DNA of 64,000 bases from Aurantiochytrium sp. KH105. Taxonomy: Eukaryota > Sar > Bigyra > Thraustochytrida > Thraustochytriidae. The notes beneath the pieces are model-generated. The model was not told the DNA's origin. It did no database searches and saw nothing but the letters and a program-made list of their open reading frames with translations. The translations under genes and the position numbers were made by a program. Where the stretch lies: NCBI GenBank assembly GCA_003116975.1, contig BGKB01000085.1, forward strand, positions 248,001 through 312,000, read 5' to 3'. Position 1 is the first letter of the stretch; the number at the start of each line of letters is the position of its first letter. Shown in pieces: positions 1-64,000 of this stretch.

Positions 1-2293
1 TCTCCATTTCCTTTGCCAAGGCATCGCGCTCGACCTGCAGCCCGTATCGTTGCTTCCGAAGAGCCTCAAGCTCATACCGTTCGCGTTTCTGTCGCGCAAT
101 GAGCTTTTCATGGGCTTCCCGGAGATCATTAAGATCCTGTTTCTGAGCTTGCGACTCGTGAAAAAGCGCAGTCAACTTTTCCGAGACCTCTTTCACATAC
201 TTGCGTTGCTCCTGCGCGGCACGATGGTCCTTACGTGCCTTCGTCTCAATCTTTCTGCACGACTCCTGAGCGGCGTCCCGTTCTTGAATAGCAGTGTTAA
301 GCTCTTCCTGAATACGGAGGACGGTGGTTTCCATCACGTGTCGATAGAGCGCAAAATCCTGCACGCTCGCTTCGTCTTGGCTCCGAGCCATCACATGCCC
401 ATTCTTGGATGGAGAACGCGATTTGGGGCTAACACTACTGCTGCCTGGCTTTGAGATCATGTCGTGCTGCAGAGCCTGTGCGCTTGGCGTTTTGGCCTTT
501 TCCAAAGCTACACGAGATTCGGAAAGCTCATCATTGACTCGCGCGAATTCCTTCTTTGTTTGCGCAAGTTCCTCTTCAAGCCGCGTCGTCGATTCCACAA
601 GACCTTGGTTCTCAGCGCTGAGGAACTCGTTCGTATCTTGAAGCGTGTCGAGAGCTGCTCCGTTGTCATCCAGACGGCGGACAGCTGCTTTGATCCATCG
701 CGCAGCCTCCTGCGCAGCGAATCGGTACTCTTCGGCTACCATCCCTTCTGCAACTTGTTGTTCGAGAAGGCCAAGCACGCGCGTGCTTTGCTCCTCGATC
801 GGCATGTCTGTGTCCCGAAGCTTTTCTTCGATTCGTCTGGCCTCGGCCTCGAAGGCTTCCAGCCCAGACACGGCCATTGCTGGATTCAAGTGGTCCAGCT
901 CTTTCCCTGCCTCTGATGCCGCAAAGAGTTCGCACGTCGAGGACCCGTGGAGTCGCTGGACGTGCGCAATATCATGATCCCCTGTGAAAGCATCGGTTTC
1001 GCTTTCTTGATTGTTGCAGAGATCTTGCTCAATTTCGTGCACGCGAACGCCACAAAACTGCTGCAGACGGGACATGATGCCGAGGACTGCAATCGCTCGA
1101 TCCGGATCTGCAACGCGCAGTTCTACGCTTTCGTGCGCGAGGTTCTCAGATGCTCCGCTGACCCCGCTTGGCTCAGGTCTGCACCCCACAGAACCCACGA
1201 CCACAAAGGCCTCGCGGTCAAGAAGTGCGCCTCGCAAAAGGTTCGCGATGCGCGAGGTGTGAAAGGGCACGGCCGGACGTTGTACCTCGAGTGCCTCGAG
1301 CACAGTGTTGAAATGCTGCAGCTCGAGTGGCTCGCGCGAGTCGGCAAATACGAGCTGCAGACGCGCCTCGCCGCGTTTCACAGTAAGCACGCGATGACTA
1401 GGTCGCCCTGATCTATCAACTTGGCTCATGCGTTCAACTAGCTGAAGCGCTTCTTTTATATCGCCAAGACGGACCTCGAGCACATTCAAGAGAGCGCCAC
1501 CGCCATCCTCGATACGCGGTCGATCGTCTGCACTCGCGGAAGATGGCCGCTGCGAGTTTCGGCCAGCGCTCACGGCCTCCGCAAGTGCGTCGCGAATGCC
1601 AAAGGCGCCATTAAGCTCGACCCAAGAGAGCGTCACGCCCTGATTTGGACTGCACGAGCCGTCGAAGTCGAGCTGAAGTGCTCGGACAAGCTCAATATTC
1701 TGAAAGAACCCTTGACATGCGACAAGAACTGCTCTGGGATCCCAATGCAAAATGAGCACGCTTGCGTTTCCACCTTTAGTGAAGTGCTGCACAGCTGGGT
1801 CAAAGGTCTCGGCAAAATTATTGCGTTTGGAATCCTCTGTCAAATTTTGTGGAATCACCTTGTCGGCAACGAACTCGAGATCGAAGCCAGGCGCAGCATT
1901 GTCGTCGTTCCAAGATGGAAACTCCTTATACTCGAGCTTGTTCTCGGACACGGCGCGGACGACCGCGTCGCGACTTTGCGTGTGCGAGGAGCTCATCTTC
2001 ATCATTCTCCGATCCCTAACACTGTCGCTTTCGAAGTCATTCTCGCTTTCGTTCACAAGACGGATCGTGAAAGTGCTCGCAAGTTGTCTGTAGGCTCGCG
2101 AATATTCTCTACGCGGGCTGAAAAGCGCTCTTCGAGCTATCTCATTGGCGTCCGTTCTCTGCACATCTTGCGCGAGCTTCCCTCCATCATCACGCCTCCG
2201 CGTCGCGCCGCCTCGGAGTCCCGTTTCCCAGGCTCCGGCCTTGTACGAGTTCCTCGTAATCGGGCTGCTTCTGCGCGCCACGGGGCTCTGCAT
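1..2293 (-). CDS. Divergent kinesin-like protein with C-terminal coiled coil (partial)
   Basis: I translated the minus strand by hand from the ATG at 2293 to the left edge, and the frame stays open for about 764 codons, so the C-terminus lies outside the window. An in-frame stop near 2585 and no other ATG support this start. Residues about 110-390 resemble a kinesin motor. They contain a GGNASVLIL stretch where the P-loop should begin, DRSGRPSH in place of the switch I NxxSSRSH, LVFADSRE in place of the switch II DLAGSE, and VPFHTSRIANLLRGAL matching the VPYRxSKLTxLL helix. The P-loop GxxxxGKT itself is absent (HWDPRAVLV). From about residue 450 onward the protein is charged, heptad-like coiled coil rich in E, K, Q and R. 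It is probably a non-hydrolysing microtubule-binding or scaffold protein; the kinesin assignment rests on pattern, not on a search. It shares a divergent promoter region with TBCC. Confidence 0.6.
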   Translation of the reverse strand, partial: MQSPVARRSSPITRNSYKAGAWETGLRGGATRRRDDGGKLAQDVQRTDANEIARRALFSPRREYSRAYRQLASTFTIRLVNESENDFESDSVRDRRMMKMSSSHTQSRDAVVRAVSENKLEYKEFPSWNDDNAAPGFDLEFVADKVIPQNLTEDSKRNNFAETFDPAVQHFTKGGNASVLILHWDPRAVLVACQGFFQNIELVRALQLDFDGSCSPNQGVTLSWVELNGAFGIRDALAEAVSAGRNSQRPSSASADDRPRIEDGGGALLNVLEVRLGDIKEALQLVERMSQVDRSGRPSHRVLTVKRGEARLQLVFADSREPLELQHFNTVLEALEVQRPAVPFHTSRIANLLRGALLDREAFVVVGSVGCRPEPSGVSGASENLAHESVELRVADPDRAIAVLGIMSRLQQFCGVRVHEIEQDLCNNQESETDAFTGDHDIAHVQRLHGSSTCELFAASEAGKELDHLNPAMAVSGLEAFEAEARRIEEKLRDTDMPIEEQSTRVLGLLEQQVAEGMVAEEYRFAAQEAARWIKAAVRRLDDNGAALDTLQDTNEFLSAENQGLVESTTRLEEELAQTKKEFARVNDELSESRVALEKAKTPSAQALQHDMISKPGSSSVSPKSRSPSKNGHVMARSQDEASVQDFALYRHVMETTVLRIQEELNTAIQERDAAQESCRKIETKARKDHRAAQEQRKYVKEVSEKLTALFHESQAQKQDLNDLREAHEKLIARQKRERYELEALRKQRYGLQVERDALAKEME

Positions 2294-3052
2294 CTTGCTC
2301 CTCTGCCTCGCGCCCAGGGAGGGAGTGACACAAGGCGCGTCGAAGCCAAGCCAAGCGAGGCGGGCCCGACTCGCCCGGATCTCCGCGGCCTCCGCGGTCG
2401 GCGCGCGCTCTCGCTCGCGCTCGCGCTGCCGCTCTGCGTTCTGGCCCAAGTTTGCTTGGTGCTCGGCCAGCTTCAAGTTGTTTGTTTGTTTGCTGCACAG
2501 GACGGTTTCGCCGCGTTCCCACCCCCGGAGTCGCCGCCGGCGCGCACCTTTGGGAACGCGCCCGAAGCGGCTGCCAGGCCCAGCTCACGCGCGCCGCGAG
2601 CACGCCGAGCAAACCAAGCAAGCACACCAAGCTCGCAAGCAAACGCCCGCCACAGAGCCTGCCAGCAGCGCGCCGGCGCGGGTCTTTCCACCGTGCTGGC
2701 CGCTCAAGGTCGGCGCTGTCCTCGGTCGCGGGCCCCGAGGCGGTCTCTCCTTGGCCTGGCTTATCGGCGCTTGCCGCTGCTTGGCGACCGTTGTGCGCGG
2801 TGTAGCAAGGGCGCGACCACGCAGCCAGACCCGAAACGGAGACGAGGCCGTGGACGAGGTCGCTCGGCTCGCGTGCGCTCTCGCGAGGCCGCACGGAGGA
2901 GCGGGCGCGAGGACGCTCTGGAGGGAGCGAGGGAGGCGAGGCCCGGGCGGCCGGCCAGCCAGCCTTGAGGACGTCTTGACAGCAGGTTGCGCGACGAGGC
3001 GTCAAGTGACGGCGCTGGTGCTGGTGCTCTTGAACGCGCACGTCGTCACGAG
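2294..3052. promoter_or_regulatory. Divergent intergenic region, kinesin-like / TBCC
   Basis: This GC-rich 759 bp gap lies between two divergent starts and presumably holds both promoters and 5' leaders. I see no TATA-like box, RNA gene or convincing coding exon. Long open frames cross it on both strands, but they are low-complexity Arg/Ala/Pro translations of GC-rich DNA. Confidence 0.5.
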
Positions 3053-4216
3053 ATGCGCGGCGACCAGGGAGACGCAGAAGGCGAGGCGTTGCGCCAGGAA
3101 CACGAAGTCCGCAAGACGCAGGCTGATGTGGAAGAGGCTGAACGTAAACGAAACGCTCTCGACGAGCGATGGCGACGCAAGCTCGAAGGACGCAAGGAAG
3201 AGCAACAACGCAAGCTCGAGGAAAAGCAGGAAGCGCTCGACCCGACGCAGGATATCGATGCATTTGTGAAAAGGTTTGATGCCCTCCATGTTTGCATCGA
3301 TGACGGCCTTGAAAAAGCCAAAGCTCTTGCCCAAGGGGAAAAGGGCATCTCTCGGCTTGATCTGAAACAAAAACTCGACGGCTTGGTAAAGACTGTAGGA
3401 GACATGCAAAAGGAGCTCGCGGGGGCCACGCTCTACCTTCCACCCTATGACATTCGCCAGGCCTCGGACAAGATTGCTTCTGCGACAGCCAAAATTGAGA
3501 ATGCCAGAGTTGAGCTCGCACCGCGTCGTAAATTTGCCTTTGGTAACAAGTCGAAGCCAAGGTCCTCAAGCAGCCAGAACGCAACGACTTCCCAGTCGCA
3601 GCAGCAACCGCAGCAGCAGAAGCAAAGTCAAGCAGATGTGGCTCCACCGACAGCTCCGGAACCTGTGCGAGCCGCCGAGGCCTTGCTCGTTAAGTTTTCT
3701 GAAGAGAGTACCGAGCTGGTTGTCGAAAACAAAAAGGGAGAGACGATTAATATCGCGGAAATCCATGAGGTTAGCAGTGACCAGGATGTGCGGCTTCGTT
3801 CGCTGGAAGACTGCACCGTTCATCTTCTCAAACCCACCAGCGCGGTTCGCTTCCTTCACCTCAAGCGATGTCGCATTTTTGTCGGACCGGTGGCGGGTTC
3901 GTGTTTCTTTGAAGCCTGCGAAGACTGTGTGTTTATGATTGCTTCGCGGCAGATCCGTATTCATGATTCAACGCGGTGTGATTTCTATCTTCACGTGCTG
4001 TCTCGTCCTATTATCGAGCACTGCAATACTCTTCGTTTTGCGCCGTACGGACTTTCGTATGAGGGGCTCGACTCGCAAGTTCAAGCTGCAGGTCTCGCTG
4101 CTCCGAGGGCAGCTGATATGTGGAAAGATGTCGATGACTTTCGCTGGCTACGACAGCAGCAGAGTCCTAATTGGGCCATCTTAGATGAAGCCGACCGAGA
4201 AAAGGCCGCGTTATAA
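3053..4216 (+). CDS. TBCC: Tubulin-binding cofactor C (TBCC)
   Basis: A 387-residue protein starting at the ATG at 3053; the frame opens further upstream only through a TTG at 2987. Residues about 20-130 are charged helices of the TBCC N-terminal type. A Q/S-rich linker follows (about 165-200). The C-terminal part is the C-CAP/TBCC beta-helix, with the family signature QIRIH at residues 300-304 followed by DFYLHVLSRPIIEHC and RFAPYG. In TBCC the arginine of the QxRxH motif acts as an arginine finger that stimulates GTP hydrolysis on beta-tubulin in the cofactor C-D-E-tubulin complex, releasing folded tubulin dimer. That arginine is present (R302), so the protein looks catalytically intact. 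Length matches the family. RP2 shares this domain but has a different N-terminus, so TBCC is preferred. Confidence 0.92.
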   Translation: MRGDQGDAEGEALRQEHEVRKTQADVEEAERKRNALDERWRRKLEGRKEEQQRKLEEKQEALDPTQDIDAFVKRFDALHVCIDDGLEKAKALAQGEKGISRLDLKQKLDGLVKTVGDMQKELAGATLYLPPYDIRQASDKIASATAKIENARVELAPRRKFAFGNKSKPRSSSSQNATTSQSQQQPQQQKQSQADVAPPTAPEPVRAAEALLVKFSEESTELVVENKKGETINIAEIHEVSSDQDVRLRSLEDCTVHLLKPTSAVRFLHLKRCRIFVGPVAGSCFFEACEDCVFMIASRQIRIHDSTRCDFYLHVLSRPIIEHCNTLRFAPYGLSYEGLDSQVQAAGLAAPRAADMWKDVDDFRWLRQQQSPNWAILDEADREKAAL

Positions 4217-4431
4217 TCATCGAGAAATAAAGGAAGGCAGGACAACGAAAAAGACGAAAGTATTTCATCTTTTGTGAATCACATGCGCAAATCTTTGGCG
4301 ACAGGAGAAGGCACACAAGCCTCGGCAATCGCTTCTTCTTGTTTGAAAAAAAAAAAAAGCAGAAATAGATGGTGGATCGTTGCTGGAAGCCCACTTTTCT
4401 TTGCATCGGGTCCAAAAAAATTAACCTATTC

Positions 4432-7400
4432 CTAAGACATCATCATGATTCTACTTTGGGCAAATTCTTGGGCGACTTTCTTGATCTCAGTGCAATCGAT
4501 TTTGCTTTTGAGCATTGTATTTACCTGAAGACGCTCCTCGATGACAGCATCAATAAGGCGAAAACAACGATCACACACCGAGAGAGCGTGCGCCGAAAGA
4601 AAGGGATGCAAAGGAGATGGCCGTCGAGACAAGGCACTCACAATACCAAGGGATTCGGGCGGTTCGTTTGTCTCTCGATCGAGCGTCACCCAAAGTGACA
4701 TGCTCGAGCCACGGACCTGCTGCACATCACGAAGCGTACCTCCAATGGAATTTTGACCAAAAATTCGCACAATGCCATTCGGGCGCGGGGAAATAAGCGC
4801 AATCCAGAAAAAGGCACGACCACCTTGCATTGAATGCGCAACCAGCGTCGAAGGCGTTTCAAAAGTGAACGTACGGACGGAATATGCAGCCTTTGCGCTG
4901 ACGCGGTTCAACTGCACGTGCTCTTTCGATACGAGCGTGCTCGGGCTTCCGTCACGATCTTCGTACAGGGTGACAAGGACATCCTGATACAACGACCGCT
5001 CAGAATTGGCACGCTCAGAATTGGCACCGAAGCCATCCAAGGCGATCGAAATGGAACCCACCATGATTTCGTCGCCTGGCATAGCCGAAAACGACACACG
5101 TGACATCAGCATGAGCATTTGCCGAGCAGAGTTCGACCCTCCGGAACCTGCAGTTGCATTTTGTGGAGCGTAGAGAGTGAGAGACGCCTGGTCATTTGTC
5201 CAGCCACGAGGTAAGCCCGCATAGCCTGCCAAAATGCGGGGCGTTTCGAGACTTCTGTTCTGCTGCCGAAGACTATCGATCACCTCAATCGCTTTTTCGC
5301 GCGCTTTTGCCAACAGTGCGTCGCTCTCGGCGACTGCTTCTTCCACCAGTTGGTGCTGATCCAAAGGAGGTTCTTGGTTTCCGCGCGATGCACTTCTTTC
5401 TTGCAAAAGGGCAAATACATTTGCAGGAACGATACACGTTTTCCACACGCAGTGCGTTTCAGCAATCGCCTTCTTCCATAATGCTTGAAGACTTGCGGTA
5501 TAATTTTGCTGAAGTCGTTCTTGTCGCCGCAGCTGAATACGTTTATACATGCAAATTCGCGTCTCGATCTCGTGGATTTGAAGCTCTTTGGCAACTTGCT
5601 CGCTGGCCAGCGAATCAAGGGCTCGTCGCTGTTCGCCTGCGCTTTCTTCAAGAGCGATACGGGTCTTAATGCCCTCGAGCGTCTGATTCTCTAATTCATC
5701 GAGGTCTCGCGTGTCGCGAGAGATCGCAGCATTCAAATTGGCGCTCCGATCTAGCTTCGCCTCAGTGCCCAGGCTTGACGGCAAAAGATCCTGCAACTTG
5801 GCAAGCTCCGAGATGCGTGCCTGCCGGCCTAATTTGATGCGGACAACTTGACCTCGCAGCTGAGCATTTTCCTTGTTCAAATCCTCGAGTTCCAACTCTG
5901 CATCCTTGAGACGAGCCACAATGGCCTCCAGATGCTTCTCCATACCCGTCATTTCCGCTATTTTGCGTGCGAGACCCGCTTCCGCGCGCTCGAGGCGATC
6001 TTCCACCGCTGCAAGACCAGAATCCTTGACGACCTCAACATCTATTTTGGCTGCTGATGATACCGTGAAGTTCTTAAAATCATCAACAGACTTGAGCGTG
6101 TGCATTTCTTTTGAGGGCGATACACATACAAGTTCTGCGGCCTCTGTGCAGGCTCGCAATCGGTCATCGCCATGTTTACTACTCGCAAGGCTCTCTTCAT
6201 TTTCGACATCAGCTCCATGTTGTGGACGCTGGCCTCGCCAGAGACGGAGGGCACGTTGATGGCGTAAACTGAGGTCAACAAGTTGCGCTTGCTTGCTTGC
6301 GTTGGCATGCTGAAGACGCACAAGCTCTTCACGGCTCGTCTGAACCGCAGCATGCTCGTCACTAGATTTGCTTGTCCATGCAACAGCATGTTCGCCACGT
6401 GCGTTCATGCGTAGTGTACGAAACCCCCGGGAAGGATCGGCGTGCCTCTCTGCATTATGCTGGCGCTCCTCGCGGCATAGGTGAGGAATAAGTCGCGGCT
6501 CCAACACCATTTTGACATCAGTGTTGACGGCGTGTACCACAGGTGCAAGAAAGGGGTTGGAAGGTTCTCGAATCGACTCCTTCGCACGGACGCCCTCCCT
6601 TTCGCCCAGAACAAACTGCCTTGCTTTCGCGAAAGACCGCTCGCCCAGAGTCTCTCTTACTTTATCAAAAGGCTTCTTGCGCTGTCCGCCGATGCCTTCG
6701 AAAGGCAATGAAGGAATGGGTGAAGAAGTTGGACTAGAACGAGGAGGAAGAGAGGAAGAGGGAGAAAATGCTCCCCATGAGAACCCTGCATGCTTGCCTT
6801 TCATCTCACCAGGAGGAAGAGACGATGTGGGCGCTGTTTCTTGTGTTTGATTCGACGAGAGAGAGCCGGACATTGTGCTTTCCGAATGTACGCGGTGTCC
6901 AAGTTGCCCCTTATTGTTGGCGCCCCAGCCGTACACATGGCCGATCTCGGTCTGACAAAGTGTAAACGCTTTACCACATGTTACATCTGTGACGCGTTCT
7001 TCGATACTGACGACAATACAAGGTGATGCACGGGGTCGTGTGTCCTCGAGACCAAGTTGCCCCGAGCCATTCGCCCCCCACGTATAGAGATTCCTTCGTA
7101 ACGACGAAGACCGCGCTGCAAAATGATCTTCGCCCGCTTCGATCTGTTCAATGACAACGCGTATCCTGAGGTCGCCGTCTTCGTGGCCTTGCCGGGACAA
7201 TGCGCTAGGGAAAATCACTTCGGAAGGAACTCGCGCTTTGTCGGTCCACGTGAACACCTGGCCAGTCTCCAGCAGCATGAGCATACCCGTTGTCGCGCAT
7301 GCTAAGCCTTTGATCACGCTCGGTTTGATAATGGCCAAGACCTTTTCCAGCCACTCTTCTCGTTGTCGAGATTCTTGGTCCACAGCCAGCTTATGATCGC

Positions 7401-7533
7401 GTGCTATCGCGGCACGAGGCTCTTCATTGTCCGCATTCTCGACGTTGAGTAGGTCGCGCTCCAGGTCAAGCTCGCCGTCCAAGTCTGCGTCGAGGAGGTC
7501 CCGCTGCTCGTCTTCGTCTTGCAGTGCGGGCAT
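4432..7533 (-). CDS. RCC1-repeat protein with coiled coil and C-terminal beta-rich domain
   Basis: This frame of about 1033 residues starts at the ATG at 7533; the frame's nominal extension to 7539 is a GTG. After an acidic N-terminus, residues about 75-200 carry two or three RCC1 blades: GQVFTW, then NLYTWGANGSGQLG, then HVYGWGANNKGQLG with TCGKAFTL between. A long disordered Ser/Pro/Arg insert follows, with a possible stray blade strand (VKMVLEPRLIPHL). Residues about 500-740 are a long coiled coil. Residues about 770-930 form a compact, beta-rich region I do not recognise, with GWTNDQASLTLYAP and VLVTLYEDRDGSPS. Two or three blades cannot close a seven-bladed propeller alone, so it may not fold like classical RCC1. 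Function unknown. It faces the amidohydrolase-like gene head to head across about 290 bp. Confidence 0.75.
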   Translation of the reverse strand: MPALQDEDEQRDLLDADLDGELDLERDLLNVENADNEEPRAAIARDHKLAVDQESRQREEWLEKVLAIIKPSVIKGLACATTGMLMLLETGQVFTWTDKARVPSEVIFPSALSRQGHEDGDLRIRVVIEQIEAGEDHFAARSSSLRRNLYTWGANGSGQLGLEDTRPRASPCIVVSIEERVTDVTCGKAFTLCQTEIGHVYGWGANNKGQLGHRVHSESTMSGSLSSNQTQETAPTSSLPPGEMKGKHAGFSWGAFSPSSSLPPRSSPTSSPIPSLPFEGIGGQRKKPFDKVRETLGERSFAKARQFVLGEREGVRAKESIREPSNPFLAPVVHAVNTDVKMVLEPRLIPHLCREERQHNAERHADPSRGFRTLRMNARGEHAVAWTSKSSDEHAAVQTSREELVRLQHANASKQAQLVDLSLRHQRALRLWRGQRPQHGADVENEESLASSKHGDDRLRACTEAAELVCVSPSKEMHTLKSVDDFKNFTVSSAAKIDVEVVKDSGLAAVEDRLERAEAGLARKIAEMTGMEKHLEAIVARLKDAELELEDLNKENAQLRGQVVRIKLGRQARISELAKLQDLLPSSLGTEAKLDRSANLNAAISRDTRDLDELENQTLEGIKTRIALEESAGEQRRALDSLASEQVAKELQIHEIETRICMYKRIQLRRQERLQQNYTASLQALWKKAIAETHCVWKTCIVPANVFALLQERSASRGNQEPPLDQHQLVEEAVAESDALLAKAREKAIEVIDSLRQQNRSLETPRILAGYAGLPRGWTNDQASLTLYAPQNATAGSGGSNSARQMLMLMSRVSFSAMPGDEIMVGSISIALDGFGANSERANSERSLYQDVLVTLYEDRDGSPSTLVSKEHVQLNRVSAKAAYSVRTFTFETPSTLVAHSMQGGRAFFWIALISPRPNGIVRIFGQNSIGGTLRDVQQVRGSSMSLWVTLDRETNEPPESLGIVSALSRRPSPLHPFLSAHALSVCDRCFRLIDAVIEERLQVNTMLKSKIDCTEIKKVAQEFAQSRIMMMS

Positions 7534-7821
7534 CGGCACGTCTCTCTCTGCACGTCTCTCCCTCGCTCCGCGCTAGCAGCAGGGGCGTGCGGGTCCGGCG
7601 CACGTCGAAGAAGCGCTCGTTTCCGGGTCCACTGTGATTTCGGTCTTGCTTGCGCGCAGGAGTCGGCGGCTCGCAGCCCGCGGAGCCTGCAGCTCGCCAG
7701 TCGACCAAGCCGAAGGAGAAGAAGAGATGGTCGAGTGCTCTCGTTTTGGTGCCGTCGTCTCGCCCCGGTTCGCCTCCGAGTCGATCCCGCACCAGACCAG
7801 CTTCATGGCGATACGCGCATC

Positions 7822-9216
7822 ATGACGAGGGCAGCGACATCGCGCGATGACCGTGCGCGGGCGCGGTCCTCGTCGCGGTCCTCGTCGCGGTACTCGTCGC
7901 AACGCGGGACGAAATCCAAGGCCAAGGCGAAGGTGAAGGCCAAGACGAAAGTGAAGGCCAAGGCCTCATCGAGTTCACAGTCAGGCCTGAGCCAAGACCT
8001 CGCAGCGAGGACCTGCGCCGCGGTCGAGGCGGTGCGCGAGCGCATCGAGGATCTTCAGCCTGCGCAGAAGCGACGAGCGGCGGGAATTCTTGCGCTCGTG
8101 GTTCTGGCAATGGTCTCGCTGCTGGCAAATGCTGCGTGGACGTCGCCGACAACGCCACAGCCGCTAGAAACGGATCCAGCGGTGGCGGCGCGCTCGTCGC
8201 TTCGGGCCGGCCCCGTCCGAAAACGGCGTCGGAGGAAACATCTGCATGAAATTTGCCCGCATATTGTCAAGACGCTCGGAAAGCCATATGAAAATCGGTA
8301 CACCAAAACGCTCGGGCAGCCAAGCGACACTTTACCACGACTGACAACAGTGTCGCGGGGCAACATTCCCGTCGTTCTCGGCGTGCCCCACGGAGCAAGT
8401 CATAAAAGCTCCAAGTATACTTGGCAAGTGGACAATCTTCTTCCTCGCGAAGGAGCGAGTCAAGAATTCAACGCGTCGAGCTTTCAGAGCCGCTTGTCAC
8501 GTGTCAGTAGTGATACAAACACACAGACTATGGCCAAGAAAATTGCCGACATCTACAAAAAGCGATACAAACGGTACCCATACATTGTCCAAGCCGACTT
8601 TCATCGGCGCTTCGTTGACGCCAATCGCCGCGTCAACCACTCGGAGGCTTGCTGCCCCGACATGTGGCCCAAATGCACAGCTGTTGCAGACTATTGGTTC
8701 GAAAAGGATGGCAGTCCCAACGCGGAAGCTGCTCGTCGAATCAATCGCGCGCGAGCCGTCTATGACGATTATCATGGATCCATTGTGCAAGCGCTCAATG
8801 AGATACACACCAAGCATCCTGGCAAACCCATCTACCTTATCGACGTTCACGCCCAGCGTGCTGTCACAGATGAGGAGCTTAGCATTACCGCCGAAGACAT
8901 GGAGGAAACCATTATTGTTGGTACCCAAGATGGACGACTGGTGCGCAGTCGAGAGGAACTGTACAGCCCGCGTGGCCTCGTTGGTCAAATTCTTGCACAA
9001 GGCGTAAAAGTGTATCCACCAAACAATGAAGTAGCAGACCACCGTCTCTATAATGGGGGCCATGGTGTCGCCGAGTATTGTGTAAACAATACGCTCGGGG
9101 GTGAAGTGAATGGAATTCAGATGGAGTTCGGATTTCGTCTCCGTATGCGTTCCAAAACCCTCGAAAAGACCGCCGCTGCTATTGTCGAAGCGCTCGAAGC
9201 TGTCTTGGCAATATGA
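7822..9216 (+). CDS. N-formylglutamate amidohydrolase-like protein, single-pass membrane
   Basis: A 464-residue protein from the ATG at 7822 (an upstream in-frame extension to 7519 lacks an ATG and overlaps the neighbour's leader). Residues 1-85 are Arg/Ser/Lys-rich and include KAKAKVKAKTKVKAK. A hydrophobic helix AGILALVVLAMVSLLANAA at about 88-108 suggests a type II signal anchor, so the catalytic part probably faces the ER lumen or outside. The rest resembles the N-formylglutamate amidohydrolase fold, with VPHGAS near residue 187, DFHRRFVDANR near 262, LIDVHAQR near 340, RLYNGGHG near 408 and a final IQMEFGFRLR. The His, Asp and Glu residues in these motifs are the expected zinc and catalytic set. 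Substrate is unknown. The family is best known from bacterial histidine degradation, and distant homologues occur in many protists. Confidence 0.72.
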   Translation: MTRAATSRDDRARARSSSRSSSRYSSQRGTKSKAKAKVKAKTKVKAKASSSSQSGLSQDLAARTCAAVEAVRERIEDLQPAQKRRAAGILALVVLAMVSLLANAAWTSPTTPQPLETDPAVAARSSLRAGPVRKRRRRKHLHEICPHIVKTLGKPYENRYTKTLGQPSDTLPRLTTVSRGNIPVVLGVPHGASHKSSKYTWQVDNLLPREGASQEFNASSFQSRLSRVSSDTNTQTMAKKIADIYKKRYKRYPYIVQADFHRRFVDANRRVNHSEACCPDMWPKCTAVADYWFEKDGSPNAEAARRINRARAVYDDYHGSIVQALNEIHTKHPGKPIYLIDVHAQRAVTDEELSITAEDMEETIIVGTQDGRLVRSREELYSPRGLVGQILAQGVKVYPPNNEVADHRLYNGGHGVAEYCVNNTLGGEVNGIQMEFGFRLRMRSKTLEKTAAAIVEALEAVLAI

Positions 9217-9408
9217 ATGACCACAAATGTCTAGGAACGATAGTGAAGAGCGTGAACGCAGCGAAAAAAGTGAACCCTCCCTGCCAAGATCACATCTTAT
9301 TTGCTCTCATTCTGTTTATTATGTGATATCGAGATGACGAACAGCAATAAGAAGGATCAAACAACAGTTTGACAAACGGAGACGTTCCTTCTTTTTAATT
9401 TTTAAAAT
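9217..9408. other. Convergent 3' intergenic region
   Basis: A short A/T-rich gap between two tail-to-tail genes, with runs such as ttctttttaatttttaaaatt near the CFAP44 stop. It presumably holds both 3' UTRs. No gene seen. Confidence 0.5.
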
Positions 9409-12400
9409 TTAAGGGTCCATGATTTGATTACGGTTCGCGTACATGTTGCCGGTGTTGCCGCGTAGCATGTCGATTTCGGTCTTGAGCGCTTGAATCTCGT
9501 GGCTCTGCATCTTAACGAGCTGAGTGAGCTTGGCAGTCTCCTGCGCCTCACGATGAGAAACAAGCCCGTGCGCAGCATGCGACGCGCCGCCGTTGGCGCC
9601 ATTGAGTTCCGCCTCGAGCAGTTGCTGTTTTTCCGTGAGACTGGCAATCTGCTGCAAAAGGGCCGAATTACGTCTCGTTGCCTCGAGCAGACGCTCTTGC
9701 GCGAGACCGATCTTCTTTTGTGCGCTCGCATGCTCTGCGTGCTGCTTCTTTTCTTGTTGCTTGGCCTTGTTGGAGACCTCAGTGGATCCCGAGGAACCCA
9801 TCTTCTCTATCGTGTCCAGGTCGATGACCTGACCAAACTTGAGAAGCTGAAGATCCTTGCACTTGTCCTCGAGAGCCGCAATGTCCCGAAGCTTTTGCTT
9901 CTTCTCGCGCTTGAGCCTCTTTTGCATATGGTGCAGCTCCTTAAACTCGAGCTTCTTGTCGCAATTTTCGTCAAGAAGACGGCCAATGCCAGCGTGCAGG
10001 TCGTGAAGCTCGTGCTTGTCGAAAACGAGGGAACTTCCAATACTGATGGGAAGGACCAGACGCACCTTATGGCGACGAGTACGCTCGGCAGAAATGCGAG
10101 CCCGTCGCACCTCCAGTTCGAGATCGCGAATGCGTCCCACCAGCTCGTCTTGACGTTCAATAAGAGCGTCGTCCTCGGCATTGGACATGGCAGCCTCGTC
10201 CAGGGCTGCAAGCTGATCTCGGGCCTGGATAAGCTGCAGCTTGAGATTGACAATCTCAACGTCTTCGCTGTCAAGTGGAACGTCCTCCTCAAAAATCGTG
10301 TCGTCTTGATCGTTGTCCACAGCAGCGAGTGCGGCATCGAGGTCGGCGTCAGCATCCTCTTCGACACTGCCCTCAGGGACGACAAGGCACGCAAGTTGCG
10401 CGAGTCGCAGGACCACGAAAGTATCGACCTCATTCAGCTTTCGCTGCTTCTCGTTCTGAAAAGCCTGGATCTCGATGACTGTAGATTTCAGGTCCTTGTC
10501 GATCTGCTTCTCACGACCCTGATGGCGATCATTCGCCTTGCGCAACTCATCAATGGCCTTGTTGAATCCGGAGAGAACCTCTTCCTGATCAAGGCGCTTC
10601 TCGCGCAGCTCAAGGACTTTTTCGTAAATGGCAGGGTCGCAGCCGTCCGGGCAACGTTCTTCTTCAGGCTCACCCTCCTCAAAGTCCTCCTCTTCGTCGT
10701 CGTAGTCCTCGTCATCCTCGGAATCAGACTCTTCAGAGTCAGAATCACCGTCCCCTTGCTGCTTGACGCGCTTGATCTTGCGCTTGAAGATCTTGAGCAG
10801 CTGCGCGCTCGCCGGGTTGGCATCACCACCAACAAGGGTATGAAACTCCTCAAAGATGACGCGATCCTTTTCCTGCCAAATGGCGAGCTCGGCCTTTTTA
10901 GCCGCCAGATTCTCCTGGCACGAGGTGATTTCTGCAAGCACCTCACTCTTTTGCTGCCGGCACGAATCAAGCTTGCTGCTCAGCGCGTGGTCCTTCTTCT
11001 CAAACTCGTTGAGAAGCTGCTGCTCGCGAAAGAGGAGAATCTGGCGCAGCTCGGCGGCCACCAGATCTGCGTCGAGCTGCGCGCGCTCCTTGCGAAGCTC
11101 GTACACGGCCGAATCAAAGGCGCGCACGGATTCGAGGCTTCGTTCGAGGATTCTCGACTTTTCAAAGAGAAGTTGCTTGCGCTTGGTGTTCCACACCGCC
11201 TTCTCAAAGCTTGTCTTGGCGTCTGCGCAAACTTCACGAAGTGCGGCTGCGCAGAATGCATTGGGCCCTTGCACTTCGATGCGGTATCGCTGCTCTGCCA
11301 TCGTGTCCGAAGACGATGCGGATCCGCATAAAAACGTCTCCATGTCCTCGGGGGTTAGCTCGAGGCGCTTTTCTGGCCATTCGCCGCCGTCGAGACGAAG
11401 CGGGAGCCCAAGGCTGCCGGGATCCTCACCAAGTTCCTCGTCAATGGCCCGAATGCGCGTCTCGTCGACGCGCGCGCGCTCTACAATGCGGCGCTTCAGC
11501 TCACGAAGTGCAAGAAACTTTTCGTTGAATTTCATTCGCAGGGCTTGGACGCTCTCCGCGAGAAGAATGCTTTGGCGGTACTTCTTTGCGGCGTTCACCT
11601 GGAGATGAACGGGCACCTGATAGTTCTCTGCGGACTTCAGCTTGTAGTCACCCATATTGTTGAGGACCCACTCGATCGCGGCAACATCGACAGGGTCGTC
11701 GGCGTCCTCGTCTGGCTTGGTCTCGAGAAGCTCGCTCATCTGCAGCTTGCGCTCGCGGCGGCCTGCTTTGCGGGCCTCCCAGCCTGTTGCTGCATCCGTC
11801 TTCTTTTTGCGCTTCCCAGCTGCGGGGCTGCCGGGCCCGCCCTCGGTTTCAGGTCGGGCGCTCTTGTTGCCGTTGTTGGCGCCGTTGCCTCCAGCATCTG
11901 CACTTCCGCCTGTGCCATTCCCCGACGCACCAGCGCCGTTTCCATTGGCATCGTTGAGAACTTCGTGCAGGGTCGCTATGGCTTTGCGAAGAGACTCGGA
12001 AAATTTGGCTGTCCGGAACGAACGGACAATGTAGTCCTCGTTAAAAGCGGCAAGCGAGATGCTGTCGACCAGGATTTCGTTAAGAAAGAAACGCTTGAGT
12101 TTCTCCAGCTTGGCCTTGCTCATATTCACGTCCCATTGCGTCTCCTTGATCACCTCTTCAAGCTGTGCTTTGCCTTCTTCCATGAGCGCTTCAATGAGAT
12201 CATTGTCGATATCAAAGGTGTCGCGCGGAAGACGCGTTTCCGGCGCATCGCGTTCATTTTCTTCGACAAGAGCCTCAAAGTCTTTTCGAAGGTCGGCAAT
12301 GACCTGGCGTACTTTGTCCTTTTCAACCTCGGCAACTCGAAGCTTTGCATCTTCCTCCGTCTTGAGCTTGTCGTCTTGGATCGAGTACGCGTTCGCGTCA

Positions 12401-14946
12401 AGAATATCGGTCGCCTCGGGGCTCTCATTTGCGTCAGTAGCAGGGGCTTCGGGTGCAGGCTCTGGAGCAGGAAAGGCGCTCTGCAAGGCCTCGTCAGCCC
12501 CAATGTACACGGGTTCACCCGCTAGCATGGAGGCCTCAATGGGTGCTGCGTCCTTGTTTGGGGCCGCCGTCCAGAGTTTCTTTGCCTTAATTCTCGTACC
12601 TGGCTTGCCCTCGAGCTCCTTACAGCGCGTCTCGAGCTCGCTCACATTGAGTCTGTGCGAGTACAAACTACCGTCTGCGGCAGCAGTCAGGAGAAAGGCA
12701 TCGTCGAAGCTTGTTTGCATACCGGTGACCTGGCCCGCACGGCCGTCGTGCACACGAAGTGATGCATATGCTCCGAGTGCTGCTCGCGAGCGAATGCGGA
12801 TTTCACCGGTTGCAGAACCATTGATGAAGAGCTGTCCAGACCACGATTTACTGATGCGCGTGCATGGTGGGTATGCGCCCGTTCCGGGAAGGAACTTCAC
12901 CAGAGGGTCCTTGTTAAGAAGGTCCGTGCCTTGCTCGTTATTTGCAGCCATACCGTCATCCGCGGCCAAATTTGGCAACGTACGCAAGGGGTACTCGGAC
13001 CCAAATTCGCACACGTACAAAGGTCCGGCGTCGGCACCATCGAGAGCGAGTGCAAATTGGAGGGTATCGGCAGAGTCCTCGAGGATGGCGAATGATAGTA
13101 CCGCACCGACAGGCAGACTCTGCAGACGTTCGTATTCGATTTGTTGCGGGTCCTCTTCCTCCTCTTGCACGGCCTTGCTCGAGGTCGTGGTCGTCATCAT
13201 CGCTGTGGGATCTCCTTCCCCGCCTTCGGCAGCCACGGGCTGTGGCTTTTCGAGCGGCTTAGGAACGCGACGCTTAAAGGTAAAGGTACGCATGGGAAGG
13301 TCCTTTAGTTCAAAGGTGTGCGAGGTATCAGGCATGGGCACGGCATTGCTTGGATGCGGCAAGGTGACTTCTATGATCTGACCTGCGTCACATGCCATGA
13401 GGACGCGATCCCCCTGACGTGTCCACTCCAGAGCGCGAATTGTAGAGGGCGTGGTGACGAAACCAAGAGGCTTGAATGTCCCATCGCGGCGCACGTCGAA
13501 AACGAAAACTGTCCCATCACGACCCGCAGTGGCAAGTCGGGTAGCACTTTCGTCAAGGGCGATGGCCGTGAGAGCAGCATTATGCGGCTTGGTCGCCATG
13601 ACAAGGCGAAAGCTTCGACTGGCCCTGTCTGCGCAAAGAAGACGCACCACGCCGTCCTCAAAGCCGACAAGTAGAGAGCGACCCGTCATGTCAAAGATGG
13701 CTGGCATCCACAACGTAGCAGTGGCGCTCGTGTTGAAATGCCGCTGAAAGAGGCAATCACCTGCAATATAGTCCCAGGCGCGCACGGAGCAGTCGTCACC
13801 AGCGGTGACGGCGAGATGGTCCACTGGCGAGCTGATTACACCAGCAATGCGGCCCGAGTGGCCCGCGCGGAGCTCAATGCATTCGCACCCGGGCACAATG
13901 GGCTCTTCAAGACGGTAAATGCCTCCGTTACGATCTTGGAGAATGAGGTAGTCTTCTCCGACGCAAATCGAGATCGGGACCTTGCCCTCAACGTGGAATT
14001 GCCGTGTCGGCGCGAGCTCAAAGAAGGGATTTTCGTCCGTGACGTCAGCACTGTCGATGGCAGCCATGGACCACCAGCGGAGCCAGCCGTCCTCGCCCGC
14101 GGTGAGAAACTGGCCCTTGGCTGGAGTTTCCGCTCCAATGAGCTCGCAGACGTGAACTTCGCCCTCGTGGGGCAAGAGATGACCGGGACGGCGGACCTCG
14201 AGCTTGATGAAGTTGCCGTCCCACAGCAGGAGTGAGCCCGACTCGGAGCCACTGAGGACCTTGCCATCGGGCATGACTGCGTACGCGGAGACATCGCTGA
14301 GCTCAACCTTGCCGAACTTGCCAATGTCGCCCTGCAGCTTGAGGCCTGTGAAAGTGTCTGCCATTTTCCAGAAGCGAATGTGACCAAGACCACTGGTCGT
14401 GAGGAAGCCGTCCTTGCCAGGAGCAAAGGATACATTATAGATTTCCTGCGCAAAGGCCTTGTTGCGCAAGATGATGCGCTCACTCTCCCAATCCCAGACA
14501 GTGAGCAAGAAATCGGGGCTAGCGCCAACAGTGGCAAGCTTATCGCCGCCAGAGCTAAACGCCATGCAGCTGTAGGCACGTTCCGTGCCTCCGCGCAGGG
14601 TCTTGAGTAGTTTCCGGCTCGGGAACTCGTGGATGTACACATTCGGCTTGTTCCCTTGGCCACCAATGGCAAAGTACTTTCGGTTTGGGTGTACGCAGAC
14701 GCAACCAATGCCTTGACTGTCAGGACAGAAAAGGAGCTCCGTGGACTTGGCCTGCGTGTCCAGGACCGCGGCGGCGGACCCCAGCGTGGTCAGCAGCACG
14801 CCCCGGTCGTTGAGCAGGTGCACATTATTCCTCTTTCGGCTTGCAAAGCCAAAGCCTTGCTGCACGGCCAGAACACCGCTTCGGTCGACCTCACATGGCT
14901 CGCGAAGGATGTTCGCCCAACCTCCTGCGCCGCTGCTCGTCGTCAT
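9409..14946 (-). CDS. CFAP44: Cilia- and flagella-associated protein 44 (WD40 + coiled coil)
   Basis: An 1845-residue intronless frame starting at the ATG at 14946; human CFAP44 is of almost the same length. The N-terminal ~800 residues are WD40 repeats, including the family-typical run FTGLKLQGDIGKFGKVELSD, then DGKVLSGSESGSLLLWDG and VEGKVPISI. From about residue 880 the protein is long coiled coil interrupted by an acidic stretch. That stretch is followed by the conserved CPDGCDPAIYEKVLELREKR motif shared by CFAP43 and CFAP44. In Chlamydomonas and Tetrahymena, CFAP43/44 form the tether and tether-head complex that anchors the inner dynein arm f (I1) motor heads to the doublet microtubule. 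CFAP44 is preferred over CFAP43 because of the FTGLKLQG motif and total length. Its presence indicates motile flagella, presumably on zoospores. Confidence 0.9.
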   Translation of the reverse strand: MTTSSGAGGWANILREPCEVDRSGVLAVQQGFGFASRKRNNVHLLNDRGVLLTTLGSAAAVLDTQAKSTELLFCPDSQGIGCVCVHPNRKYFAIGGQGNKPNVYIHEFPSRKLLKTLRGGTERAYSCMAFSSGGDKLATVGASPDFLLTVWDWESERIILRNKAFAQEIYNVSFAPGKDGFLTTSGLGHIRFWKMADTFTGLKLQGDIGKFGKVELSDVSAYAVMPDGKVLSGSESGSLLLWDGNFIKLEVRRPGHLLPHEGEVHVCELIGAETPAKGQFLTAGEDGWLRWWSMAAIDSADVTDENPFFELAPTRQFHVEGKVPISICVGEDYLILQDRNGGIYRLEEPIVPGCECIELRAGHSGRIAGVISSPVDHLAVTAGDDCSVRAWDYIAGDCLFQRHFNTSATATLWMPAIFDMTGRSLLVGFEDGVVRLLCADRASRSFRLVMATKPHNAALTAIALDESATRLATAGRDGTVFVFDVRRDGTFKPLGFVTTPSTIRALEWTRQGDRVLMACDAGQIIEVTLPHPSNAVPMPDTSHTFELKDLPMRTFTFKRRVPKPLEKPQPVAAEGGEGDPTAMMTTTTSSKAVQEEEEDPQQIEYERLQSLPVGAVLSFAILEDSADTLQFALALDGADAGPLYVCEFGSEYPLRTLPNLAADDGMAANNEQGTDLLNKDPLVKFLPGTGAYPPCTRISKSWSGQLFINGSATGEIRIRSRAALGAYASLRVHDGRAGQVTGMQTSFDDAFLLTAAADGSLYSHRLNVSELETRCKELEGKPGTRIKAKKLWTAAPNKDAAPIEASMLAGEPVYIGADEALQSAFPAPEPAPEAPATDANESPEATDILDANAYSIQDDKLKTEEDAKLRVAEVEKDKVRQVIADLRKDFEALVEENERDAPETRLPRDTFDIDNDLIEALMEEGKAQLEEVIKETQWDVNMSKAKLEKLKRFFLNEILVDSISLAAFNEDYIVRSFRTAKFSESLRKAIATLHEVLNDANGNGAGASGNGTGGSADAGGNGANNGNKSARPETEGGPGSPAAGKRKKKTDAATGWEARKAGRRERKLQMSELLETKPDEDADDPVDVAAIEWVLNNMGDYKLKSAENYQVPVHLQVNAAKKYRQSILLAESVQALRMKFNEKFLALRELKRRIVERARVDETRIRAIDEELGEDPGSLGLPLRLDGGEWPEKRLELTPEDMETFLCGSASSSDTMAEQRYRIEVQGPNAFCAAALREVCADAKTSFEKAVWNTKRKQLLFEKSRILERSLESVRAFDSAVYELRKERAQLDADLVAAELRQILLFREQQLLNEFEKKDHALSSKLDSCRQQKSEVLAEITSCQENLAAKKAELAIWQEKDRVIFEEFHTLVGGDANPASAQLLKIFKRKIKRVKQQGDGDSDSEESDSEDDEDYDDEEEDFEEGEPEEERCPDGCDPAIYEKVLELREKRLDQEEVLSGFNKAIDELRKANDRHQGREKQIDKDLKSTVIEIQAFQNEKQRKLNEVDTFVVLRLAQLACLVVPEGSVEEDADADLDAALAAVDNDQDDTIFEEDVPLDSEDVEIVNLKLQLIQARDQLAALDEAAMSNAEDDALIERQDELVGRIRDLELEVRRARISAERTRRHKVRLVLPISIGSSLVFDKHELHDLHAGIGRLLDENCDKKLEFKELHHMQKRLKREKKQKLRDIAALEDKCKDLQLLKFGQVIDLDTIEKMGSSGSTEVSNKAKQQEKKQHAEHASAQKKIGLAQERLLEATRRNSALLQQIASLTEKQQLLEAELNGANGGASHAAHGLVSHREAQETAKLTQLVKMQSHEIQALKTEIDMLRGNTGNMYANRNQIMDP

Positions 14947-15839
14947 GATGCCCCCCTTGTATTTCTACGGACGAATTGTGACGCAAGACGTCTGCGTTGG
15001 CGCCGACCAACCTCAGCGTCGACGCCAATGAGTTTTCCCGTCACCACGCTCACGATAAAGTGAGAAAACCGAGTTCCCTTTGCTCTTGCCGGCCTCGCTG
15101 TCCTTGGAGAGCAACAACCAAAATCAACAATCAAACAAGCAACCAAAAATTATAACCTTGCAAGCAAGCAAATAAGCACGACCTTGGTCCTTCGTGCTGA
15201 CCGACGGACGTCCTCGTTCCTCTTCATCTTTTCCGTGTCAATCGTCCCGCCCAAACTTAGCCAAGGCGCCAGACTTATAAAGGGTCTAACGGATCTCATC
15301 CTTCTCCTCGTTCCCTTTGTTCCCCCTCATTCTTTCTCTCTCCGCCCTCCTGGGAGGTACGCTGCAACATTTTACCAGTACATCTTCCTCTTCGGACGAA
15401 CGTAACATGGTGCTTAAAGGGGTCTAAGTATGCAGACTTGTAGGGGAACCCCTACACGCTGGAAGGCGTTCTCTTCGCGGCGCAAGTCGACCAAAGGGCG
15501 GCGCCAAGTCGGGTATCCGGCGCCGCGCAAGTGCGGTAAACGCGGAAAGGCCCTTGCGCGGCCGCGGACGTTATCACTCTCGCTCTCTCTTGTCTTCGCT
15601 TTCTTTTGCTGGGCGCGGTCCCTTCGCCGTCGCTCGACCCCGAGGCGCGGAGACAGACCGGCTTCGTGCGAACGCGCCGTCCGCGGCCGCAGAGAGCGCC
15701 GCTTCCGGGTTTCGCCCGCGCGCACGAGGCCTGTGCTCGGCTTTTGTTGGCTTCTCGTGGCTTTCCGTTGATTGCTTTGGTTCGAGCGTGGATACTCATC
15801 GACAGGGCTTGCACGCACGTCGAGAAAAAGGAGAAGAAG
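14947..15839. promoter_or_regulatory. Divergent intergenic region, CFAP44 / PDI
   Basis: An 893 bp gap between divergent starts. The CFAP44 side is A-rich with repeated caagcaagcaa elements near 15130-15175. Two similar elements, aaagggtctaa near 15278 and aaaggggtctaa near 15416, lie 140 bp apart. The 400 bp before PDI are GC-rich leader; an open frame from 15606 reaches PDI without a good start. No separate gene is supported. Confidence 0.45.
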
Positions 15840-17819
15840 ATGGGCGTCTCTTGGAGGAGTGCCCTCGCGGCGACAGTGGCTGCGGCGATGGTGTTCGTCG
15901 GCAGGGCCGAGGAGGCGCCGGGGAACTACGAGATTTTCTTCGGTGACGACTTTGACATGAGGCTGTCTGAGAATCTCAACGGCGGCAAGAATGTGCTCAT
16001 GTTGTTCATGGCGCCCTGGTGCAATAACTGCAAGGCTCTCGCCCCCGAGTTTCTCGAGGCCGCCAAAATTATCGAACAGCTGGGTGAAATCGGAGACCTG
16101 AGCCCTACGGTGTTCGCAGAGATTGATGCAGACAACTTTGCAGACATTGGCGCAAAGTACGAGATCGAGGCGTTCCCGACGCTCAAATGGTTCCCCGCCG
16201 GGTCCGACGGCGCGACAGCTGAGCCCTTTGTTGCGGCCATGGATGCCGACGGCATGGTGAGCTTTATTAAAAAGCAGTCAATGAAGCCACTGGAACCTAT
16301 TAAGAGCAAGAGCGCTCTGGCAGACTTTCTCGCGCTGCGCGAGACCATCTCGTTCAAGGACGGTCTGACGGTTCTTGGCGCCAAGAGCCTCGATGCCGCC
16401 ACGGAGGCGATTGCCGCGATTGACGCTGTACGCAAGTCGGATACAGAGGGAATGCGCTTCGCGCTCTACGAGAGCGCCACGCCGCTCGCGGACGTTGCCG
16501 AGATCTTGGGCGAGCCTGTTGGCAGCGATGATGAGGGTCTTGTGGTCATTCTCAGCCCTCGCCACGGCGTCAAGTCATTTCCCCTTGAAAAGGTTGCCAG
16601 TGGCGCGGCGGACATCATCATCGAGGCTACGTCGATTCCCAGCGACGTCGTTGAGCTTACCACGGCCAGTATTGCGGAAGCTTTGAACAAGTACGACTAC
16701 GCCGTGATCAAGTTCTATGCGCCGTGGTGCGGGTACTGCCAACAGCTCGCGCCTGTGTACGAGTCTTTGGCTGGCGCCGCCAAGGCGGCGGGTCTCGACA
16801 ATGTCCTGATTGCCAAGGTGGATGCGACCGCAGAGGAAGAGCTTGGCGTCGAGTATGGCATCGAAGGCTTTCCCACGCTCAAATGGATTCGCAAGGGTGT
16901 TGCCTACGACTTCAGCAATGAGCGCCATGATCATCACGCTATGCTTGAGTACATTGTCGACAAAATGGGCCCCACCTTTGACAAAGAGCTGACGAGCGCA
17001 ACCAAGGATGACGTGGACGCTTTCTTTGAGGACCACAAGGGCAAGCGCGCAGCGTTTATGCTTCTCGCAGAAGAGTCTGCTTCTGACGCCATCGAAGCAG
17101 CGGCATACGGAGCCAACGCCGCTGTCGGTCTCTCGACGAAGACTTCGACGGAGACGATGCAGGCGCTCAACGTTGAGAAGTTGCCAGCAGCCATTGTCAG
17201 GAATGAGGCCGGTATGAGCACCACCATTACAGAAGGCGACGTGAGCTTTTCAGATATGGATGAGTTGGGCTCGCAGCTTAACATTCTCTCGATGCCGACT
17301 ATCTCTACCTTTTCGGACGAGTTTCTAGACGAGGCCATCGACAGCGGCACGGGCAGCATTTACTTTATGATCTGCGACCCAGAGAGTCCGGCGCTCGATG
17401 TCCTTGAAAAGTTTGCGAGCTCTCGCTCGCGACGTGAAGAGCTGTTCGCGTTTGTTGATCCCCTCGACGAGGAGATGGACTATGCTCTTGAGTTCTTTGA
17501 TGCGGCTTTTGAAAAGGGTTCGGACAAGGTTTTTCTTCGTGCAGTGAATGCTGCCGAAATTGAAATGGGCGGTGGAATCTTTCCCCTTCGCAATTCGAAT
17601 GGCGAAGCCTTCGTCTCCGCAAGCGACTTGACTGTTGCAATGCTTGAGACCTTTGCGCAGGATGTCAAGGAGCAAAAGGTAGAACCCCTACCGGAGCCCG
17701 CAGAGGAATACCCCGCGGACCCCGATGGTCCTTACCGCGATGATTCGTACTATGCTGATGCATCCGCGGACGGCGACGCGTCTGTGGACATGGGCGATGC
17801 CCTGCACGATGAACTGTAA
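15840..17819 (+). CDS. Protein disulfide isomerase with HDEL tail
   Basis: A 659-residue protein from the ATG at 15840, chosen because it begins directly with a signal peptide (MGVSWRSALAATVAAAMVFVGRA) that upstream starts would bury. The first thioredoxin domain (about 28-135) has the active site CNNC at 61-64 in APWCNNCKALAPEF, unlike the canonical CGHC. A middle region (about 140-275) looks like redox-inactive b-type domains. The second thioredoxin domain (about 280-390) has CGYC at 297-300 within FYAPWCGYCQQLAPVY. More thioredoxin-like but cysteine-poor sequence follows, then an acidic tail ending HDEL, the ER-retention signal. It should oxidise or isomerise disulfides of secreted proteins in the ER lumen. 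It is longer than classical PDI (about 500 residues). Both active sites lack the usual second-position histidine, which would shift their redox potential. Confidence 0.9.
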   Translation: MGVSWRSALAATVAAAMVFVGRAEEAPGNYEIFFGDDFDMRLSENLNGGKNVLMLFMAPWCNNCKALAPEFLEAAKIIEQLGEIGDLSPTVFAEIDADNFADIGAKYEIEAFPTLKWFPAGSDGATAEPFVAAMDADGMVSFIKKQSMKPLEPIKSKSALADFLALRETISFKDGLTVLGAKSLDAATEAIAAIDAVRKSDTEGMRFALYESATPLADVAEILGEPVGSDDEGLVVILSPRHGVKSFPLEKVASGAADIIIEATSIPSDVVELTTASIAEALNKYDYAVIKFYAPWCGYCQQLAPVYESLAGAAKAAGLDNVLIAKVDATAEEELGVEYGIEGFPTLKWIRKGVAYDFSNERHDHHAMLEYIVDKMGPTFDKELTSATKDDVDAFFEDHKGKRAAFMLLAEESASDAIEAAAYGANAAVGLSTKTSTETMQALNVEKLPAAIVRNEAGMSTTITEGDVSFSDMDELGSQLNILSMPTISTFSDEFLDEAIDSGTGSIYFMICDPESPALDVLEKFASSRSRREELFAFVDPLDEEMDYALEFFDAAFEKGSDKVFLRAVNAAEIEMGGGIFPLRNSNGEAFVSASDLTVAMLETFAQDVKEQKVEPLPEPAEEYPADPDGPYRDDSYYADASADGDASVDMGDALHDEL

Positions 17820-18327
17820 CAGAGTTAGCTCTGCGAGGCATCGAGTGTCGGAGACGATGAGCCAGGGGAGCACGCAGCATACTACTCTTGCCTGTGAATC
17901 AAGTTGGCTCGCATCCCGCGCGCGCGCGCGCGCACGCACACAGATAAAGAAAAAACTAATTGAAAGTATATGGTTTACTGCTTGCTGCTTTCAAATTTTT
18001 TTGGGGGAGGGAAAACGGGAAAATCTTGACTTCCTCATCGAAAGACTGGTCATCTTCCTTCATTGAGGCGTGTAAATTCACGCATGACAGACTGAAAAAT
18101 AGAACCAACGAACATGTAGCCGCAGCAAAAAATCAAAGCTTTCCGGTCCTGCTGGCCTCTGCTTCCTAATTCTCATATTAATCGTAAAGGTCGTGGTCAA
18201 TAGAAGAAGTCCTGACGCGTTTATAGTATATACAAAAGTTGGCTGCGTCGTATCGCCTTGGGCCACCACTTCGATTTCATCATCAGTGCTCTTTTTTCAG
18301 GAAATCAATCATCCGTGGCCATCGCGC
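17820..18327. other. Convergent 3' intergenic region
   Basis: A 508 bp gap between the PDI and epsilon-tubulin stops. It contains an alternating (CG)n/(CA)n run at about 17916-17942 and A/T-rich sequence around 17945-18010. No coding or RNA gene seen. Confidence 0.45.
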
Positions 18328-19904
18328 TCACAGAATACACGGAGGCCGCGCATCTGCAGCAATGCGCTCAGCCTCATCGAATTTGTCGCTGTAGTCGTGT
18401 TGCAACGAGGCGAGCGTCTCGAGAGCAACGTCAAAATGACCCTCCTCCATAAAATTTGTGTAGTGATGGATGTAGGCTTTCCGACGCGGACCGTATAATG
18501 TGCGGAATCGCTCTTCCATTCCAGCAAAGACGCCACGCACGCAGGAGTTATTCGCGAGAGAGATCATGGAATGATGCTGATCAGCAGGTCTCGCGGCACA
18601 GAGACCAATCTTGAATGCATCCTGATTCCAGCTAGGAAGCTCGATGTGCTGACCGAGACGCTCGACATTTCGATGAATGTCAGCGAGATTTACGTGGCCA
18701 CGCACCAGCATGGCACAAGCAAGGAAGCGACCATTGACCGGGTCCGTCTTCAAAAGCTGATTTGAGCGCGCCATGGCTCCGGCGAACATGCGATCGACCT
18801 GTTGCTTTTGCGCGACACGTGACGAGCGATCTGGGTCCCCAGCAAGCGGGCTGATAGCCGAGTTGAGAAACTGCATCCGGGGAAAGGGTACGAGGTTTGT
18901 TGTGAGCTCGCTGAGATCGAGATTCATCTTGCCAGGGAAGCGCGCGCAGCACGTGAGGTTGGAGATCATCTGGGCCGCCACTCCGTTCATTTCGTCAAAG
19001 GCCTCTCCCCCTTTACTTGATGCTGCTCCAGCACCAAGACGGTTAGGCCGCTGGCCTTTTTGCACCTTGCGACTCTCAATCGTTGAAGCGGTTTTCGCTG
19101 CGTCCATAAGCGCCTCGTTACTCATGGGGAAGACACAGTCTGCGTGTTCACGCAGTTCGTGCAACGCAAAGGCTGCGTTGTATGGCGAAGTGATGACATC
19201 GTCATCCTCTGATCTGTGCGGGACATGTGAATGAGAAAGAAAGCATGAAATGAAAGAAAGGGAAATAGAGTAAAGGCAGAAGCAGAAAGAGTCAGTGATA
19301 AACAAGGTTCAAAGTTGACGTCAAGCAATTGCAGCCACGCCGAAAAAGAAACAGGATTAATAACGTACGGAAGAACAGAGCCCGCGAACCTAAATTTGCC
19401 AGGAAAGTGGTCCGCGAGGATGGAAAGCGTGCGGGATCCAAGACCGGACCCAGTTCCACCGCCCGTTGAATGCAGCAAGAAGAACGCCTGCATCGACTCA
19501 CATCTCTCCGCCTCGCGTCGGAGCGCCTCGGCAATTCGTTCGGCGTACTCGTTGCCGTAGCCGTGGAAGCCATGAGCAAAGTTGTTGCCTGCGCCAGACA
19601 CGCCACGGATAAACTCGTGCTCATCAAAGAGCTCGCGAAGAGGGCCATTCAGCGTTTGTGCTAAAACACCTTCTTCCGTGTCGATGAGCACGGCGCGCGC
19701 GCGAAGGCTACTTATTGGCGCATTGACGTCATCAAGGGCGGCGCCAGTGCGAGCGTTGACGTTGCGAAAGTATGTGCTCATGGGCGCGTCAAAGCACCCG
19801 TCTTCGCTCGCTGCAGCGTGTTCTCGCAGCACGCGACCCCAAAAGCTCCTTCCCACCTGATTTCCGCATTGGCCCACCTGGACCGTCACCACCTCGCGCG
19901 GCAT
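18328..19904 (-). CDS. TUBE1: Epsilon-tubulin, two exons
   Basis: Exon 1 is 19904-19369 and exon 2 is 19213-18328; the intron 19368-19214 (155 bp) has a GTACGT donor and a CGCACAG acceptor. Splicing completes a codon so that SVLP joins SEDDDVITSPYN, exactly the tubulin consensus. The 473-residue product matches epsilon-tubulin length (about 475). It starts VVTVQVGQCGNQ, carries SGAGNN at 103-108, and has the GTP-binding loop GGGTGSGLGSR at 148-158. It has an insertion with low-complexity KVQKGQRPNRLGAGAASSKGG typical of non-alpha/beta tubulins, and lacks an acidic C-terminal tail. The start LREHA and SGAGNN motifs fit epsilon rather than gamma or delta. Epsilon-tubulin is needed for centriole triplet formation and basal-body maturation, which agrees with CFAP44 nearby. 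Confidence 0.88.
19214..19368 (-). other. Spliceosomal intron in epsilon-tubulin
   Basis: GT-AG intron read on the minus strand, with donor GTACGT at 19368 and acceptor CACAG ending at 19214. It is a phase 2 intron. The pyrimidine-rich stretch before the acceptor (ctttctttcatttcatgctttctttctc) is a normal polypyrimidine tract. Without removal the frame runs into non-tubulin sequence. Confidence 0.88.
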
Positions 19905-20563
19905 TCTCTTCGCTCGCGCTGCACGCGCGTGCGCTCAGGATACGAGTCTCCTGGACGACAAACTCCGAGTCGCTGTAAAATCACAACCGTGAGAGTGTGT
20001 GAGGCATCATCGCCCAAGGTCGAGCTTGACCCTCGAGGAGCTGCGCTTCTTCTACTTCTTCATTGTCCGCAGACAACAGCTAGGCTGGTGGCTGACAGAG
20101 GCTGCCGACCTTGTTTCCGCCTCGTCGCTTCACATTTCGCGCAGCATGAAATAACTTGCCTCACTAGAGGCAGTTGTTGTCGATCAGAGGAGTAAAATAA
20201 AAAGCATTGACAGTGAGTTGCTTCTCGCCTTTTTAGAAGACGTCTCCGTTCCAGGAGTAGACGCACGCGAACTTGCACGAGCAGGTCGATGCGCGCGCGA
20301 GCAGCCTCACCTGTCGATGAGCGATAATGTGGATCGGCAATCAGGTATCCCACTCCTTTCTAGTTCTCTTGTGCAGCAAAGTGCCGGGCTCTGCAAGCTA
20401 AAGCTATAGCATCCTCCAGAGGCTCGGACTCGTAACGTACACATTTTACGGGGCCTAAGAGCCTCGATTTGCAAAGTCGAAATGATAGAACGCGGCAGGA
20501 AGACTCGACGGAGCGGCGCCGTGAGAGCGACCGCTGTCGTGCAGCGGCCGCAGGGCAGTTCCG
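19905..20563. promoter_or_regulatory. Divergent intergenic region, epsilon-tubulin / LRR protein
   Basis: A 659 bp gap between divergent starts. No TATA-like element, repeat or RNA gene stands out; it is taken as the promoter region for both genes. Confidence 0.45.
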
Positions 20564-23500
20564 ATGGCCTCGGAGTTGTCACGTCGCAGTCGTAATCAGG
20601 AATTGCACGATGGTACAGCGAGCTTTGAGGGGGATTCCGCCCAGTTTCGTGGCGATCAAGATGACGAGCGCACAGAAACATATTCCGAGGCATACACAAG
20701 ACTGGGGTCTCATGTTCGCGCACGAAAGGCGCTTGGCAAAAGCGCGGCAGCAGCCGTGGAACGACGCGCACAAACAGCGGACGGGTTTCGCCGCAGAGAC
20801 TGGGAACGCTTGGAGCGACGCCAGTACGAGCGACGTGTGGCTACAGATGGACCTTTTCGTGTACAGAATGTCGTGGAAAAGATGCAACCAGATCCAAATG
20901 GAACCAGCAGACATAACTCGCTTGAAAGCATTTCTTTTAAAGACGAGCAGCATCGCAAATCAGGCGATCCTTCTGCCATCATTCGCGCAGCGATGCGCAC
21001 GGCCCTTTCATCTAAAGTCGTCTCGCTGCAGTGGAAAGGTCTCGACGAAGTACCGCCCGAGCTGCAATCGACACTCACGATTCAATTGAATCATGTGCAG
21101 ACGATCTTACTCATGGGCAACCGTTTTCGCGAGCTGCCGACATGGAGTCGGTACAGCTTTCGAAATCTGCGCGAACTTAACGTTTCAAATAACCTTCTCG
21201 AGTCCCTCCCGGCAAATCTGGGCGAATTTTCGACCTTGGAAGTTATCGTATGCAAACAGAATGCACTAACTGCGCTGCCGAACAGCATCTGCAAACTCTC
21301 GCGCCTTCGCGTCATCGATGCACGCGGCAACCATCTTGCTGGTTTACCAAAGGGAATCGGGCGCCTGAAAAGACTCGAGACACTTTTACTTGGCGAAAAT
21401 CACGTGGAACTGCTTCCGTGGTCCTTTCGTGAGCTCGCGAGCCTCTCAACGCTCGAAATAGGTCGAAACGTATTGCAAGCGCTCGCCTTCATTGAGATTC
21501 TGCAACTACGCGATGACGACTTTGACGAGCAAGATTTTGAGAAAGTCTGGGAGCGTCGCGTTCTACCCAACGACGCCGTCGTCTTTTACAACAAGCTGAC
21601 GCGCGAAATACTGCAACGGCCTCCAAAGCCGATTGAGCGCGGCGATCCGTGGACCGAATGGGTCCCGGGCGATCCTGATGACGCTGGTCATGGCCCAGAG
21701 AGCGAAGAGCGCCGTGAAGGCCGTGAAGAGAACGACGGCGCACACATTCCTGCACTTCGTCTCGGAAGTCTTGGCATGAGCAAAGGCCGACGAAAACTCA
21801 CCGGTGCGGCGCAGCAGATCTTGCTTCGGCGCAAGGCTGTCCTTGCAAGACAAGGGAAAGGAATTTGGGGCTGCGAGCTCGATCTTGACTCTGGGCATCA
21901 GGTGTACATGAACAACATACATCGTATCAGTCAAACATCGATGCCTGGCGACTTGGATCGCTTTGGGAGACTCAAAATGCTTGTCCGTCTCGTGTTGCGC
22001 CGGAACAAATTGAATGAGCTTCCCGAAAGCTTTGGAGATCTGACCCGGCTCAAGTATGTTGACGTGAGTACAAACAAGCTCACGGAGATTGCTCCGTGCG
22101 TTTTCAAGCTAAAGGATCTCGAGCATCTCGACATGAGCGACAATGCAATCAAGGTGCTTCCGAGCGAAATTTCTGATCTCAAGAACCTCTGCACTCTGCT
22201 TCTCCAGCGAAACGCCATCGAGGCCATCCCAGCTTCGCTCGGCCAGCTCACGCAGCTCGAAAAACTGTGGCTCATGGATAACGCCCTGGGACCTGGGAGT
22301 TTGCCGTCATCATTGCGGGCGCTTAAAAACTTGCAAGATATCCAGCTTGGGGAGAACACTGTGCTGGACGATGAGCGAGCGCCGTCGTGGGAGCCCGAAG
22401 ACCCAATTGCCACCGTCGCGCTCCGTAGTCTGTCTCAGCAGCGCGTTCATCGACGAGAGGTCCTTCCTCGACCTGTTTCGCAGGCAGGCGTGAAGCTTGT
22501 GGGTGGTTTTCCTGTCAAGGCACGTGCGGAGAAATTTCCGGCGCTCATGTGGCACTTTGAGGAGCAGCAGCGTCTCGAGTCACTTGGCGCGCCTCCGCAG
22601 CCGCACAAAGTCTCTTTTGGTATCGACCAAGAGCTTCAGGATTTTAGTTTTCGATTCAATAAGGAGGAGCGCGAGCAGATCCTTGCAGCGCGAGCAACGG
22701 GAAATCTTAGCATGCATTGGCGCGGACTCAAGGCGATCCCGCCGCTCGTTTTTCGCGTGAAAGCCTGTCTTTTAGAACTGCGGCTTGTTGGCAACGAATT
22801 GACTTCTCTTTGCGAGGAAATCGGCGAGCTCAAAAATTTACGCGTTCTCGACGTTCGTAGCAACCAAGTCTCGACGATCACGTCCCGAATCGGTGGATTG
22901 AAGAACTTGCAAGAGCTCGTTCTTGCAGACAACGCTCTGGAGGAGCTTCCGGAACCTCTTGGTGAACTGCAGGACCTCCGCAAGCTCGCCATTCAAGGCA
23001 ACAAGATTCGCGAATTGCCGGAAACGCTTGGTGGCCTCGCATCTCTTCGTGTGCTAGAAGCCAACGTGAACCACATTTCCACTCTGCCGTCGAGCTTTGC
23101 AAAGTTGGAGGCCTTGCAGGTACTTATGCTCAACAACAATCGTCTTGAGGTCTTTCCTCCTCAAGTTCTCTCGCTTCGGTCGCTCAAGGTGCTGCACTTA
23201 AACCTCAACAAGATTGGCGCTTTGCCAGACGAACTAGCTCAGCTTGGCGCTCTAGAGACCTTACACCTTGCAAGCAATTGCATCAAATCCTTTCAAAATG
23301 CGCTTGCGCAAGGTCCGCTGACGCTAACGCTATCCAGTCTCTGGCTCACCGCCAATCAGATTCCTGAGCTCTGCGATGACTTTCATCGTTTTGCAGCGCT
23401 CCAAGACCTACGACTGGACCTAAATCAAATGGTGTCTCCGCCTGAAGACTTTAGTCTTCGTGAAGGTGTGGCCAGCGTCTTGCGCTACTGCAAAATCCGA

Positions 23501-25621
23501 GCCTCGAGGCTGGAAAAAGTCGTCACACAGTTGCGAGAGGCCAATTTTGAGGTCGATGCCACGCGACTTCGCCCTCATGCCAAGGGGGTTCTTACAGGCA
23601 ACACAGGCTTTCTCACGAGTGAAATGCTTGAGAATGTTGATGCACAGCTCGACAAGTATTTGAATGGCCCAATCTTTGAGTACCCTGGTCTCTCGGGCCG
23701 CAAGATTGTCCAGGATGTTTACGACCTTCGCGCTCATCAGCGGCATCTCTTCCTCGACACGGTCTTGCGGCAATTTCTCATTGTCATGGAGCTGCTCGAA
23801 GCAGACCCAACGATTTGCACGCGGCAATACTTTAATCCCAATGTCAGGCGGCGCTGGGGACGGAAAAATTCGGTGATCGACTGCTATGCAATGCGTCTCG
23901 AGGCCCTCTTTGATGATCAAGACTTTCCGGAACAGCGGGCCGTCGTCGACAAGCTCGAAGACCGTTTGCCAACGGACGACGGGGGTCACGTGCGCTTTCG
24001 TGAGATCGAGTTCCAGGGCGAGAAGTTTTTTCTGCAACGTCCGGTGCTCGAGGACGCGCTCAACAGCTTTGAGGATCCATACCATGGCCAAGTCACAACG
24101 TCAGCCGCACCGGTGAGGTTTAAACCGTACCGAGACTACTCGCAAGAGCCGAGCTCGGTGATGAAGACAATGTCGACGAGTTTTAAAGACGGCGGCAAGA
24201 GTCGCGACGAAACCACGAACGAAGGGATCAAGGACGACTTTCGCACGGTCAAAAGACCGTGGATGGCGGCCGTCATCCCCAAGCTCATCTACACCAAGGA
24301 AGAGGCTGCGCGTTCGCAATATGAAAAGAGTCTCATCAAGCGTGAGCTTGAAGCAACGCGCGAATCGGTCGACATCTGGTTCGGCTCGGAAGACTACCAG
24401 TCGCGCATCAAAAAGGAGTTAAAGCGTCGCAAACAGAATCTAAAACGCCGAATCGCACTAACCGAGGTCGATGTCTCGTATGCTGAGCAAAGCGTCAGTG
24501 AGGCGAAGCGAGAGCTCATTGATGCCAAGGGGCGCAAAAGTCGCTTTGAAAAGGGAGAACCCTTCCATGAGCACGGATTCAACGATGCCGAGGAGGCTGA
24601 GGCCGGTCTCGCGGCAGCCCAGGAAGCGGTGAGCCAGGCGCAAAAGAGCCATGCGGACTTGAAAAAATTGGTCAAGGAGCTCAAGGCGCAACTAAAGGAG
24701 AAACCACGGCAGCAAGAGCAGCGTTGCCGCGATGATCTCAAGCGAAAGGCTCTCCAGCGCTGCCGAAGGTACATTGTCTTCCAGGGGAGAATGCTTGCGC
24801 GAAAACGTGATTTACGGCGGCCCTGGGACGGTAAAAATGGTCAAATGTTCGTGCAGTGGAAGCAATATTTGGAGGCCATCGAGCGTGATACAGCTGACAT
24901 TGAAGAAGAAACTGCGACGAATAATAAGCGGTATCAACTTGATCCCGAGGCAGCAGCCATACAGGCAGAAACTTTGCGCGCGGCCATGGAAGGTGTTGAA
25001 GCACGGAAGGAACTCATTTATCAGATTCAGGAGATTCACGACCACCCGTACGGATGGAGTTCGGATGACTCGGATGGAGCCTCCGACAACAATGACTTTG
25101 AGATGCCCGATGGCTCAGATTCTGGCAAAAAAGAGGATGGCGGCGAGAGCGAGGCTGGCAAGTCTTCATCAAAACGCTCTCTATCGTTCATGGCCTCGCT
25201 GAGCTCGGCGACCGGGGGTGGGGGTCAGGGTGACGCCGAAGACATGGTCGAAGACTCCCCTCCAGGCACTCCCATGGCGAGTGCTGGTGCTGCTGCCTCT
25301 GAGGAAGATGTTATTACACGTCGGTCTTCGCAGCAAGCGAATCAGGTAGCGATGACGCCTCAGCGCCGGGCTTGGTTACGCCAGACCACCTTGCGAAATG
25401 GAGAGGATGATGGCGAGCTTGAGCTTTCTTCATTGAGTGAAGATGACTCTGTGGGAGACAGTCTCTCCTCAATGAGCAAGTCGGGCAATGAAGATGACGA
25501 CGACGACGACGATGGCGATGACGAAGACGAAGACATTTCAGATACAAAGAACGTTGCCAGAAACCTTTTGGAACAAATTCAAAGTCAAAGTCAAAGTCAA
25601 AGTCAAGACGAAGAAGTATAA
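20564..25621 (+). CDS. Large leucine-rich-repeat protein with WW-like and coiled-coil segments
   Basis: A 1685-residue intronless protein from the ATG at 20564. Three blocks of LPxxxGxLxxLxxLxLxxNxL repeats of the plant-intracellular/Shoc2 type lie at about 150-312, 462-605 and 712-962. Between blocks 1 and 2 is a WW-like segment (about 330-352: W, FYN, then RPP), and block 2 is preceded by a second possible one (VYMNNIHRISQ). Residues about 970-1085 form a helical region with FLTSEMLENVDAQLDKY. Residues about 1245-1495 are coiled coil with many K/E/R residues. The tail is acidic and Ser-rich and ends in a Q-S repeat encoded by an AGTCAA hexamer. No kinase, TIR or NB-ARC domain is visible. 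It is probably a scaffold; the assembly and function are unknown. Confidence 0.82.
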   Translation: MASELSRRSRNQELHDGTASFEGDSAQFRGDQDDERTETYSEAYTRLGSHVRARKALGKSAAAAVERRAQTADGFRRRDWERLERRQYERRVATDGPFRVQNVVEKMQPDPNGTSRHNSLESISFKDEQHRKSGDPSAIIRAAMRTALSSKVVSLQWKGLDEVPPELQSTLTIQLNHVQTILLMGNRFRELPTWSRYSFRNLRELNVSNNLLESLPANLGEFSTLEVIVCKQNALTALPNSICKLSRLRVIDARGNHLAGLPKGIGRLKRLETLLLGENHVELLPWSFRELASLSTLEIGRNVLQALAFIEILQLRDDDFDEQDFEKVWERRVLPNDAVVFYNKLTREILQRPPKPIERGDPWTEWVPGDPDDAGHGPESEERREGREENDGAHIPALRLGSLGMSKGRRKLTGAAQQILLRRKAVLARQGKGIWGCELDLDSGHQVYMNNIHRISQTSMPGDLDRFGRLKMLVRLVLRRNKLNELPESFGDLTRLKYVDVSTNKLTEIAPCVFKLKDLEHLDMSDNAIKVLPSEISDLKNLCTLLLQRNAIEAIPASLGQLTQLEKLWLMDNALGPGSLPSSLRALKNLQDIQLGENTVLDDERAPSWEPEDPIATVALRSLSQQRVHRREVLPRPVSQAGVKLVGGFPVKARAEKFPALMWHFEEQQRLESLGAPPQPHKVSFGIDQELQDFSFRFNKEEREQILAARATGNLSMHWRGLKAIPPLVFRVKACLLELRLVGNELTSLCEEIGELKNLRVLDVRSNQVSTITSRIGGLKNLQELVLADNALEELPEPLGELQDLRKLAIQGNKIRELPETLGGLASLRVLEANVNHISTLPSSFAKLEALQVLMLNNNRLEVFPPQVLSLRSLKVLHLNLNKIGALPDELAQLGALETLHLASNCIKSFQNALAQGPLTLTLSSLWLTANQIPELCDDFHRFAALQDLRLDLNQMVSPPEDFSLREGVASVLRYCKIRASRLEKVVTQLREANFEVDATRLRPHAKGVLTGNTGFLTSEMLENVDAQLDKYLNGPIFEYPGLSGRKIVQDVYDLRAHQRHLFLDTVLRQFLIVMELLEADPTICTRQYFNPNVRRRWGRKNSVIDCYAMRLEALFDDQDFPEQRAVVDKLEDRLPTDDGGHVRFREIEFQGEKFFLQRPVLEDALNSFEDPYHGQVTTSAAPVRFKPYRDYSQEPSSVMKTMSTSFKDGGKSRDETTNEGIKDDFRTVKRPWMAAVIPKLIYTKEEAARSQYEKSLIKRELEATRESVDIWFGSEDYQSRIKKELKRRKQNLKRRIALTEVDVSYAEQSVSEAKRELIDAKGRKSRFEKGEPFHEHGFNDAEEAEAGLAAAQEAVSQAQKSHADLKKLVKELKAQLKEKPRQQEQRCRDDLKRKALQRCRRYIVFQGRMLARKRDLRRPWDGKNGQMFVQWKQYLEAIERDTADIEEETATNNKRYQLDPEAAAIQAETLRAAMEGVEARKELIYQIQEIHDHPYGWSSDDSDGASDNNDFEMPDGSDSGKKEDGGESEAGKSSSKRSLSFMASLSSATGGGGQGDAEDMVEDSPPGTPMASAGAAASEEDVITRRSSQQANQVAMTPQRRAWLRQTTLRNGEDDGELELSSLSEDDSVGDSLSSMSKSGNEDDDDDDDGDDEDEDISDTKNVARNLLEQIQSQSQSQSQDEEV
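25570..25610 (+). repeat. AGTCAA hexanucleotide repeat in coding sequence
   Basis: About five copies of a caaagt/agtcaa hexamer encode alternating Gln-Ser just before the end of the LRR protein. Being in multiples of six it keeps frame, so copy number could vary without truncation. Confidence 0.8.
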
Positions 25622-26075
25622 GACGTACACCAAGGTTCAATGACCTTAAAGTGAAGAATCATAAAAAAGATGGATTCATGCCAAAACGCAAGATACGTCG
25701 AAGAAGCGTGAATGGTGTATGAAGCCAGTGGCTTACAAAGACTTTTTCATACGAAAAAAGAGTTTGTTGAAGTGCGCGCAAGTTGCAAACCACAGGACTC
25801 GAGAAGCTGCGCGACCTTTTGTAAAGGTGTTCGTAGCAAGCGAAAAGAGAAAAGTATTGCCAATGTGAGCCTATCGAAACATACTCATAATCATGAGCCT
25901 TTTGGAGAAAGTGCAAAATGTTGTGACGCACTCTTTCTTTCTATTTCTTTTCGCTAAACGTTCCCGCATGTCATCTTGATAAATCGCGCTCTTTACGACA
26001 CGTACGCACGTACGCACGCACGCACGCACGCACGCACGTGCACATGTAAAGATGACGACACTTGAGAAACGCAAG
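25622..26075. other. Convergent 3' intergenic region with ACGC repeat
   Basis: A 454 bp gap between two stops. It holds a tetranucleotide microsatellite of cgta/cgca units at about 26000-26042. The rest is A/T-rich. No gene supported. Confidence 0.5.
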
Positions 26076-27161
26076 TCAGGCAGAGTCCGCAGCAACTGCA
26101 CCGGGATTGGCCTGCGTGATGCGTGCAAGCATGTGTTTGCCTGCATTCACAGGTGGCATGTACTTCTCTTTGTTTCCGACTTGCGGCGCGAGGGAAGCGT
26201 CAAAGTCGGGACCACGAAAAAATGCAATAGAGTAGCGATGATCGCGAGGATGATTGAACGCGCGATGGACCGTGGAGCGAAAGGTGTCGCCACTCCAGCG
26301 TGCAAGCATGTCGCCAACGTTGACAACAAAGCAGCCCTCGCGAGGGGCAACGGGCATCCAAGCACCATCCTCGGGGCGAATAATTTCGAGACAAGGGTCA
26401 TTGGTGCCACGCATGTTAAGAATCGTCAGACACTCAAAGTCGGTGTGCGCGCCAATGCCAATCTGGGAGCCGAGCTCCCCCGTCTCGAGCGGTGGGTAAT
26501 GAAGACAATTCATGGACGTCATCGGTGTCTCGGACGCCTGACGCACAAAAAACTCAGGTTCCAGCCCGAGCGCCAGCGCGCTCACGCGCAGCAGGCGATC
26601 GGAAAGCTGTCGAACCTCTTCATAATATACCGACATCGGTTCGCGAAAGACGCTCGGGTCGTTGTTGGGCCAGATATTGTCGCAGTAGAGAAGGTCGTTG
26701 TAGACGGCATGGTCGCGGGGGAGTTCAGTGCCAAAGTGAAAGAGTTCTTTGTAGTCCATTGCAGCCTTGGCCTCGGCTTCCTTGTCCGCACCCTGGGTCG
26801 TCTGGTCCTTGCGCAGGTCCGTGTCATCCATGCCATAGTCCCCCTGCTCAAATGGACCCACGTACCCGCGAAAGCTGCCAGTCTTGCTTTGATGAATGGA
26901 TCCTTTGACCTCTTCATTTGCAAAGAAGCTAGCCAACGCCGTAAAAGCGCCTTCCTCCACCTCGCGCGGCACGCCGTGATTGCTCACGTAGAAGAAGCCG
27001 AAGCGTCCCGCCGCCACGCGCAGCTCCTCGGCGGCCTCCTCATCGCTGCGCGAGAGGTCCACGAGCGGGAGCGCCTCCGCGGCCTTCGCCGACGCAGAGA
27101 GCTGACGCAGCGCGCCGTGTCTCGCGCGCCGCGCCGCCGTCCCCGCCGCCTTGGCCAACAT
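26076..27161 (-). CDS. 2-oxoglutarate/Fe(II)-dependent dioxygenase, possibly mitochondrial
   Basis: A 361-residue protein using the ATG at 27161. The frame is open further upstream, but this start yields an Arg/Ala/Ser-rich, acid-free N-terminus (MLAKAAGTAARRARHGALR) typical of a mitochondrial presequence. Next comes PLVDLS and FGFFYVSNHGVP, the N-terminal signature of the isopenicillin-N-synthase-like dioxygenases. The iron ligands are H239 and D241 (HTDFE) and H299 (STVHR). The 2-oxoglutarate-binding pair is R309/S311 (RYSIAFF). All are present, so the enzyme should be active, using oxygen and 2-oxoglutarate to oxidise an unknown small molecule. A 25-30 residue acidic insert around residues 105-135 (DKEAEAKAAMD) is a lineage feature. 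A second member of this superfamily lies at 48175-49188. Confidence 0.85.
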   Translation of the reverse strand: MLAKAAGTAARRARHGALRQLSASAKAAEALPLVDLSRSDEEAAEELRVAAGRFGFFYVSNHGVPREVEEGAFTALASFFANEEVKGSIHQSKTGSFRGYVGPFEQGDYGMDDTDLRKDQTTQGADKEAEAKAAMDYKELFHFGTELPRDHAVYNDLLYCDNIWPNNDPSVFREPMSVYYEEVRQLSDRLLRVSALALGLEPEFFVRQASETPMTSMNCLHYPPLETGELGSQIGIGAHTDFECLTILNMRGTNDPCLEIIRPEDGAWMPVAPREGCFVVNVGDMLARWSGDTFRSTVHRAFNHPRDHRYSIAFFRGPDFDASLAPQVGNKEKYMPPVNAGKHMLARITQANPGAVAADSA

Positions 27162-27791
27162 CGCTCCTGCGCACCTCCTGTCTCTGAATTGATGAAATAC
27201 GAATTGCGTCTCTCTCAATGATGATCTGATCCGAGTTCGAGTGATCGCAGGCCATGAGAGTTTCGACTCGACCGTCATTGCTATCGTCGGCGTTGGGCAT
27301 TTTCATCATCGTGCTGCCGCTTCTGCGACGCCCAGCTGCTCGCAAGATGGTTTGGAGCAGCAAAAGAGTGGTGTGGACTAACCTGCGCGACGCGGCTTGC
27401 ATGGGCTTTCCGAGGCTTGATGGGGGCACAAGAAGACGGAAGGGTTCACTTTGGAGCAGCACTTTCGTGGCGTAATTTCACTCATGTGACTCTCTCTCGC
27501 GAGAGCACAACTGGCAAGAAGCAAAGCAATCAATTGTAGTGCTCAGTTAGCGGCTTGTTTCAGTCAATGAGGACGGCCTGGTTGATGAAGCAAGTTATGG
27601 GCCGGCTGACGTCAGAAAGAAAGAAGGACGATCAATTTTTATGCTGCGGACTGTGGGGCATTGATTTTGGTCATCCGCGACGATGTGTCCACTTTGTCCA
27701 TTTCAGTTTTTGGACAAGTCGCAGCAACAGCAGCAAGAATCGAAGCTTGAAACAAACCTCGAATCAGAGGCTGTCCGCCAACACTGCCAGG
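27162..27791. promoter_or_regulatory. Divergent intergenic region, dioxygenase / ARM-like protein
   Basis: A 630 bp gap between divergent starts. The frame of the plus-strand gene is open across part of it (from 27555), but its translation is unlike the repeats that follow, so it is treated as leader. No RNA gene seen. Confidence 0.4.
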
Positions 27792-28826
27792 ATGGAATTC
27801 CTAGCCATGCAAAGCATGTCCGAGGACGCCGCGAGGGAGGCCGGAAATGCGCTCCGAGCGACCATGCGCGCCCATCGTGTGGATGCGCGAGCGCAAGAGC
27901 GAGCATGCCAAAGGCTGCAAGAGCTGTCGACGACGCTTCGGAATGAAGAAATACTGGGCGCAGAGCTCGGCATGGGAAACGATATCAAAGCAGCCATGCA
28001 AATTCACGCGTTTGATGGAGGGGTGCAAGAGCAGGCATGCTGGGCACTCGCCAGTCTCGCTGAAAATGAGGGGAATCAAGTAACTTTCGTCCAGGACCTT
28101 GCAATCGGAAGTGAGATCAAGTCGGCCATGTGCAATCATATGGCGCACGCCGGAGTGCTGGCAAGCGCATGCGGTGCTCTGCAACACCTTGCTTTGAATC
28201 GACACAATCGAGTCATATTGTGCCAAGAACTTGAAATTGGCAAGACGATCAAAGCCGCAATGCAAGCGCATGCCGCAGCGTTAGCTTTGCAGCAGCAAGC
28301 TTGCGAAGCGCTCTGGGGTCTTGCATTGGATGATGAGAACAAGCCGATTCTTTGTCAAGAGCTCAAACTCGGCAAAGAGATTAAGACAGCCATGAAAATG
28401 CATGAGGCGAGTGCTGCTCTTCAGCAACAAGCTTGTGTGCTTCTTTGGACGCTTGCTAGCACGCATGAATGCAATCGGTTGCATCTCGTCCAAGAGGATG
28501 AAATTCACAATGAGATTGCGTCGGCGATGCGCGCACATTCTGAGAGTGCTGGCGTGCAAGAGTGGGCATGCAGGGCAATGAAGGCACTTGCTATGCCCAT
28601 GGATGCTCAAATCAGAACGGATCTAACGAAAGCTCTTCGATCGCATCCGTCGCACGATGGTGTGCAAGACGCAGCGCGCGAGGCTCTTGATGTCCTGGAA
28701 AGCCAAGACCAGCCCAGTTCCAAATTGCAGGTCAACCACGCAGCCCATTCGACCGATAACGACCATTGTGTCAAGGATGCAATCGTCTTATCAATCAACG
28801 AGCAGTCGGAGTCGAAAGTTATTTGA
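27792..28826 (+). CDS. Armadillo-like repeat protein
   Basis: A 344-residue protein from the ATG at 27792. It consists almost entirely of six to seven alpha-helical repeats with a period near 44 residues. The recurring pattern is ILCQELEIGKTIKAAMQAH, then QQQACEALWGLA. These resemble the armadillo/HEAT-type repeats found in LRRK2-like and many protist proteins. There is no signal peptide, membrane segment or enzymatic domain. It is probably a soluble protein-interaction solenoid. The high identity between repeats, including the QEQAC/QQQAC core, suggests recent internal duplication. Upstream in-frame codons (27555 on) give a different composition and were excluded. No partner can be inferred from neighbours. 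Confidence 0.75.
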   Translation: MEFLAMQSMSEDAAREAGNALRATMRAHRVDARAQERACQRLQELSTTLRNEEILGAELGMGNDIKAAMQIHAFDGGVQEQACWALASLAENEGNQVTFVQDLAIGSEIKSAMCNHMAHAGVLASACGALQHLALNRHNRVILCQELEIGKTIKAAMQAHAAALALQQQACEALWGLALDDENKPILCQELKLGKEIKTAMKMHEASAALQQQACVLLWTLASTHECNRLHLVQEDEIHNEIASAMRAHSESAGVQEWACRAMKALAMPMDAQIRTDLTKALRSHPSHDGVQDAAREALDVLESQDQPSSKLQVNHAAHSTDNDHCVKDAIVLSINEQSESKVI

Positions 28827-29341
28827 AGAACAATTCTCGAAGTTCATCACCGGTGAAGAAGAAGCAGAAGAAGAAAAGATGTCATGGCGTGATAAATGGC
28901 TCGCTCGCTCTTTCGCTCGTCAGCCTTGGCCAGTCCACGACACTTTACCAGCAAATTAAAACAAAGAAAACCTCGTCAATGTTTCTCTGCTATGCGCAGC
29001 GACGCATCTTTCTCCAGCCGACGATGGGCCCAGTGTCACGAGGAGTTGGGCTCCTTCCTCTGAGGCTTGCGCGACGCGCCAACGCAACGCAGTCTGCTCT
29101 CGACTCGACTCGACTCGACTCGACCCAACTCGAACTTAACCATCCAGAACCCAAGCGGCGCTTCGCCCAGGTCCGCGACGCGCGGCGCGGAGCGGGAGTT
29201 GCGGGACGAGAGGCGCGGAGTGCGTCGCAACCAGTGGCAAACGTCGGCGGCGCGAGGTCGCAGGGCGGCGTGCACGGGCAGGACGAGCTTTCGCTCGTTC
29301 CATTCGCTCGTCCATCGGCCATCCATCCAACATCCATCATC
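28827..29341. promoter_or_regulatory. Intergenic region upstream of MRE11
   Basis: A 515 bp gap between tandem plus-strand genes. It contains the 3' UTR of the ARM-like gene and the MRE11 promoter, including a CGACT pentanucleotide run at 29099-29124. Confidence 0.5.
29099..29124 (+). repeat. CTCGA/CGACT pentanucleotide microsatellite
   Basis: Five consecutive copies of a CGACT unit about 220 bp upstream of the MRE11 start codon. Confidence 0.9.
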
Positions 29342-31952
29342 ATGTGCGCTGCGCGGGACGACCTCGAGGAGGAGGCGGCTCGCGCCGTGGCGCGGCTGGA
29401 GGAGGAGGCGCCGGGGCCCAACGTGCTGCGCGTGCTGGTGGCGACGGACAACCATCTTGGCTACAAGGAGAATGACCCCGTGCGAGGCGAGGTAGGTTCA
29501 GGCAGCGCAGCGAGCAAGAGGCCGTCAAGGGATAAAGAAGGCTAACTTTGCGAGCTCGCTCGCTCGCTCACTCACTTCGCTGGCTCGCCCGCTCACGCGC
29601 GCGCAGGACTCGTTTCGGACAATGGAAGAGATCTTTGAAATTGGCAGACGATGCCACGTGGACATGGCAGTGCTCGGCGGCGACCTCTTTCACATTAACA
29701 AGCCAACGAGGAGCACCATGGTCCGCACAATGGAAATCTTCCGCAAACACACGCGCGGCGGTCGCGATCTCGACCTCATTGTGCGTGGCAAATTCGGTCG
29801 CACTACCGAGGAGGGCGTCAACTTCGAAGACGAGAATCAAGCCGTTGATCTTCCCGTCTTTATCATCCATGGCAACCACGATGACCCGACCCGCGATGGT
29901 GGACAGTTCCAGGCCTTGTCGGCCTTGGACTTGCTCCAGTCCAACGGTCTCGTCAACTACTTTGGTCGTGTGCAGAAAATGGACGACGCCGTCTTGGAAC
30001 CCGTGCTTATTGAAAAAGGCTCTGCTAAACTTCGACTCTATGGTATGGGCTGGATTCGCGATGAACGCATGCACCGCATGTTTTCCAAAGGCCAAGTATC
30101 CTTCAAGCGTCACCTCCCGGGAAATCTGGAGGAAGATGAAAGCGAGGGTGGCAACAACGGCAACGAAGAGGATGAGGACAATAGCATGTCAGGTGAGGGC
30201 GCGAGCGCCCGTGATCGGGACTGGCTCAACGTCTTTATGGTACACCAGAACCGCGACTTTAAGGGTCGTGGCGCCAAGAATTGCTTCAATGATGAGATGA
30301 TTCCTGCGTTTATCAATCTTGTGTTCTTTGGACATGAGCATGAGAGCATGATCGAACCGCAGGAAAGCATCAAGAATCCCGAGACCTTTTTGTCCCAGCC
30401 AGGATCCTCTGTGGCGACGAGTCTCATCGCTGCCGAGGCCGAGCCCAAGCACGTGGGCATCATGGAAATTCAGATCGATTCAGAGAATGGAGTGGCAAAA
30501 TTTGATCTTACCCCCGTGCGTCTGCGGACTGTGCGGCCATTCATCATGGATGAGATTATCCTCGAAGACATTGATGCACTCGACAAGGACGCCAGCGAAG
30601 CCGACAAGGTCGATGCAGTCCAACGCGTCATCGCCATCAAGGTAAGCGAGATGATCGAGCAAGCGCGAGAGTCCTTTCGCGAGCTCAATCCCACTGCATC
30701 TGCCTCCGAGGTGAAAAAGATGTTACCTCTTATTCGGCTTCGTGTGGAGCATACCTCGTTTCCGGTGCTCAATCTGCAGCGCTTTGGCGACAAATTTATC
30801 GGCAAGGTGGCCAATCCCAAGGATTTGGTCTTCTTCTTCAGACGTCGCAAGCCGCGCGAGCGCGGCGCCAAGAGCGAGGGCGGTCTCGATGACGAGGTCG
30901 ATGTAGCCGCCGACGAAATCTCTGCAGGGACGCGCATTAACGGACTCATTGAAGACATTCTCAGCGGCGACAACAAGCTCACATTTATACCTGATCGAGA
31001 GCTTCACTTTAATATTCAGGAATACGTCGAAAAGGGGGAAGCTCGTCTCCTCGAGACGTATCTTGACGACTACATCAAGACCAGTCAAGCCTTGATCTTG
31101 CGTCAACATGGCGCGTCCAAGGACGACGACAACGAAAATGGCGATGATGATACTTTTCCCGAAGACGACGAGAAAATCTTTCAAGAGGACAGTATTCTTG
31201 AGCAGGTCCGCAAGGTTGCTGACAAGCGTAACCGCAATGCCTCGCTTCGGCTTTCCAAGGCTCTCGATCCAAAGGATAACGAGGCAGCGCCCAAGGATAC
31301 CAGGACCCAGCCGTCGATCAAGTCTGCTCGTGGAAAGAAAAAAGCATCAACTTCTTCTTCCTCTTCCTCTTCATCTGCGCTTCGGCAGACGACGTTGTCA
31401 AGCTTTAGTCGGCAGCAGAATGATTCTGACGATTCTGAAGCCGACGACTTTGCGGCGGTTCAATACGACGATGTCAGCGAAAGTGAGCAAGGTGACAGTG
31501 GAGGAAAAGTCGCCAAGAGCAAAGCCCCTCGCAAAGGCCGTCAGACCAAGTCTGCCACGTCAGCCAAGTCTTCTGCAGCTTCCAAGAGCAAGAGCACGGC
31601 CACGAGCACGAGCACGGCGAGAAGAAAAAGGCCCGTTGCTGACATCGTGCTCGATTCGAGCGACGACGACGACGACGACGACGGTGCTGTCTATGTGGGA
31701 AATGACAAGGATGACGACGACGATGACGAGGATTCTGACGAGGAAGAGTTTGGGGCTCGCGCTCGCGCTCGTGCAAAGTCGAAGCGTTTGCCACCGTCGC
31801 GTCAGCAAAGCGCGGCGCAGCCCAAGGGAAAAGCCACGCGAGGGCGTAGAGCTGCCCGGAAATCTGTCTCGTACGCGGAAAGCGCTGATGAGATTGAAGA
31901 CAGTGCCGACGAATCCGTTCCAAGCCCGAAAAGTAAGCGTCGGCGACGCTAA
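29342..31952 (+). CDS. MRE11: Double-strand break repair nuclease MRE11, two exons
   Basis: Exon 1 is 29342-29491 (50 codons) and exon 2 is 29607-31952. The 115 bp phase 0 intron has a GTAGGT donor and GCGCAG acceptor, joining VRGE to DSFRTMEEIF as the family requires. The 831-residue product carries the metallophosphatase motifs: DNHLG (D36, H38), GGDLFH (D76), HGNHDDP (N140, H141), then MVHQNRD and FGHEHES. All manganese ligands appear intact. MRE11 is the nuclease of the MRE11-RAD50-NBS1 complex, which processes DNA double-strand breaks. After the core (to about 470) the tail is Lys/Asp/Ser-rich with poly-Asp and Arg-rich clusters, including a possible PCNA-binding-like QTTLSSF. Human MRE11 is about 708 residues, so the tail is somewhat longer. 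Start codon ATGTGC is the first in frame. Confidence 0.95.
29492..29606 (+). other. Spliceosomal intron in MRE11
   Basis: A 115 bp GT-AG intron (GTAGGT...GCGCAG) in phase 0 after codon 50. Removal restores the conserved MRE11 N-terminal sequence; reading through gives a stop within the intron. Confidence 0.92.
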
Positions 31953-32122
31953 ATTTTTTCTTCTTGCTTTTTATTCCCCCCCCCCCCCCCCCCATCTACA
32001 ATCAAACAAACAATGTCATGGACCATTTCATCAATCAACCAATCAATCAATCAATCGAACAAGCAGAAAAATGAGCAAAGCTCTTACTAAAATCAATGAG
32101 CATAAAACAACGTGTGATCGTC
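31953..32122. other. Convergent gap with poly-C and TCAA repeats
   Basis: A 170 bp gap containing a run of 18 C at 31976-31993 and about five caat/tcaa units near 32030-32060. Both are likely in 3' UTRs. Confidence 0.6.
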
Positions 32123-35100
32123 TTACTTCTTCGCACTTTTGCGGCCAGCGCGAGAGAAAATGCGATCCTCAGCAATGGGGTCATAAGAGTCTCGGCGACG
32201 TCGATTTTCTCTTGGTGACGGACTGCGACTTCTGCTTCGGCTACGGTTCCGATGATGACGTGACTGCTGTCGAGCTGGCGAGCGGCGTTTTGCCGCGCGC
32301 CTCCTTCGCACAACGACCTCGCTGTTTTCACTTTCCGAATCGCTGCTGGGAGCGTCTCTCTTTCTGTCCACAGTGCGCCATCGACGATCTCGGCTTGCTG
32401 AGCTGGAGGAGGACGCCGAGCTAGATGCACGAGAAGACTCACTTTTGTCACCATCATCCGACTCAGAACTCTGACTACGATCCCGATGATGCCGGCGTCT
32501 ATGGTTGCTTCGTCGGTGTGTTTTCGACGATTTGGTCTTTTTCGACTTTTTCGCAGCTTTCCGCTTGGGCGACTTGCGTCTTCCGCGACTTCCCCGGTGC
32601 CTCGAATCGTTGTCGTCGCTATCCTCGTCATCGTCACTCCTTGTGAATGCTTCGGCGATGATGGCTCGAAGGGCCTCCTCGCCTTCGCTCCGCAAGCTCG
32701 TTTGCATTCTCCCAGACTCCCAGTCATCATCAGGAGCGTACAGAGCAGCTGACGATGACGCATACATAGGATTGCTCTCACGAGCGTGCGGTATGTATCT
32801 GTCTGTATGAGATCGTAGAGTGGCCGCAAAGCGAGCCTTTGCACGTTGTCGTGTTTTGGCACTTGCCGCATGATCCACAACGCGGTGCGCGGTGGACCCT
32901 GCGTGATCATAAAAGACTTCCGGGTCTTGTTGAGTAAGAACGGCACGCCAAGCTTGCTGCGAGACGCCGTCTGCTAGCCGATCGTCATCTGCAGCTTCAC
33001 AGATGCCAAGATACTCGGCGCTATGTCGAGGCGTCGCGCTGCCTCGCAGCCATGCTTTGACCTTGGTGTCACCAGCGCGAGCCTCTGTATCAGAGATTGC
33101 TAAAGCTTTGGGTGTGAGCATATGTGCAATCGAGTGGTGCCGAAGCGGCCCTCTGAAGCCATCGTACCCGCTTCCGTCAACAATGGTTCGCGCTTCCTCT
33201 CGATCGTTGTCTTCTTCCTCGGAACGATGATTTCTTCGTCGGCTTGGAGAACGACGACGTCGAAGCCTTCGTTGTCTGTCCTGGGCAATGACGATATCTG
33301 CAGCCTCGCGCGAAGCGGCGCGATCTTGGCGAGAGACAATCCACCGCAAGAGGTCTTTGTAATGCACAAGGTCGGCATTATCGAATTGCGCAAAACGCCT
33401 CGCAAGCATGGCCACCTCGACCTCTGTCACAGGAAGAGCAAGTACGCGCGCAGCCTCGCGGAACTCTCTCCTCGACATACGTCCATCATCCGCGAGGTCA
33501 TAGACCCGGAATACATCCATATAGTCGGTTCCATCGGCCTGAACTTCGCGCAATCTCCGTAGCACGCGTGCGGCAAGCTGGTCCAGTTCCAAGTCAGAGA
33601 ACCCGGCAAAATGTACAAAGCCGGCGTAATCAACTTCGTCACGTGCTCGAGGGTCGAATCTTGCGAGGAGAGACCTCCGTTCGCTTGCGCTAAATTGGAG
33701 CCCGAGTTTGCTAAGGCCGGCGAAAAATTCTGCTTGCGTGCAGTGCGAGCGTCCCGAGGAGTCAAAGTTAGCAAAGATGGCTTGCAAGTCTAGATCCGCA
33801 CCTGCTTCGTGCAAAAGAGCAGCTGTGCGAATAGAATTGCGAATGCTCGCTTCTAGGCCGGACAGGTCATGATCTTGAATCGCGCCTGCCTCGCCGTGAG
33901 GCGCCACAAAGTCGAGAAAGGCAACGTAATCGATGCGACCAGCCTGCTGCCGTTGCTCGCTTTTGCGTCGTTGGAAACGCGACATGAGGCGTCGCAGCTC
34001 CGACTCGCGCAGACGTAGCCCCAGCGTGCGCAGGCAGGTTTGTCGAAAATCAACGCGGGATATCTCGCCCTCATCTCTTTTGTCGAGGGCGCGGAAGGCA
34101 GCCCAGGCGCTCACGCCGCGCGCGGCCGCCACCCGCAATTGGGCCTGAATTGCGCGAGCCAAGGCCTCTTCAGCATGCATGAGGGCCTCAAACTTGCCAT
34201 AGTCCACACGCGGTCCGAGAGTCTCCTGACGCGGGCCCTCGAGGTCTCCATTTCGCGGAGCGCACAGGCTCGCCACGGCACGAAGATCCTCCATGGGCAC
34301 CACGAGGCCCAACTTGCGAACAGCGGAAATGTACTGCGGGAAGGACACCGTGCCGTCGCCCGCGCGGTCAATCTCCTCAAAAGGTTTACGTACATCAGCG
34401 GCCTCGCGTCGTGTCTCGGCGAGCTCGAGTAATTGCTGCCGGACTCGCTCAAGTGCGTCAGATGCGTCGGTCGCAGGGTTCCGGGTACCCGCGGCGCGAG
34501 CTGCTCGACCATTGATTCCAGCGCCGCTGCGTGCGAGACGCAAGAGCTCGACATAGTCAATTTGTCCCGCTGGCGTGTTGGGAGCGAGGATGCGGGTTCT
34601 TCGCTCCAGGAGAGATACCTCGGCGTCTGTCAGCGTGCATCCGAGAAGCGCGCACGCTTTTGCTACGCTCTTGAGCGAGACGAGAGTTGAGTCCTTTGTG
34701 GCAAAAAGCTCAAAGGCGTCGACAGGGCGCATATTACGTCCTCGAGCTCGCCGAAGCGCCTTTTCAAGGCGAAGCAAGACCTCGTCTGCGCTGTCAAAGA
34801 TACCCGACTGAGCTACAGAGCTTTCCGTGTATCCTTGACCACGCACCAAGAGATCGATGAGGCGCTTCCAATCTGCGGACCCAGTGCCCTTGGGGTCAAG
34901 TACGGCACAGAGCTCGTCAAAGTGATGGCGTGGAAGCGGTCGGATCTGGGCTGCGCGAAAGGCGTCCTGGAGAGACGCGAGCGAAATGCGGCCGGGGCGT
35001 GTAGGGATGTCTGCAAAGTCCTCGAGAAGGGCGGGAAAGCTAAAGACGGCGCCACCATGTTTGGCTGCCGCAGCTTTGGCACGTCGGATGCCACGTCGAA

Positions 35101-36436
35101 GCACAGCAAGAGCCTCTTGCAGCGCAGGCGTCCAGTCGGCTTCCGCAAGACTTGGGGAAGAAGCGAGACTCTCTGTCTCGTCAAAATTTGGAAGGTGGCG
35201 TGGCAGCGAGTGCTCGACCAGACGCGCTCGCACACGAGAAAGAGGAACTCGCCGCTCGTAACTTTCGTCTTCGAATTTAATCTCGAGTGTCTTGCCGTCG
35301 CGATTGAGACGCTCCACCACCGCAGGAAGCCAGGCATTGCCTCCCAGGAACTGTGCTTCAACGTCTTGGCCCGGATGAAATCGCGTGCGCAAAGGGGAGC
35401 GTGACCTCCTGGGCGAGCCGGCAAACGGGACGATGGCGGCGTTTTCGGATTCTACGCGGTCCAAAAAGGACTTGATTCTGCGAAAAGGGATTTTATTGTC
35501 ATTGCCGGGGTCGAAGTGGCGCGTAATCCGGGACCACTCGCGTCTCGAGCACGAGGCTCCAAGGTCAGTGAGAATGCGAATGACTTGCTTTCGCGAGAAT
35601 GTGAGATGTCGCTCGCTCTGGCCGTCGAGAGGCGCAGTGAGGAGAGAGGCCCAGCCGTCCTGGGCACACTTGCTTCTGATTTGAGCTTCCACACTTTCCA
35701 TAAGGGTCTGTACGGAGTTCGTATCCGGGGAAAGCGAGCGCGCTGAGACGTGATCGCTACGCTCACTACTTGCTGAGCTAGCCACACTGCTTGTTGTACT
35801 TTGCGTATCCAGTTCAGATTCATCGTCCGGGTCTGCGCCAAAGCCTTGGAACCGGGGTAAGGAATTATGGTCTTCGACGTAGGTTTCGAGATCGCGAAGC
35901 GAGTCTGCGAGTAAGGCGCCAAGACCGACCTTTGCACGGGCCTCGCATCGCTCGCCTGAAATCACGTGGATCGCAGCACTAAGGCTCGTGCGCACGTTGC
36001 ACAGGGGAAGCTGAGCGGTTGCACGACACTCGTAGCGATCGAATTCGGTTCGTGCATAGATTGAGATTGTAATATGACTTGATCGGCTCCACTGATCAAA
36101 GGCCGCGCACCATTCTTTCCAATCAACTTTGAGTGAGATGCGTCGCGTATTTTGCCTTGCGGCCTGGGTAGATGGGGATCGAGCTCGAAAAAGTGAAAGT
36201 CTGCCGGGTGACTTGGCGTTTTGAGAGGCAGCCTTGGTCTTAATCACGTGGGATCGTTTGGTCTCTCCGCAGCACGATACTTCGGCAAAGACTGCCCACG
36301 TGGACTTGTCGTCTTCTCTGTTCGCGTTGCGGGTCCGTGAGCGCCCACGACGTCTCGGAGATCGCTCTTGGTGTTGCTCGGGCACCGCAACTGAAAGTGT
36401 CGCGGTGCGGAGCTGGACCGCGAGTCTGCGTGTCAT
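32123..36436 (-). CDS. Large EF-hand-like protein with C2-like and Tudor-like modules and an Arg/Ser-rich tail
   Basis: A 1437-residue frame from the ATG at 36436; the upstream in-frame codon at 36556 is a GTG. Residues about 60-220 resemble a C2 domain (HITISIYARTEFDRYECRATAQLPL). Residues about 350-405 form a Tudor/SH3-like module (FHPGQDVEAQFLGGNAWLPAVV, then LEIKFEDESYERRVPL). From about 255 to 1090 there are many EF-hand-like repeats, mostly degenerate: FDSSGRSHCTQAEFF, YDLADDGRMSRREF, IDRAGDGTVSFPQYI and LDKRDEGEISRVDF. Several retain D-x-D/N-G-type loops and may bind calcium. The last 150 residues are SR/RS and RRR-rich. Similar multi-EF-hand proteins occur in flagellate proteomes, so a flagellar or calcium-sensing scaffold role is possible but unproven. 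Confidence 0.7.
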   Translation of the reverse strand: MTRRLAVQLRTATLSVAVPEQHQERSPRRRGRSRTRNANREDDKSTWAVFAEVSCCGETKRSHVIKTKAASQNAKSPGRLSLFRARSPSTQAARQNTRRISLKVDWKEWCAAFDQWSRSSHITISIYARTEFDRYECRATAQLPLCNVRTSLSAAIHVISGERCEARAKVGLGALLADSLRDLETYVEDHNSLPRFQGFGADPDDESELDTQSTTSSVASSASSERSDHVSARSLSPDTNSVQTLMESVEAQIRSKCAQDGWASLLTAPLDGQSERHLTFSRKQVIRILTDLGASCSRREWSRITRHFDPGNDNKIPFRRIKSFLDRVESENAAIVPFAGSPRRSRSPLRTRFHPGQDVEAQFLGGNAWLPAVVERLNRDGKTLEIKFEDESYERRVPLSRVRARLVEHSLPRHLPNFDETESLASSPSLAEADWTPALQEALAVLRRGIRRAKAAAAKHGGAVFSFPALLEDFADIPTRPGRISLASLQDAFRAAQIRPLPRHHFDELCAVLDPKGTGSADWKRLIDLLVRGQGYTESSVAQSGIFDSADEVLLRLEKALRRARGRNMRPVDAFELFATKDSTLVSLKSVAKACALLGCTLTDAEVSLLERRTRILAPNTPAGQIDYVELLRLARSGAGINGRAARAAGTRNPATDASDALERVRQQLLELAETRREAADVRKPFEEIDRAGDGTVSFPQYISAVRKLGLVVPMEDLRAVASLCAPRNGDLEGPRQETLGPRVDYGKFEALMHAEEALARAIQAQLRVAAARGVSAWAAFRALDKRDEGEISRVDFRQTCLRTLGLRLRESELRRLMSRFQRRKSEQRQQAGRIDYVAFLDFVAPHGEAGAIQDHDLSGLEASIRNSIRTAALLHEAGADLDLQAIFANFDSSGRSHCTQAEFFAGLSKLGLQFSASERRSLLARFDPRARDEVDYAGFVHFAGFSDLELDQLAARVLRRLREVQADGTDYMDVFRVYDLADDGRMSRREFREAARVLALPVTEVEVAMLARRFAQFDNADLVHYKDLLRWIVSRQDRAASREAADIVIAQDRQRRLRRRRSPSRRRNHRSEEEDNDREEARTIVDGSGYDGFRGPLRHHSIAHMLTPKALAISDTEARAGDTKVKAWLRGSATPRHSAEYLGICEAADDDRLADGVSQQAWRAVLTQQDPEVFYDHAGSTAHRVVDHAASAKTRQRAKARFAATLRSHTDRYIPHARESNPMYASSSAALYAPDDDWESGRMQTSLRSEGEEALRAIIAEAFTRSDDDEDSDDNDSRHRGSRGRRKSPKRKAAKKSKKTKSSKTHRRSNHRRRHHRDRSQSSESDDGDKSESSRASSSASSSSSASRDRRWRTVDRKRDAPSSDSESENSEVVVRRRRAAKRRSPARQQSRHHRNRSRSRSRSPSPRENRRRRDSYDPIAEDRIFSRAGRKSAKK

Positions 36437-36870
36437 GGTATCTATCCACGCACCGCGCCTCCCTCTTTTGCGAAAGCGTAGCACTTTTGCGATGGCACGT
36501 CTTGCGTGCTCGTGCTTGTTGGTGCTTGTGCTAAGGCTCGCGCATCCGAACAACACGATTGGGAGGGCGGGGGAAAAAATAGCCGTTGGGCCAGATTTCT
36601 AATATATTCTAGTAGTCACTGTGGCACTCACTGGCAGTCACACATGGCATGGCTGTATATGTTGTAGGCCTATACTGTGGCACAATGGAATTGGCACGGT
36701 GACTGTGGGCTCGCTTGCTTGAGGCTTGCTTTCTGACGTCATAAACCACAGAGTCATGAGCCGGGTGGCTGCGCATGACAATCTTCCTTTCCTTCTTTTT
36801 TTTTCTCTTCTTTTTTGGGATAGGGTCTTGATGGAAACAGAGTTGTAAAATACGTGAGTGAAACATTAGC
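36437..36870. other. Intergenic region between two minus-strand genes
   Basis: A 434 bp gap holding the promoter of the EF-hand-like gene and the 3' UTR of the HIT-like gene. It includes a tttttttctcttctttttt pyrimidine tract near 36800. No gene seen. Confidence 0.45.
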
Positions 36871-37977
36871 CTAGCGCACAAGCCCCAGGGATGGGTTTTT
36901 GAGAAGATCGGCGCAGGCATGACCCTGCTCGAGAATGCAAAGGACTCGGTCGAGCGTAAGCCAGCCTTCAAGGTAGCGGGGGGAATAACCGAACTCCGTA
37001 AGGGGACCCACGAGAAGATGACAGTGAAGATAGCCAATCGTAGGCGAAGCATGAAAGCCGAACTGGAGATTCTCGGGACGAAGCCAGTACAGAATATCAT
37101 GACCTTTGAGCGTTTTGCCTGCCCACTTTTCCTGAAAATAGGACTTGTTGGCGCACACAAAGGTCTCGCCACGTTCACGCAAGTCGCGCAAGAGGGGAAT
37201 GTCCTCTGGCAAGAGATCAAAGACCCAACGTCGCACACCAGAGCCAGGAAACATCTTATGCTCGATGTCGCCACGTGAGCGGCATGTGGCCTGCATGGCC
37301 TGCGCAGTGGGGATGAGTAACATGTGCCAGATCAGAGAGAGGTCAAGACCAGAGATGCCACGAAAGGCGAGAACCTTTGCGTCTTCAACGTAAAAGCCAT
37401 TTCTGCCTCCTCGTTCCGCGCCTGCAGGGAGGATTTCGCCCGAGGCAATTTGGACAAAGATATTTCCCAGGTCCTTGGCACGCTGAGAGAGCTGGGCATT
37501 GTACACAAAGTCTGCCATTGGCGTTGGATACTTGCCAGACCCTTGCGGCGAGGCGATCTGCGCGAGTGCCGAAGCTTCCTTTTCCTCGTGATCCATACTC
37601 AGTTTGTGAAAGAAACGCATGCCCTCTTTGCGGAAGCCCTGGCGATTTGCGATTTCGAGCACGTCGGCGTCTGTGCTGAGGTTTTTCGAGGGTTGAACTT
37701 TTTTTTCGCAAGTCTCCTCGGGGCCCTCGGGTTCGTCGCACGAAGAATGATCCAAGCGCAAGAACTTGCGTACGCGTCCAGATCGCGCGGGCGAGCACGC
37801 TTTTTTGTCACTCCAGCTCGAGGTTTGGCTTTCCAGGTCATCCTCTGCTGCGCAGGAACCGACGATTGCTGCCTTTCTCGTCGCAGCGTCTTGGATCCCG
37901 TCTTCTTTAGGATCCAATGCCACGTTGCAGAGTTCCATGTCATCGGTGAGTCTGCGTCCCACGTCGGCTGCAGACAT
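36871..37977 (-). CDS. Atypical HIT-superfamily (DcpS-like) protein
   Basis: A 368-residue protein from the ATG at 37977. The first ~140 residues are polar and probably disordered. Residues about 145-345 resemble the C-terminal domain of the scavenger decapping enzyme DcpS. They include the helix LPEDIPLLRDLRERGE and a strand followed by FHASPTIGYLHCHLLVGPL. In HIT hydrolases the motif is HxHxHxx and the central histidine is the nucleophile. Here it reads YLHCHLL, so the first histidine is replaced by tyrosine while the other two remain. It may hydrolyse cap-like dinucleotides or may be a non-canonical family member. The following YSPRYLEGWLTLDRVLCILE block is well ordered but not recognised. 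Fold assignment is by motif only. Confidence 0.6.
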   Translation of the reverse strand: MSAADVGRRLTDDMELCNVALDPKEDGIQDAATRKAAIVGSCAAEDDLESQTSSWSDKKACSPARSGRVRKFLRLDHSSCDEPEGPEETCEKKVQPSKNLSTDADVLEIANRQGFRKEGMRFFHKLSMDHEEKEASALAQIASPQGSGKYPTPMADFVYNAQLSQRAKDLGNIFVQIASGEILPAGAERGGRNGFYVEDAKVLAFRGISGLDLSLIWHMLLIPTAQAMQATCRSRGDIEHKMFPGSGVRRWVFDLLPEDIPLLRDLRERGETFVCANKSYFQEKWAGKTLKGHDILYWLRPENLQFGFHASPTIGYLHCHLLVGPLTEFGYSPRYLEGWLTLDRVLCILEQGHACADLLKNPSLGLVR

Positions 37978-38031
37978 TTTCAGAAACTCTCCTCGACGCG
38001 CAGCCGTGCAGCCGTGTAGCCTTACAGGTAG

Positions 38032-38670
<639 letters not shown>

Positions 38671-38880
38671 TGAAGACGCCGGCCGGCCTCAGGGCGATTC
38701 GACGTCTGCCACAGTGTAGAGCGCGGCGCCGCGGCGTGCCCGCCCGCACGTGCCGCGCGGCTGCGCTACGCTTTCTCGCGCCCGCGCTGGGCGCGCGAGG
38801 GCCCGCGCTGGGCACGCTGGAGGGGGGGAGGCAGGCCTGGCCGGCTGGGCGAGGAGGTTGGCGGGACGATACGCTGGCGG

Positions 38881-38940
38881 CTTGGCTTGGCTTGGCTTGG
38901 CTTGGCTTGGCTTGGCTTGGCTTGGCTTGGCTTGGCTTGG
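38881..38940 (+). repeat. (CTTGG)12 pentanucleotide microsatellite
   Basis: Twelve perfect tandem CTTGG units. The same pentamer, on the other strand, recurs at 46791-46825. Confidence 0.97.
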
Positions 38941-39813
38941 CTGGGCTGGGAGTGAGTGGAGGATGGCGCAGCGCGTGCACGCGACACGACCAGCTGCAGC
39001 AGCAACGCTGGGCAAGCTAAGCTAAGCTGGCCGCGGCGGTCACGCGGTGCACCGCGAGGGGCCACGCTGCTGCTTCTGTGACAGAAGGCAGGCCAGGCTG
39101 CAGCCAGCAGCAGGTGGATCGGATTGTCTGGCTCTCCGATCTCGAACCCTGGCTCGGCCTCGGACGGGACGGGTCCCCCGCTCGGCACAAGGACAAGCGT
39201 CACGGTGGCACGGGGCTCGCTCGCTCATGCAGCCAGAGCGAGGATCCGGGCGCGGCAGAGAAGTTGGCGTGCGTGCCCCTCCATTGCGTTCCGCAGGTCG
39301 CTGTGGCTGTACGTATTATCACAGCCTCCAGCATCGCAGCGCACTGCCAGCAGCCTGCCTTGCTGACTGACGGTGAAGGGGGTGGAATGGGGAATAAGGC
39401 GGAAATGATCCCTCGCGTCAGCGTTGAAATAGGTTGGAAGAACGGACCGTCACGTGAATGCTTTCTTATTCAATGCCTTGAGAGAAGGAGTACGAATTAT
39501 TGCCATGGATGCTGTGAGTCGTGGAGTGCACAAAGAAGTGCGCGCAAGGACACTTCAAGCGATGCGAATGTCGCTTGTTTGAGCACTCGTGCGTGCGTGC
39601 GTGCGTGCGTGCGGGCGTGCGTGCTGCCCTTGCTGCCAAGGTGTCAAGGGAAGAAAAAAACGGGAGACTGTTGCAGAATGCATTCATGTTTTTTTTATTG
39701 TCGGGTAATGTAATGAGCTTCTCTTCTCCTCTCTCTTCTCCTCTCCTTTTGCCCCTATTCCATTTGCAGCGCACGTGCACAGATCCTTGACCTGACAGTG
39801 AAGAACATGATTG

Positions 39814-41130
39814 TTATGAAAAGGCACTCGGAAGCGAAGGCAGCGTATCTGCTGCGCGTTCAGAGGCTACATCCGGACCGCGCGTGCCAGAAGCTGCCGC
39901 GCTACCGCCAGCAGACTGCGATGAAGCTGTCGCACTAGATTTTCCTTCTGCAGCAGAAGACGGAGCCGCGCCAGCATTGGCTGCTCCACCACGTTTGCGA
40001 TCGTCAGCAGGCTCACCAAAGGCACCGTCATGTTTGGTTGCAGTCCCCGAGCCCTGTGAAATGCGCACCAAGGCTTCTTGAACACGGCGTTTGTCCTCCA
40101 AGCTGCGCTCGAGAATCGCTTTGGGATCCGTCTCGCGCTTGGTCGCATCCACATAAGTATAAGAGTATGTATACCTTTCAGGAAAGGAAGGAAAATGGCT
40201 TGGGACAAAGAGAGGATGCTCCAGCGTGTCTTCTTGCCTCGATTTTGCCCTCGACTTGCTTGCCTTGCCACTTTTATCGTTCTTGCTTTTCTTCTTGTCC
40301 TTTGCTTCCGCGCCGCCCTTGGTTTCAGAGTCCACCTCCATCTTGTCGCTGTTCTTATTGTTGTCATTGGTCTTGTTGTTTTTGTCATTGCTGCTCGTGC
40401 CACTGCTACCCTTGTCATTATTGGCCGTGCCGTCCGCTGCCCCGGCGGCAGCGGAGGCAGCAGAGCTATCCTTTGCTTTGGCACTCTCATCTGCTGTGCT
40501 TCCTCCTCCTGCTACTGCTGCTGAAGATGTTGAGGATGAGGACGAGGAGACTCCGTTTGCCGCGGCGCCCTCGCCGCTTGTCAAAGAGGATTTGTTCGCC
40601 TCGCCATTGGCTGTCGCAGCAGAGGCCCCTTGCAATGAGGCACCTGCAGCATCAGCATGCTCTGTGCCGCCGTTTGCCTGTTCGCCGTCCGTCTTTTGCC
40701 GCTTGGCACTCGCAAGCAGGTCGGCCGCCGTGCTCGATGGTAGCGCAGACTTGCGTTTCTCGCCGTATTGCTGCGCGCGGCGTGGCCGTTTGTCAACAGG
40801 AAAGTTGGGAATGCCCGTGGTGTACGGAACCTGCCATGGGACCTCGCGGCACATGCGCTCGAGATCACGCCAATCTACGCGATTGGGCTCCAGACGATCG
40901 AACGCTTGCAAGAGATCGAGGAGATTGCTCTCCGTCCTGCCATCGTGCTCCGCGTATGTGCGGCACAGGCGTCCAATCTTCTCGATATACTTGCCGATCA
41001 CGTCGACAAAGGTATCAAAGGCGTGACCTTCGGCGGCGGCATCGAAATCGCCAAACTCTTTTGACCTGCAGATCTGTGCCACGGCAATGCGAAGCACCTG
41101 ATGCGCAAACTGGTCGCTCATCGTCGGCAT
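39814..41130 (-). CDS. TAF8: TFIID subunit TAF8
   Basis: A 438-residue protein from the ATG at 41130. Residues about 5-80 form a Bromo-TP histone fold (FAHQVLRIAVAQICRSKEFGDFDAAA, then TFVDVIGKYIEKIGRLCRTYAEHDGR). The segment SNLLDLLQAFDRL completes it. Downstream is WQVPYTTGIPNFPV, then a low-complexity Ser/Ala/Asn/Lys linker (about 135-300). The TAF8 C-terminal signature FVPSHFPSFPERYTYSYT follows, then RETDPKAILERSLEDKRRVQEAL. In TFIID, TAF8 pairs with TAF10 through the histone fold and contacts TAF2 through the C-terminal region, supporting RNA polymerase II pre-initiation complex assembly in the nucleus. TAF3 and SPT7 share the histone fold but lack this HTY-type motif, so TAF8 is preferred. 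Confidence 0.88.
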   Translation of the reverse strand: MPTMSDQFAHQVLRIAVAQICRSKEFGDFDAAAEGHAFDTFVDVIGKYIEKIGRLCRTYAEHDGRTESNLLDLLQAFDRLEPNRVDWRDLERMCREVPWQVPYTTGIPNFPVDKRPRRAQQYGEKRKSALPSSTAADLLASAKRQKTDGEQANGGTEHADAAGASLQGASAATANGEANKSSLTSGEGAAANGVSSSSSSTSSAAVAGGGSTADESAKAKDSSAASAAAGAADGTANNDKGSSGTSSNDKNNKTNDNNKNSDKMEVDSETKGGAEAKDKKKSKNDKSGKASKSRAKSRQEDTLEHPLFVPSHFPSFPERYTYSYTYVDATKRETDPKAILERSLEDKRRVQEALVRISQGSGTATKHDGAFGEPADDRKRGGAANAGAAPSSAAEGKSSATASSQSAGGSAAASGTRGPDVASERAADTLPSLPSAFS

Positions 41131-41917
41131 ATACCGCGCCCCTCGCGGGCGCGCGCGCGCGTTACGACGCCCGCTTCACCCGTGCTGCTCTCGTTGCTGC
41201 GCACGAGATCGCTCCTGCGCGATCACGCGAACGATCCGCCGCTTTCTGGCGCTCCCTTCTGCGGCAGCCGCTCCCTTCGCGTGGCCTCTGCACGCGCTTT
41301 CCGGCCTCTTCGCCGCGCGCCCCTCGAGTCTCTCTCGGTGCGCCCGCGACCCGCCGCGCGCGCGAGAGCCCCAAGCAACTTTTTTTCCTGTTTGTCGCGA
41401 CGGCCGCACGTTGTAGAGTAGACTAATGACCATGATCTTTTCCCGAGTCTTTTCTGGGTGGGCTTGATCATGATCCTGATGACGATGGAGGGCCGGGAAT
41501 ACGCGTCTCTTCTAGGCGATTGCAAATTGGGAACGCCTCCGCAAACGATGCAGACGCAGTAGTGCATTAATTTTTATTCTAGAGATCAAGGATCGTTCCT
41601 CGCGGTGGCTTACTTTCTTTGTTGTCAGGAACAACGGCATTGATCGTTAAAGACTTTCTGTTCACCAGACTTGCTTGCAGGACTTGAAATTTGATATTCC
41701 GAATCGAGCTGATGCAGCTTCGGCTCGCGCTCAATGTGCTCACCAAGTGCAAGACCCGAAAATTAAGCAATATTTTAAAGGTAAAAACACATTTGTACGA
41801 CAACGTCTTCACGCAATCAAAGATACAATTCGCAGACAGACAGACTGATCGACTAAATGACTGAATGACTGACCGCTGGCCATGGATATCCACACTGAGA
41901 GACAAGCACGTCTCATC
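41131..41917. other. Intergenic region between TAF8 and the membrane protein
   Basis: A 787 bp gap. The GC-rich part near 41131-41400 is the TAF8 leader/promoter. The A/T-rich remainder (41400-41860) probably holds the promoter's distal part and the neighbour's 3' UTR. No convincing gene. Confidence 0.45.
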
Positions 41918-42958
41918 TTATGTCCGCTTGGCAGCAGACGAAAAGGAGGAGGAGGATGAGGTAGCAGTCGCCGGATGTGAGGACCCCGACGACGAAGCGC
42001 GCCGCGCACCAGGTCTTCGGCGTCTTCGAGGTTTGGTGTCGCCGGCATACAGCTTAAACAGCGACTGCAGTCCCTCTTGGGGCCGGAGAAGCATCTGTAC
42101 AATGAGATCGTCGAGCGTCGCGAAAATTTGCACGGCGACGAGATCCGTAATGACGCTCATGGCCGAAGATCCCGAGTCATCCATGAGAATAAAGTAAGAC
42201 AGTGGAAAGAGGGACCACGTGAGAAGGGCATCCGGAAGCAGTCCAAAAAGGCGATAAAACGCAGACCACCACTTTGCAGCTTCGTCATCTTCATCATCGT
42301 CTTGCCTTCTACACAATTGGCGAGGGAGCCCAAAGACGATGAGGATGAACAAGAGCGGCAAACTGAGCGCCACGGCGAAAAAGGCAAGCACAAGGCCACG
42401 CGCAGCGTACTGAATGAGATTGTAGTCGGCAATCTTCTTGATAAGCGTCTGCGTAGGTTCTTCTGCTTCGCCAATAAGGATCATCCAGGTAAATCCCATT
42501 TCGAAAAGACTCGGCAGGAGCAGTAGCACAGAGAGCACATAACCGACTTGTTGATACACGTGCAAGATCGCGCTCGTGTCGTTCTGCATGCCATTCTCCG
42601 CACTCTCGTCCTCCCACGAGACGATCATGCCACTCCATACAAAGACAAGGAGCGTCCAGCACACGAGGCCCTTCACAAACATGCGCTCGTTCGAGTAGAG
42701 GAACTTTAGGTCTTCCAATGTCTCGGCGAGCTCTTCGTCTTCCTGTTCACCATTTTTGCTTGGGTCTTCGAGGTCAGGAATGTCTTTATCTCCATTCGCT
42801 TTGGCTGCAGCTGCTCGTTTTACCATGTTCGTCAAGCTCGCCATGGACGATAACGGTGCCTTGGACTGGCTCAAACTATCACGCTTCGACGTCTTGAGAC
42901 CACCTTTACCGCCGCGGTCGGCCGCCTCCGCGTCGCCTTTGGCTGCGCCGCCCTCCAT
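41918..42958 (-). CDS. Multispan membrane protein, unknown family
   Basis: A 346-residue protein from the ATG at 42958. The first ~90 residues are acidic and polar, with no signal peptide. Four to five hydrophobic segments follow: GLVCWTLLVFVWSGMIVSW (about 98-116), VGYVLSVLLLLPSLFEMGF (about 138-156), GLVLAFFAVALSLPLLFILIVFG (about 188-210), and LLPDALLTWSLFPLSYFILM (about 238-257). A weaker VITDLVAVQIFATLDDLIV segment (about 268-286) could be a fifth. The tail is Arg-rich then Ser-rich (SSSSSFSSAAKRT). The DDEDDEAAKWW loop separates spans 3 and 4. I do not recognise the family. The cytosolic N-terminus and basic C-terminus suggest both ends face the cytosol if the number of spans is even. 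Confidence 0.7.
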   Translation of the reverse strand: MEGGAAKGDAEAADRGGKGGLKTSKRDSLSQSKAPLSSMASLTNMVKRAAAAKANGDKDIPDLEDPSKNGEQEDEELAETLEDLKFLYSNERMFVKGLVCWTLLVFVWSGMIVSWEDESAENGMQNDTSAILHVYQQVGYVLSVLLLLPSLFEMGFTWMILIGEAEEPTQTLIKKIADYNLIQYAARGLVLAFFAVALSLPLLFILIVFGLPRQLCRRQDDDEDDEAAKWWSAFYRLFGLLPDALLTWSLFPLSYFILMDDSGSSAMSVITDLVAVQIFATLDDLIVQMLLRPQEGLQSLFKLYAGDTKPRRRRRPGARRASSSGSSHPATATSSSSSFSSAAKRT

Positions 42959-43463
42959 CTTGACGTTTCGATTCTTCGTCGTCAGCTAGTCGTCGCCGTC
43001 CTCGTCCTCGGCGCAAAACCTGGGCCAGGGATCGGCCCGCGTGTACCAGGCACGCAAACAAGACTGGCGCGGCCGCGCGCGCGAAAGAAGGGACGTTTGC
43101 CTGAGGTAGAGTAAAGTTGCTCGCTCGCTCGCCAGCCAAGTATACTACTACGAGTCGCCACGTTTGTGCGCGTGCGCGCGCGCTGTCCATCCGGACTTCC
43201 GGGCTCCCTTTCCGAATATCCGAGTCATGACAAGCCGTTACGATGTCTCCTCACTACTTGGCCCAGCCTGCTACTCGACGCCGACAGGGGCGGCCGGCCC
43301 GGGCCGGCGTGCGTGGCACAGTCAGGTCAAGCTGAAAAGTGGGGTTTGCTGCAGACAGCCAGCCAGCAAGACCGTTGCGGCGCTTCTTGTGGTTGGAAAA
43401 ACAATCAAGTGCGGACCTGACAGAGTCTATTTTTGTTGCTTGCAGAAAGACAAGGCTGTGACA
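42959..43463. promoter_or_regulatory. Divergent intergenic region
   Basis: A 505 bp gap between divergent starts. The plus-strand frame is open across it with an ATG at 43227, but the sequence lacks resemblance to the VOC protein, so it is treated as leader. Nothing else seen. Confidence 0.4.
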
Positions 43464-44750
43464 ATGAGCGGCGCGACAAGTAGTAAAGAGAGCAGCGGCG
43501 ACGGGCATCATGTGGTGACCGTGGCTACCGGGACGACTGCAAGCGCAGAGGCACCGACCAAGTCTGCGCAAGAGCTCGTTGTCGAGCTACAGCGTGCAAA
43601 TGATGAACTCAAGAGGGAAAACGAGCTCCTCCAGGCCAATGTAGAACGACTCGGCGACGAGCTCGCCGCGTACCAGCAGAAAAATGATCTCGAGACCAAG
43701 GGTCTCAATGAGTTTTTGCGCAAGGTGAATCACTACAGTCGCGTCGTTGCCAATGCAGATATTAGCAAGCAATTTTACGTCGACGTGCTTGGTTGCACAG
43801 TCTTAAATCGACCCAATTTCCCCGTCCCAGGCTACTGGCTCTGGATGGGCAACATTCAACTGCACCTCATCGAGGGCAAGCATGTAGACCTTCGCATGGA
43901 CGGTGTGGCTGTAGGCAACGTGAACCACATTTCCTTTGAAGCTCACGATATTGGCCGCGTGCAGACACGTCTCGACGAACTCGAGATCCCATACGAGAAG
44001 AAGCTCATTCCTGAAGCTGGCTACTTGCTCGTGCAGCTCTTCTTTGCGGACCCTGACGGCTATTACATCGAGGTCTGCACATGTGATCAGATGAATGACT
44101 TTATCTTTGCAAGTGACCCTGCAAGTGTGCGCGACGGACAAGCCGCGAACGCCCTGGCAGGCTACACGGAGGGCGTCGAGCCTGTAGGCCCAACGCTGGC
44201 ACTCATGGCAGGTCTCAGTCTTGCTTCACTTGGGGACAGCGACCCTTTCTGCTCTACAGAGGCTCTTTTCCAGAGCATGCTTGCCAAACTGCAAAAGGTT
44301 TTTGTCACCGTCGCCCCTGGGGCCGAAGAAATTGCTCCTGAAAATGTCCTCGAGCTACTTCATAAGCTTGGTCATCCGAATGTAAATGCCGATCAGCTCA
44401 CGTCTTTGCTCATGTCTGCGGATCTCGATGCTTCAAAGTCGCTCAGTTTTGTGGAGCTCCTCAAGCTCTTCGTGGAGCTCATCAAGGGCACGCGTGACAA
44501 TATCAAGCAAGCGCTCGGTTCCGCTTTTCAAGCAGCCGACGCTGACGGTAGTGGCGCATTGTCTCGTAGTGAAGTCTTGCAGCTTGTATGGTGTCTCGGA
44601 ATCCCATTGTCCGAAGACGCCGCCGACCAAGTGTTTGCCAAGGTCGACCGTAATGCAGATGGAAAAATTGTCATTGCCGAGCTTTCCGACATGGTCCTCG
44701 AATTTTCCGCGCAGCTCGCCGAGGGTCTTCGTCAAACCACTGCATCATGA
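43464..44750 (+). CDS. Plant-type glyoxalase-like VOC domain fused to calmodulin-like EF-hands
   Basis: A 428-residue protein from the ATG at 43464. Residues about 35-85 are coiled coil (ELQRANDELKRENELLQANV). Residues about 86-212 form a VOC domain very like the plant GLYI-like family. The domain has VNHYSRV, then FYVDVLGC, LHLIEGK, VNHISFEAHD, and FADPDGYYIEVC. The three histidines and final glutamate are the expected metal ligands. Residues about 260-425 are a calmodulin-like domain. Its canonical EF-hand loops are DLDASKSLSFVE (from residue 320), DADGSGALSRSE (from 359) and DRNADGKIVIAE (from 395), with a degenerate first hand before them. The fusion suggests calcium control of a metal-dependent lyase or isomerase. 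The reaction is unknown. No signal peptide is seen, so it is probably cytosolic. Confidence 0.87.
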   Translation: MSGATSSKESSGDGHHVVTVATGTTASAEAPTKSAQELVVELQRANDELKRENELLQANVERLGDELAAYQQKNDLETKGLNEFLRKVNHYSRVVANADISKQFYVDVLGCTVLNRPNFPVPGYWLWMGNIQLHLIEGKHVDLRMDGVAVGNVNHISFEAHDIGRVQTRLDELEIPYEKKLIPEAGYLLVQLFFADPDGYYIEVCTCDQMNDFIFASDPASVRDGQAANALAGYTEGVEPVGPTLALMAGLSLASLGDSDPFCSTEALFQSMLAKLQKVFVTVAPGAEEIAPENVLELLHKLGHPNVNADQLTSLLMSADLDASKSLSFVELLKLFVELIKGTRDNIKQALGSAFQAADADGSGALSRSEVLQLVWCLGIPLSEDAADQVFAKVDRNADGKIVIAELSDMVLEFSAQLAEGLRQTTAS

Positions 44751-45342
44751 TGCGAAGTTTAGCTCGCTTTTGGGCTTGATTGAACCGTCCACGATCACGA
44801 GACTAGATCAAGGCTCGGCCAGCCAAAATCTATTCTACTTTTCTATGTGGCGGCGGTTCGCCGTTTGTATAATTGGTTCTCAAAAATCATCTCATCGACA
44901 ATATCGAAGAATTCATCTGCACCTCTTGCAAAATCGTCTGCATCGCTGTCGTCGCCACCACCCAAAATCATGTCCGACGTAGTCTTGCCTTTTTCTTGCA
45001 CGTGCTTCTCTTCCCTTACCCGGCATCTCATCTCGGGAGAAGGCGATACACAGTACTACAGCTTGCTGTCGATCGCGCCGCGTTCAGTTCAGATGCGCCT
45101 TCGTCCGCTCTCGACCATACACAGCGCGCGCACGAGGGGCTCGCAGCGCCTAGCCAGACGTCGCCTCGGTCCGGTCCGGCCGCCTTATGTGCTTGCGTAG
45201 ATAGAACACACTCTTCGTCCTGCTCTTCCGGCTTGACATGCGCGGACAGACAGCCAGAGAGACAAACCCCGCGGAAAGCTCGCGCTCGCTTGCACGCGGC
45301 GGAGAGAGCGGCCACGGCACCATCTGACCACACGCGGACGCG
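44751..45342. promoter_or_regulatory. Intergenic region upstream of pantothenate kinase
   Basis: A 592 bp gap between tandem plus-strand genes, including the upstream 3' UTR and the kinase promoter. No gene or repeat of note. Confidence 0.45.
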
Positions 45343-46536
45343 ATGGCGGCGCGCGAAAACGGCCAGGTGAGCAGCGGCCTGGACGTCGGCGGAACTCTGG
45401 CCAAGGCTGTCATCTTCGTGCCCGAGGGCCATCCCCAGAGCGCGGCCCTGCACGAGACGCTTGCAGACATTGCGTGGGTGGAGGATGACATGCGCATGCC
45501 GGCCATTGGCGGTCACCTCATTTTCCTCAAGTACCTATCGTCGCATGCGAACCAAGCGTGGCGCAATGTGCGAAAGCATGACCTATTGCCGCGAGGAAGC
45601 CGCGTCGACGCGACGGGCGGCGGGGCCTTCAAAATCCTCGACGAGAGCATGCAACGTCTCGGTCTCAAACTGCATCGCCATGACGAAATGGAAAGCCTGA
45701 TGCGAGGCCTCTTGCTCATGGCGCTCGTGCCAGGAGAGGCGTTTTCCCTGCGCAACATTCTCTTCAAGGGCGCACGCGGACCAGCCCGTGAGCGCATCGA
45801 AACGCAACCCGTGCAGCTTGACGCAAGCGCTGGCACGGGCTTCCTCGTCGTCAACATTGGTAGCGGCGTTTCTTTTGTGCACTGCACCAAAGACTCGTTT
45901 GAGCGTGTCGGGGGCTCGAGTCTTGGTGGCAGCACATTTCTCGGCCTCACGGCGCTACTCACGGGCGAGGACAGTTTTGACCGGGCGATCGACCTCGCCG
46001 CCAACGGCGATTCGGCACGAGTCGACATGCTTGTCAGAGACATTTACGGAGCTGGAAAAGAGGTCTATGGTCTCAAAGGCACGACGCTGGCCTCTTCATT
46101 CGGCAAGATGATCTCGCGCAAGAATCGAGCCGCTGCGCGACCAGAAGACATTGCTTTGTCCACGCTCATCATGTGCAGCATGAACGTAGCTGCTCTTGCT
46201 CACTTGCACGCCAAGACGCGAGGCACGCGCCACATTGTCTTTACAGGCTCCTTCCTGGCGCGCTCTGGGCGGACCTTTAAGCGACAGGACGAGGCATGGC
46301 AGCATTCCACGAGCGAGTTGCACCTTCACAAGCGCAACTCCATCGCCATGCGGACCCTTGCCTACGCCGTATCCTTTTGGTCCAAGGGAGAGCGCTCGGC
46401 CGTGTTTTTCAGGCACGAAGGCTTTCTTGGTGCCCTCGGTGCCCTCACGCACGCAGGAGTCACTGTTGAACATGCGGGAATGCCCGTCGAGCAGCCGCAC
46501 GTCTCTGAGGCCTCTGCGCTCCTCTCCAAAGTGTAG
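45343..46536 (+). CDS. Pantothenate kinase, eukaryotic type
   Basis: A 397-residue protein from the ATG at 45343. It opens with the ASKHA-type phosphate-binding loop GLDVGGTLAKAVIF (about 12-25). It continues with FLKYLSS and DATGGGAFKI, the PanK signature GGGA. Later motifs are FLVVNIGSGVSF (adenosine/phosphate 2), RVGGSSLGGSTFLGL and HIVFTGSFL. Pantothenate kinase uses ATP to phosphorylate pantothenate, the first and rate-limiting step of coenzyme A biosynthesis. The length matches the catalytic core of animal, plant and fungal enzymes. There is no N-terminal presequence or fused phosphatase domain, so it is likely cytosolic. Feedback inhibition by acyl-CoA is known for the family; nothing in the sequence lets me judge it here. 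Confidence 0.92.
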   Translation: MAARENGQVSSGLDVGGTLAKAVIFVPEGHPQSAALHETLADIAWVEDDMRMPAIGGHLIFLKYLSSHANQAWRNVRKHDLLPRGSRVDATGGGAFKILDESMQRLGLKLHRHDEMESLMRGLLLMALVPGEAFSLRNILFKGARGPARERIETQPVQLDASAGTGFLVVNIGSGVSFVHCTKDSFERVGGSSLGGSTFLGLTALLTGEDSFDRAIDLAANGDSARVDMLVRDIYGAGKEVYGLKGTTLASSFGKMISRKNRAAARPEDIALSTLIMCSMNVAALAHLHAKTRGTRHIVFTGSFLARSGRTFKRQDEAWQHSTSELHLHKRNSIAMRTLAYAVSFWSKGERSAVFFRHEGFLGALGALTHAGVTVEHAGMPVEQPHVSEASALLSKV

Positions 46537-47059
46537 CTGACATATTATTATTCCATCTTTTTGCTCATTCCATCATCGTTGCTATGCGCTTTACTATTTA
46601 CAGTTTTCTCATCTTCGTTCATAAGATTTGGTCTGTGCCGCGGGATTTGAAGTCCTTTTCTTGGCCATTCGGGTGCTCGCAATGGTGCTGCACCGATGAA
46701 CAGCTGATGGTGCATTCCCCAAGAATCATGTTGCCAGCGTCAATGGATTGGAACGAAAAGGCTGCCCGACCTCGACCCTGATCTATCTTCGCCAAGCCAA
46801 GCCAAGCCAAGCCAAGCCAAGCCAAGTCAAGTTCGCCAAAGCTACTTTACGCCCAGGCCTAATCGCCAAAAGACAAAAATCAAAACGAAAATAAAAATAA
46901 ATAACGCAAAAATAAGTAAGGAAGGAAGGGAGGGAGGGAGGGAGGAAGGTGCCGCCGCCGGGCAAACGAGGATTGGCCAAGGGAGGCTGCGCGAGAGCCT
47001 CGGGTGCGCGAGAGAGCGCTGCGCGGGCGGAGAAGCGCGGGTCGGCGCGCGGCGGGAAG
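46537..47059. promoter_or_regulatory. Intergenic region upstream of VIT transporter
   Basis: A 523 bp gap between tandem plus-strand genes. It contains the GCCAA microsatellite (46791-46825) and a GGGA/GGAA purine run (about 46920-46950), then a GC-rich leader before the ATG at 47060. Confidence 0.5.
46791..46825 (+). repeat. (GCCAA)7 pentanucleotide microsatellite
   Basis: Seven tandem GCCAA units followed by a GTCAA variant, about 235 bp upstream of the transporter start codon. The reverse complement is the CTTGG unit seen at 38881-38940. Confidence 0.95.
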
Positions 47060-47941
47060 ATGGCGTCCGAGTCGACGCCGCTCGTGGCGAACGGCGGCAG
47101 CGGTCCAGGGCGCGACCTGAGCCTTGCGCGCAATGCGTGGGAGAAGGGCGACGCCGAGCTTTCGCGCCAAGCACACCAAGCGGAGAAGAGCCCCGAGGAG
47201 GGCCACCAGACGGAGGGAGACTTTATCAAGAGCATCGTGTTCGGCGGCCTCGACGGCATCCTCACGACATTCGCCATTGTCAGCGGCGCCACTGGTGGCT
47301 CGCTTGGCGTTGAGGCTATCCTGATTCTTGGCTGGAGCTCGAAGCTCGCCGATGCGCTCTCCATGGGTCTCGGCGACGCGCTCTCCTCTCGCGCAGAGCA
47401 CGAATTCGTCATGAAAGAGCGCGAGCGCGAGTACTGGGAGTTTGACAATTTCCCTGAGGGCGAAAAGGAGGAAATGATGGAGCTCTACAAGATGCGCGGC
47501 ATGACCGACAGCGATGCCAAGTTGGTGATCGATCTCATGTCTGAGCATCGCGACTTTTTCGTTGATGTCATGATGGTAGAGGAGCTTGGACTTCAGGTGC
47601 CCACGGGCGACGAGAACCCCTGGCTCGAGGGCTTTGTGACCTTTTGCTCTTTCATTTTCTTTGGCTTTTTCCCGCTCTTGGGTTACTGCATCTTCCCCTT
47701 TGCCTTCCCGCACATCTCTGACGAGGCTCTTTTCGTCATCGCCTGCGTCTTTTCTGGGCTTACGCTCTTTGTGCTTGGCGCGGTCAAGTCCATGTTCTCC
47801 ACCAAATCCTGGTACAGATCCGGCTTTGAGATGCTCGTCATTGGCTCGGGCGTCTGCGTCGTGGCCTACTCAATTGGCGCGATTACTAGCGCCGTGGTTG
47901 GTGTTGACCCGGACTCGATCGAGATTGGCCACGTCAGCTAG
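47060..47941 (+). CDS. VIT/CCC1-family iron or manganese transporter
   Basis: A 293-residue protein from the ATG at 47060, chosen because it follows a leader rich in Gly/Arg codons and begins MASESTPLV. Conserved VIT motifs are present: FIKSIVFGGLDGILTTFAIV in the first span, and ILGWSSKLADALSMGLGDALS in the second, with the acidic/Met residues that line the transport path. A cytosolic metal-binding helix follows with EHEFVMKEREREYWEFDNFPEGEKEEMMELY, including clustered Glu residues. The remaining three spans are FVTFCSFIFFGFFPLLGYCI, ALFVIACVFSGLTLFVLGAVK and MLVIGSGVCVVAYSIGAIT. Family members move Fe2+ or Mn2+ into vacuoles by proton antiport. Vacuolar location is inferred from the family. 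Confidence 0.9.
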   Translation: MASESTPLVANGGSGPGRDLSLARNAWEKGDAELSRQAHQAEKSPEEGHQTEGDFIKSIVFGGLDGILTTFAIVSGATGGSLGVEAILILGWSSKLADALSMGLGDALSSRAEHEFVMKEREREYWEFDNFPEGEKEEMMELYKMRGMTDSDAKLVIDLMSEHRDFFVDVMMVEELGLQVPTGDENPWLEGFVTFCSFIFFGFFPLLGYCIFPFAFPHISDEALFVIACVFSGLTLFVLGAVKSMFSTKSWYRSGFEMLVIGSGVCVVAYSIGAITSAVVGVDPDSIEIGHVS

Positions 47942-48174
47942 ACGACTAGCCTTACAATATCTCTTCCCCTCGCACAAAACGCGGCAAGGCGTTGCCGACT
48001 TTAACGATAATTATGCTGCTCCTCTTTTTTTTTTCTTTGATCTCCTTTCATTTATCAATGCGGCCTAGACTAGGCCCAAGGCTCAACGAGAGGAACGTTT
48101 GTGTGCTGTGATGAAAACAAAAATGACTTTGCAAACGAAAGTGTCTGCGGAAAATTTATGAAACGTGATTGCCT

Positions 48175-49188
48175 CTACAGTCTACCAGCAATTTGATAGT
48201 CACTAATTTGCACGTCGGCCTTGCCGGTGTCCTCGAGGTCGCCTTCAAAGCGTCGCCTTCGGAACTCACCCCAGGTAAAAGGCCGGTACCGAGGCGGCAC
48301 ATCATCAAGCGTGCGCTTCTGCATCACTGCCTCGTAACTAGGATTCAGAAAGAATGGAGCGGAATAACGCTCTTGCTCTGGATTCGCCAGCACACGGTGG
48401 ACCGGCGACTGGAAGCGGTCGTTCGACCAGACCTGGCACACATCACCGATGTTAATGATGAAGGCGCCCTTTGCCGGGTGCACGCGCGTCCAGCGCTGCG
48501 CGACCCGGTCAAAAACTTGCAATGAGCAAGGGTCGCCTTCTCGTTGGCGCAAGACAGTCAGCATGCCGGCATCGGTGTGACGATTCACCGAAAAAACGCC
48601 ATCCTTGTCAGGTTTGGGCTCCTCTTCAGAATTCCAATCTTCCGGGGCAGCTCGCGTTGTACAAACGGGATAGTAGTTGATTCGCAAAAATGACGTGTTG
48701 GGTCGGAGTTCGGGGTCAAAGCTTTGCGTCTCCAGCGAGAGCGCTTGAGCCAAATATCCAGCGAGTCGCAATGCAAGCGTCTCAAGCTCGCAAAAGTAGC
48801 GCTTCACGTCCGTGCGAAAGCGAGTGGGTTCATCTGGCCACTGGTTGGTACCGTCGATTGCGAAATCGCCCTCCTCGCCGACATCGAAGACTTCCTTAAA
48901 GTCCGGAGTCTGCTTGGTGAGCTCATCATCGAACCATCCTCGAGAGTTGTCGGCGTGGCGCTTCACTTTGCGTTTGAGATCTGAGGGCTGCGCAAAGAAC
49001 GCCTCCACGGACTCATCAAAAAGTCGAATTGTCTCGGGGTTCACATCGTGGTTTACCACCTGGAAGAACCCCCATCGCTCGCACGCGTCTGCGATCTCGT
49101 GTACAATGGGACCTTCGGCGCCACCGAGGTTGATCACAGGCGGTTCGCGCCCAGCGCGAAATTCTTTCGGTCTCTCCGGGGTCGTCAT
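48175..49188 (-). CDS. 2-oxoglutarate/Fe(II)-dependent dioxygenase
   Basis: A 337-residue protein from the ATG at 49188. It belongs to the same isopenicillin-N-synthase-like superfamily as the gene at 26076-27161. It has PVINLGG and WGFFQVVNHDV near the N-terminus and LRINYYPV before the catalytic core. The iron ligands are H204 and D206 (NRHTDAG) and H264 (SPVHRVL); the 2-oxoglutarate residues are R274 and S276 (ERYSAPFF). All are intact. No presequence is visible, so it is probably cytosolic. The substrate cannot be deduced. The two family members in this window are only distantly alike outside the core motifs, so they are not a recent tandem duplication. Confidence 0.87.
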   Translation of the reverse strand: MTTPERPKEFRAGREPPVINLGGAEGPIVHEIADACERWGFFQVVNHDVNPETIRLFDESVEAFFAQPSDLKRKVKRHADNSRGWFDDELTKQTPDFKEVFDVGEEGDFAIDGTNQWPDEPTRFRTDVKRYFCELETLALRLAGYLAQALSLETQSFDPELRPNTSFLRINYYPVCTTRAAPEDWNSEEEPKPDKDGVFSVNRHTDAGMLTVLRQREGDPCSLQVFDRVAQRWTRVHPAKGAFIINIGDVCQVWSNDRFQSPVHRVLANPEQERYSAPFFLNPSYEAVMQKRTLDDVPPRYRPFTWGEFRRRRFEGDLEDTGKADVQISDYQIAGRL

Positions 49189-50041
49189 GGTGTTTCTTGC
49201 TCGGCACCTGCCTGCAAGCTACCGCACCAAGTAGAACCTACGCGCCACGCGTGAACCCGGCTTCGATCTACGCGACCCAGAAAGCTGCTCTGCTCTGCTC
49301 TGCTCTAATTTCTGTTTTGCTTTGCCCTGTGCGCTTTCGGTGTGCTTTTTGTGGCTTGCTTCGCTTGCTTGCTTTTCGATACGCTTGTCGGTCCAGTGAC
49401 CGCGGCCTCGAAAGCTTCCTCAGTCTCCGTCTCGCGTCTCGGCCCCGCTTCTCGGCGCGAGTCTCTCCCGCGTGCGCGCCTCCCTCCGCGTTCCGCGTCT
49501 GCATCCTCTGCTGCCGCGACTCCGCGTCCTTGCCGCCCACGCAGCGCAAGCGTCCGCGCGCGGCCCAATCGCAATCACCGAAACAACATCTCAAAGCAAG
49601 CAGAGTTTATATGAAAAAAAAACGCCGTTTCGGGCTTCCCGCCGCTGAAGCAGTTTCGTAACGACTCATACGAGTACTACGCGGGCGAGGACGGACAGGC
49701 GCGAAACGGCTCCTGCGAGGGCGGTTGGGCATAACCGTCGCAACGAAGTCTTCCACGCTGGCTGCCGCGAAAGAAGAAGTAGAAGGAGGAGAAGAGGGAG
49801 AAAGAAGGAGAAGACACGGCGGGAGACGGAGACGGAGACGGCGTCGGTCTGCGCGGGGCCGCGCCGCTGGCCGCGCCAGACCTCGAAACCCCGAGGCTAT
49901 TTAATTGACCCTTTGCGCAGCGGCCAGGGCAGAGGACGGCCGACGTCTCTCCCGCGGCGGACGCGAAGGCAAGCGTTGAGGCGGACGCAGAGACGTAGAA
50001 ACGTAGACGCAGACGCGCGGGAGAGAGCCCTCGAGAGCAAG
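49189..50041. promoter_or_regulatory. Divergent intergenic region, dioxygenase / Sec66
   Basis: An 853 bp gap between divergent starts. It holds four TCTGC/CTGCT pentanucleotide units at 49286-49306, about 100 bp upstream of the dioxygenase ATG, and purine-rich sequence near 49760-49850. Long open frames here are GC artefacts. Confidence 0.5.
49286..49306 (+). repeat. TCTGC pentanucleotide repeat
   Basis: Four tandem copies of the same pentamer family as the 38136 array, about 100 bp upstream of the dioxygenase start codon on the opposite strand. Confidence 0.85.
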
Positions 50042-50737
50042 ATGGCTTCCGAAGGCGGCCCAACCGGCGAGGAGGAGTCACAGGTGCCGCCCGTGGAAGA
50101 GGTCCTGACTGCGCAGCAGGCCCTCGTGTTGGTGGTTGTGCTGCTGCTCACGGCGCTATTCTACGCGTACAGATGGTACCGACGGGGCGCCAACGATCGC
50201 GCCGCTAACGCCTTCATGGACTATGACTTTGAACTCCCCAAGGAAAAGCATATGTTCATGGAGATTTACAAGCAAAAGCCAGAAAACAAGCGCGAGAACG
50301 CAGCCAAACTTCAGGAATGGAGAAAGGCTCTCATGCAGGTCCACTTTAAGCGAGTCTTGGGCGTGATTTCTCTTCACGAGAAGGTCATGGCAGATTACAG
50401 GACGCAAACCGCCCTGTACAAGCGCGGAGTCGCCGTGTCCATGCTGCCTCAGGTCGAAGCTGCAAAGAAACTGGTGGAACGCGAGGTGCAGGAATGCGGC
50501 AGTATCGCCAACAATCTCCAAGAAGGCTGGGGGCGAACAATCTTTCAGGAGGCCTACCAGATGAAGGAGAAGCTAGATGCCAACGAAGCAGCAAAGCGCG
50601 CCAAGGAGGACCAAGACGCTCGCGAGAAACGTGAAGCTGAGCTCTTGAGGCAAGCCAAGGAACTCCAGGAAAAGGAAGAGGAGATGCTGCGCAAGCGGGC
50701 CGAGGAGGATCTTCTTGGTTCGAAAGAGGCAAATTGA
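50042..50737 (+). CDS. Sec66/Sec71-like ER translocation protein
   Basis: A 231-residue protein from the ATG at 50042. A short acidic luminal N-terminus is followed by one membrane helix, ALVLVVVLLLTALFYAYRWYRR (about 26-47), with positive residues on the cytosolic side. Residues about 55-150 match the Sec66 family: MDYDFELPKEKHMFMEIYKQ, then LMQVHFKRVLGVISLHEKV and RGVAVSMLPQVEAAKKLVEREVQECGSIAN. The tail is a charged coiled coil. Sec66 (Sec71 in yeast) is a component of the Sec63 complex that assists post-translational import into the ER through Sec61. This fits with the HDEL-tailed PDI as part of normal secretory machinery. Length is near yeast Sec66 (206 residues). Confidence 0.8.
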   Translation: MASEGGPTGEEESQVPPVEEVLTAQQALVLVVVLLLTALFYAYRWYRRGANDRAANAFMDYDFELPKEKHMFMEIYKQKPENKRENAAKLQEWRKALMQVHFKRVLGVISLHEKVMADYRTQTALYKRGVAVSMLPQVEAAKKLVEREVQECGSIANNLQEGWGRTIFQEAYQMKEKLDANEAAKRAKEDQDAREKREAELLRQAKELQEKEEEMLRKRAEEDLLGSKEAN

Positions 50738-51271
50738 TGGTACGGTATTCATTCATTCTTTCTTTCCTTTATTTCTTCTTTTTCTTCGTTTGTTGACCGG
50801 AACTTGTGGAGGTTCTTTTTTCCTAAGTGAAACCAACCAACAAACAAACAAATAAACAAGCAAACAAACAATTGGCGAGTCAAAAAAGTACAGAAAGAGA
50901 AAACCACGACGTTTTTCGTTAGAAGAGCAAAGGCGGCAGGTATCAGAAATCAGCAAAAGGCCGACCTATTGCGATCGGGGATGAAAGGAAACAAGCCGAT
51001 TTACTCGAAATGTTAAAAGTGCAACATCAATTCTTACACAATATAATTTTTTACCTTCCTACGCGTAGTTTGATTCTCCTTGTGCAAACGCCCAGACTAG
51101 TCTCTATATGGACGAACCTCAAAAACCCGAGCATGATGTCTGCTTCTTTTCAACAATACACAGCCACATACACAGATTCTTTAGAAACAAAAGAAAAACA
51201 TACACGTGTCAGCAAATGATTTTCAGCAGGTTTCCGTTTCTTTCAGACAAAGCCACCACTGTATCGCCGTC
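50738..51271. other. Convergent 3' intergenic region
   Basis: A 534 bp A/T-rich gap between two stops, with caaacaaaca-type repeats near 50835-50870. No gene supported. Confidence 0.5.
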
Positions 51272-54200
51272 TCAGCGCGTTTTCCGCTTCTTGGTGGTGC
51301 CTCCTTTCTTTGCAGATCCGGCGCCACGGGCGCGCGCACCCTTTCCTTCAACCCAAATTATCTTTTCCTTTTCGAAAGCGAGCCATTCAACATCGCCATC
51401 GTCATAGCTCACTCGATATTCATTGAGAGAACCATTGTACTCCTTGACGGTGCCAATAAAATATTCCTTCTCGAGAGGCCAAAGCACCTTGAGACGACGC
51501 CCGATGGCCGCTTTGCCAAATGGGATTTTGGCTTTTGTCGCGGCCTTTTGCGCCTCCTCGGCAAACTCAGCTTCCTCTTGGCACGATCGCTTTGACCTGC
51601 GCATCGCGATAGACCTCTGTTTAGCCTGTGTGCGCGTCTCGCGAGATTCGGAACCCACGCTTCGCGCCGAGGCCGCCGATGATGGCCGCCGCGCGCTTCG
51701 CGACGGGGTAGCAACAGTGCCTTTCGACAGTTGTTGATGCAGGGACCTGGACGAGGGCGTTCGAATTGGCGGCGGAGGCGAGACCACGCGCTGGCCACGC
51801 CGTGGGGTACGCGCAGCAGAGGGGCCGGCGGGTGTCGCTGGCGCGACCTCGCGCTTCGACGCTGCTGTCTTTCGACCCGCCTCGCTCTCTGATTTTACGC
51901 CCTTGGTTGCAGAAACGCTCCTCGCTCGTGTTGCACCAGCAGCATCAGCAACTGCAGACTTGGCCTGGATTGAAGATGCCGAAGAGTCCATCGATTCTTT
52001 GCGTGGGATTCGCGGATGGGCTTTAAAGGGATCGACGTCGCCGCCCATGAGTTTCTCAAGCTCCGTCTTGCGGCGACGCTTCGATGCGCTTCCCCGAGTC
52101 CCCGCGACGGAAGTTCCTGTGGACTCGAAATCCGCATCAGCCGCGCTCACAGACGCTGCGTCCTGATTCGGAGTCTCCTCGACAGATTCTGAGTGAGAGC
52201 GTTTGTCTTGACCAACACGGCCTTCGCGCGAAGACACGGCGGACGTCGCCTTGGTACCCTTGCCATTTGCCAAACTTGTGCCGTTCTCCAAGCTATCTTG
52301 CGTCCCATCGGTGGGGCTTGGCTCTCGCTCTTCTTTGGGCTCGGTGCCTGATGAGGAGGCCTCGCGACCAACTTCTGGCAAAGCCTTTGGCGACGCCACC
52401 TCGTTCCCGTCTGCCTCTGCCTCTGCATCGTTCTCGTCCTGCGCTTTGACTGCCTTGGGGCCTGCGCGGCCTCGGCGTCCCTTTGCTTTGTGAACCTTAA
52501 TCTCTTTGTCCTCCTCTTTGACGGCCTTCTTCATTTTGTCTTCGTCAACCAGAGATGATTCCTCGTTTTCTTCGTTGGTGCTTTCATCGGCATGTTCTTC
52601 CTCGTCATTCTCTGCAGAAGCAGACGAGGATGCATTGGCACGAGCGACTCGCGCAGCTGCTAAAGCAGCTTCCTTTTCCGCTCGAGCTTGGCGTTTTGCT
52701 CGAGCGCGCAAGCGTGCTTTTTCACGTCTGCTTTCGGCGACCACCTCGGGAATGAGATAGTTGCAAAGAATGTCTGCGACAGCGTCTTCCTCCTCGTCGA
52801 GCAGCCGCCAATGAAAAGAGTCTTCTTCGTCGGGAGAGAGCGCGGTTCCGTTTTCTCTAAACTTCATTTCCTCCGATACGCCAGTGTTCTCGTAGCGAAC
52901 GACAGAAAGCTCGAGTCGCGCCTTGAAACTGGTGCACTTGGCAGGATACCATTGGCCTTCCCATTGAACGCGAACGCGCTTGCCCACAATGCGACGTGGT
53001 GTCCATTCTCCGACGTCTTCGGTGGTGTTGTCGCTCGCGGCGTCTTGCGCCACGGTCGTCTTGGGTTTCTTGGGCTTGAGAGCAGGCGATCGCGTCGCGG
53101 CGGCGCGGGGTCGCCTTCTCGAAGTTTGCTCATCCTCGCTGGTTTCCTGCGCCTTTGCAATTTCGTCTTCGTCGCTTTCGCGTTGTTTCCGTTCGTCTTC
53201 TCTTCGAGCCAGGACTTCGTCGACCTGGCAAGCGCGAAAGCCCAAAATGGAGGAAACTCTTTTGACGGGAGGTGGGTCCGATGACACTGGCGACGGGCTA
53301 TCACTGGCTTGCGAGCCGGCAGGTTCGGTCTCGCTGAGGTCAGCCATGCCGACGTCAAAGAGGAGGCCGAGACCACAAGGAGACAAGGGTCCCAATGGGT
53401 TCTTTTCGCCCTTGACAACTGCCGTTTTGCGCGGGCGCTTGCTGGCCGTTGCACCCTCGCTTTCGCGTTCGCGTTCGAGCTCGAGGGCGATACGAACGGC
53501 TTCTTCTTCGCGCTGAAGTCGCTCTTGGTCTTGCTTCTCGGCGGCGATGCGTTGCTGGCGAATTTGCTCCTCGAGATAGAGCCTATACTTGCGTTGCTGT
53601 ATTTCCTGTTCCTGTTCTTTGAGCAGCTGCTGCTGGCGTTCGAGTTGCTGTTGGCGCTCTCGGAGTTGTGCCTGTAGGCCTTGGTCAGCGCGCAGCTTTT
53701 GCAGGTGCTCCGCGATGGCCGCAACCGGGTCTGAGGCGTTGTTGGCGACGGCACGGAGGCCTGGCGCCTGCTCGAACATGACGTCGAGATTCTGTTTGGT
53801 AAGCATCTGAGTCTGTTGTTGGCGCTGCTGCATCTCCTGGAGACGTTGCATTTGTTGGAGCTGTTCTGAGGAAAGCCCGATGCCCAAGGAAGAGAGGATG
53901 CTTTGACTAACCATTTGCTGTTTGAGCGAAGCCACCATGGAGCGGAGCTGTGTCGCCATGACGCCAACGAGCTCTTCGGTGACGAGAGCTCGCGTGCGCG
54001 AGAACTGTGCGTCGAAGATGCTTCGTCCGTATGCCTCCGCTTCGAGCGCGGAGTGTCCGTTTGATTGCCAGAGCTGCGCGGCCTGCGTGGAGAGCATGAG
54101 GGCCCCGATGCGGAGGTTTTTCTGGGCGTTAAAGAAGAGAACCGCCTGTTCGCGCGAGAGCAGTTTGAAGGCGTACTGGGTGACGGCGTCGCCGGATCGT

Positions 54201-54380
54201 TGCAGGGCTGTGGCCAGGTCTGCGTCTTGCGCCTCGGCGAAGAGCGACAGGAGTCGGGCGGCCAGCTCTCTGGCCACCTTTTCGCAGTCTTCGTCTGTCA
54301 TGGAGGCATCCAGGAGGCCGTCGGACATTTGTGTCTGCTGCATGCGGAGCATCTGCTGCTGCTGCTGCTGCAAGAGTGCC

Positions 54381-54416
<36 letters not shown>

Positions 54417-54589
54417 ATCTGCGCCTGCTGCGTCCGCGCCAGGGACGAGAGTGGCGGCGGCGGCTGCTGCCGCTGCTGCTCTGGCTCGCCGACCCGCTTC
54501 TTCCGTTTCTTGGCCGGCGACCGCTTCCGCTTCGCGCCCCCCTGCTGCTGTTGCTGCTGCTGCTGTTGCTGCTGCTGCTGGTGTTGTTT

Positions 54590-54622
<33 letters not shown>

Positions 54623-54775
54623 CTGCTGTCGCGCGCCCTGCTCGCGCTCCTTGCCGCCTTCCGCGCGCGCCCTCACGTCGTCGCCGTCGCCCTTGTTCTT
54701 GTTGTGCACGGCGGGCGCCAGGCCCGCCATGTCCGCGCCCGCGACCCCGCCGGGGGCCCCAGCCCGCGCGAGCAT
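51272..54775 (-). CDS. Polyglutamine protein with two Tudor-like modules
   Basis: A 1167-residue protein from the ATG at 54775. Residues about 50-150 are Gln-rich, with several CAG-encoded runs and an RKRSPAKKRKKR nuclear-localisation-like patch. Residues about 155-330 form a helical domain I do not recognise. Residues about 330-440 are Gln/Glu-rich helix. A Tudor-like module at about 595-660 begins RRIVGKRVRVQWEGQWYPAKC; a second at about 1085-1140 begins IGRRLKVLWPLEKEYFIGTVKEY and contains YDDGDVEWL. The region between is acidic and Ser/Lys-rich. The architecture suggests a nuclear chromatin or transcription protein that reads methylated residues or DNA-damage-associated chromatin. No known orthologue is asserted. 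Aromatic cage residues (W, Y) are present in the second module. Confidence 0.72.
54340..54620 (-). repeat. CAG/CTG trinucleotide repeats encoding polyglutamine
   Basis: Two dense clusters of CTG on the plus strand (about 54354-54420 and 54540-54625), read as CAG (Gln) on the coding strand. Occasional TTG and TGC-like variants interrupt the runs. Confidence 0.85.
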
Positions 54776-54876
54776 CGCGCGCGCGCGCGGCGCCTCCTCG
54801 CGCGCCTCTCTCGCTCCGCGCGTCTCGCTCCGCGCCGCCGCCGGGCTGCCGCGCGGCGCCTCGCGCGGCCCCGCGC

Positions 54877-54889
54877 NNNNNNNNNNNNN
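54877..54889. other. Assembly gap (13 N)
   Basis: Thirteen unresolved bases directly beside the TTTC array. The true length between the flanks is unknown; it most likely reflects failure to assemble the microsatellite. Confidence 0.98.
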
Positions 54890-54897
54890 TTCTTTCC

Positions 54898-54898
54898 T

Positions 54899-54981
<83 letters not shown>
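54898..54981 (+). repeat. (TTTC)n microsatellite
   Basis: About twenty tandem TTTC units, then degenerate TTCC copies to about 55015. Confidence 0.95.
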
Positions 54982-54984
<3 letters not shown>

Positions 54985-55982
54985 TCCCTCCTTCCTTCTT
55001 CCTTCCCTTCTTTCTTCGCGCGATTCGCGCCCGCCCCGACTTCGCCCCGCGTTCGCGGCAGCACGGGCCCGCCCGCGCGCCTTTGCCTCTTCCCTCCCCG
55101 CCCGCCGAAGAGACGCGGCACTCGAGCCCGCGCGCACCTGGCTTGTGTTTTCTTGGCCGCGCGCGCGCGCAAGGCCGGCCGCCCGGACGGACGCCGCTGC
55201 CGCGCGGAGAAGAGCAGGGGCGGGAGAGGTACGCGCGGCGGGCTTGCTTGACTGCGCGTGGCAGTCGGGCGCGAGTCGATCGCCACGCTCGCTGGGGAAA
55301 TCAAAATCAGCGCGTCCGCAGGAGAAGGGGTGCGAGGAGGCGCGCTCGCTCCAGCCCGAAGACTGCAGCTCGCTCGCGAGCTCGCTCGCAGGACGGCTGG
55401 CGCGAGGTCAGCACGCTGCAGCGCTCGCGGCGCCGCCGTCCGCGCCTCGCCCCCGTCTCGAGCCGTGGCAGCTGCCTCACGCAGTCTTGACCTCTCGCCC
55501 GAGGTCAGATCTTGCGGCGCCGGTTCGTCGAGTGCAGTGAAAGACCTTCACTCGAGTCCCGGCTTTCCACGATCGACAATGACAGACAGACAGACAGCCA
55601 GACGGCCAGACAGACAGGGCTGCCAGCTCCTCCAGCGCCCGCGCCTGCCCTGCCTTCACGCGGCTCCCGTGGCTCCCCGCGCCTCCCTTCGCGCGTCTCT
55701 TGCGCCCCTCGCGCCTCTCGCGCGTGCGTCAGTCAATCGTCCCGCTGCAGCGGCGGCTTGCTCTTCTTGATTGTTGTATGTATAACACTGACAAGCACAC
55801 GTGCCGCGCGATCTCGCTGCTCTCGCCGCGCCTCGCGTCGCCGCACGCTGCGCTCAGCTCTGCTGCGCTCTGCTCTGCTCTGTTCTGCTCTGCTGCACGG
55901 CGGAGAGCTGCTCTGTCGCGGCGGCTGGCCTCGCGTCGCGCGCCTTGACAGCCGTCGTAGGCCCGGCACGTGACGTCTCGCT

Positions 55983-55984
55983 TT

Positions 55985-56064
<80 letters not shown>

Positions 56065-56066
56065 TC
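55983..56066 (+). repeat. (TTTC)n microsatellite, second copy
   Basis: About twenty tandem TTTC units in the same orientation as the array at 54898, one kilobase away. Confidence 0.95.
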
Positions 56067-56084
56067 GACTTGCGCTGATGACAC

Positions 56085-56128
56085 GCAAGTGCGGAATGCG
56101 CCCCGCGCAAGTGCGGAATGCGCCCCGC
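56085..56128 (+). repeat. 22 bp tandem duplication
   Basis: The unit GCAAGTGCGGAATGCGCCCC plus two bases occurs twice in direct succession (starting at 56085 and 56107). It lies just right of the second TTTC array. Confidence 0.85.
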
Positions 56129-56670
56129 CGGCCCCCGGCGAGCTGAGCCTCCCCACCCCAGTACGGTACGGGTACGATACCGCCACCACAGCTGGCGCCG
56201 TCGAAGAGTGCGCGAGCGGGGGAAGGCGACGACGACGGACGAATTTGCAGCGCGACTCGGAGACGCGAGGACCCGGGCCGCGGGCTGAGATGCCGGAAAA
56301 GGGCGGGGAGCGGGGGAGCTGAGGGCGAAAGGTGAAAACGTGGACAAAGCGAAGGGACGGCGAGCGCGGAGAGACGACCGGGCCGAATGGCTGGCTGGCT
56401 GGCTGCCTCGGGGACCCTTCCGGGGACTTCTTGGCGGGCTTTGGGGACATACATTCGTGCGTTTTCACAACGGCATGCGTGTCTGACGACACAGCGAGTC
56501 CTGGGGGCTCGTGAAAAGAAGCAGACAAGAGTGCCTGTTTTAAAAAGCAATACAGTTAGGGTGAACTTTGTTGATGTTTATATTTTGAGAAAAGGGTCAG
56601 AAAGTAATCAGCATTCCTATTTTCCTTCTCGATTGGAACTTTCACTCATTGGGGAGTGGTTGATGTTCCA

Positions 56671-58590
56671 TCATCCTTTGCGGAGCAAAGGCTTGGATAA
56701 ATCCCCTCCATTGCTATTTTCAGGCACGTTCGTGATGGGCACCTTTTGCTGCAGCCTCGCGCTCACACGCCTCCGAGAACATGCACAAGAAAACCAAGAC
56801 GCCCAAAGCGACTGTGGACCCGGCCCAAGGCGCGCGAGAATGGCACGCTGCTGGACCCCTGCGCCAATTCCCAGTTGCTCGAGCATTTCCTTATCGATAT
56901 GTAAGCACGCGCACTTAGAAACCAGACCGGCGTTAAAGATAATCACGATTGCCGAACGCGAGACCTGGTCCTTTTGCAGCAAGACTTTCGACACGCGTGA
57001 ACCAGAGAGAAATTTTAGAAAATCCACCGCGGCCCTAAATTGGGACTGGCGCGCCACGTCCAGAGCAGTACAGCCTCGCTGGTCCGCGGCCTGCACATCT
57101 GCGCCCGCAGACCAACAAGCCTGCACACACTGCAAACGTTGAACCAATATTTCCGGAGACGAAGAGCTCTTTCGTTCGCAAGCAAGCCGAAGCGCCGCGT
57201 CAAGCTTAAGCTTCTCCTTCTTCTTCTTCTCTGCGCAACCATGCGAAAGCAAGGCATTCACGATCTCAAATCCACCGTGGCTACAAGCATGCATGAGGGC
57301 GGTAAAGCCTGTCTGCGACATAATCTCGGGATCTGCACCTCGCTCGAGCAGGAGGTTAACAGTCGCACTGAATTTCAACTGGCACGCGAACATTAGCGCT
57401 GTTGAGCCATCCCGCGTTCGAAGGTTAATTTCTGCCCCATGCTTGAGCAAAGCGTCAACGAGGTCGCAGTTTGCGCTTGCGCTGGCAAGCATCAAGGCGG
57501 TCACTCCTTCGTGGTCCTGTACGTTCGGGTCTGCGCCATGTCTTAGCAAAAGCTTTGCGATGCTGGGGTTTCCGCAGGAGCATGCCAGCATGAGCGCCGT
57601 GGCCCCGCTATTTGCACGGACTTGGAGGTCAGCACCAGCCGCAATGAGCGCCTCGACAAGATTGATTGAGCTTGCTCGGCAGCTCGACAGCATGAGCGGG
57701 GTTCTGCCAGTATCGTTCACTGCGCACGGATGCGCGCCGTGCGCCAGCAACAAATGCGCGATTTCAGTTTGCTTCGCCTGGCAGGCTTGCACGAGTGCCA
57801 TGTCCAGTTGCTGCGCAGAGAGACCGAGCTTGAGGATGCGCATGGCAATGTCTGTGTGCCCAGAACGAATCACATGTTCCATCGACAACGACGTGCATGC
57901 GAGATTTCTGTTGTGATTAACGACGAATCGAGCCACGTTTAGGAGATTGAATTCAAGCGCGAGCTGGAAAGCATCGAGTCCATCAGCCCGCTTGGCCGTG
58001 TAGTCTGCGCCGTATTTGAGCATCAAGTTACAGAGTTGTGGTTTTCGATGGCGAATAGCGAGCAAGAGTGCAGTGCTTCCGTCGCGAAACCGCTTTTCCA
58101 TATCCGCGCCTCGTGCAATGAGCGCAGCTGCGGCTGCTGGATGATTGTACTGAATTGCAAGCAATAGTGCCGTGTCGCCATTGTTGGCGCGCGATTCGAT
58201 GCGAATATCGTGCTCGATCATTGTCAGAGCAGCATCTTCGTGCCCGTTGCGAAGAGCAAACATCAATGGAGTGTATCCCGCCTCGTTTTCGAGGTCAGCA
58301 ATGCCGCCAAGCGCCATCATACAGTCGATTGCCTGCGGTAGACCTTGCCACGAACATGCCATGTGTAAGGGGGTGTCCCCGCGTTTGTTGCGCACATTGA
58401 TCTGCGCCCCGGCCCCAACAAGTGCATTTGCAGTCGCGATGTTGCCACGCATACACGCGAGGTGCAGCGCGGTATCGCCAGCTGCATTTCTGGCGCCAAC
58501 CCTCGCGCCTGAAAGAAGAGCTTTCTCGACCTGTTCCGCCGTGCCCGCCCTCAAGAGCTCATCCTCGACGCGCTGCGTCATTTCCCACAT
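56671..58590 (-). CDS. Ankyrin-repeat protein
   Basis: A 639-residue protein from the ATG at 58590; the frame opens upstream only through a GTG at 58701. About fourteen ankyrin repeats occupy residues about 25-490. They show the usual GxTALHLACxxGxxxxAxxLVxxGAxINxRNxxG pattern, for example GDTALHLACMRGNIATANAL, GDTPLHMACSWQGLPQAI and GVTALMLASASANCDLVDALL. Two central repeats (about 200-290) are degenerate. Residues about 490-640 include one more partial repeat (RGCTALDVARQSQFRAAVDFL) and a less regular tail. A moderately hydrophobic, Cys-rich stretch near the end (SLWASWFSCACSRRRVSARL) might be a membrane-proximal or lipidated segment. No catalytic domain is present, so it is probably an adaptor. 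Partners are unknown. Confidence 0.85.
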   Translation of the reverse strand: MWEMTQRVEDELLRAGTAEQVEKALLSGARVGARNAAGDTALHLACMRGNIATANALVGAGAQINVRNKRGDTPLHMACSWQGLPQAIDCMMALGGIADLENEAGYTPLMFALRNGHEDAALTMIEHDIRIESRANNGDTALLLAIQYNHPAAAAALIARGADMEKRFRDGSTALLLAIRHRKPQLCNLMLKYGADYTAKRADGLDAFQLALEFNLLNVARFVVNHNRNLACTSLSMEHVIRSGHTDIAMRILKLGLSAQQLDMALVQACQAKQTEIAHLLLAHGAHPCAVNDTGRTPLMLSSCRASSINLVEALIAAGADLQVRANSGATALMLACSCGNPSIAKLLLRHGADPNVQDHEGVTALMLASASANCDLVDALLKHGAEINLRTRDGSTALMFACQLKFSATVNLLLERGADPEIMSQTGFTALMHACSHGGFEIVNALLSHGCAEKKKKEKLKLDAALRLACERKSSSSPEILVQRLQCVQACWSAGADVQAADQRGCTALDVARQSQFRAAVDFLKFLSGSRVSKVLLQKDQVSRSAIVIIFNAGLVSKCACLHIDKEMLEQLGIGAGVQQRAILARLGPGPQSLWASWFSCACSRRRVSARLQQKVPITNVPENSNGGDLSKPLLRKG

Positions 58591-59381
58591 CTTTCGTGCT
58601 GCTCGCAATCTCCGTGCCGCGAGGTCTCCCGCCCAGGCCAGCCAAGCTTGGCTCCTCTCGCGATCTTCTCCCCAATTCCGCTTTGCTCGCTCGCCGGCCA
58701 CCTGGCCAAAAGTCCGTCAAGCGTGAGGCTCCTTCCCTTTCTGTGACGAGGAATGCCTGGTGGCTGCCGGTTCTCCGAGTCCGTATCCGGGGACCCCTTC
58801 TCAACCCTCGCGTGGTGTACCTTCTCGCGTGCTGGACGGAGAACTCTGGACGGAGAACCCGAGGTGTGCTCTCTCCTGCTCGCTCGATCGCAGCCGCCTC
58901 CAGCTGCGCTTGAGCGAGCACGCCACGAACAACTTGAGCCACTCCAAAAAGAGGCCTGGCAGAAGACGAACGAAGACGAAGACGAAGATGAAGCCGAAGG
59001 AGACAACGTGAGACGTCAATGGCGACAATGATGTTGACGTTGGAGCCCCCTCGAGCTGGACAAGGAGACGCAGGAGGGCGCCAAGGTCGGGACGACGGAG
59101 ACGGAGAGGGGGAGGAGCGACTCGGTCCGCCCGACCGCGGCGGAGACCAGGGCGATCCAGACGTTGGAGCTGCACACGCTCGAGGCGCTCCTCCTTTTTA
59201 CGCAGTAGTATAGTATAGTTCTCAATGGCAAGATGTCGCCTCGAGCGGCCTGTCCGACGACGACGACATTGACGACGACGAACAGAACCCAAAGCCTGAC
59301 TTGGCCGGCGAGCAGCAGCTGCAGGCTGCAGAGAGGATCAGGCAAGCAGACGGGAAAAGGGAGACCTCGATTCTCGCGGCG
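58591..59381. promoter_or_regulatory. Divergent region, possibly with 5' exon of the VOC-like gene
   Basis: This 791 bp region lies between divergent starts. It has an open frame 58753-59007 followed by a GTGAGA donor, and TATAG-type acceptors at 59213 and 59218 after a ctcctccttttta tract. A first exon of the downstream gene is therefore possible (see that entry). Nothing else seen. Confidence 0.4.
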
Positions 59382-60197
59382 ATGGCGAATCTAGTGGCGC
59401 TCGTGAGCGGAGACGCTCCCGCGGCATGGCAGCGCGCGGGCTTCGCGCTCAGCCGAGCGCCCGTGCCGAGCTTCCTCGCCAAGTACGGGTGCTCGGCCTG
59501 GCTCAACTTGCCGACGCAGAATAGACGGCTTGCGGTAGGTCTTGGCGCGGAAAGCACGGAACACATTAAATCCGGCATCTCCGCGTGGGTATGGGCAGGG
59601 CTCAAGGACAAGAGCCCTCAGGCTGTAGGCGACTTTGCTTCTCTCGCCATCTCGGATGCCGAAGCCGAGGCAGCCTTCGAGAGCGATGTCAATGCTGGCT
59701 CGCGCGATGATGAACACCCGAACGGCATTGTCAATATCGATCAAGTCGTCTTGAGGACGCTCGACATGGACAGCTCGCTCGAGTCCTTCGAGGCGGCCGG
59801 CCTCAAGCTCTTGCGCAAGCGCGACGATTTGTATCCCGGCACGACGCAGGCGTTCATCAGGCCTTGCGACGATGTTATTCTCGAGATTGTATCGGTAACT
59901 CCTGAATTGCGCAAGAAGCAGGCCAAGATGACCAATCAAATGGTTGCCTTCAACGAAACCGAGAATAGCATTTGGGGCCTTACCTACGTTGTCAAGGACA
60001 TTGAGGCCGCCGCAGAGATGTTCAGCCCTAACATTAGCAAGGTCAACAACGCAAAACAGCCTGGACGCAAAATCGCGACCTTGCGCACCGAGCAGCTCGG
60101 CCTGCGCGCGGCCATTGCGATCATGTCTGCTCACGTCAAGTTGCCTCCTGGACAGGACGCTGCTGTGCCCTCTTCGCCGCCTTCGGCCAAGCTCTAA
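59382..60197 (+). CDS. VOC/glyoxalase-like protein (start uncertain)
   Basis: The first in-frame ATG is at 59382 and gives 271 residues, but the frame is open back to 59214 with no ATG and encodes SQWQDVASSGLSDDDDIDDDE, so an upstream exon is likely. A phase-compatible model joins 58753-59007 to 59214-60197 (donor GTGAGA, acceptor ending TAG at 59213), giving about 412 residues. The visible part has two half-domains. One runs from about ISAWVWAGLKD. The other contains VNIDQVVLRTLDMDSSLESFEAAGLKLL and IRPCDDVILEIVSV, then IWGLTYVVKDIEAAAEMF and LRAAIAIMSAH. These fit the beta-alpha-beta-beta-beta pattern of the VOC superfamily (glyoxalase-like type). Metal ligands are not obvious. Function unknown. 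Confidence 0.6.
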   Translation: MANLVALVSGDAPAAWQRAGFALSRAPVPSFLAKYGCSAWLNLPTQNRRLAVGLGAESTEHIKSGISAWVWAGLKDKSPQAVGDFASLAISDAEAEAAFESDVNAGSRDDEHPNGIVNIDQVVLRTLDMDSSLESFEAAGLKLLRKRDDLYPGTTQAFIRPCDDVILEIVSVTPELRKKQAKMTNQMVAFNETENSIWGLTYVVKDIEAAAEMFSPNISKVNNAKQPGRKIATLRTEQLGLRAAIAIMSAHVKLPPGQDAAVPSSPPSAKL

Positions 60198-60360
60198 GAA
60201 CCTAATAATTCTTCCACATGAAACAAATTTTGGCCCCTCGACAACGAGGATTGCTTTTCGCGAAAGCGTGAACACTTCCAAATTCTGAAACAAAGTTGTC
60301 GTGGCGTCTTTCACAAAGCTCATGAAACACAATTTACTTCTTTTCTTTGTCCGCATGAAA
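60198..60360. other. Convergent 3' gap
   Basis: A 163 bp A/T-rich gap between two stops. No gene. Confidence 0.5.
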
Positions 60361-63300
60361 TCAGATGCAAAAGAGCAGGTCTTCGATATCGCCTGTCGAG
60401 GTACTTCCACCGCTACTGCTCTGGCTTTCAGACGTCAGCGAAGACACCGATTGGCCTTCCCAACGAAGCGCCGAAGGCTTGCGGCTCTCCTGCTTTGAGA
60501 CACTTTTGCGCCGCACCTTTTTCTTGTGAGCTGTCACGAGCTCCACCGCGGCAAATTCCAAATGCTCGCGCTCTTCACGCGCAAGCTTGAGAAAGGGAAA
60601 TCGGTCCGATAGACGATCCGCAAAGTGAATACGCAAAAGCTCCTTGAACGCCGGCGAGAAAAGCTCACGGAAACGCACATCTTCCACAATAATGTTAACA
60701 AAGTTGCGCACATGAGGAAAACCGCGGTCCAGCAAAGAAACCTGATGCACACATTGCACTCCCATTTCGATGAAAAACAGGTGCGAAAACACTAGGATAT
60801 CCGCGAGACCCATTTCTTCTCCACAAAGATACTCGCCCAAGCTACTGGCCTCAAGCTCGGCCAAAAGGTCATCCAAAACCTTCAAAATTGACTCCATCTG
60901 AGCGAGATGAAGCATGTTTTGACCTTCGCGATGCGCCAGGCTACCAAACTCTTGCAGACGAAGCTTGGCCACTGCGTCTCTCTCATTCTGCCTCACCAAG
61001 GCTGTCACCTGAAGAGGACTGTGCTCCACGTCTTGCGCATCACCATGAAACTTGGCCGTAAATAAAATTAAAAACGGTTCCGCAAACTCAGGCATGGATC
61101 TCTTAAAGGATTCTCGACGCGAAAATTGATCCACCCAGGCATTCACACGAGGGAAACCCTCCGCCGTCAGCTCAAACCCGTGAAACCAGGCACAACACAC
61201 TTTCACAATGCGCCAAATCGAAGTGACCAGGGCCACGTCAGCCACTGCGCACGTTGGACCCAACAGAAAGGGCCCGCCCGAGTTCGCAAGCTGAGTCTCC
61301 ATCGCGCCCAAGAGCTCACACATTTCGCGTCGTTTAGCCGCACGCGTCGGGTCGTTCGTCTTCGCCTTGAGGTATGCTTCGCAAATGGCATCGCACGCGT
61401 TAAAGAGTGCCATCTCCGCGCAGCCGTCCACGCGAGAGACCCCCTCGAGCCGCAAGGGCTTGTCCAGTGTCGCGTACCTCTGCGTGAAAAGTCGCTGCAT
61501 TGTATTGAGCACAATTTGGGACTCGTTCGTCCATACACCATTCCAATAAATACTGGGGCATTTTCCAGTGCTCGAAGCTTCCGTGAACCACGCCGGCTTG
61601 TCGAGCAAGTCGATCTTAACAGTATGATGCGGAACGCCCGCTTCAATCGCGACCATCTCCACTACGCGTGAAAAGGGACACACTTTGGTCAAGAACTCAT
61701 CGCGATGCACGCATCCAATTGCCAAGTATACCTTGTTCATCTCAAATGAGGGGCCTGCCATGCCTCCCTTCACGCTGACGGATCCGTCTGCCGCCACGCA
61801 AATTGTGTCCTTGCCATAACTCGACATGAGCGTTGTCACCATGTCCTCTTCTGCGGCCTTGCGAGCCACTGTGCTGCGGCACCGCAGCGGCTGCCACGCA
61901 GGGAACTTGCGCTCGTAGTGAGCTGCGGCATTCAAGACATAAAATGGCGTCGCGCCTTCAGTCTCGGAGGTTTCACGCATCAACGCTGTCCGCGCCATCG
62001 CAGTCACATACCGCTGCAGTCGCGATAGACCATGTCGCTCCGCGCAAAAACCAGCCATGGGCCGCAAGACACGCTCGAGGCAATAATGTAAGTGCGGAGC
62101 AAGAATGAGGTCATCCAGACCCACTTCCCTTGCACCAGACAGAAAAGGATACCATGTCAGCGTGACAGTCTGCGCTTTCGTGTCTTCGCGGGTATTGTCG
62201 GTCGCTTCATTTTCTGCAAGAATCGTTTCGAGCGGTTGCAAAACGTTGAGCAAAGTCGCTAGACATTTAGCGTCAACCTCGTCGCGCTGTGGCTCGACGC
62301 CAGAGCCGTCTGGTCTCATCATATAAGCATCCGTTGCCGCCTCAAGCTCCTCGCAAATGCGAAAGACATCCGCATAGCTGGTGCGCCGAGGCAGTTGGTC
62401 AAAGTCTGCGCGGTACAGCTCGTGCAAGACGTCGAGAATGGCTTTGTCCCCCACGGTGACCCTTTCGTCGGGACCAGGACCCAATAGCATAGGCACTTGA
62501 TCCGGACCAACCCAAGTTGGCGGGTCGGCAGCATCAACCAGCACCGTGCTATGCGGGATGCCCAAAGCGCGCATGACCATTTCCACCTTTTGCGAAGAGG
62601 GGCAGTTGCGCACGAGACGATCCCCGCGGTGACCCACGCCAATGCAAAGAAAAGCTCTAGACCCGTTTGCAGGTGGGCGCTCCTTTACTTTACGCTGCTG
62701 GCGCAAACGTTTCAGTCGGCTCTGATCTGACCCGAGCACCTCGTCCATATTACCAGCCCCGGCTGCCTTGATGTTGAGTACAATCTTGCCTCGAGCTTCT
62801 TCGGGGTTCATGGCCAACATTTCTCGCATTTTCTCGGGACTCGAGAAAATTACAAGGTGAACATGGCGTTCAAGCACGTCGAAAAAGGACCAGGTCGCGA
62901 CCGGGAGATCGTGCGTGCGATTTGCGCGCTTGGCCTGCGCCGGAAACTTGCGGTGCAAGTAGCGCATGATATCTCTCGAATTGTGCGTCCACTTCCCTTC
63001 ATAGTAGATTGTGGGCGTGCGTCCGGTCGGCACAGCCTCCGTAAACCACGAGGGCTTGGCGTTCCAGTCAATGTCAATAACTTGATGAGGTATACCGGCG
63101 ACAATGAGGAACATGTATACCATTCGAGAGTACGGGCACATGCGCGCAAGATAGTTTTTGATGCGGATGCAACCATAGCAAAGGTACACTGTGCCTACCA
63201 ATGGATCATCTGGCAGCGTTGTCACGACTGCAGCGTGCGTCGCATCGTTCCGTAAAGTCGTGTCTCGCCCTTGGGGCCGGCCAACTCTTGTGCTGCGGCC

Positions 63301-64000
63301 TTGGCTCCGCAAGCCAGATGCGAGCCGGCGCGCCTGGCTCTTGCTCGCCCGGCGCGCCTGGAGCTGATGCAAGTCTTCGACTTCGTCATCCTCGCTGTCT
63401 TCGAGAGCATGCAGCGCTTCCATAAGTCTCTCGTGCGTGACGCCAACGGCCGCTTCAACGCCATCAAACTTGTCGAAATTAGCCCGAATACCCTTGCCTC
63501 CAGGGCGTCGCTCCATCATGTTGCCAAAGAGAATGCCGCCAAGCTCGAGATCCGTGCCTCTGTACTGAGTTGTGCATACCAGCAAGTCGTTGTAAACAGA
63601 GTCATGCCCCGAAAAGCTCACGCTGAGAACGATGTTTGCCATTTCCTCCGGGTCGAGCAGGAATCGTCGGAGAGGCGATTGTTCGTCGATCTTGTGTATA
63701 ATCGTTGCGACTGCAGTGACAATGGGCGGGAACGAGGTCTCGAGCGTGTCATACCCGACAAAGTTCTCGCCTTCCGTCGTTTCGTGAAATCGCAAAAGAT
63801 TAACGGATACGCGGGTTTCGTAGACGAGATTGACGCGTCGATTCCCCACGCGAATGAGCAAGGTCGGCTCGCCATCTCGAGTTGTCACCAATGCCTTTTT
63901 GCTAAAGACAATGTCTGGCTTGGGAATCTGAAACTTGGAAACAACCACGGAGAGGACAATCACATTGAGCATGATGCCGGCAAATTGCTGCACGCATGAG
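60361..64000 (-). CDS. Inward-rectifier K+ channel fused to DHAR/CLIC-like GST modules (partial)
   Basis: One uninterrupted frame of about 1212 residues enters from the right edge and ends at 60361; the true start and channel pore lie beyond 64000. Numbered from the codon at 63993, residues 1-20 (FAGIMLNVIVLSVVVSK) are the end of inner helix M2. Residues 21-190 are the Kir cytoplasmic domain: PDIVFSKKALVTTRDGEPTLLIRVGNRRVN, then FPPIVTAVATIIHKID and the beta strands through FDKFDGVE. Three thioredoxin-fold modules follow: 268-350 (CPYS at 286), 446-527 (CPSS at 464) and 754-835 (CPFS at 772). Each resembles dehydroascorbate reductase or CLIC, with NAKPSWF or DKPAWF and a TGRTP/TGKCP turn. GST C-terminal helices follow module 3 (about 850-960), and another C-terminal domain lies at about 1000-1115. 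The tail is Ser-rich. A redox-coupled channel is inferred. Confidence 0.82.
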   Translation of the reverse strand, partial: SCVQQFAGIMLNVIVLSVVVSKFQIPKPDIVFSKKALVTTRDGEPTLLIRVGNRRVNLVYETRVSVNLLRFHETTEGENFVGYDTLETSFPPIVTAVATIIHKIDEQSPLRRFLLDPEEMANIVLSVSFSGHDSVYNDLLVCTTQYRGTDLELGGILFGNMMERRPGGKGIRANFDKFDGVEAAVGVTHERLMEALHALEDSEDDEVEDLHQLQARRASKSQARRLASGLRSQGRSTRVGRPQGRDTTLRNDATHAAVVTTLPDDPLVGTVYLCYGCIRIKNYLARMCPYSRMVYMFLIVAGIPHQVIDIDWNAKPSWFTEAVPTGRTPTIYYEGKWTHNSRDIMRYLHRKFPAQAKRANRTHDLPVATWSFFDVLERHVHLVIFSSPEKMREMLAMNPEEARGKIVLNIKAAGAGNMDEVLGSDQSRLKRLRQQRKVKERPPANGSRAFLCIGVGHRGDRLVRNCPSSQKVEMVMRALGIPHSTVLVDAADPPTWVGPDQVPMLLGPGPDERVTVGDKAILDVLHELYRADFDQLPRRTSYADVFRICEELEAATDAYMMRPDGSGVEPQRDEVDAKCLATLLNVLQPLETILAENEATDNTREDTKAQTVTLTWYPFLSGAREVGLDDLILAPHLHYCLERVLRPMAGFCAERHGLSRLQRYVTAMARTALMRETSETEGATPFYVLNAAAHYERKFPAWQPLRCRSTVARKAAEEDMVTTLMSSYGKDTICVAADGSVSVKGGMAGPSFEMNKVYLAIGCVHRDEFLTKVCPFSRVVEMVAIEAGVPHHTVKIDLLDKPAWFTEASSTGKCPSIYWNGVWTNESQIVLNTMQRLFTQRYATLDKPLRLEGVSRVDGCAEMALFNACDAICEAYLKAKTNDPTRAAKRREMCELLGAMETQLANSGGPFLLGPTCAVADVALVTSIWRIVKVCCAWFHGFELTAEGFPRVNAWVDQFSRRESFKRSMPEFAEPFLILFTAKFHGDAQDVEHSPLQVTALVRQNERDAVAKLRLQEFGSLAHREGQNMLHLAQMESILKVLDDLLAELEASSLGEYLCGEEMGLADILVFSHLFFIEMGVQCVHQVSLLDRGFPHVRNFVNIIVEDVRFRELFSPAFKELLRIHFADRLSDRFPFLKLAREEREHLEFAAVELVTAHKKKVRRKSVSKQESRKPSALRWEGQSVSSLTSESQSSSGGSTSTGDIEDLLFCI

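Follow-up and report, generated by a model that had tools for sequence, protein, structure and literature searches.

Aurantiochytrium sp. KH105 encodes, in one uninterrupted reading frame, a subunit of the Kir family of K+ channels followed by its own array of Cys-GST domains. This protein, referred to here as KirGST, is most likely a thiol- or glutathione-responsive channel, a reading to which we attach moderate confidence. The channel-plus-GST layout is confirmed as real at the level of sequence and, from this architecture, we infer a coupling of glutathione or redox state to K+ conductance; gating of the channel by glutathione or ROS is plausible.

In the window (the whole 64,000-nucleotide stretch of DNA that was analysed) a stop-free frame of 1212 codons was detected on the minus strand at 60361-63999, running past the window edge. 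Rightward extension of the contig (locus L005) gave a whole frame of 1607 codons, stop-free and uninterrupted, encoding 1582 amino acids counted from an ATG in GCCACCATGG context, and in this frame the GST array comes last, behind M1, the filter (TLGYG), M2 and a Kir cytoplasmic domain (Table 1). The pore that the initial annotation had expected in the same frame beyond position 64000 was found by this extension (M1, ...SNILTLGYGPC..., M2), and its proposal that a Kir channel and GST/DHAR/CLIC-type domains share one frame was borne out by the single open frame together with the Pfam matches. In 300 first-order Markov simulations of the 10 kb around the gene, evaluated in six frames, the longest stop-free run never exceeded 373 codons and averaged 223, compared to the 1607 observed.

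Table 1. Features of the KirGST gene; nucleotide positions are those of the window and residues those of the KirGST protein (P0002).
Feature	Position	Strand	Remarks
ATG, first base	1109 bases right of window end, L005:5109 = C85:313109	(-)	
KirGST gene, 3' part	60361..64000	(-)	one open frame; allele on C83
M2 from window edge (residues 372-397)	63922..63999	(-)	alignment to KirBac3.1/Kir2.2
Kir cytoplasmic domain (IRK_C, residues 401-554)	63451..63912	(-)	Pfam and profile match
Linker (residues 561-643)	63184..63432	(-)	little conserved across species
N1, DHAR/omega-GST-type N domain	62923..63177	(-)	CPYS cysteine C659 (63136-63138)
Segment after N1	62668..62922	(-)	unmatched to C domains of the same protein
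N2, N domain	62383..62667	(-)	CPSS cysteine C837 (62602-62604); glutathione-site signature degenerate
C2, GST C domain, pairs with N2	61957..62382	(-)	N2-C2 profile positions 6-224 match CLIC1
N3, N domain	61459..61740	(-)	CPFS cysteine C1145 (61678-61680); cis-Pro and E-S in 5/5
C3, GST C domain, pairs with N3	61078..61458	(-)	N3-C3 match plant DHAR2, E 2.3e-17
C4, extra GST C domain	60613..60990	(-)	no N domain before it
C-terminus LFCI	60364..60375	(-)	invariant 5/5

An intact copy of the gene, 97% identical and with no indels after residue 200, is present on the second haplotype (C83), and the same order of channel and GST domains occurs in three relatives, P0005, P0006 and P0009 (37-47% identity). 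An assembly chimera is unlikely, because the second haplotype and the three relatives carry the same junction. A fifth sequence, P0004, is a peptide of the MMETSP0961 transcriptome that contains the GST part only and starts inside N1. Between haplotypes pN/pS amounts to 0.095 in the channel, 0.057 in the N1 region, 0.128 in N2-C2 and 0.063 in N3-C3-C4. Among the large domains, the channel has changed least between species, with 155-176 identical residues of 267-270, the corresponding values for N3-C3 in the same three relatives being 103-109 of 226-235.

The channel part was recognized by the Pfam models IRK_C (PF17655; 55.1 bits in the own gene, 63.8 in P0005, 47.0 in P0006 and 51.3 in P0009, cut-off 22.5) and, in the own protein, Ion_trans_2 (23.8 bits, cut-off 22.5), and its profile matched KirBac3.1 (E 2.4e-25) and Kir2.2 (E 3.1e-25) over the transmembrane and cytoplasmic domains. 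The Pfam model for the transmembrane part of Kir channels (PF01007) gave no match at E 0.01 in the own protein, none at its locus and none in P0005 or P0009, and reached 17.5 bits in P0006, below its cut-off of 22.7; membership in the Kir family therefore rests on the KirBac3.1 sequence and profile matches, and the transmembrane helices were assigned by alignment to KirBac3.1/Kir2.2. As in KirBac3.1, Kir2.2 and Kir2.1, the order is M1-P-M2 with a TxGYG filter and a Kir cytoplasmic domain. The own gene and P0005 share the filter TLGYG and P0006 has TLGFG (TxGYG/TxGFG in three of the four full-length sequences), and the filter is lost in P0009 (TLSSS), which keeps the rest of the layout. Cysteines C330 and C361 flank the pore in 4/4 full-length sequences, as cysteines do on either side of the pore in Kir2.2, and we take them to be the extracellular pair that is a Kir hallmark. 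Also kept in all four are K393 and K398 after M2 and a basic RKK(K/R) ahead of the slide helix, all of them candidate PIP2-binding residues, and, in the cytoplasmic domain, C513 (window 63574-63576). KirGST proteins differ from Kir channels in the array added behind the cytoplasmic domain and at two sites: N or S stands at what is presumably the Kir2 rectification-controller position (N383 of P0002, in M2), and the two arginines expected before M1 at the PIP2 site, at positions assumed to be as in Kir2.2, are replaced by S and A in the alignment to Kir2.2. No cysteine was found in KirGST at the cytosolic end of M2, the site of Kir6.1 glutathionylation. N-myristoylation, considered for the MGASSSS start of the own protein, was dropped, as P0009 begins MQAQQ.

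Three DHAR/CLIC-like modules had been proposed to follow the channel. They are indeed GST-type domains (in the window part, GST_N_2 97.6 bits in three stretches, GST_C_2 62.2 bits and CLIC-like_N 41.6 bits), arranged, however, not as three complete GSTs but as N1-[N2-C2]-[N3-C3]-C4, with three N and three C domains, N1 lacking a C domain directly after it. Profile matches related N1 to DHAR2 (E 4.3e-11) and N2-C2 to CLIC1 (E 2.1e-9), and C4 weakly resembles the C domain of GDAP1 (E 0.002); the CLIC family proper (TIGR00862) was not reached, with 38.8 bits in P0002 and 52.8 in P0009 against a cut-off of 358.95. The CPxS motif is shared with plant DHAR, omega GST and CLIC, N1 and N3-C3 matching DHAR2 and N2-C2 matching CLIC1, but those proteins are single modules, whereas in KirGST three N and three C domains lie in one chain behind a pore and do not simply alternate. 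Among sequences covering each position, the CP cysteine is kept in N1 (4/4), N2 (5/5) and N3 (5/5). Cis-Pro plus D/E-S is assumed here to be the glutathione-binding signature of Cys-GSTs; the full set (CPxS, cis-Pro, E-S) is present in N3 alone, in 5/5. N1 has cis-Pro in 5/5 and, in place of D/E-S, N-S (three), N-T (one) or neither (one); N2 has D/E-S in 0/5 and cis-Pro in 4/5, and the S of CPxS is missing in 1/5. N and C domains occur together with a CP cysteine in N2-C2 and N3-C3 only, and N1 alone does not qualify as a Cys-GST because no C domain pairs with it. The three CPxS cysteines per subunit reported initially are present in the own gene (C659, C837 and C1145); the twelve sites deduced from them stand as cysteines, if the channel is a tetramer, but not as twelve demonstrated glutathione sites, because the full signature is kept in N3 only. 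Invariant cysteines are 837, 1145, 1307, 1430 and 1582 in 5/5 and 330, 361, 513 and 659 in 4/4, P0004 lying outside these latter positions, and the LFCI tail is presumably a class II PDZ-ligand-like motif with a penultimate cysteine. In a tree from a short alignment of N domains (77 columns, with two long N2 branches) N2 formed one group (94/97) and N3 another (99/100), the placement of N1 being unsupported, which suggests that N2 and N3 predate the divergence of the five sequences.

The search for relatives admitted lengths of 0.55-1.75x the query, a range outside which ordinary Kir channels of ~400 aa fall. A search with the GST region for free-standing multi-GST proteins, in which scoring was confined to the 7994 candidates with the most shared words, under the same length limits, returned only P0003 and P0004 among the matches listed. 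No GST domain was found at E 0.001 in three other Kir loci of the own genome, one haplotype each (L001, 797 aa; L003, 857/862; L020, 1090/1170), and C100 encodes a CLIC-like protein with a single GST, which falls with DHAR2 in the tree and not among the N domains of the array (89/83). A three-sequence alignment (A2) was scanned once against contigs of prokaryote genomes and once against viral contigs; of the 20 and 71 pattern matches obtained, respectively, none was confirmed. As each scan used two short patterns, only close prokaryotic or viral relatives are ruled out. Among the matches listed from the open-access literature no channel of Kir-plus-GST layout is described, in agreement with the initial annotation.

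In the mechanism that we favour, four KirGST subunits would form one pore with the GST array hanging beneath the cytoplasmic domains. N3-C3 would bind, at C1145, glutathione itself, one of its conjugates or a mixed disulfide, N1 and N2-C2 being partial sites or structural parts, and the occupancy or redox state of the array may reach the gate through the cytoplasmic domain, as a conformational change or through glutathione being added to or removed from channel cysteines such as C513. S-glutathionylation of Kir5.1 at Cys158 and Kir6.1 at Cys176 is reported to inhibit these channels (PMC11631806). CLIC1 is described as an oxidoreductase dependent on glutathione, with dehydroascorbate among its substrates, and CLICs can also enter membranes (PMC4291220); deglutathionylation by Cys-GSTs is reported to target mostly metabolites, with human GSTO1 acting also on a protein (PMC4138524). 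In bacterial Kef, according to PMC10224563, the closed state is held by glutathione and activation is brought about by glutathione conjugates; the oxidoreductase partner KefF binds the cytosolic side, and activation is independent of the partner's activity. A fused enzyme therefore does not have to control the gate of its channel through its catalytic activity. Kef likewise couples glutathione chemistry to K+ flux, a coupling proposed for KirGST; it differs in exchanging K+ efflux for H+ influx and in having a KTN/RCK domain, and no common descent is claimed, so KirGST would be a one-gene analogue in function, not in descent. We count in favour of this redox-responsive channel the single frame with a pore, Kir homology over the transmembrane and cytoplasmic parts, DHAR/CLIC/omega homology of each module, low pN/pS, and the layout and cysteines kept in relatives, and against it the TLSSS of P0009, the replaced PIP2-site arginines and the lack of a cysteine at the cytosolic end of M2. 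Glutathione binding may also be absent from most of the array, because N2 is without canonical contacts and N1 without a C domain.

The Kir part could instead serve chiefly to place a deglutathionylating or dehydroascorbate-reducing enzyme at the membrane as a tetramer, conduction being secondary or controlling the enzyme. This we consider unlikely: the full Cys-GST signature of N3-C3 in 5/5 and its best match to DHAR agree with it, as does P0009, in which the channel domains and the array persist without a K+ filter and thus despite doubtful conduction, and a scaffold might be bound by the invariant LFCI tail; but a mere anchor would need no K+ filter, and TLGYG/TLGFG is found in 3/4 full-length sequences, in the large domain that is best conserved across species. 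It is rather improbable that the array serves assembly or binds proteins as a scaffold without catalysis, the channel being gated by lipids or by some other ligand. Such scaffolds are known in the GST-like parts of metaxin, SspA and EF1B-gamma, and the degenerate N2, the incomplete N1 and C4, the weak GDAP1 likeness of C4 (E 0.002) and the low TIGR00862 score (38.8 bits vs 358.95) fit a similar role, yet a pure scaffold would need no CP cysteine and all three N domains keep theirs, even degenerate N2.

Two genes fused only in the assembled reading frame, or a functionless read-through product, appear very improbable. The sole transcriptome peptide, P0004, starts inside N1, so that none spans the junction, and linker residues 591-645 (numbered from Met) are near neutral between haplotypes, with the frame open and a pN/pS of 1.14 based on 3 synonymous and 9 nonsynonymous changes; against this, the junction is free of stops and indels in two haplotypes and is the same in P0005, P0006 and P0009. 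A wider proposal, which we regard as doubtful but advance tentatively, is a class of redox-gated K+ channels in which the Cys-GST of each Kir subunit would sense and edit glutathionylation, coupling glutathione or electrophile stress to K+ conductance, N1 and C4 would come together around the channel as a GST that is discontinuous or shared between subunits, and the lineage of P0009, its pore lost, would have left a silent subunit or a pure redox enzyme. TbIRK of Trypanosoma brucei is likewise a protist Kir-related protein without the classical filter, but it has GGYVG and conducts K+, whereas P0009 has SSS and is doubtful as a K+ conductor; in the passages of the source drawn on here no GST domain is mentioned for TbIRK (PMC5429665).

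The redox control reported for Kir channels consists in the attachment of cellular glutathione to individual cysteines, which separate enzymes reverse (PMC11631806). In KirGST a candidate enzyme is built into the channel itself, in a layout kept among distant relatives, and the protein may be an ion channel that reads or changes the redox state of the cell directly. If the coupling is true, KirGST would offer a one-protein system for measuring the gating of a K+ pore by glutathione chemistry and a eukaryotic functional counterpart of bacterial Kef.

The initial annotation had placed the M2 end and cytoplasmic domain of a Kir channel in one frame with GST-type modules, and this was confirmed: the frame of the KirGST gene continues from the window, without a stop, to an ATG (context GCCACCATGG) whose first base lies 1109 bases past the window end on the same contig (L005:5109, in the stretch of contig C85 that reaches past the right end), and extending the contig rightward recovered the pore loop SNILTLGYGPC in the same frame. 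The window covers positions 248001-312000 of C85; the genome comprises 76 Mb in 367 contigs. Counted from Met, the product has 1582 residues; residue numbers below follow our own protein, P0002, with one additional residue ahead of Met. The public model of the gene (P0003, 1524 aa) treats a 165-nt GT..AG stretch in the N-terminal part as an intron and omits it, which leaves the domains untouched. Comparison of its last 1382 residues gave 6 differences to C85 and 26 to contig C83, which carries a second copy, so that the model is identical to neither. Neighbouring features are listed in the table; the 327-codon frame gave no Pfam match at E 0.01. The CTTT/CTTC repeats would encode lysine-glutamate-arginine on the minus strand, and a 13-base run of N (54877-54889) adjoins the first.

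Location of the KirGST frame, its neighbours and the other Kir loci (window coordinates unless a locus or contig is named)
Feature	Location	Strand	Remark
KirGST open frame, window part	60361-63999	(-)	stop-free up to window edge
Open frame, 1246 codons	L005:5408-9148	(-)	directly upstream of KirGST, same strand; EF-hand near end
Open frame, 327 codons	59214-60197	(+)	tail to tail with KirGST, stop codons 163 bases apart
Ankyrin-repeat-rich open frame, 681 codons	56674-58716	(-)	
CTTT/CTTC-type simple repeat, first run	54893-54984		within long stop-free frame
CTTT/CTTC-type simple repeat, second run	55983-56066		within long stop-free frame
Kir locus L001/L002	C7/C10		
Kir locus L003/L004	C49/C90		
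Kir locus L020/L021	C24/C112		

Residues 288-540 matched KirBac3.1 in a single-sequence search (E 6.5e-20), and a four-sequence channel profile matched KirBac3.1 (E 2.4e-25) and Kir2.2 (E 3.1e-25) across the TM and cytoplasmic parts. In Pfam, IRK_C scored 55.1 bits (cut-off 22.5) and Ion_trans_2 reached the protein; the TM model PF01007 did not, which counts against Kir membership. At the position that we take to be the Kir2 rectification controller, the alignment places N in KirGST and its relative P0009 and S in the relatives P0005 and P0006; the two PIP2-binding arginines that precede M1 in Kir2.2 are replaced by S and A in KirGST. Rectification is thus likely to be weak and the lipid site to be altered. 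The cytoplasmic domain also contains C513, where the aligned Kir2.2 and KirBac3.1 carry alanine.

Three GST/DHAR-type modules had been proposed for the array. Three GST N-domain stretches (N1 to N3) were indeed found by Pfam in the window part, of which only N2 and N3 are paired with a C domain, and a further C domain, C4, is present. Profiles built per module and matched against solved structures gave DHAR2 for N1 (E 4.3e-11, N domain only), CLIC1 for N2-C2 (E 2.1e-9) and DHAR2 for N3-C3 (E 2.3e-17), the latter two covering both domains, and a weak match to the C domain of GDAP1 for C4 (E 0.002). In profile-to-profile comparison C4 resembled C2 and C3 (probability 97.0 and 95.2) and the stretch following N1 gave no match to C2, C3 or C4 (0.4, 0.1 and 0.9), so that the order is N1-[N2-C2]-[N3-C3]-C4. 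The genome also contains single CLIC/DHAR-like GSTs with a CPFS motif within longer open frames, of 710 aa on C100 (L009/L027) and 537 aa on C107 (L008/L028).

Relatives were sought among 5.8 billion clustered proteins, about 8000 candidates being scored per search, and four were found besides P0003. Channel and array are both present in P0005 (41%), P0006 (37%) and P0009 (47%); P0004 (55%), an MMETSP peptide, starts inside N1 and thus does not cover the channel-GST junction. The label of P0004 (MMETSP0961) is in conflict, the name beginning 'Auranti' and TAXON_ID 87120 being the fungus Rhizopogon burlinghamii. P0005 and P0006 begin without Met and come from contigs no longer than 5.4 and 6.3 kb, which may mean that part of their 5' ends is missing; the contigs behind P0009 reach 160 kb (159574 b). 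Cysteines 330, 361, 513 and 659 are conserved in all four full-length sequences and 837, 1145, 1307, 1430 and 1582 in all five. The CP cysteine of N1 is kept in 4/4 (P0004 begins after that site) and those of N2 and N3 in 5/5, the N2 motif being CPET in P0009 and CPxS in the other four; the D/E-S signature occurs in N3 (5/5) and in neither N1 nor N2 (0/5 each). The terminal residues LFCI are invariant (5/5).

The P0009 record represents one member sequence, found on two contigs, with a channel part identical to that of the window at 176 of 269 positions. Its pore, SNIITLSSSVC, aligns gap-free to that of KirGST, GYG being replaced by SSS with the remaining layout kept. TbIRK, another Kir protein lacking the classical filter, is reported still to conduct K+ via GGYVG (PMC5429665), whereas SSS contains no glycine; P0009 is therefore a candidate silent subunit.

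Contig C83 carries an intact KirGST copy, collinear with C85 across the gene and the compared flanks at 96.0% DNA identity. Because of this collinearity, and because the three other Kir loci are likewise paired, the copies are best interpreted as haplotypes, as presumably are those pairs, rather than paralogues. No GST domain was detected in one scanned copy of each of the other Kir loci. Their filters read TIGYA (L001), TIGYG (L003) and TSGFG (L020), and each of them matches the Kir cytoplasmic domain in two pieces, which lie about 92, 317 and 459 residues apart. Between the KirGST haplotypes, uncorrected pN/pS (regions counted from Met) was 0.155 for the whole gene, 0.095 for the channel region, and 0.057, 0.128 and 0.063 for residues 646-815, 816-1085 and 1086-1500; it reached 0.445 in the N-terminus and 1.14 in the linker (591-645). 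The tail showed 2 synonymous and 0 nonsynonymous changes, and every alignment gap falls ahead of residue 200. Both halves of the gene are under purifying selection.

Among the papers listed from an open-access collection, no Kir-GST protein was found. The word glutathione does not occur in an overview of the K+ channels of pathogenic protozoa (PMC3283738), nor in one of Kv and CNBD channels in which a labyrinthulomycete is represented (PMC7576140).

The sequence shows a single frame and conserved cysteines; we infer that KirGST is expressed as one protein, forming a tetramer with a cytosolic array and redox or glutathione coupling. Since Cys-GSTs deglutathionylate (PMC4138524), CLIC1 is a glutathione-dependent oxidoreductase (PMC4291220) and S-glutathionylation is reported to inhibit mammalian Kir channels (PMC11631806), the array could set or read the state of the channel's own thiols, for which C513 would be the best candidate thiol within the cytoplasmic domain. 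That KirGST is instead an enzyme for which the channel serves as an anchor appears less likely, and slightly less credence is given to a non-catalytic scaffold. The nearest functional parallel is Kef, to be drawn with caution as Kef activation does not require the activity of its partner enzyme (PMC10224563). Redox or glutathione coupling is the favoured reading, and the KirGST channel is a member of the Kir family that carries a new array, regulatory or enzymatic.
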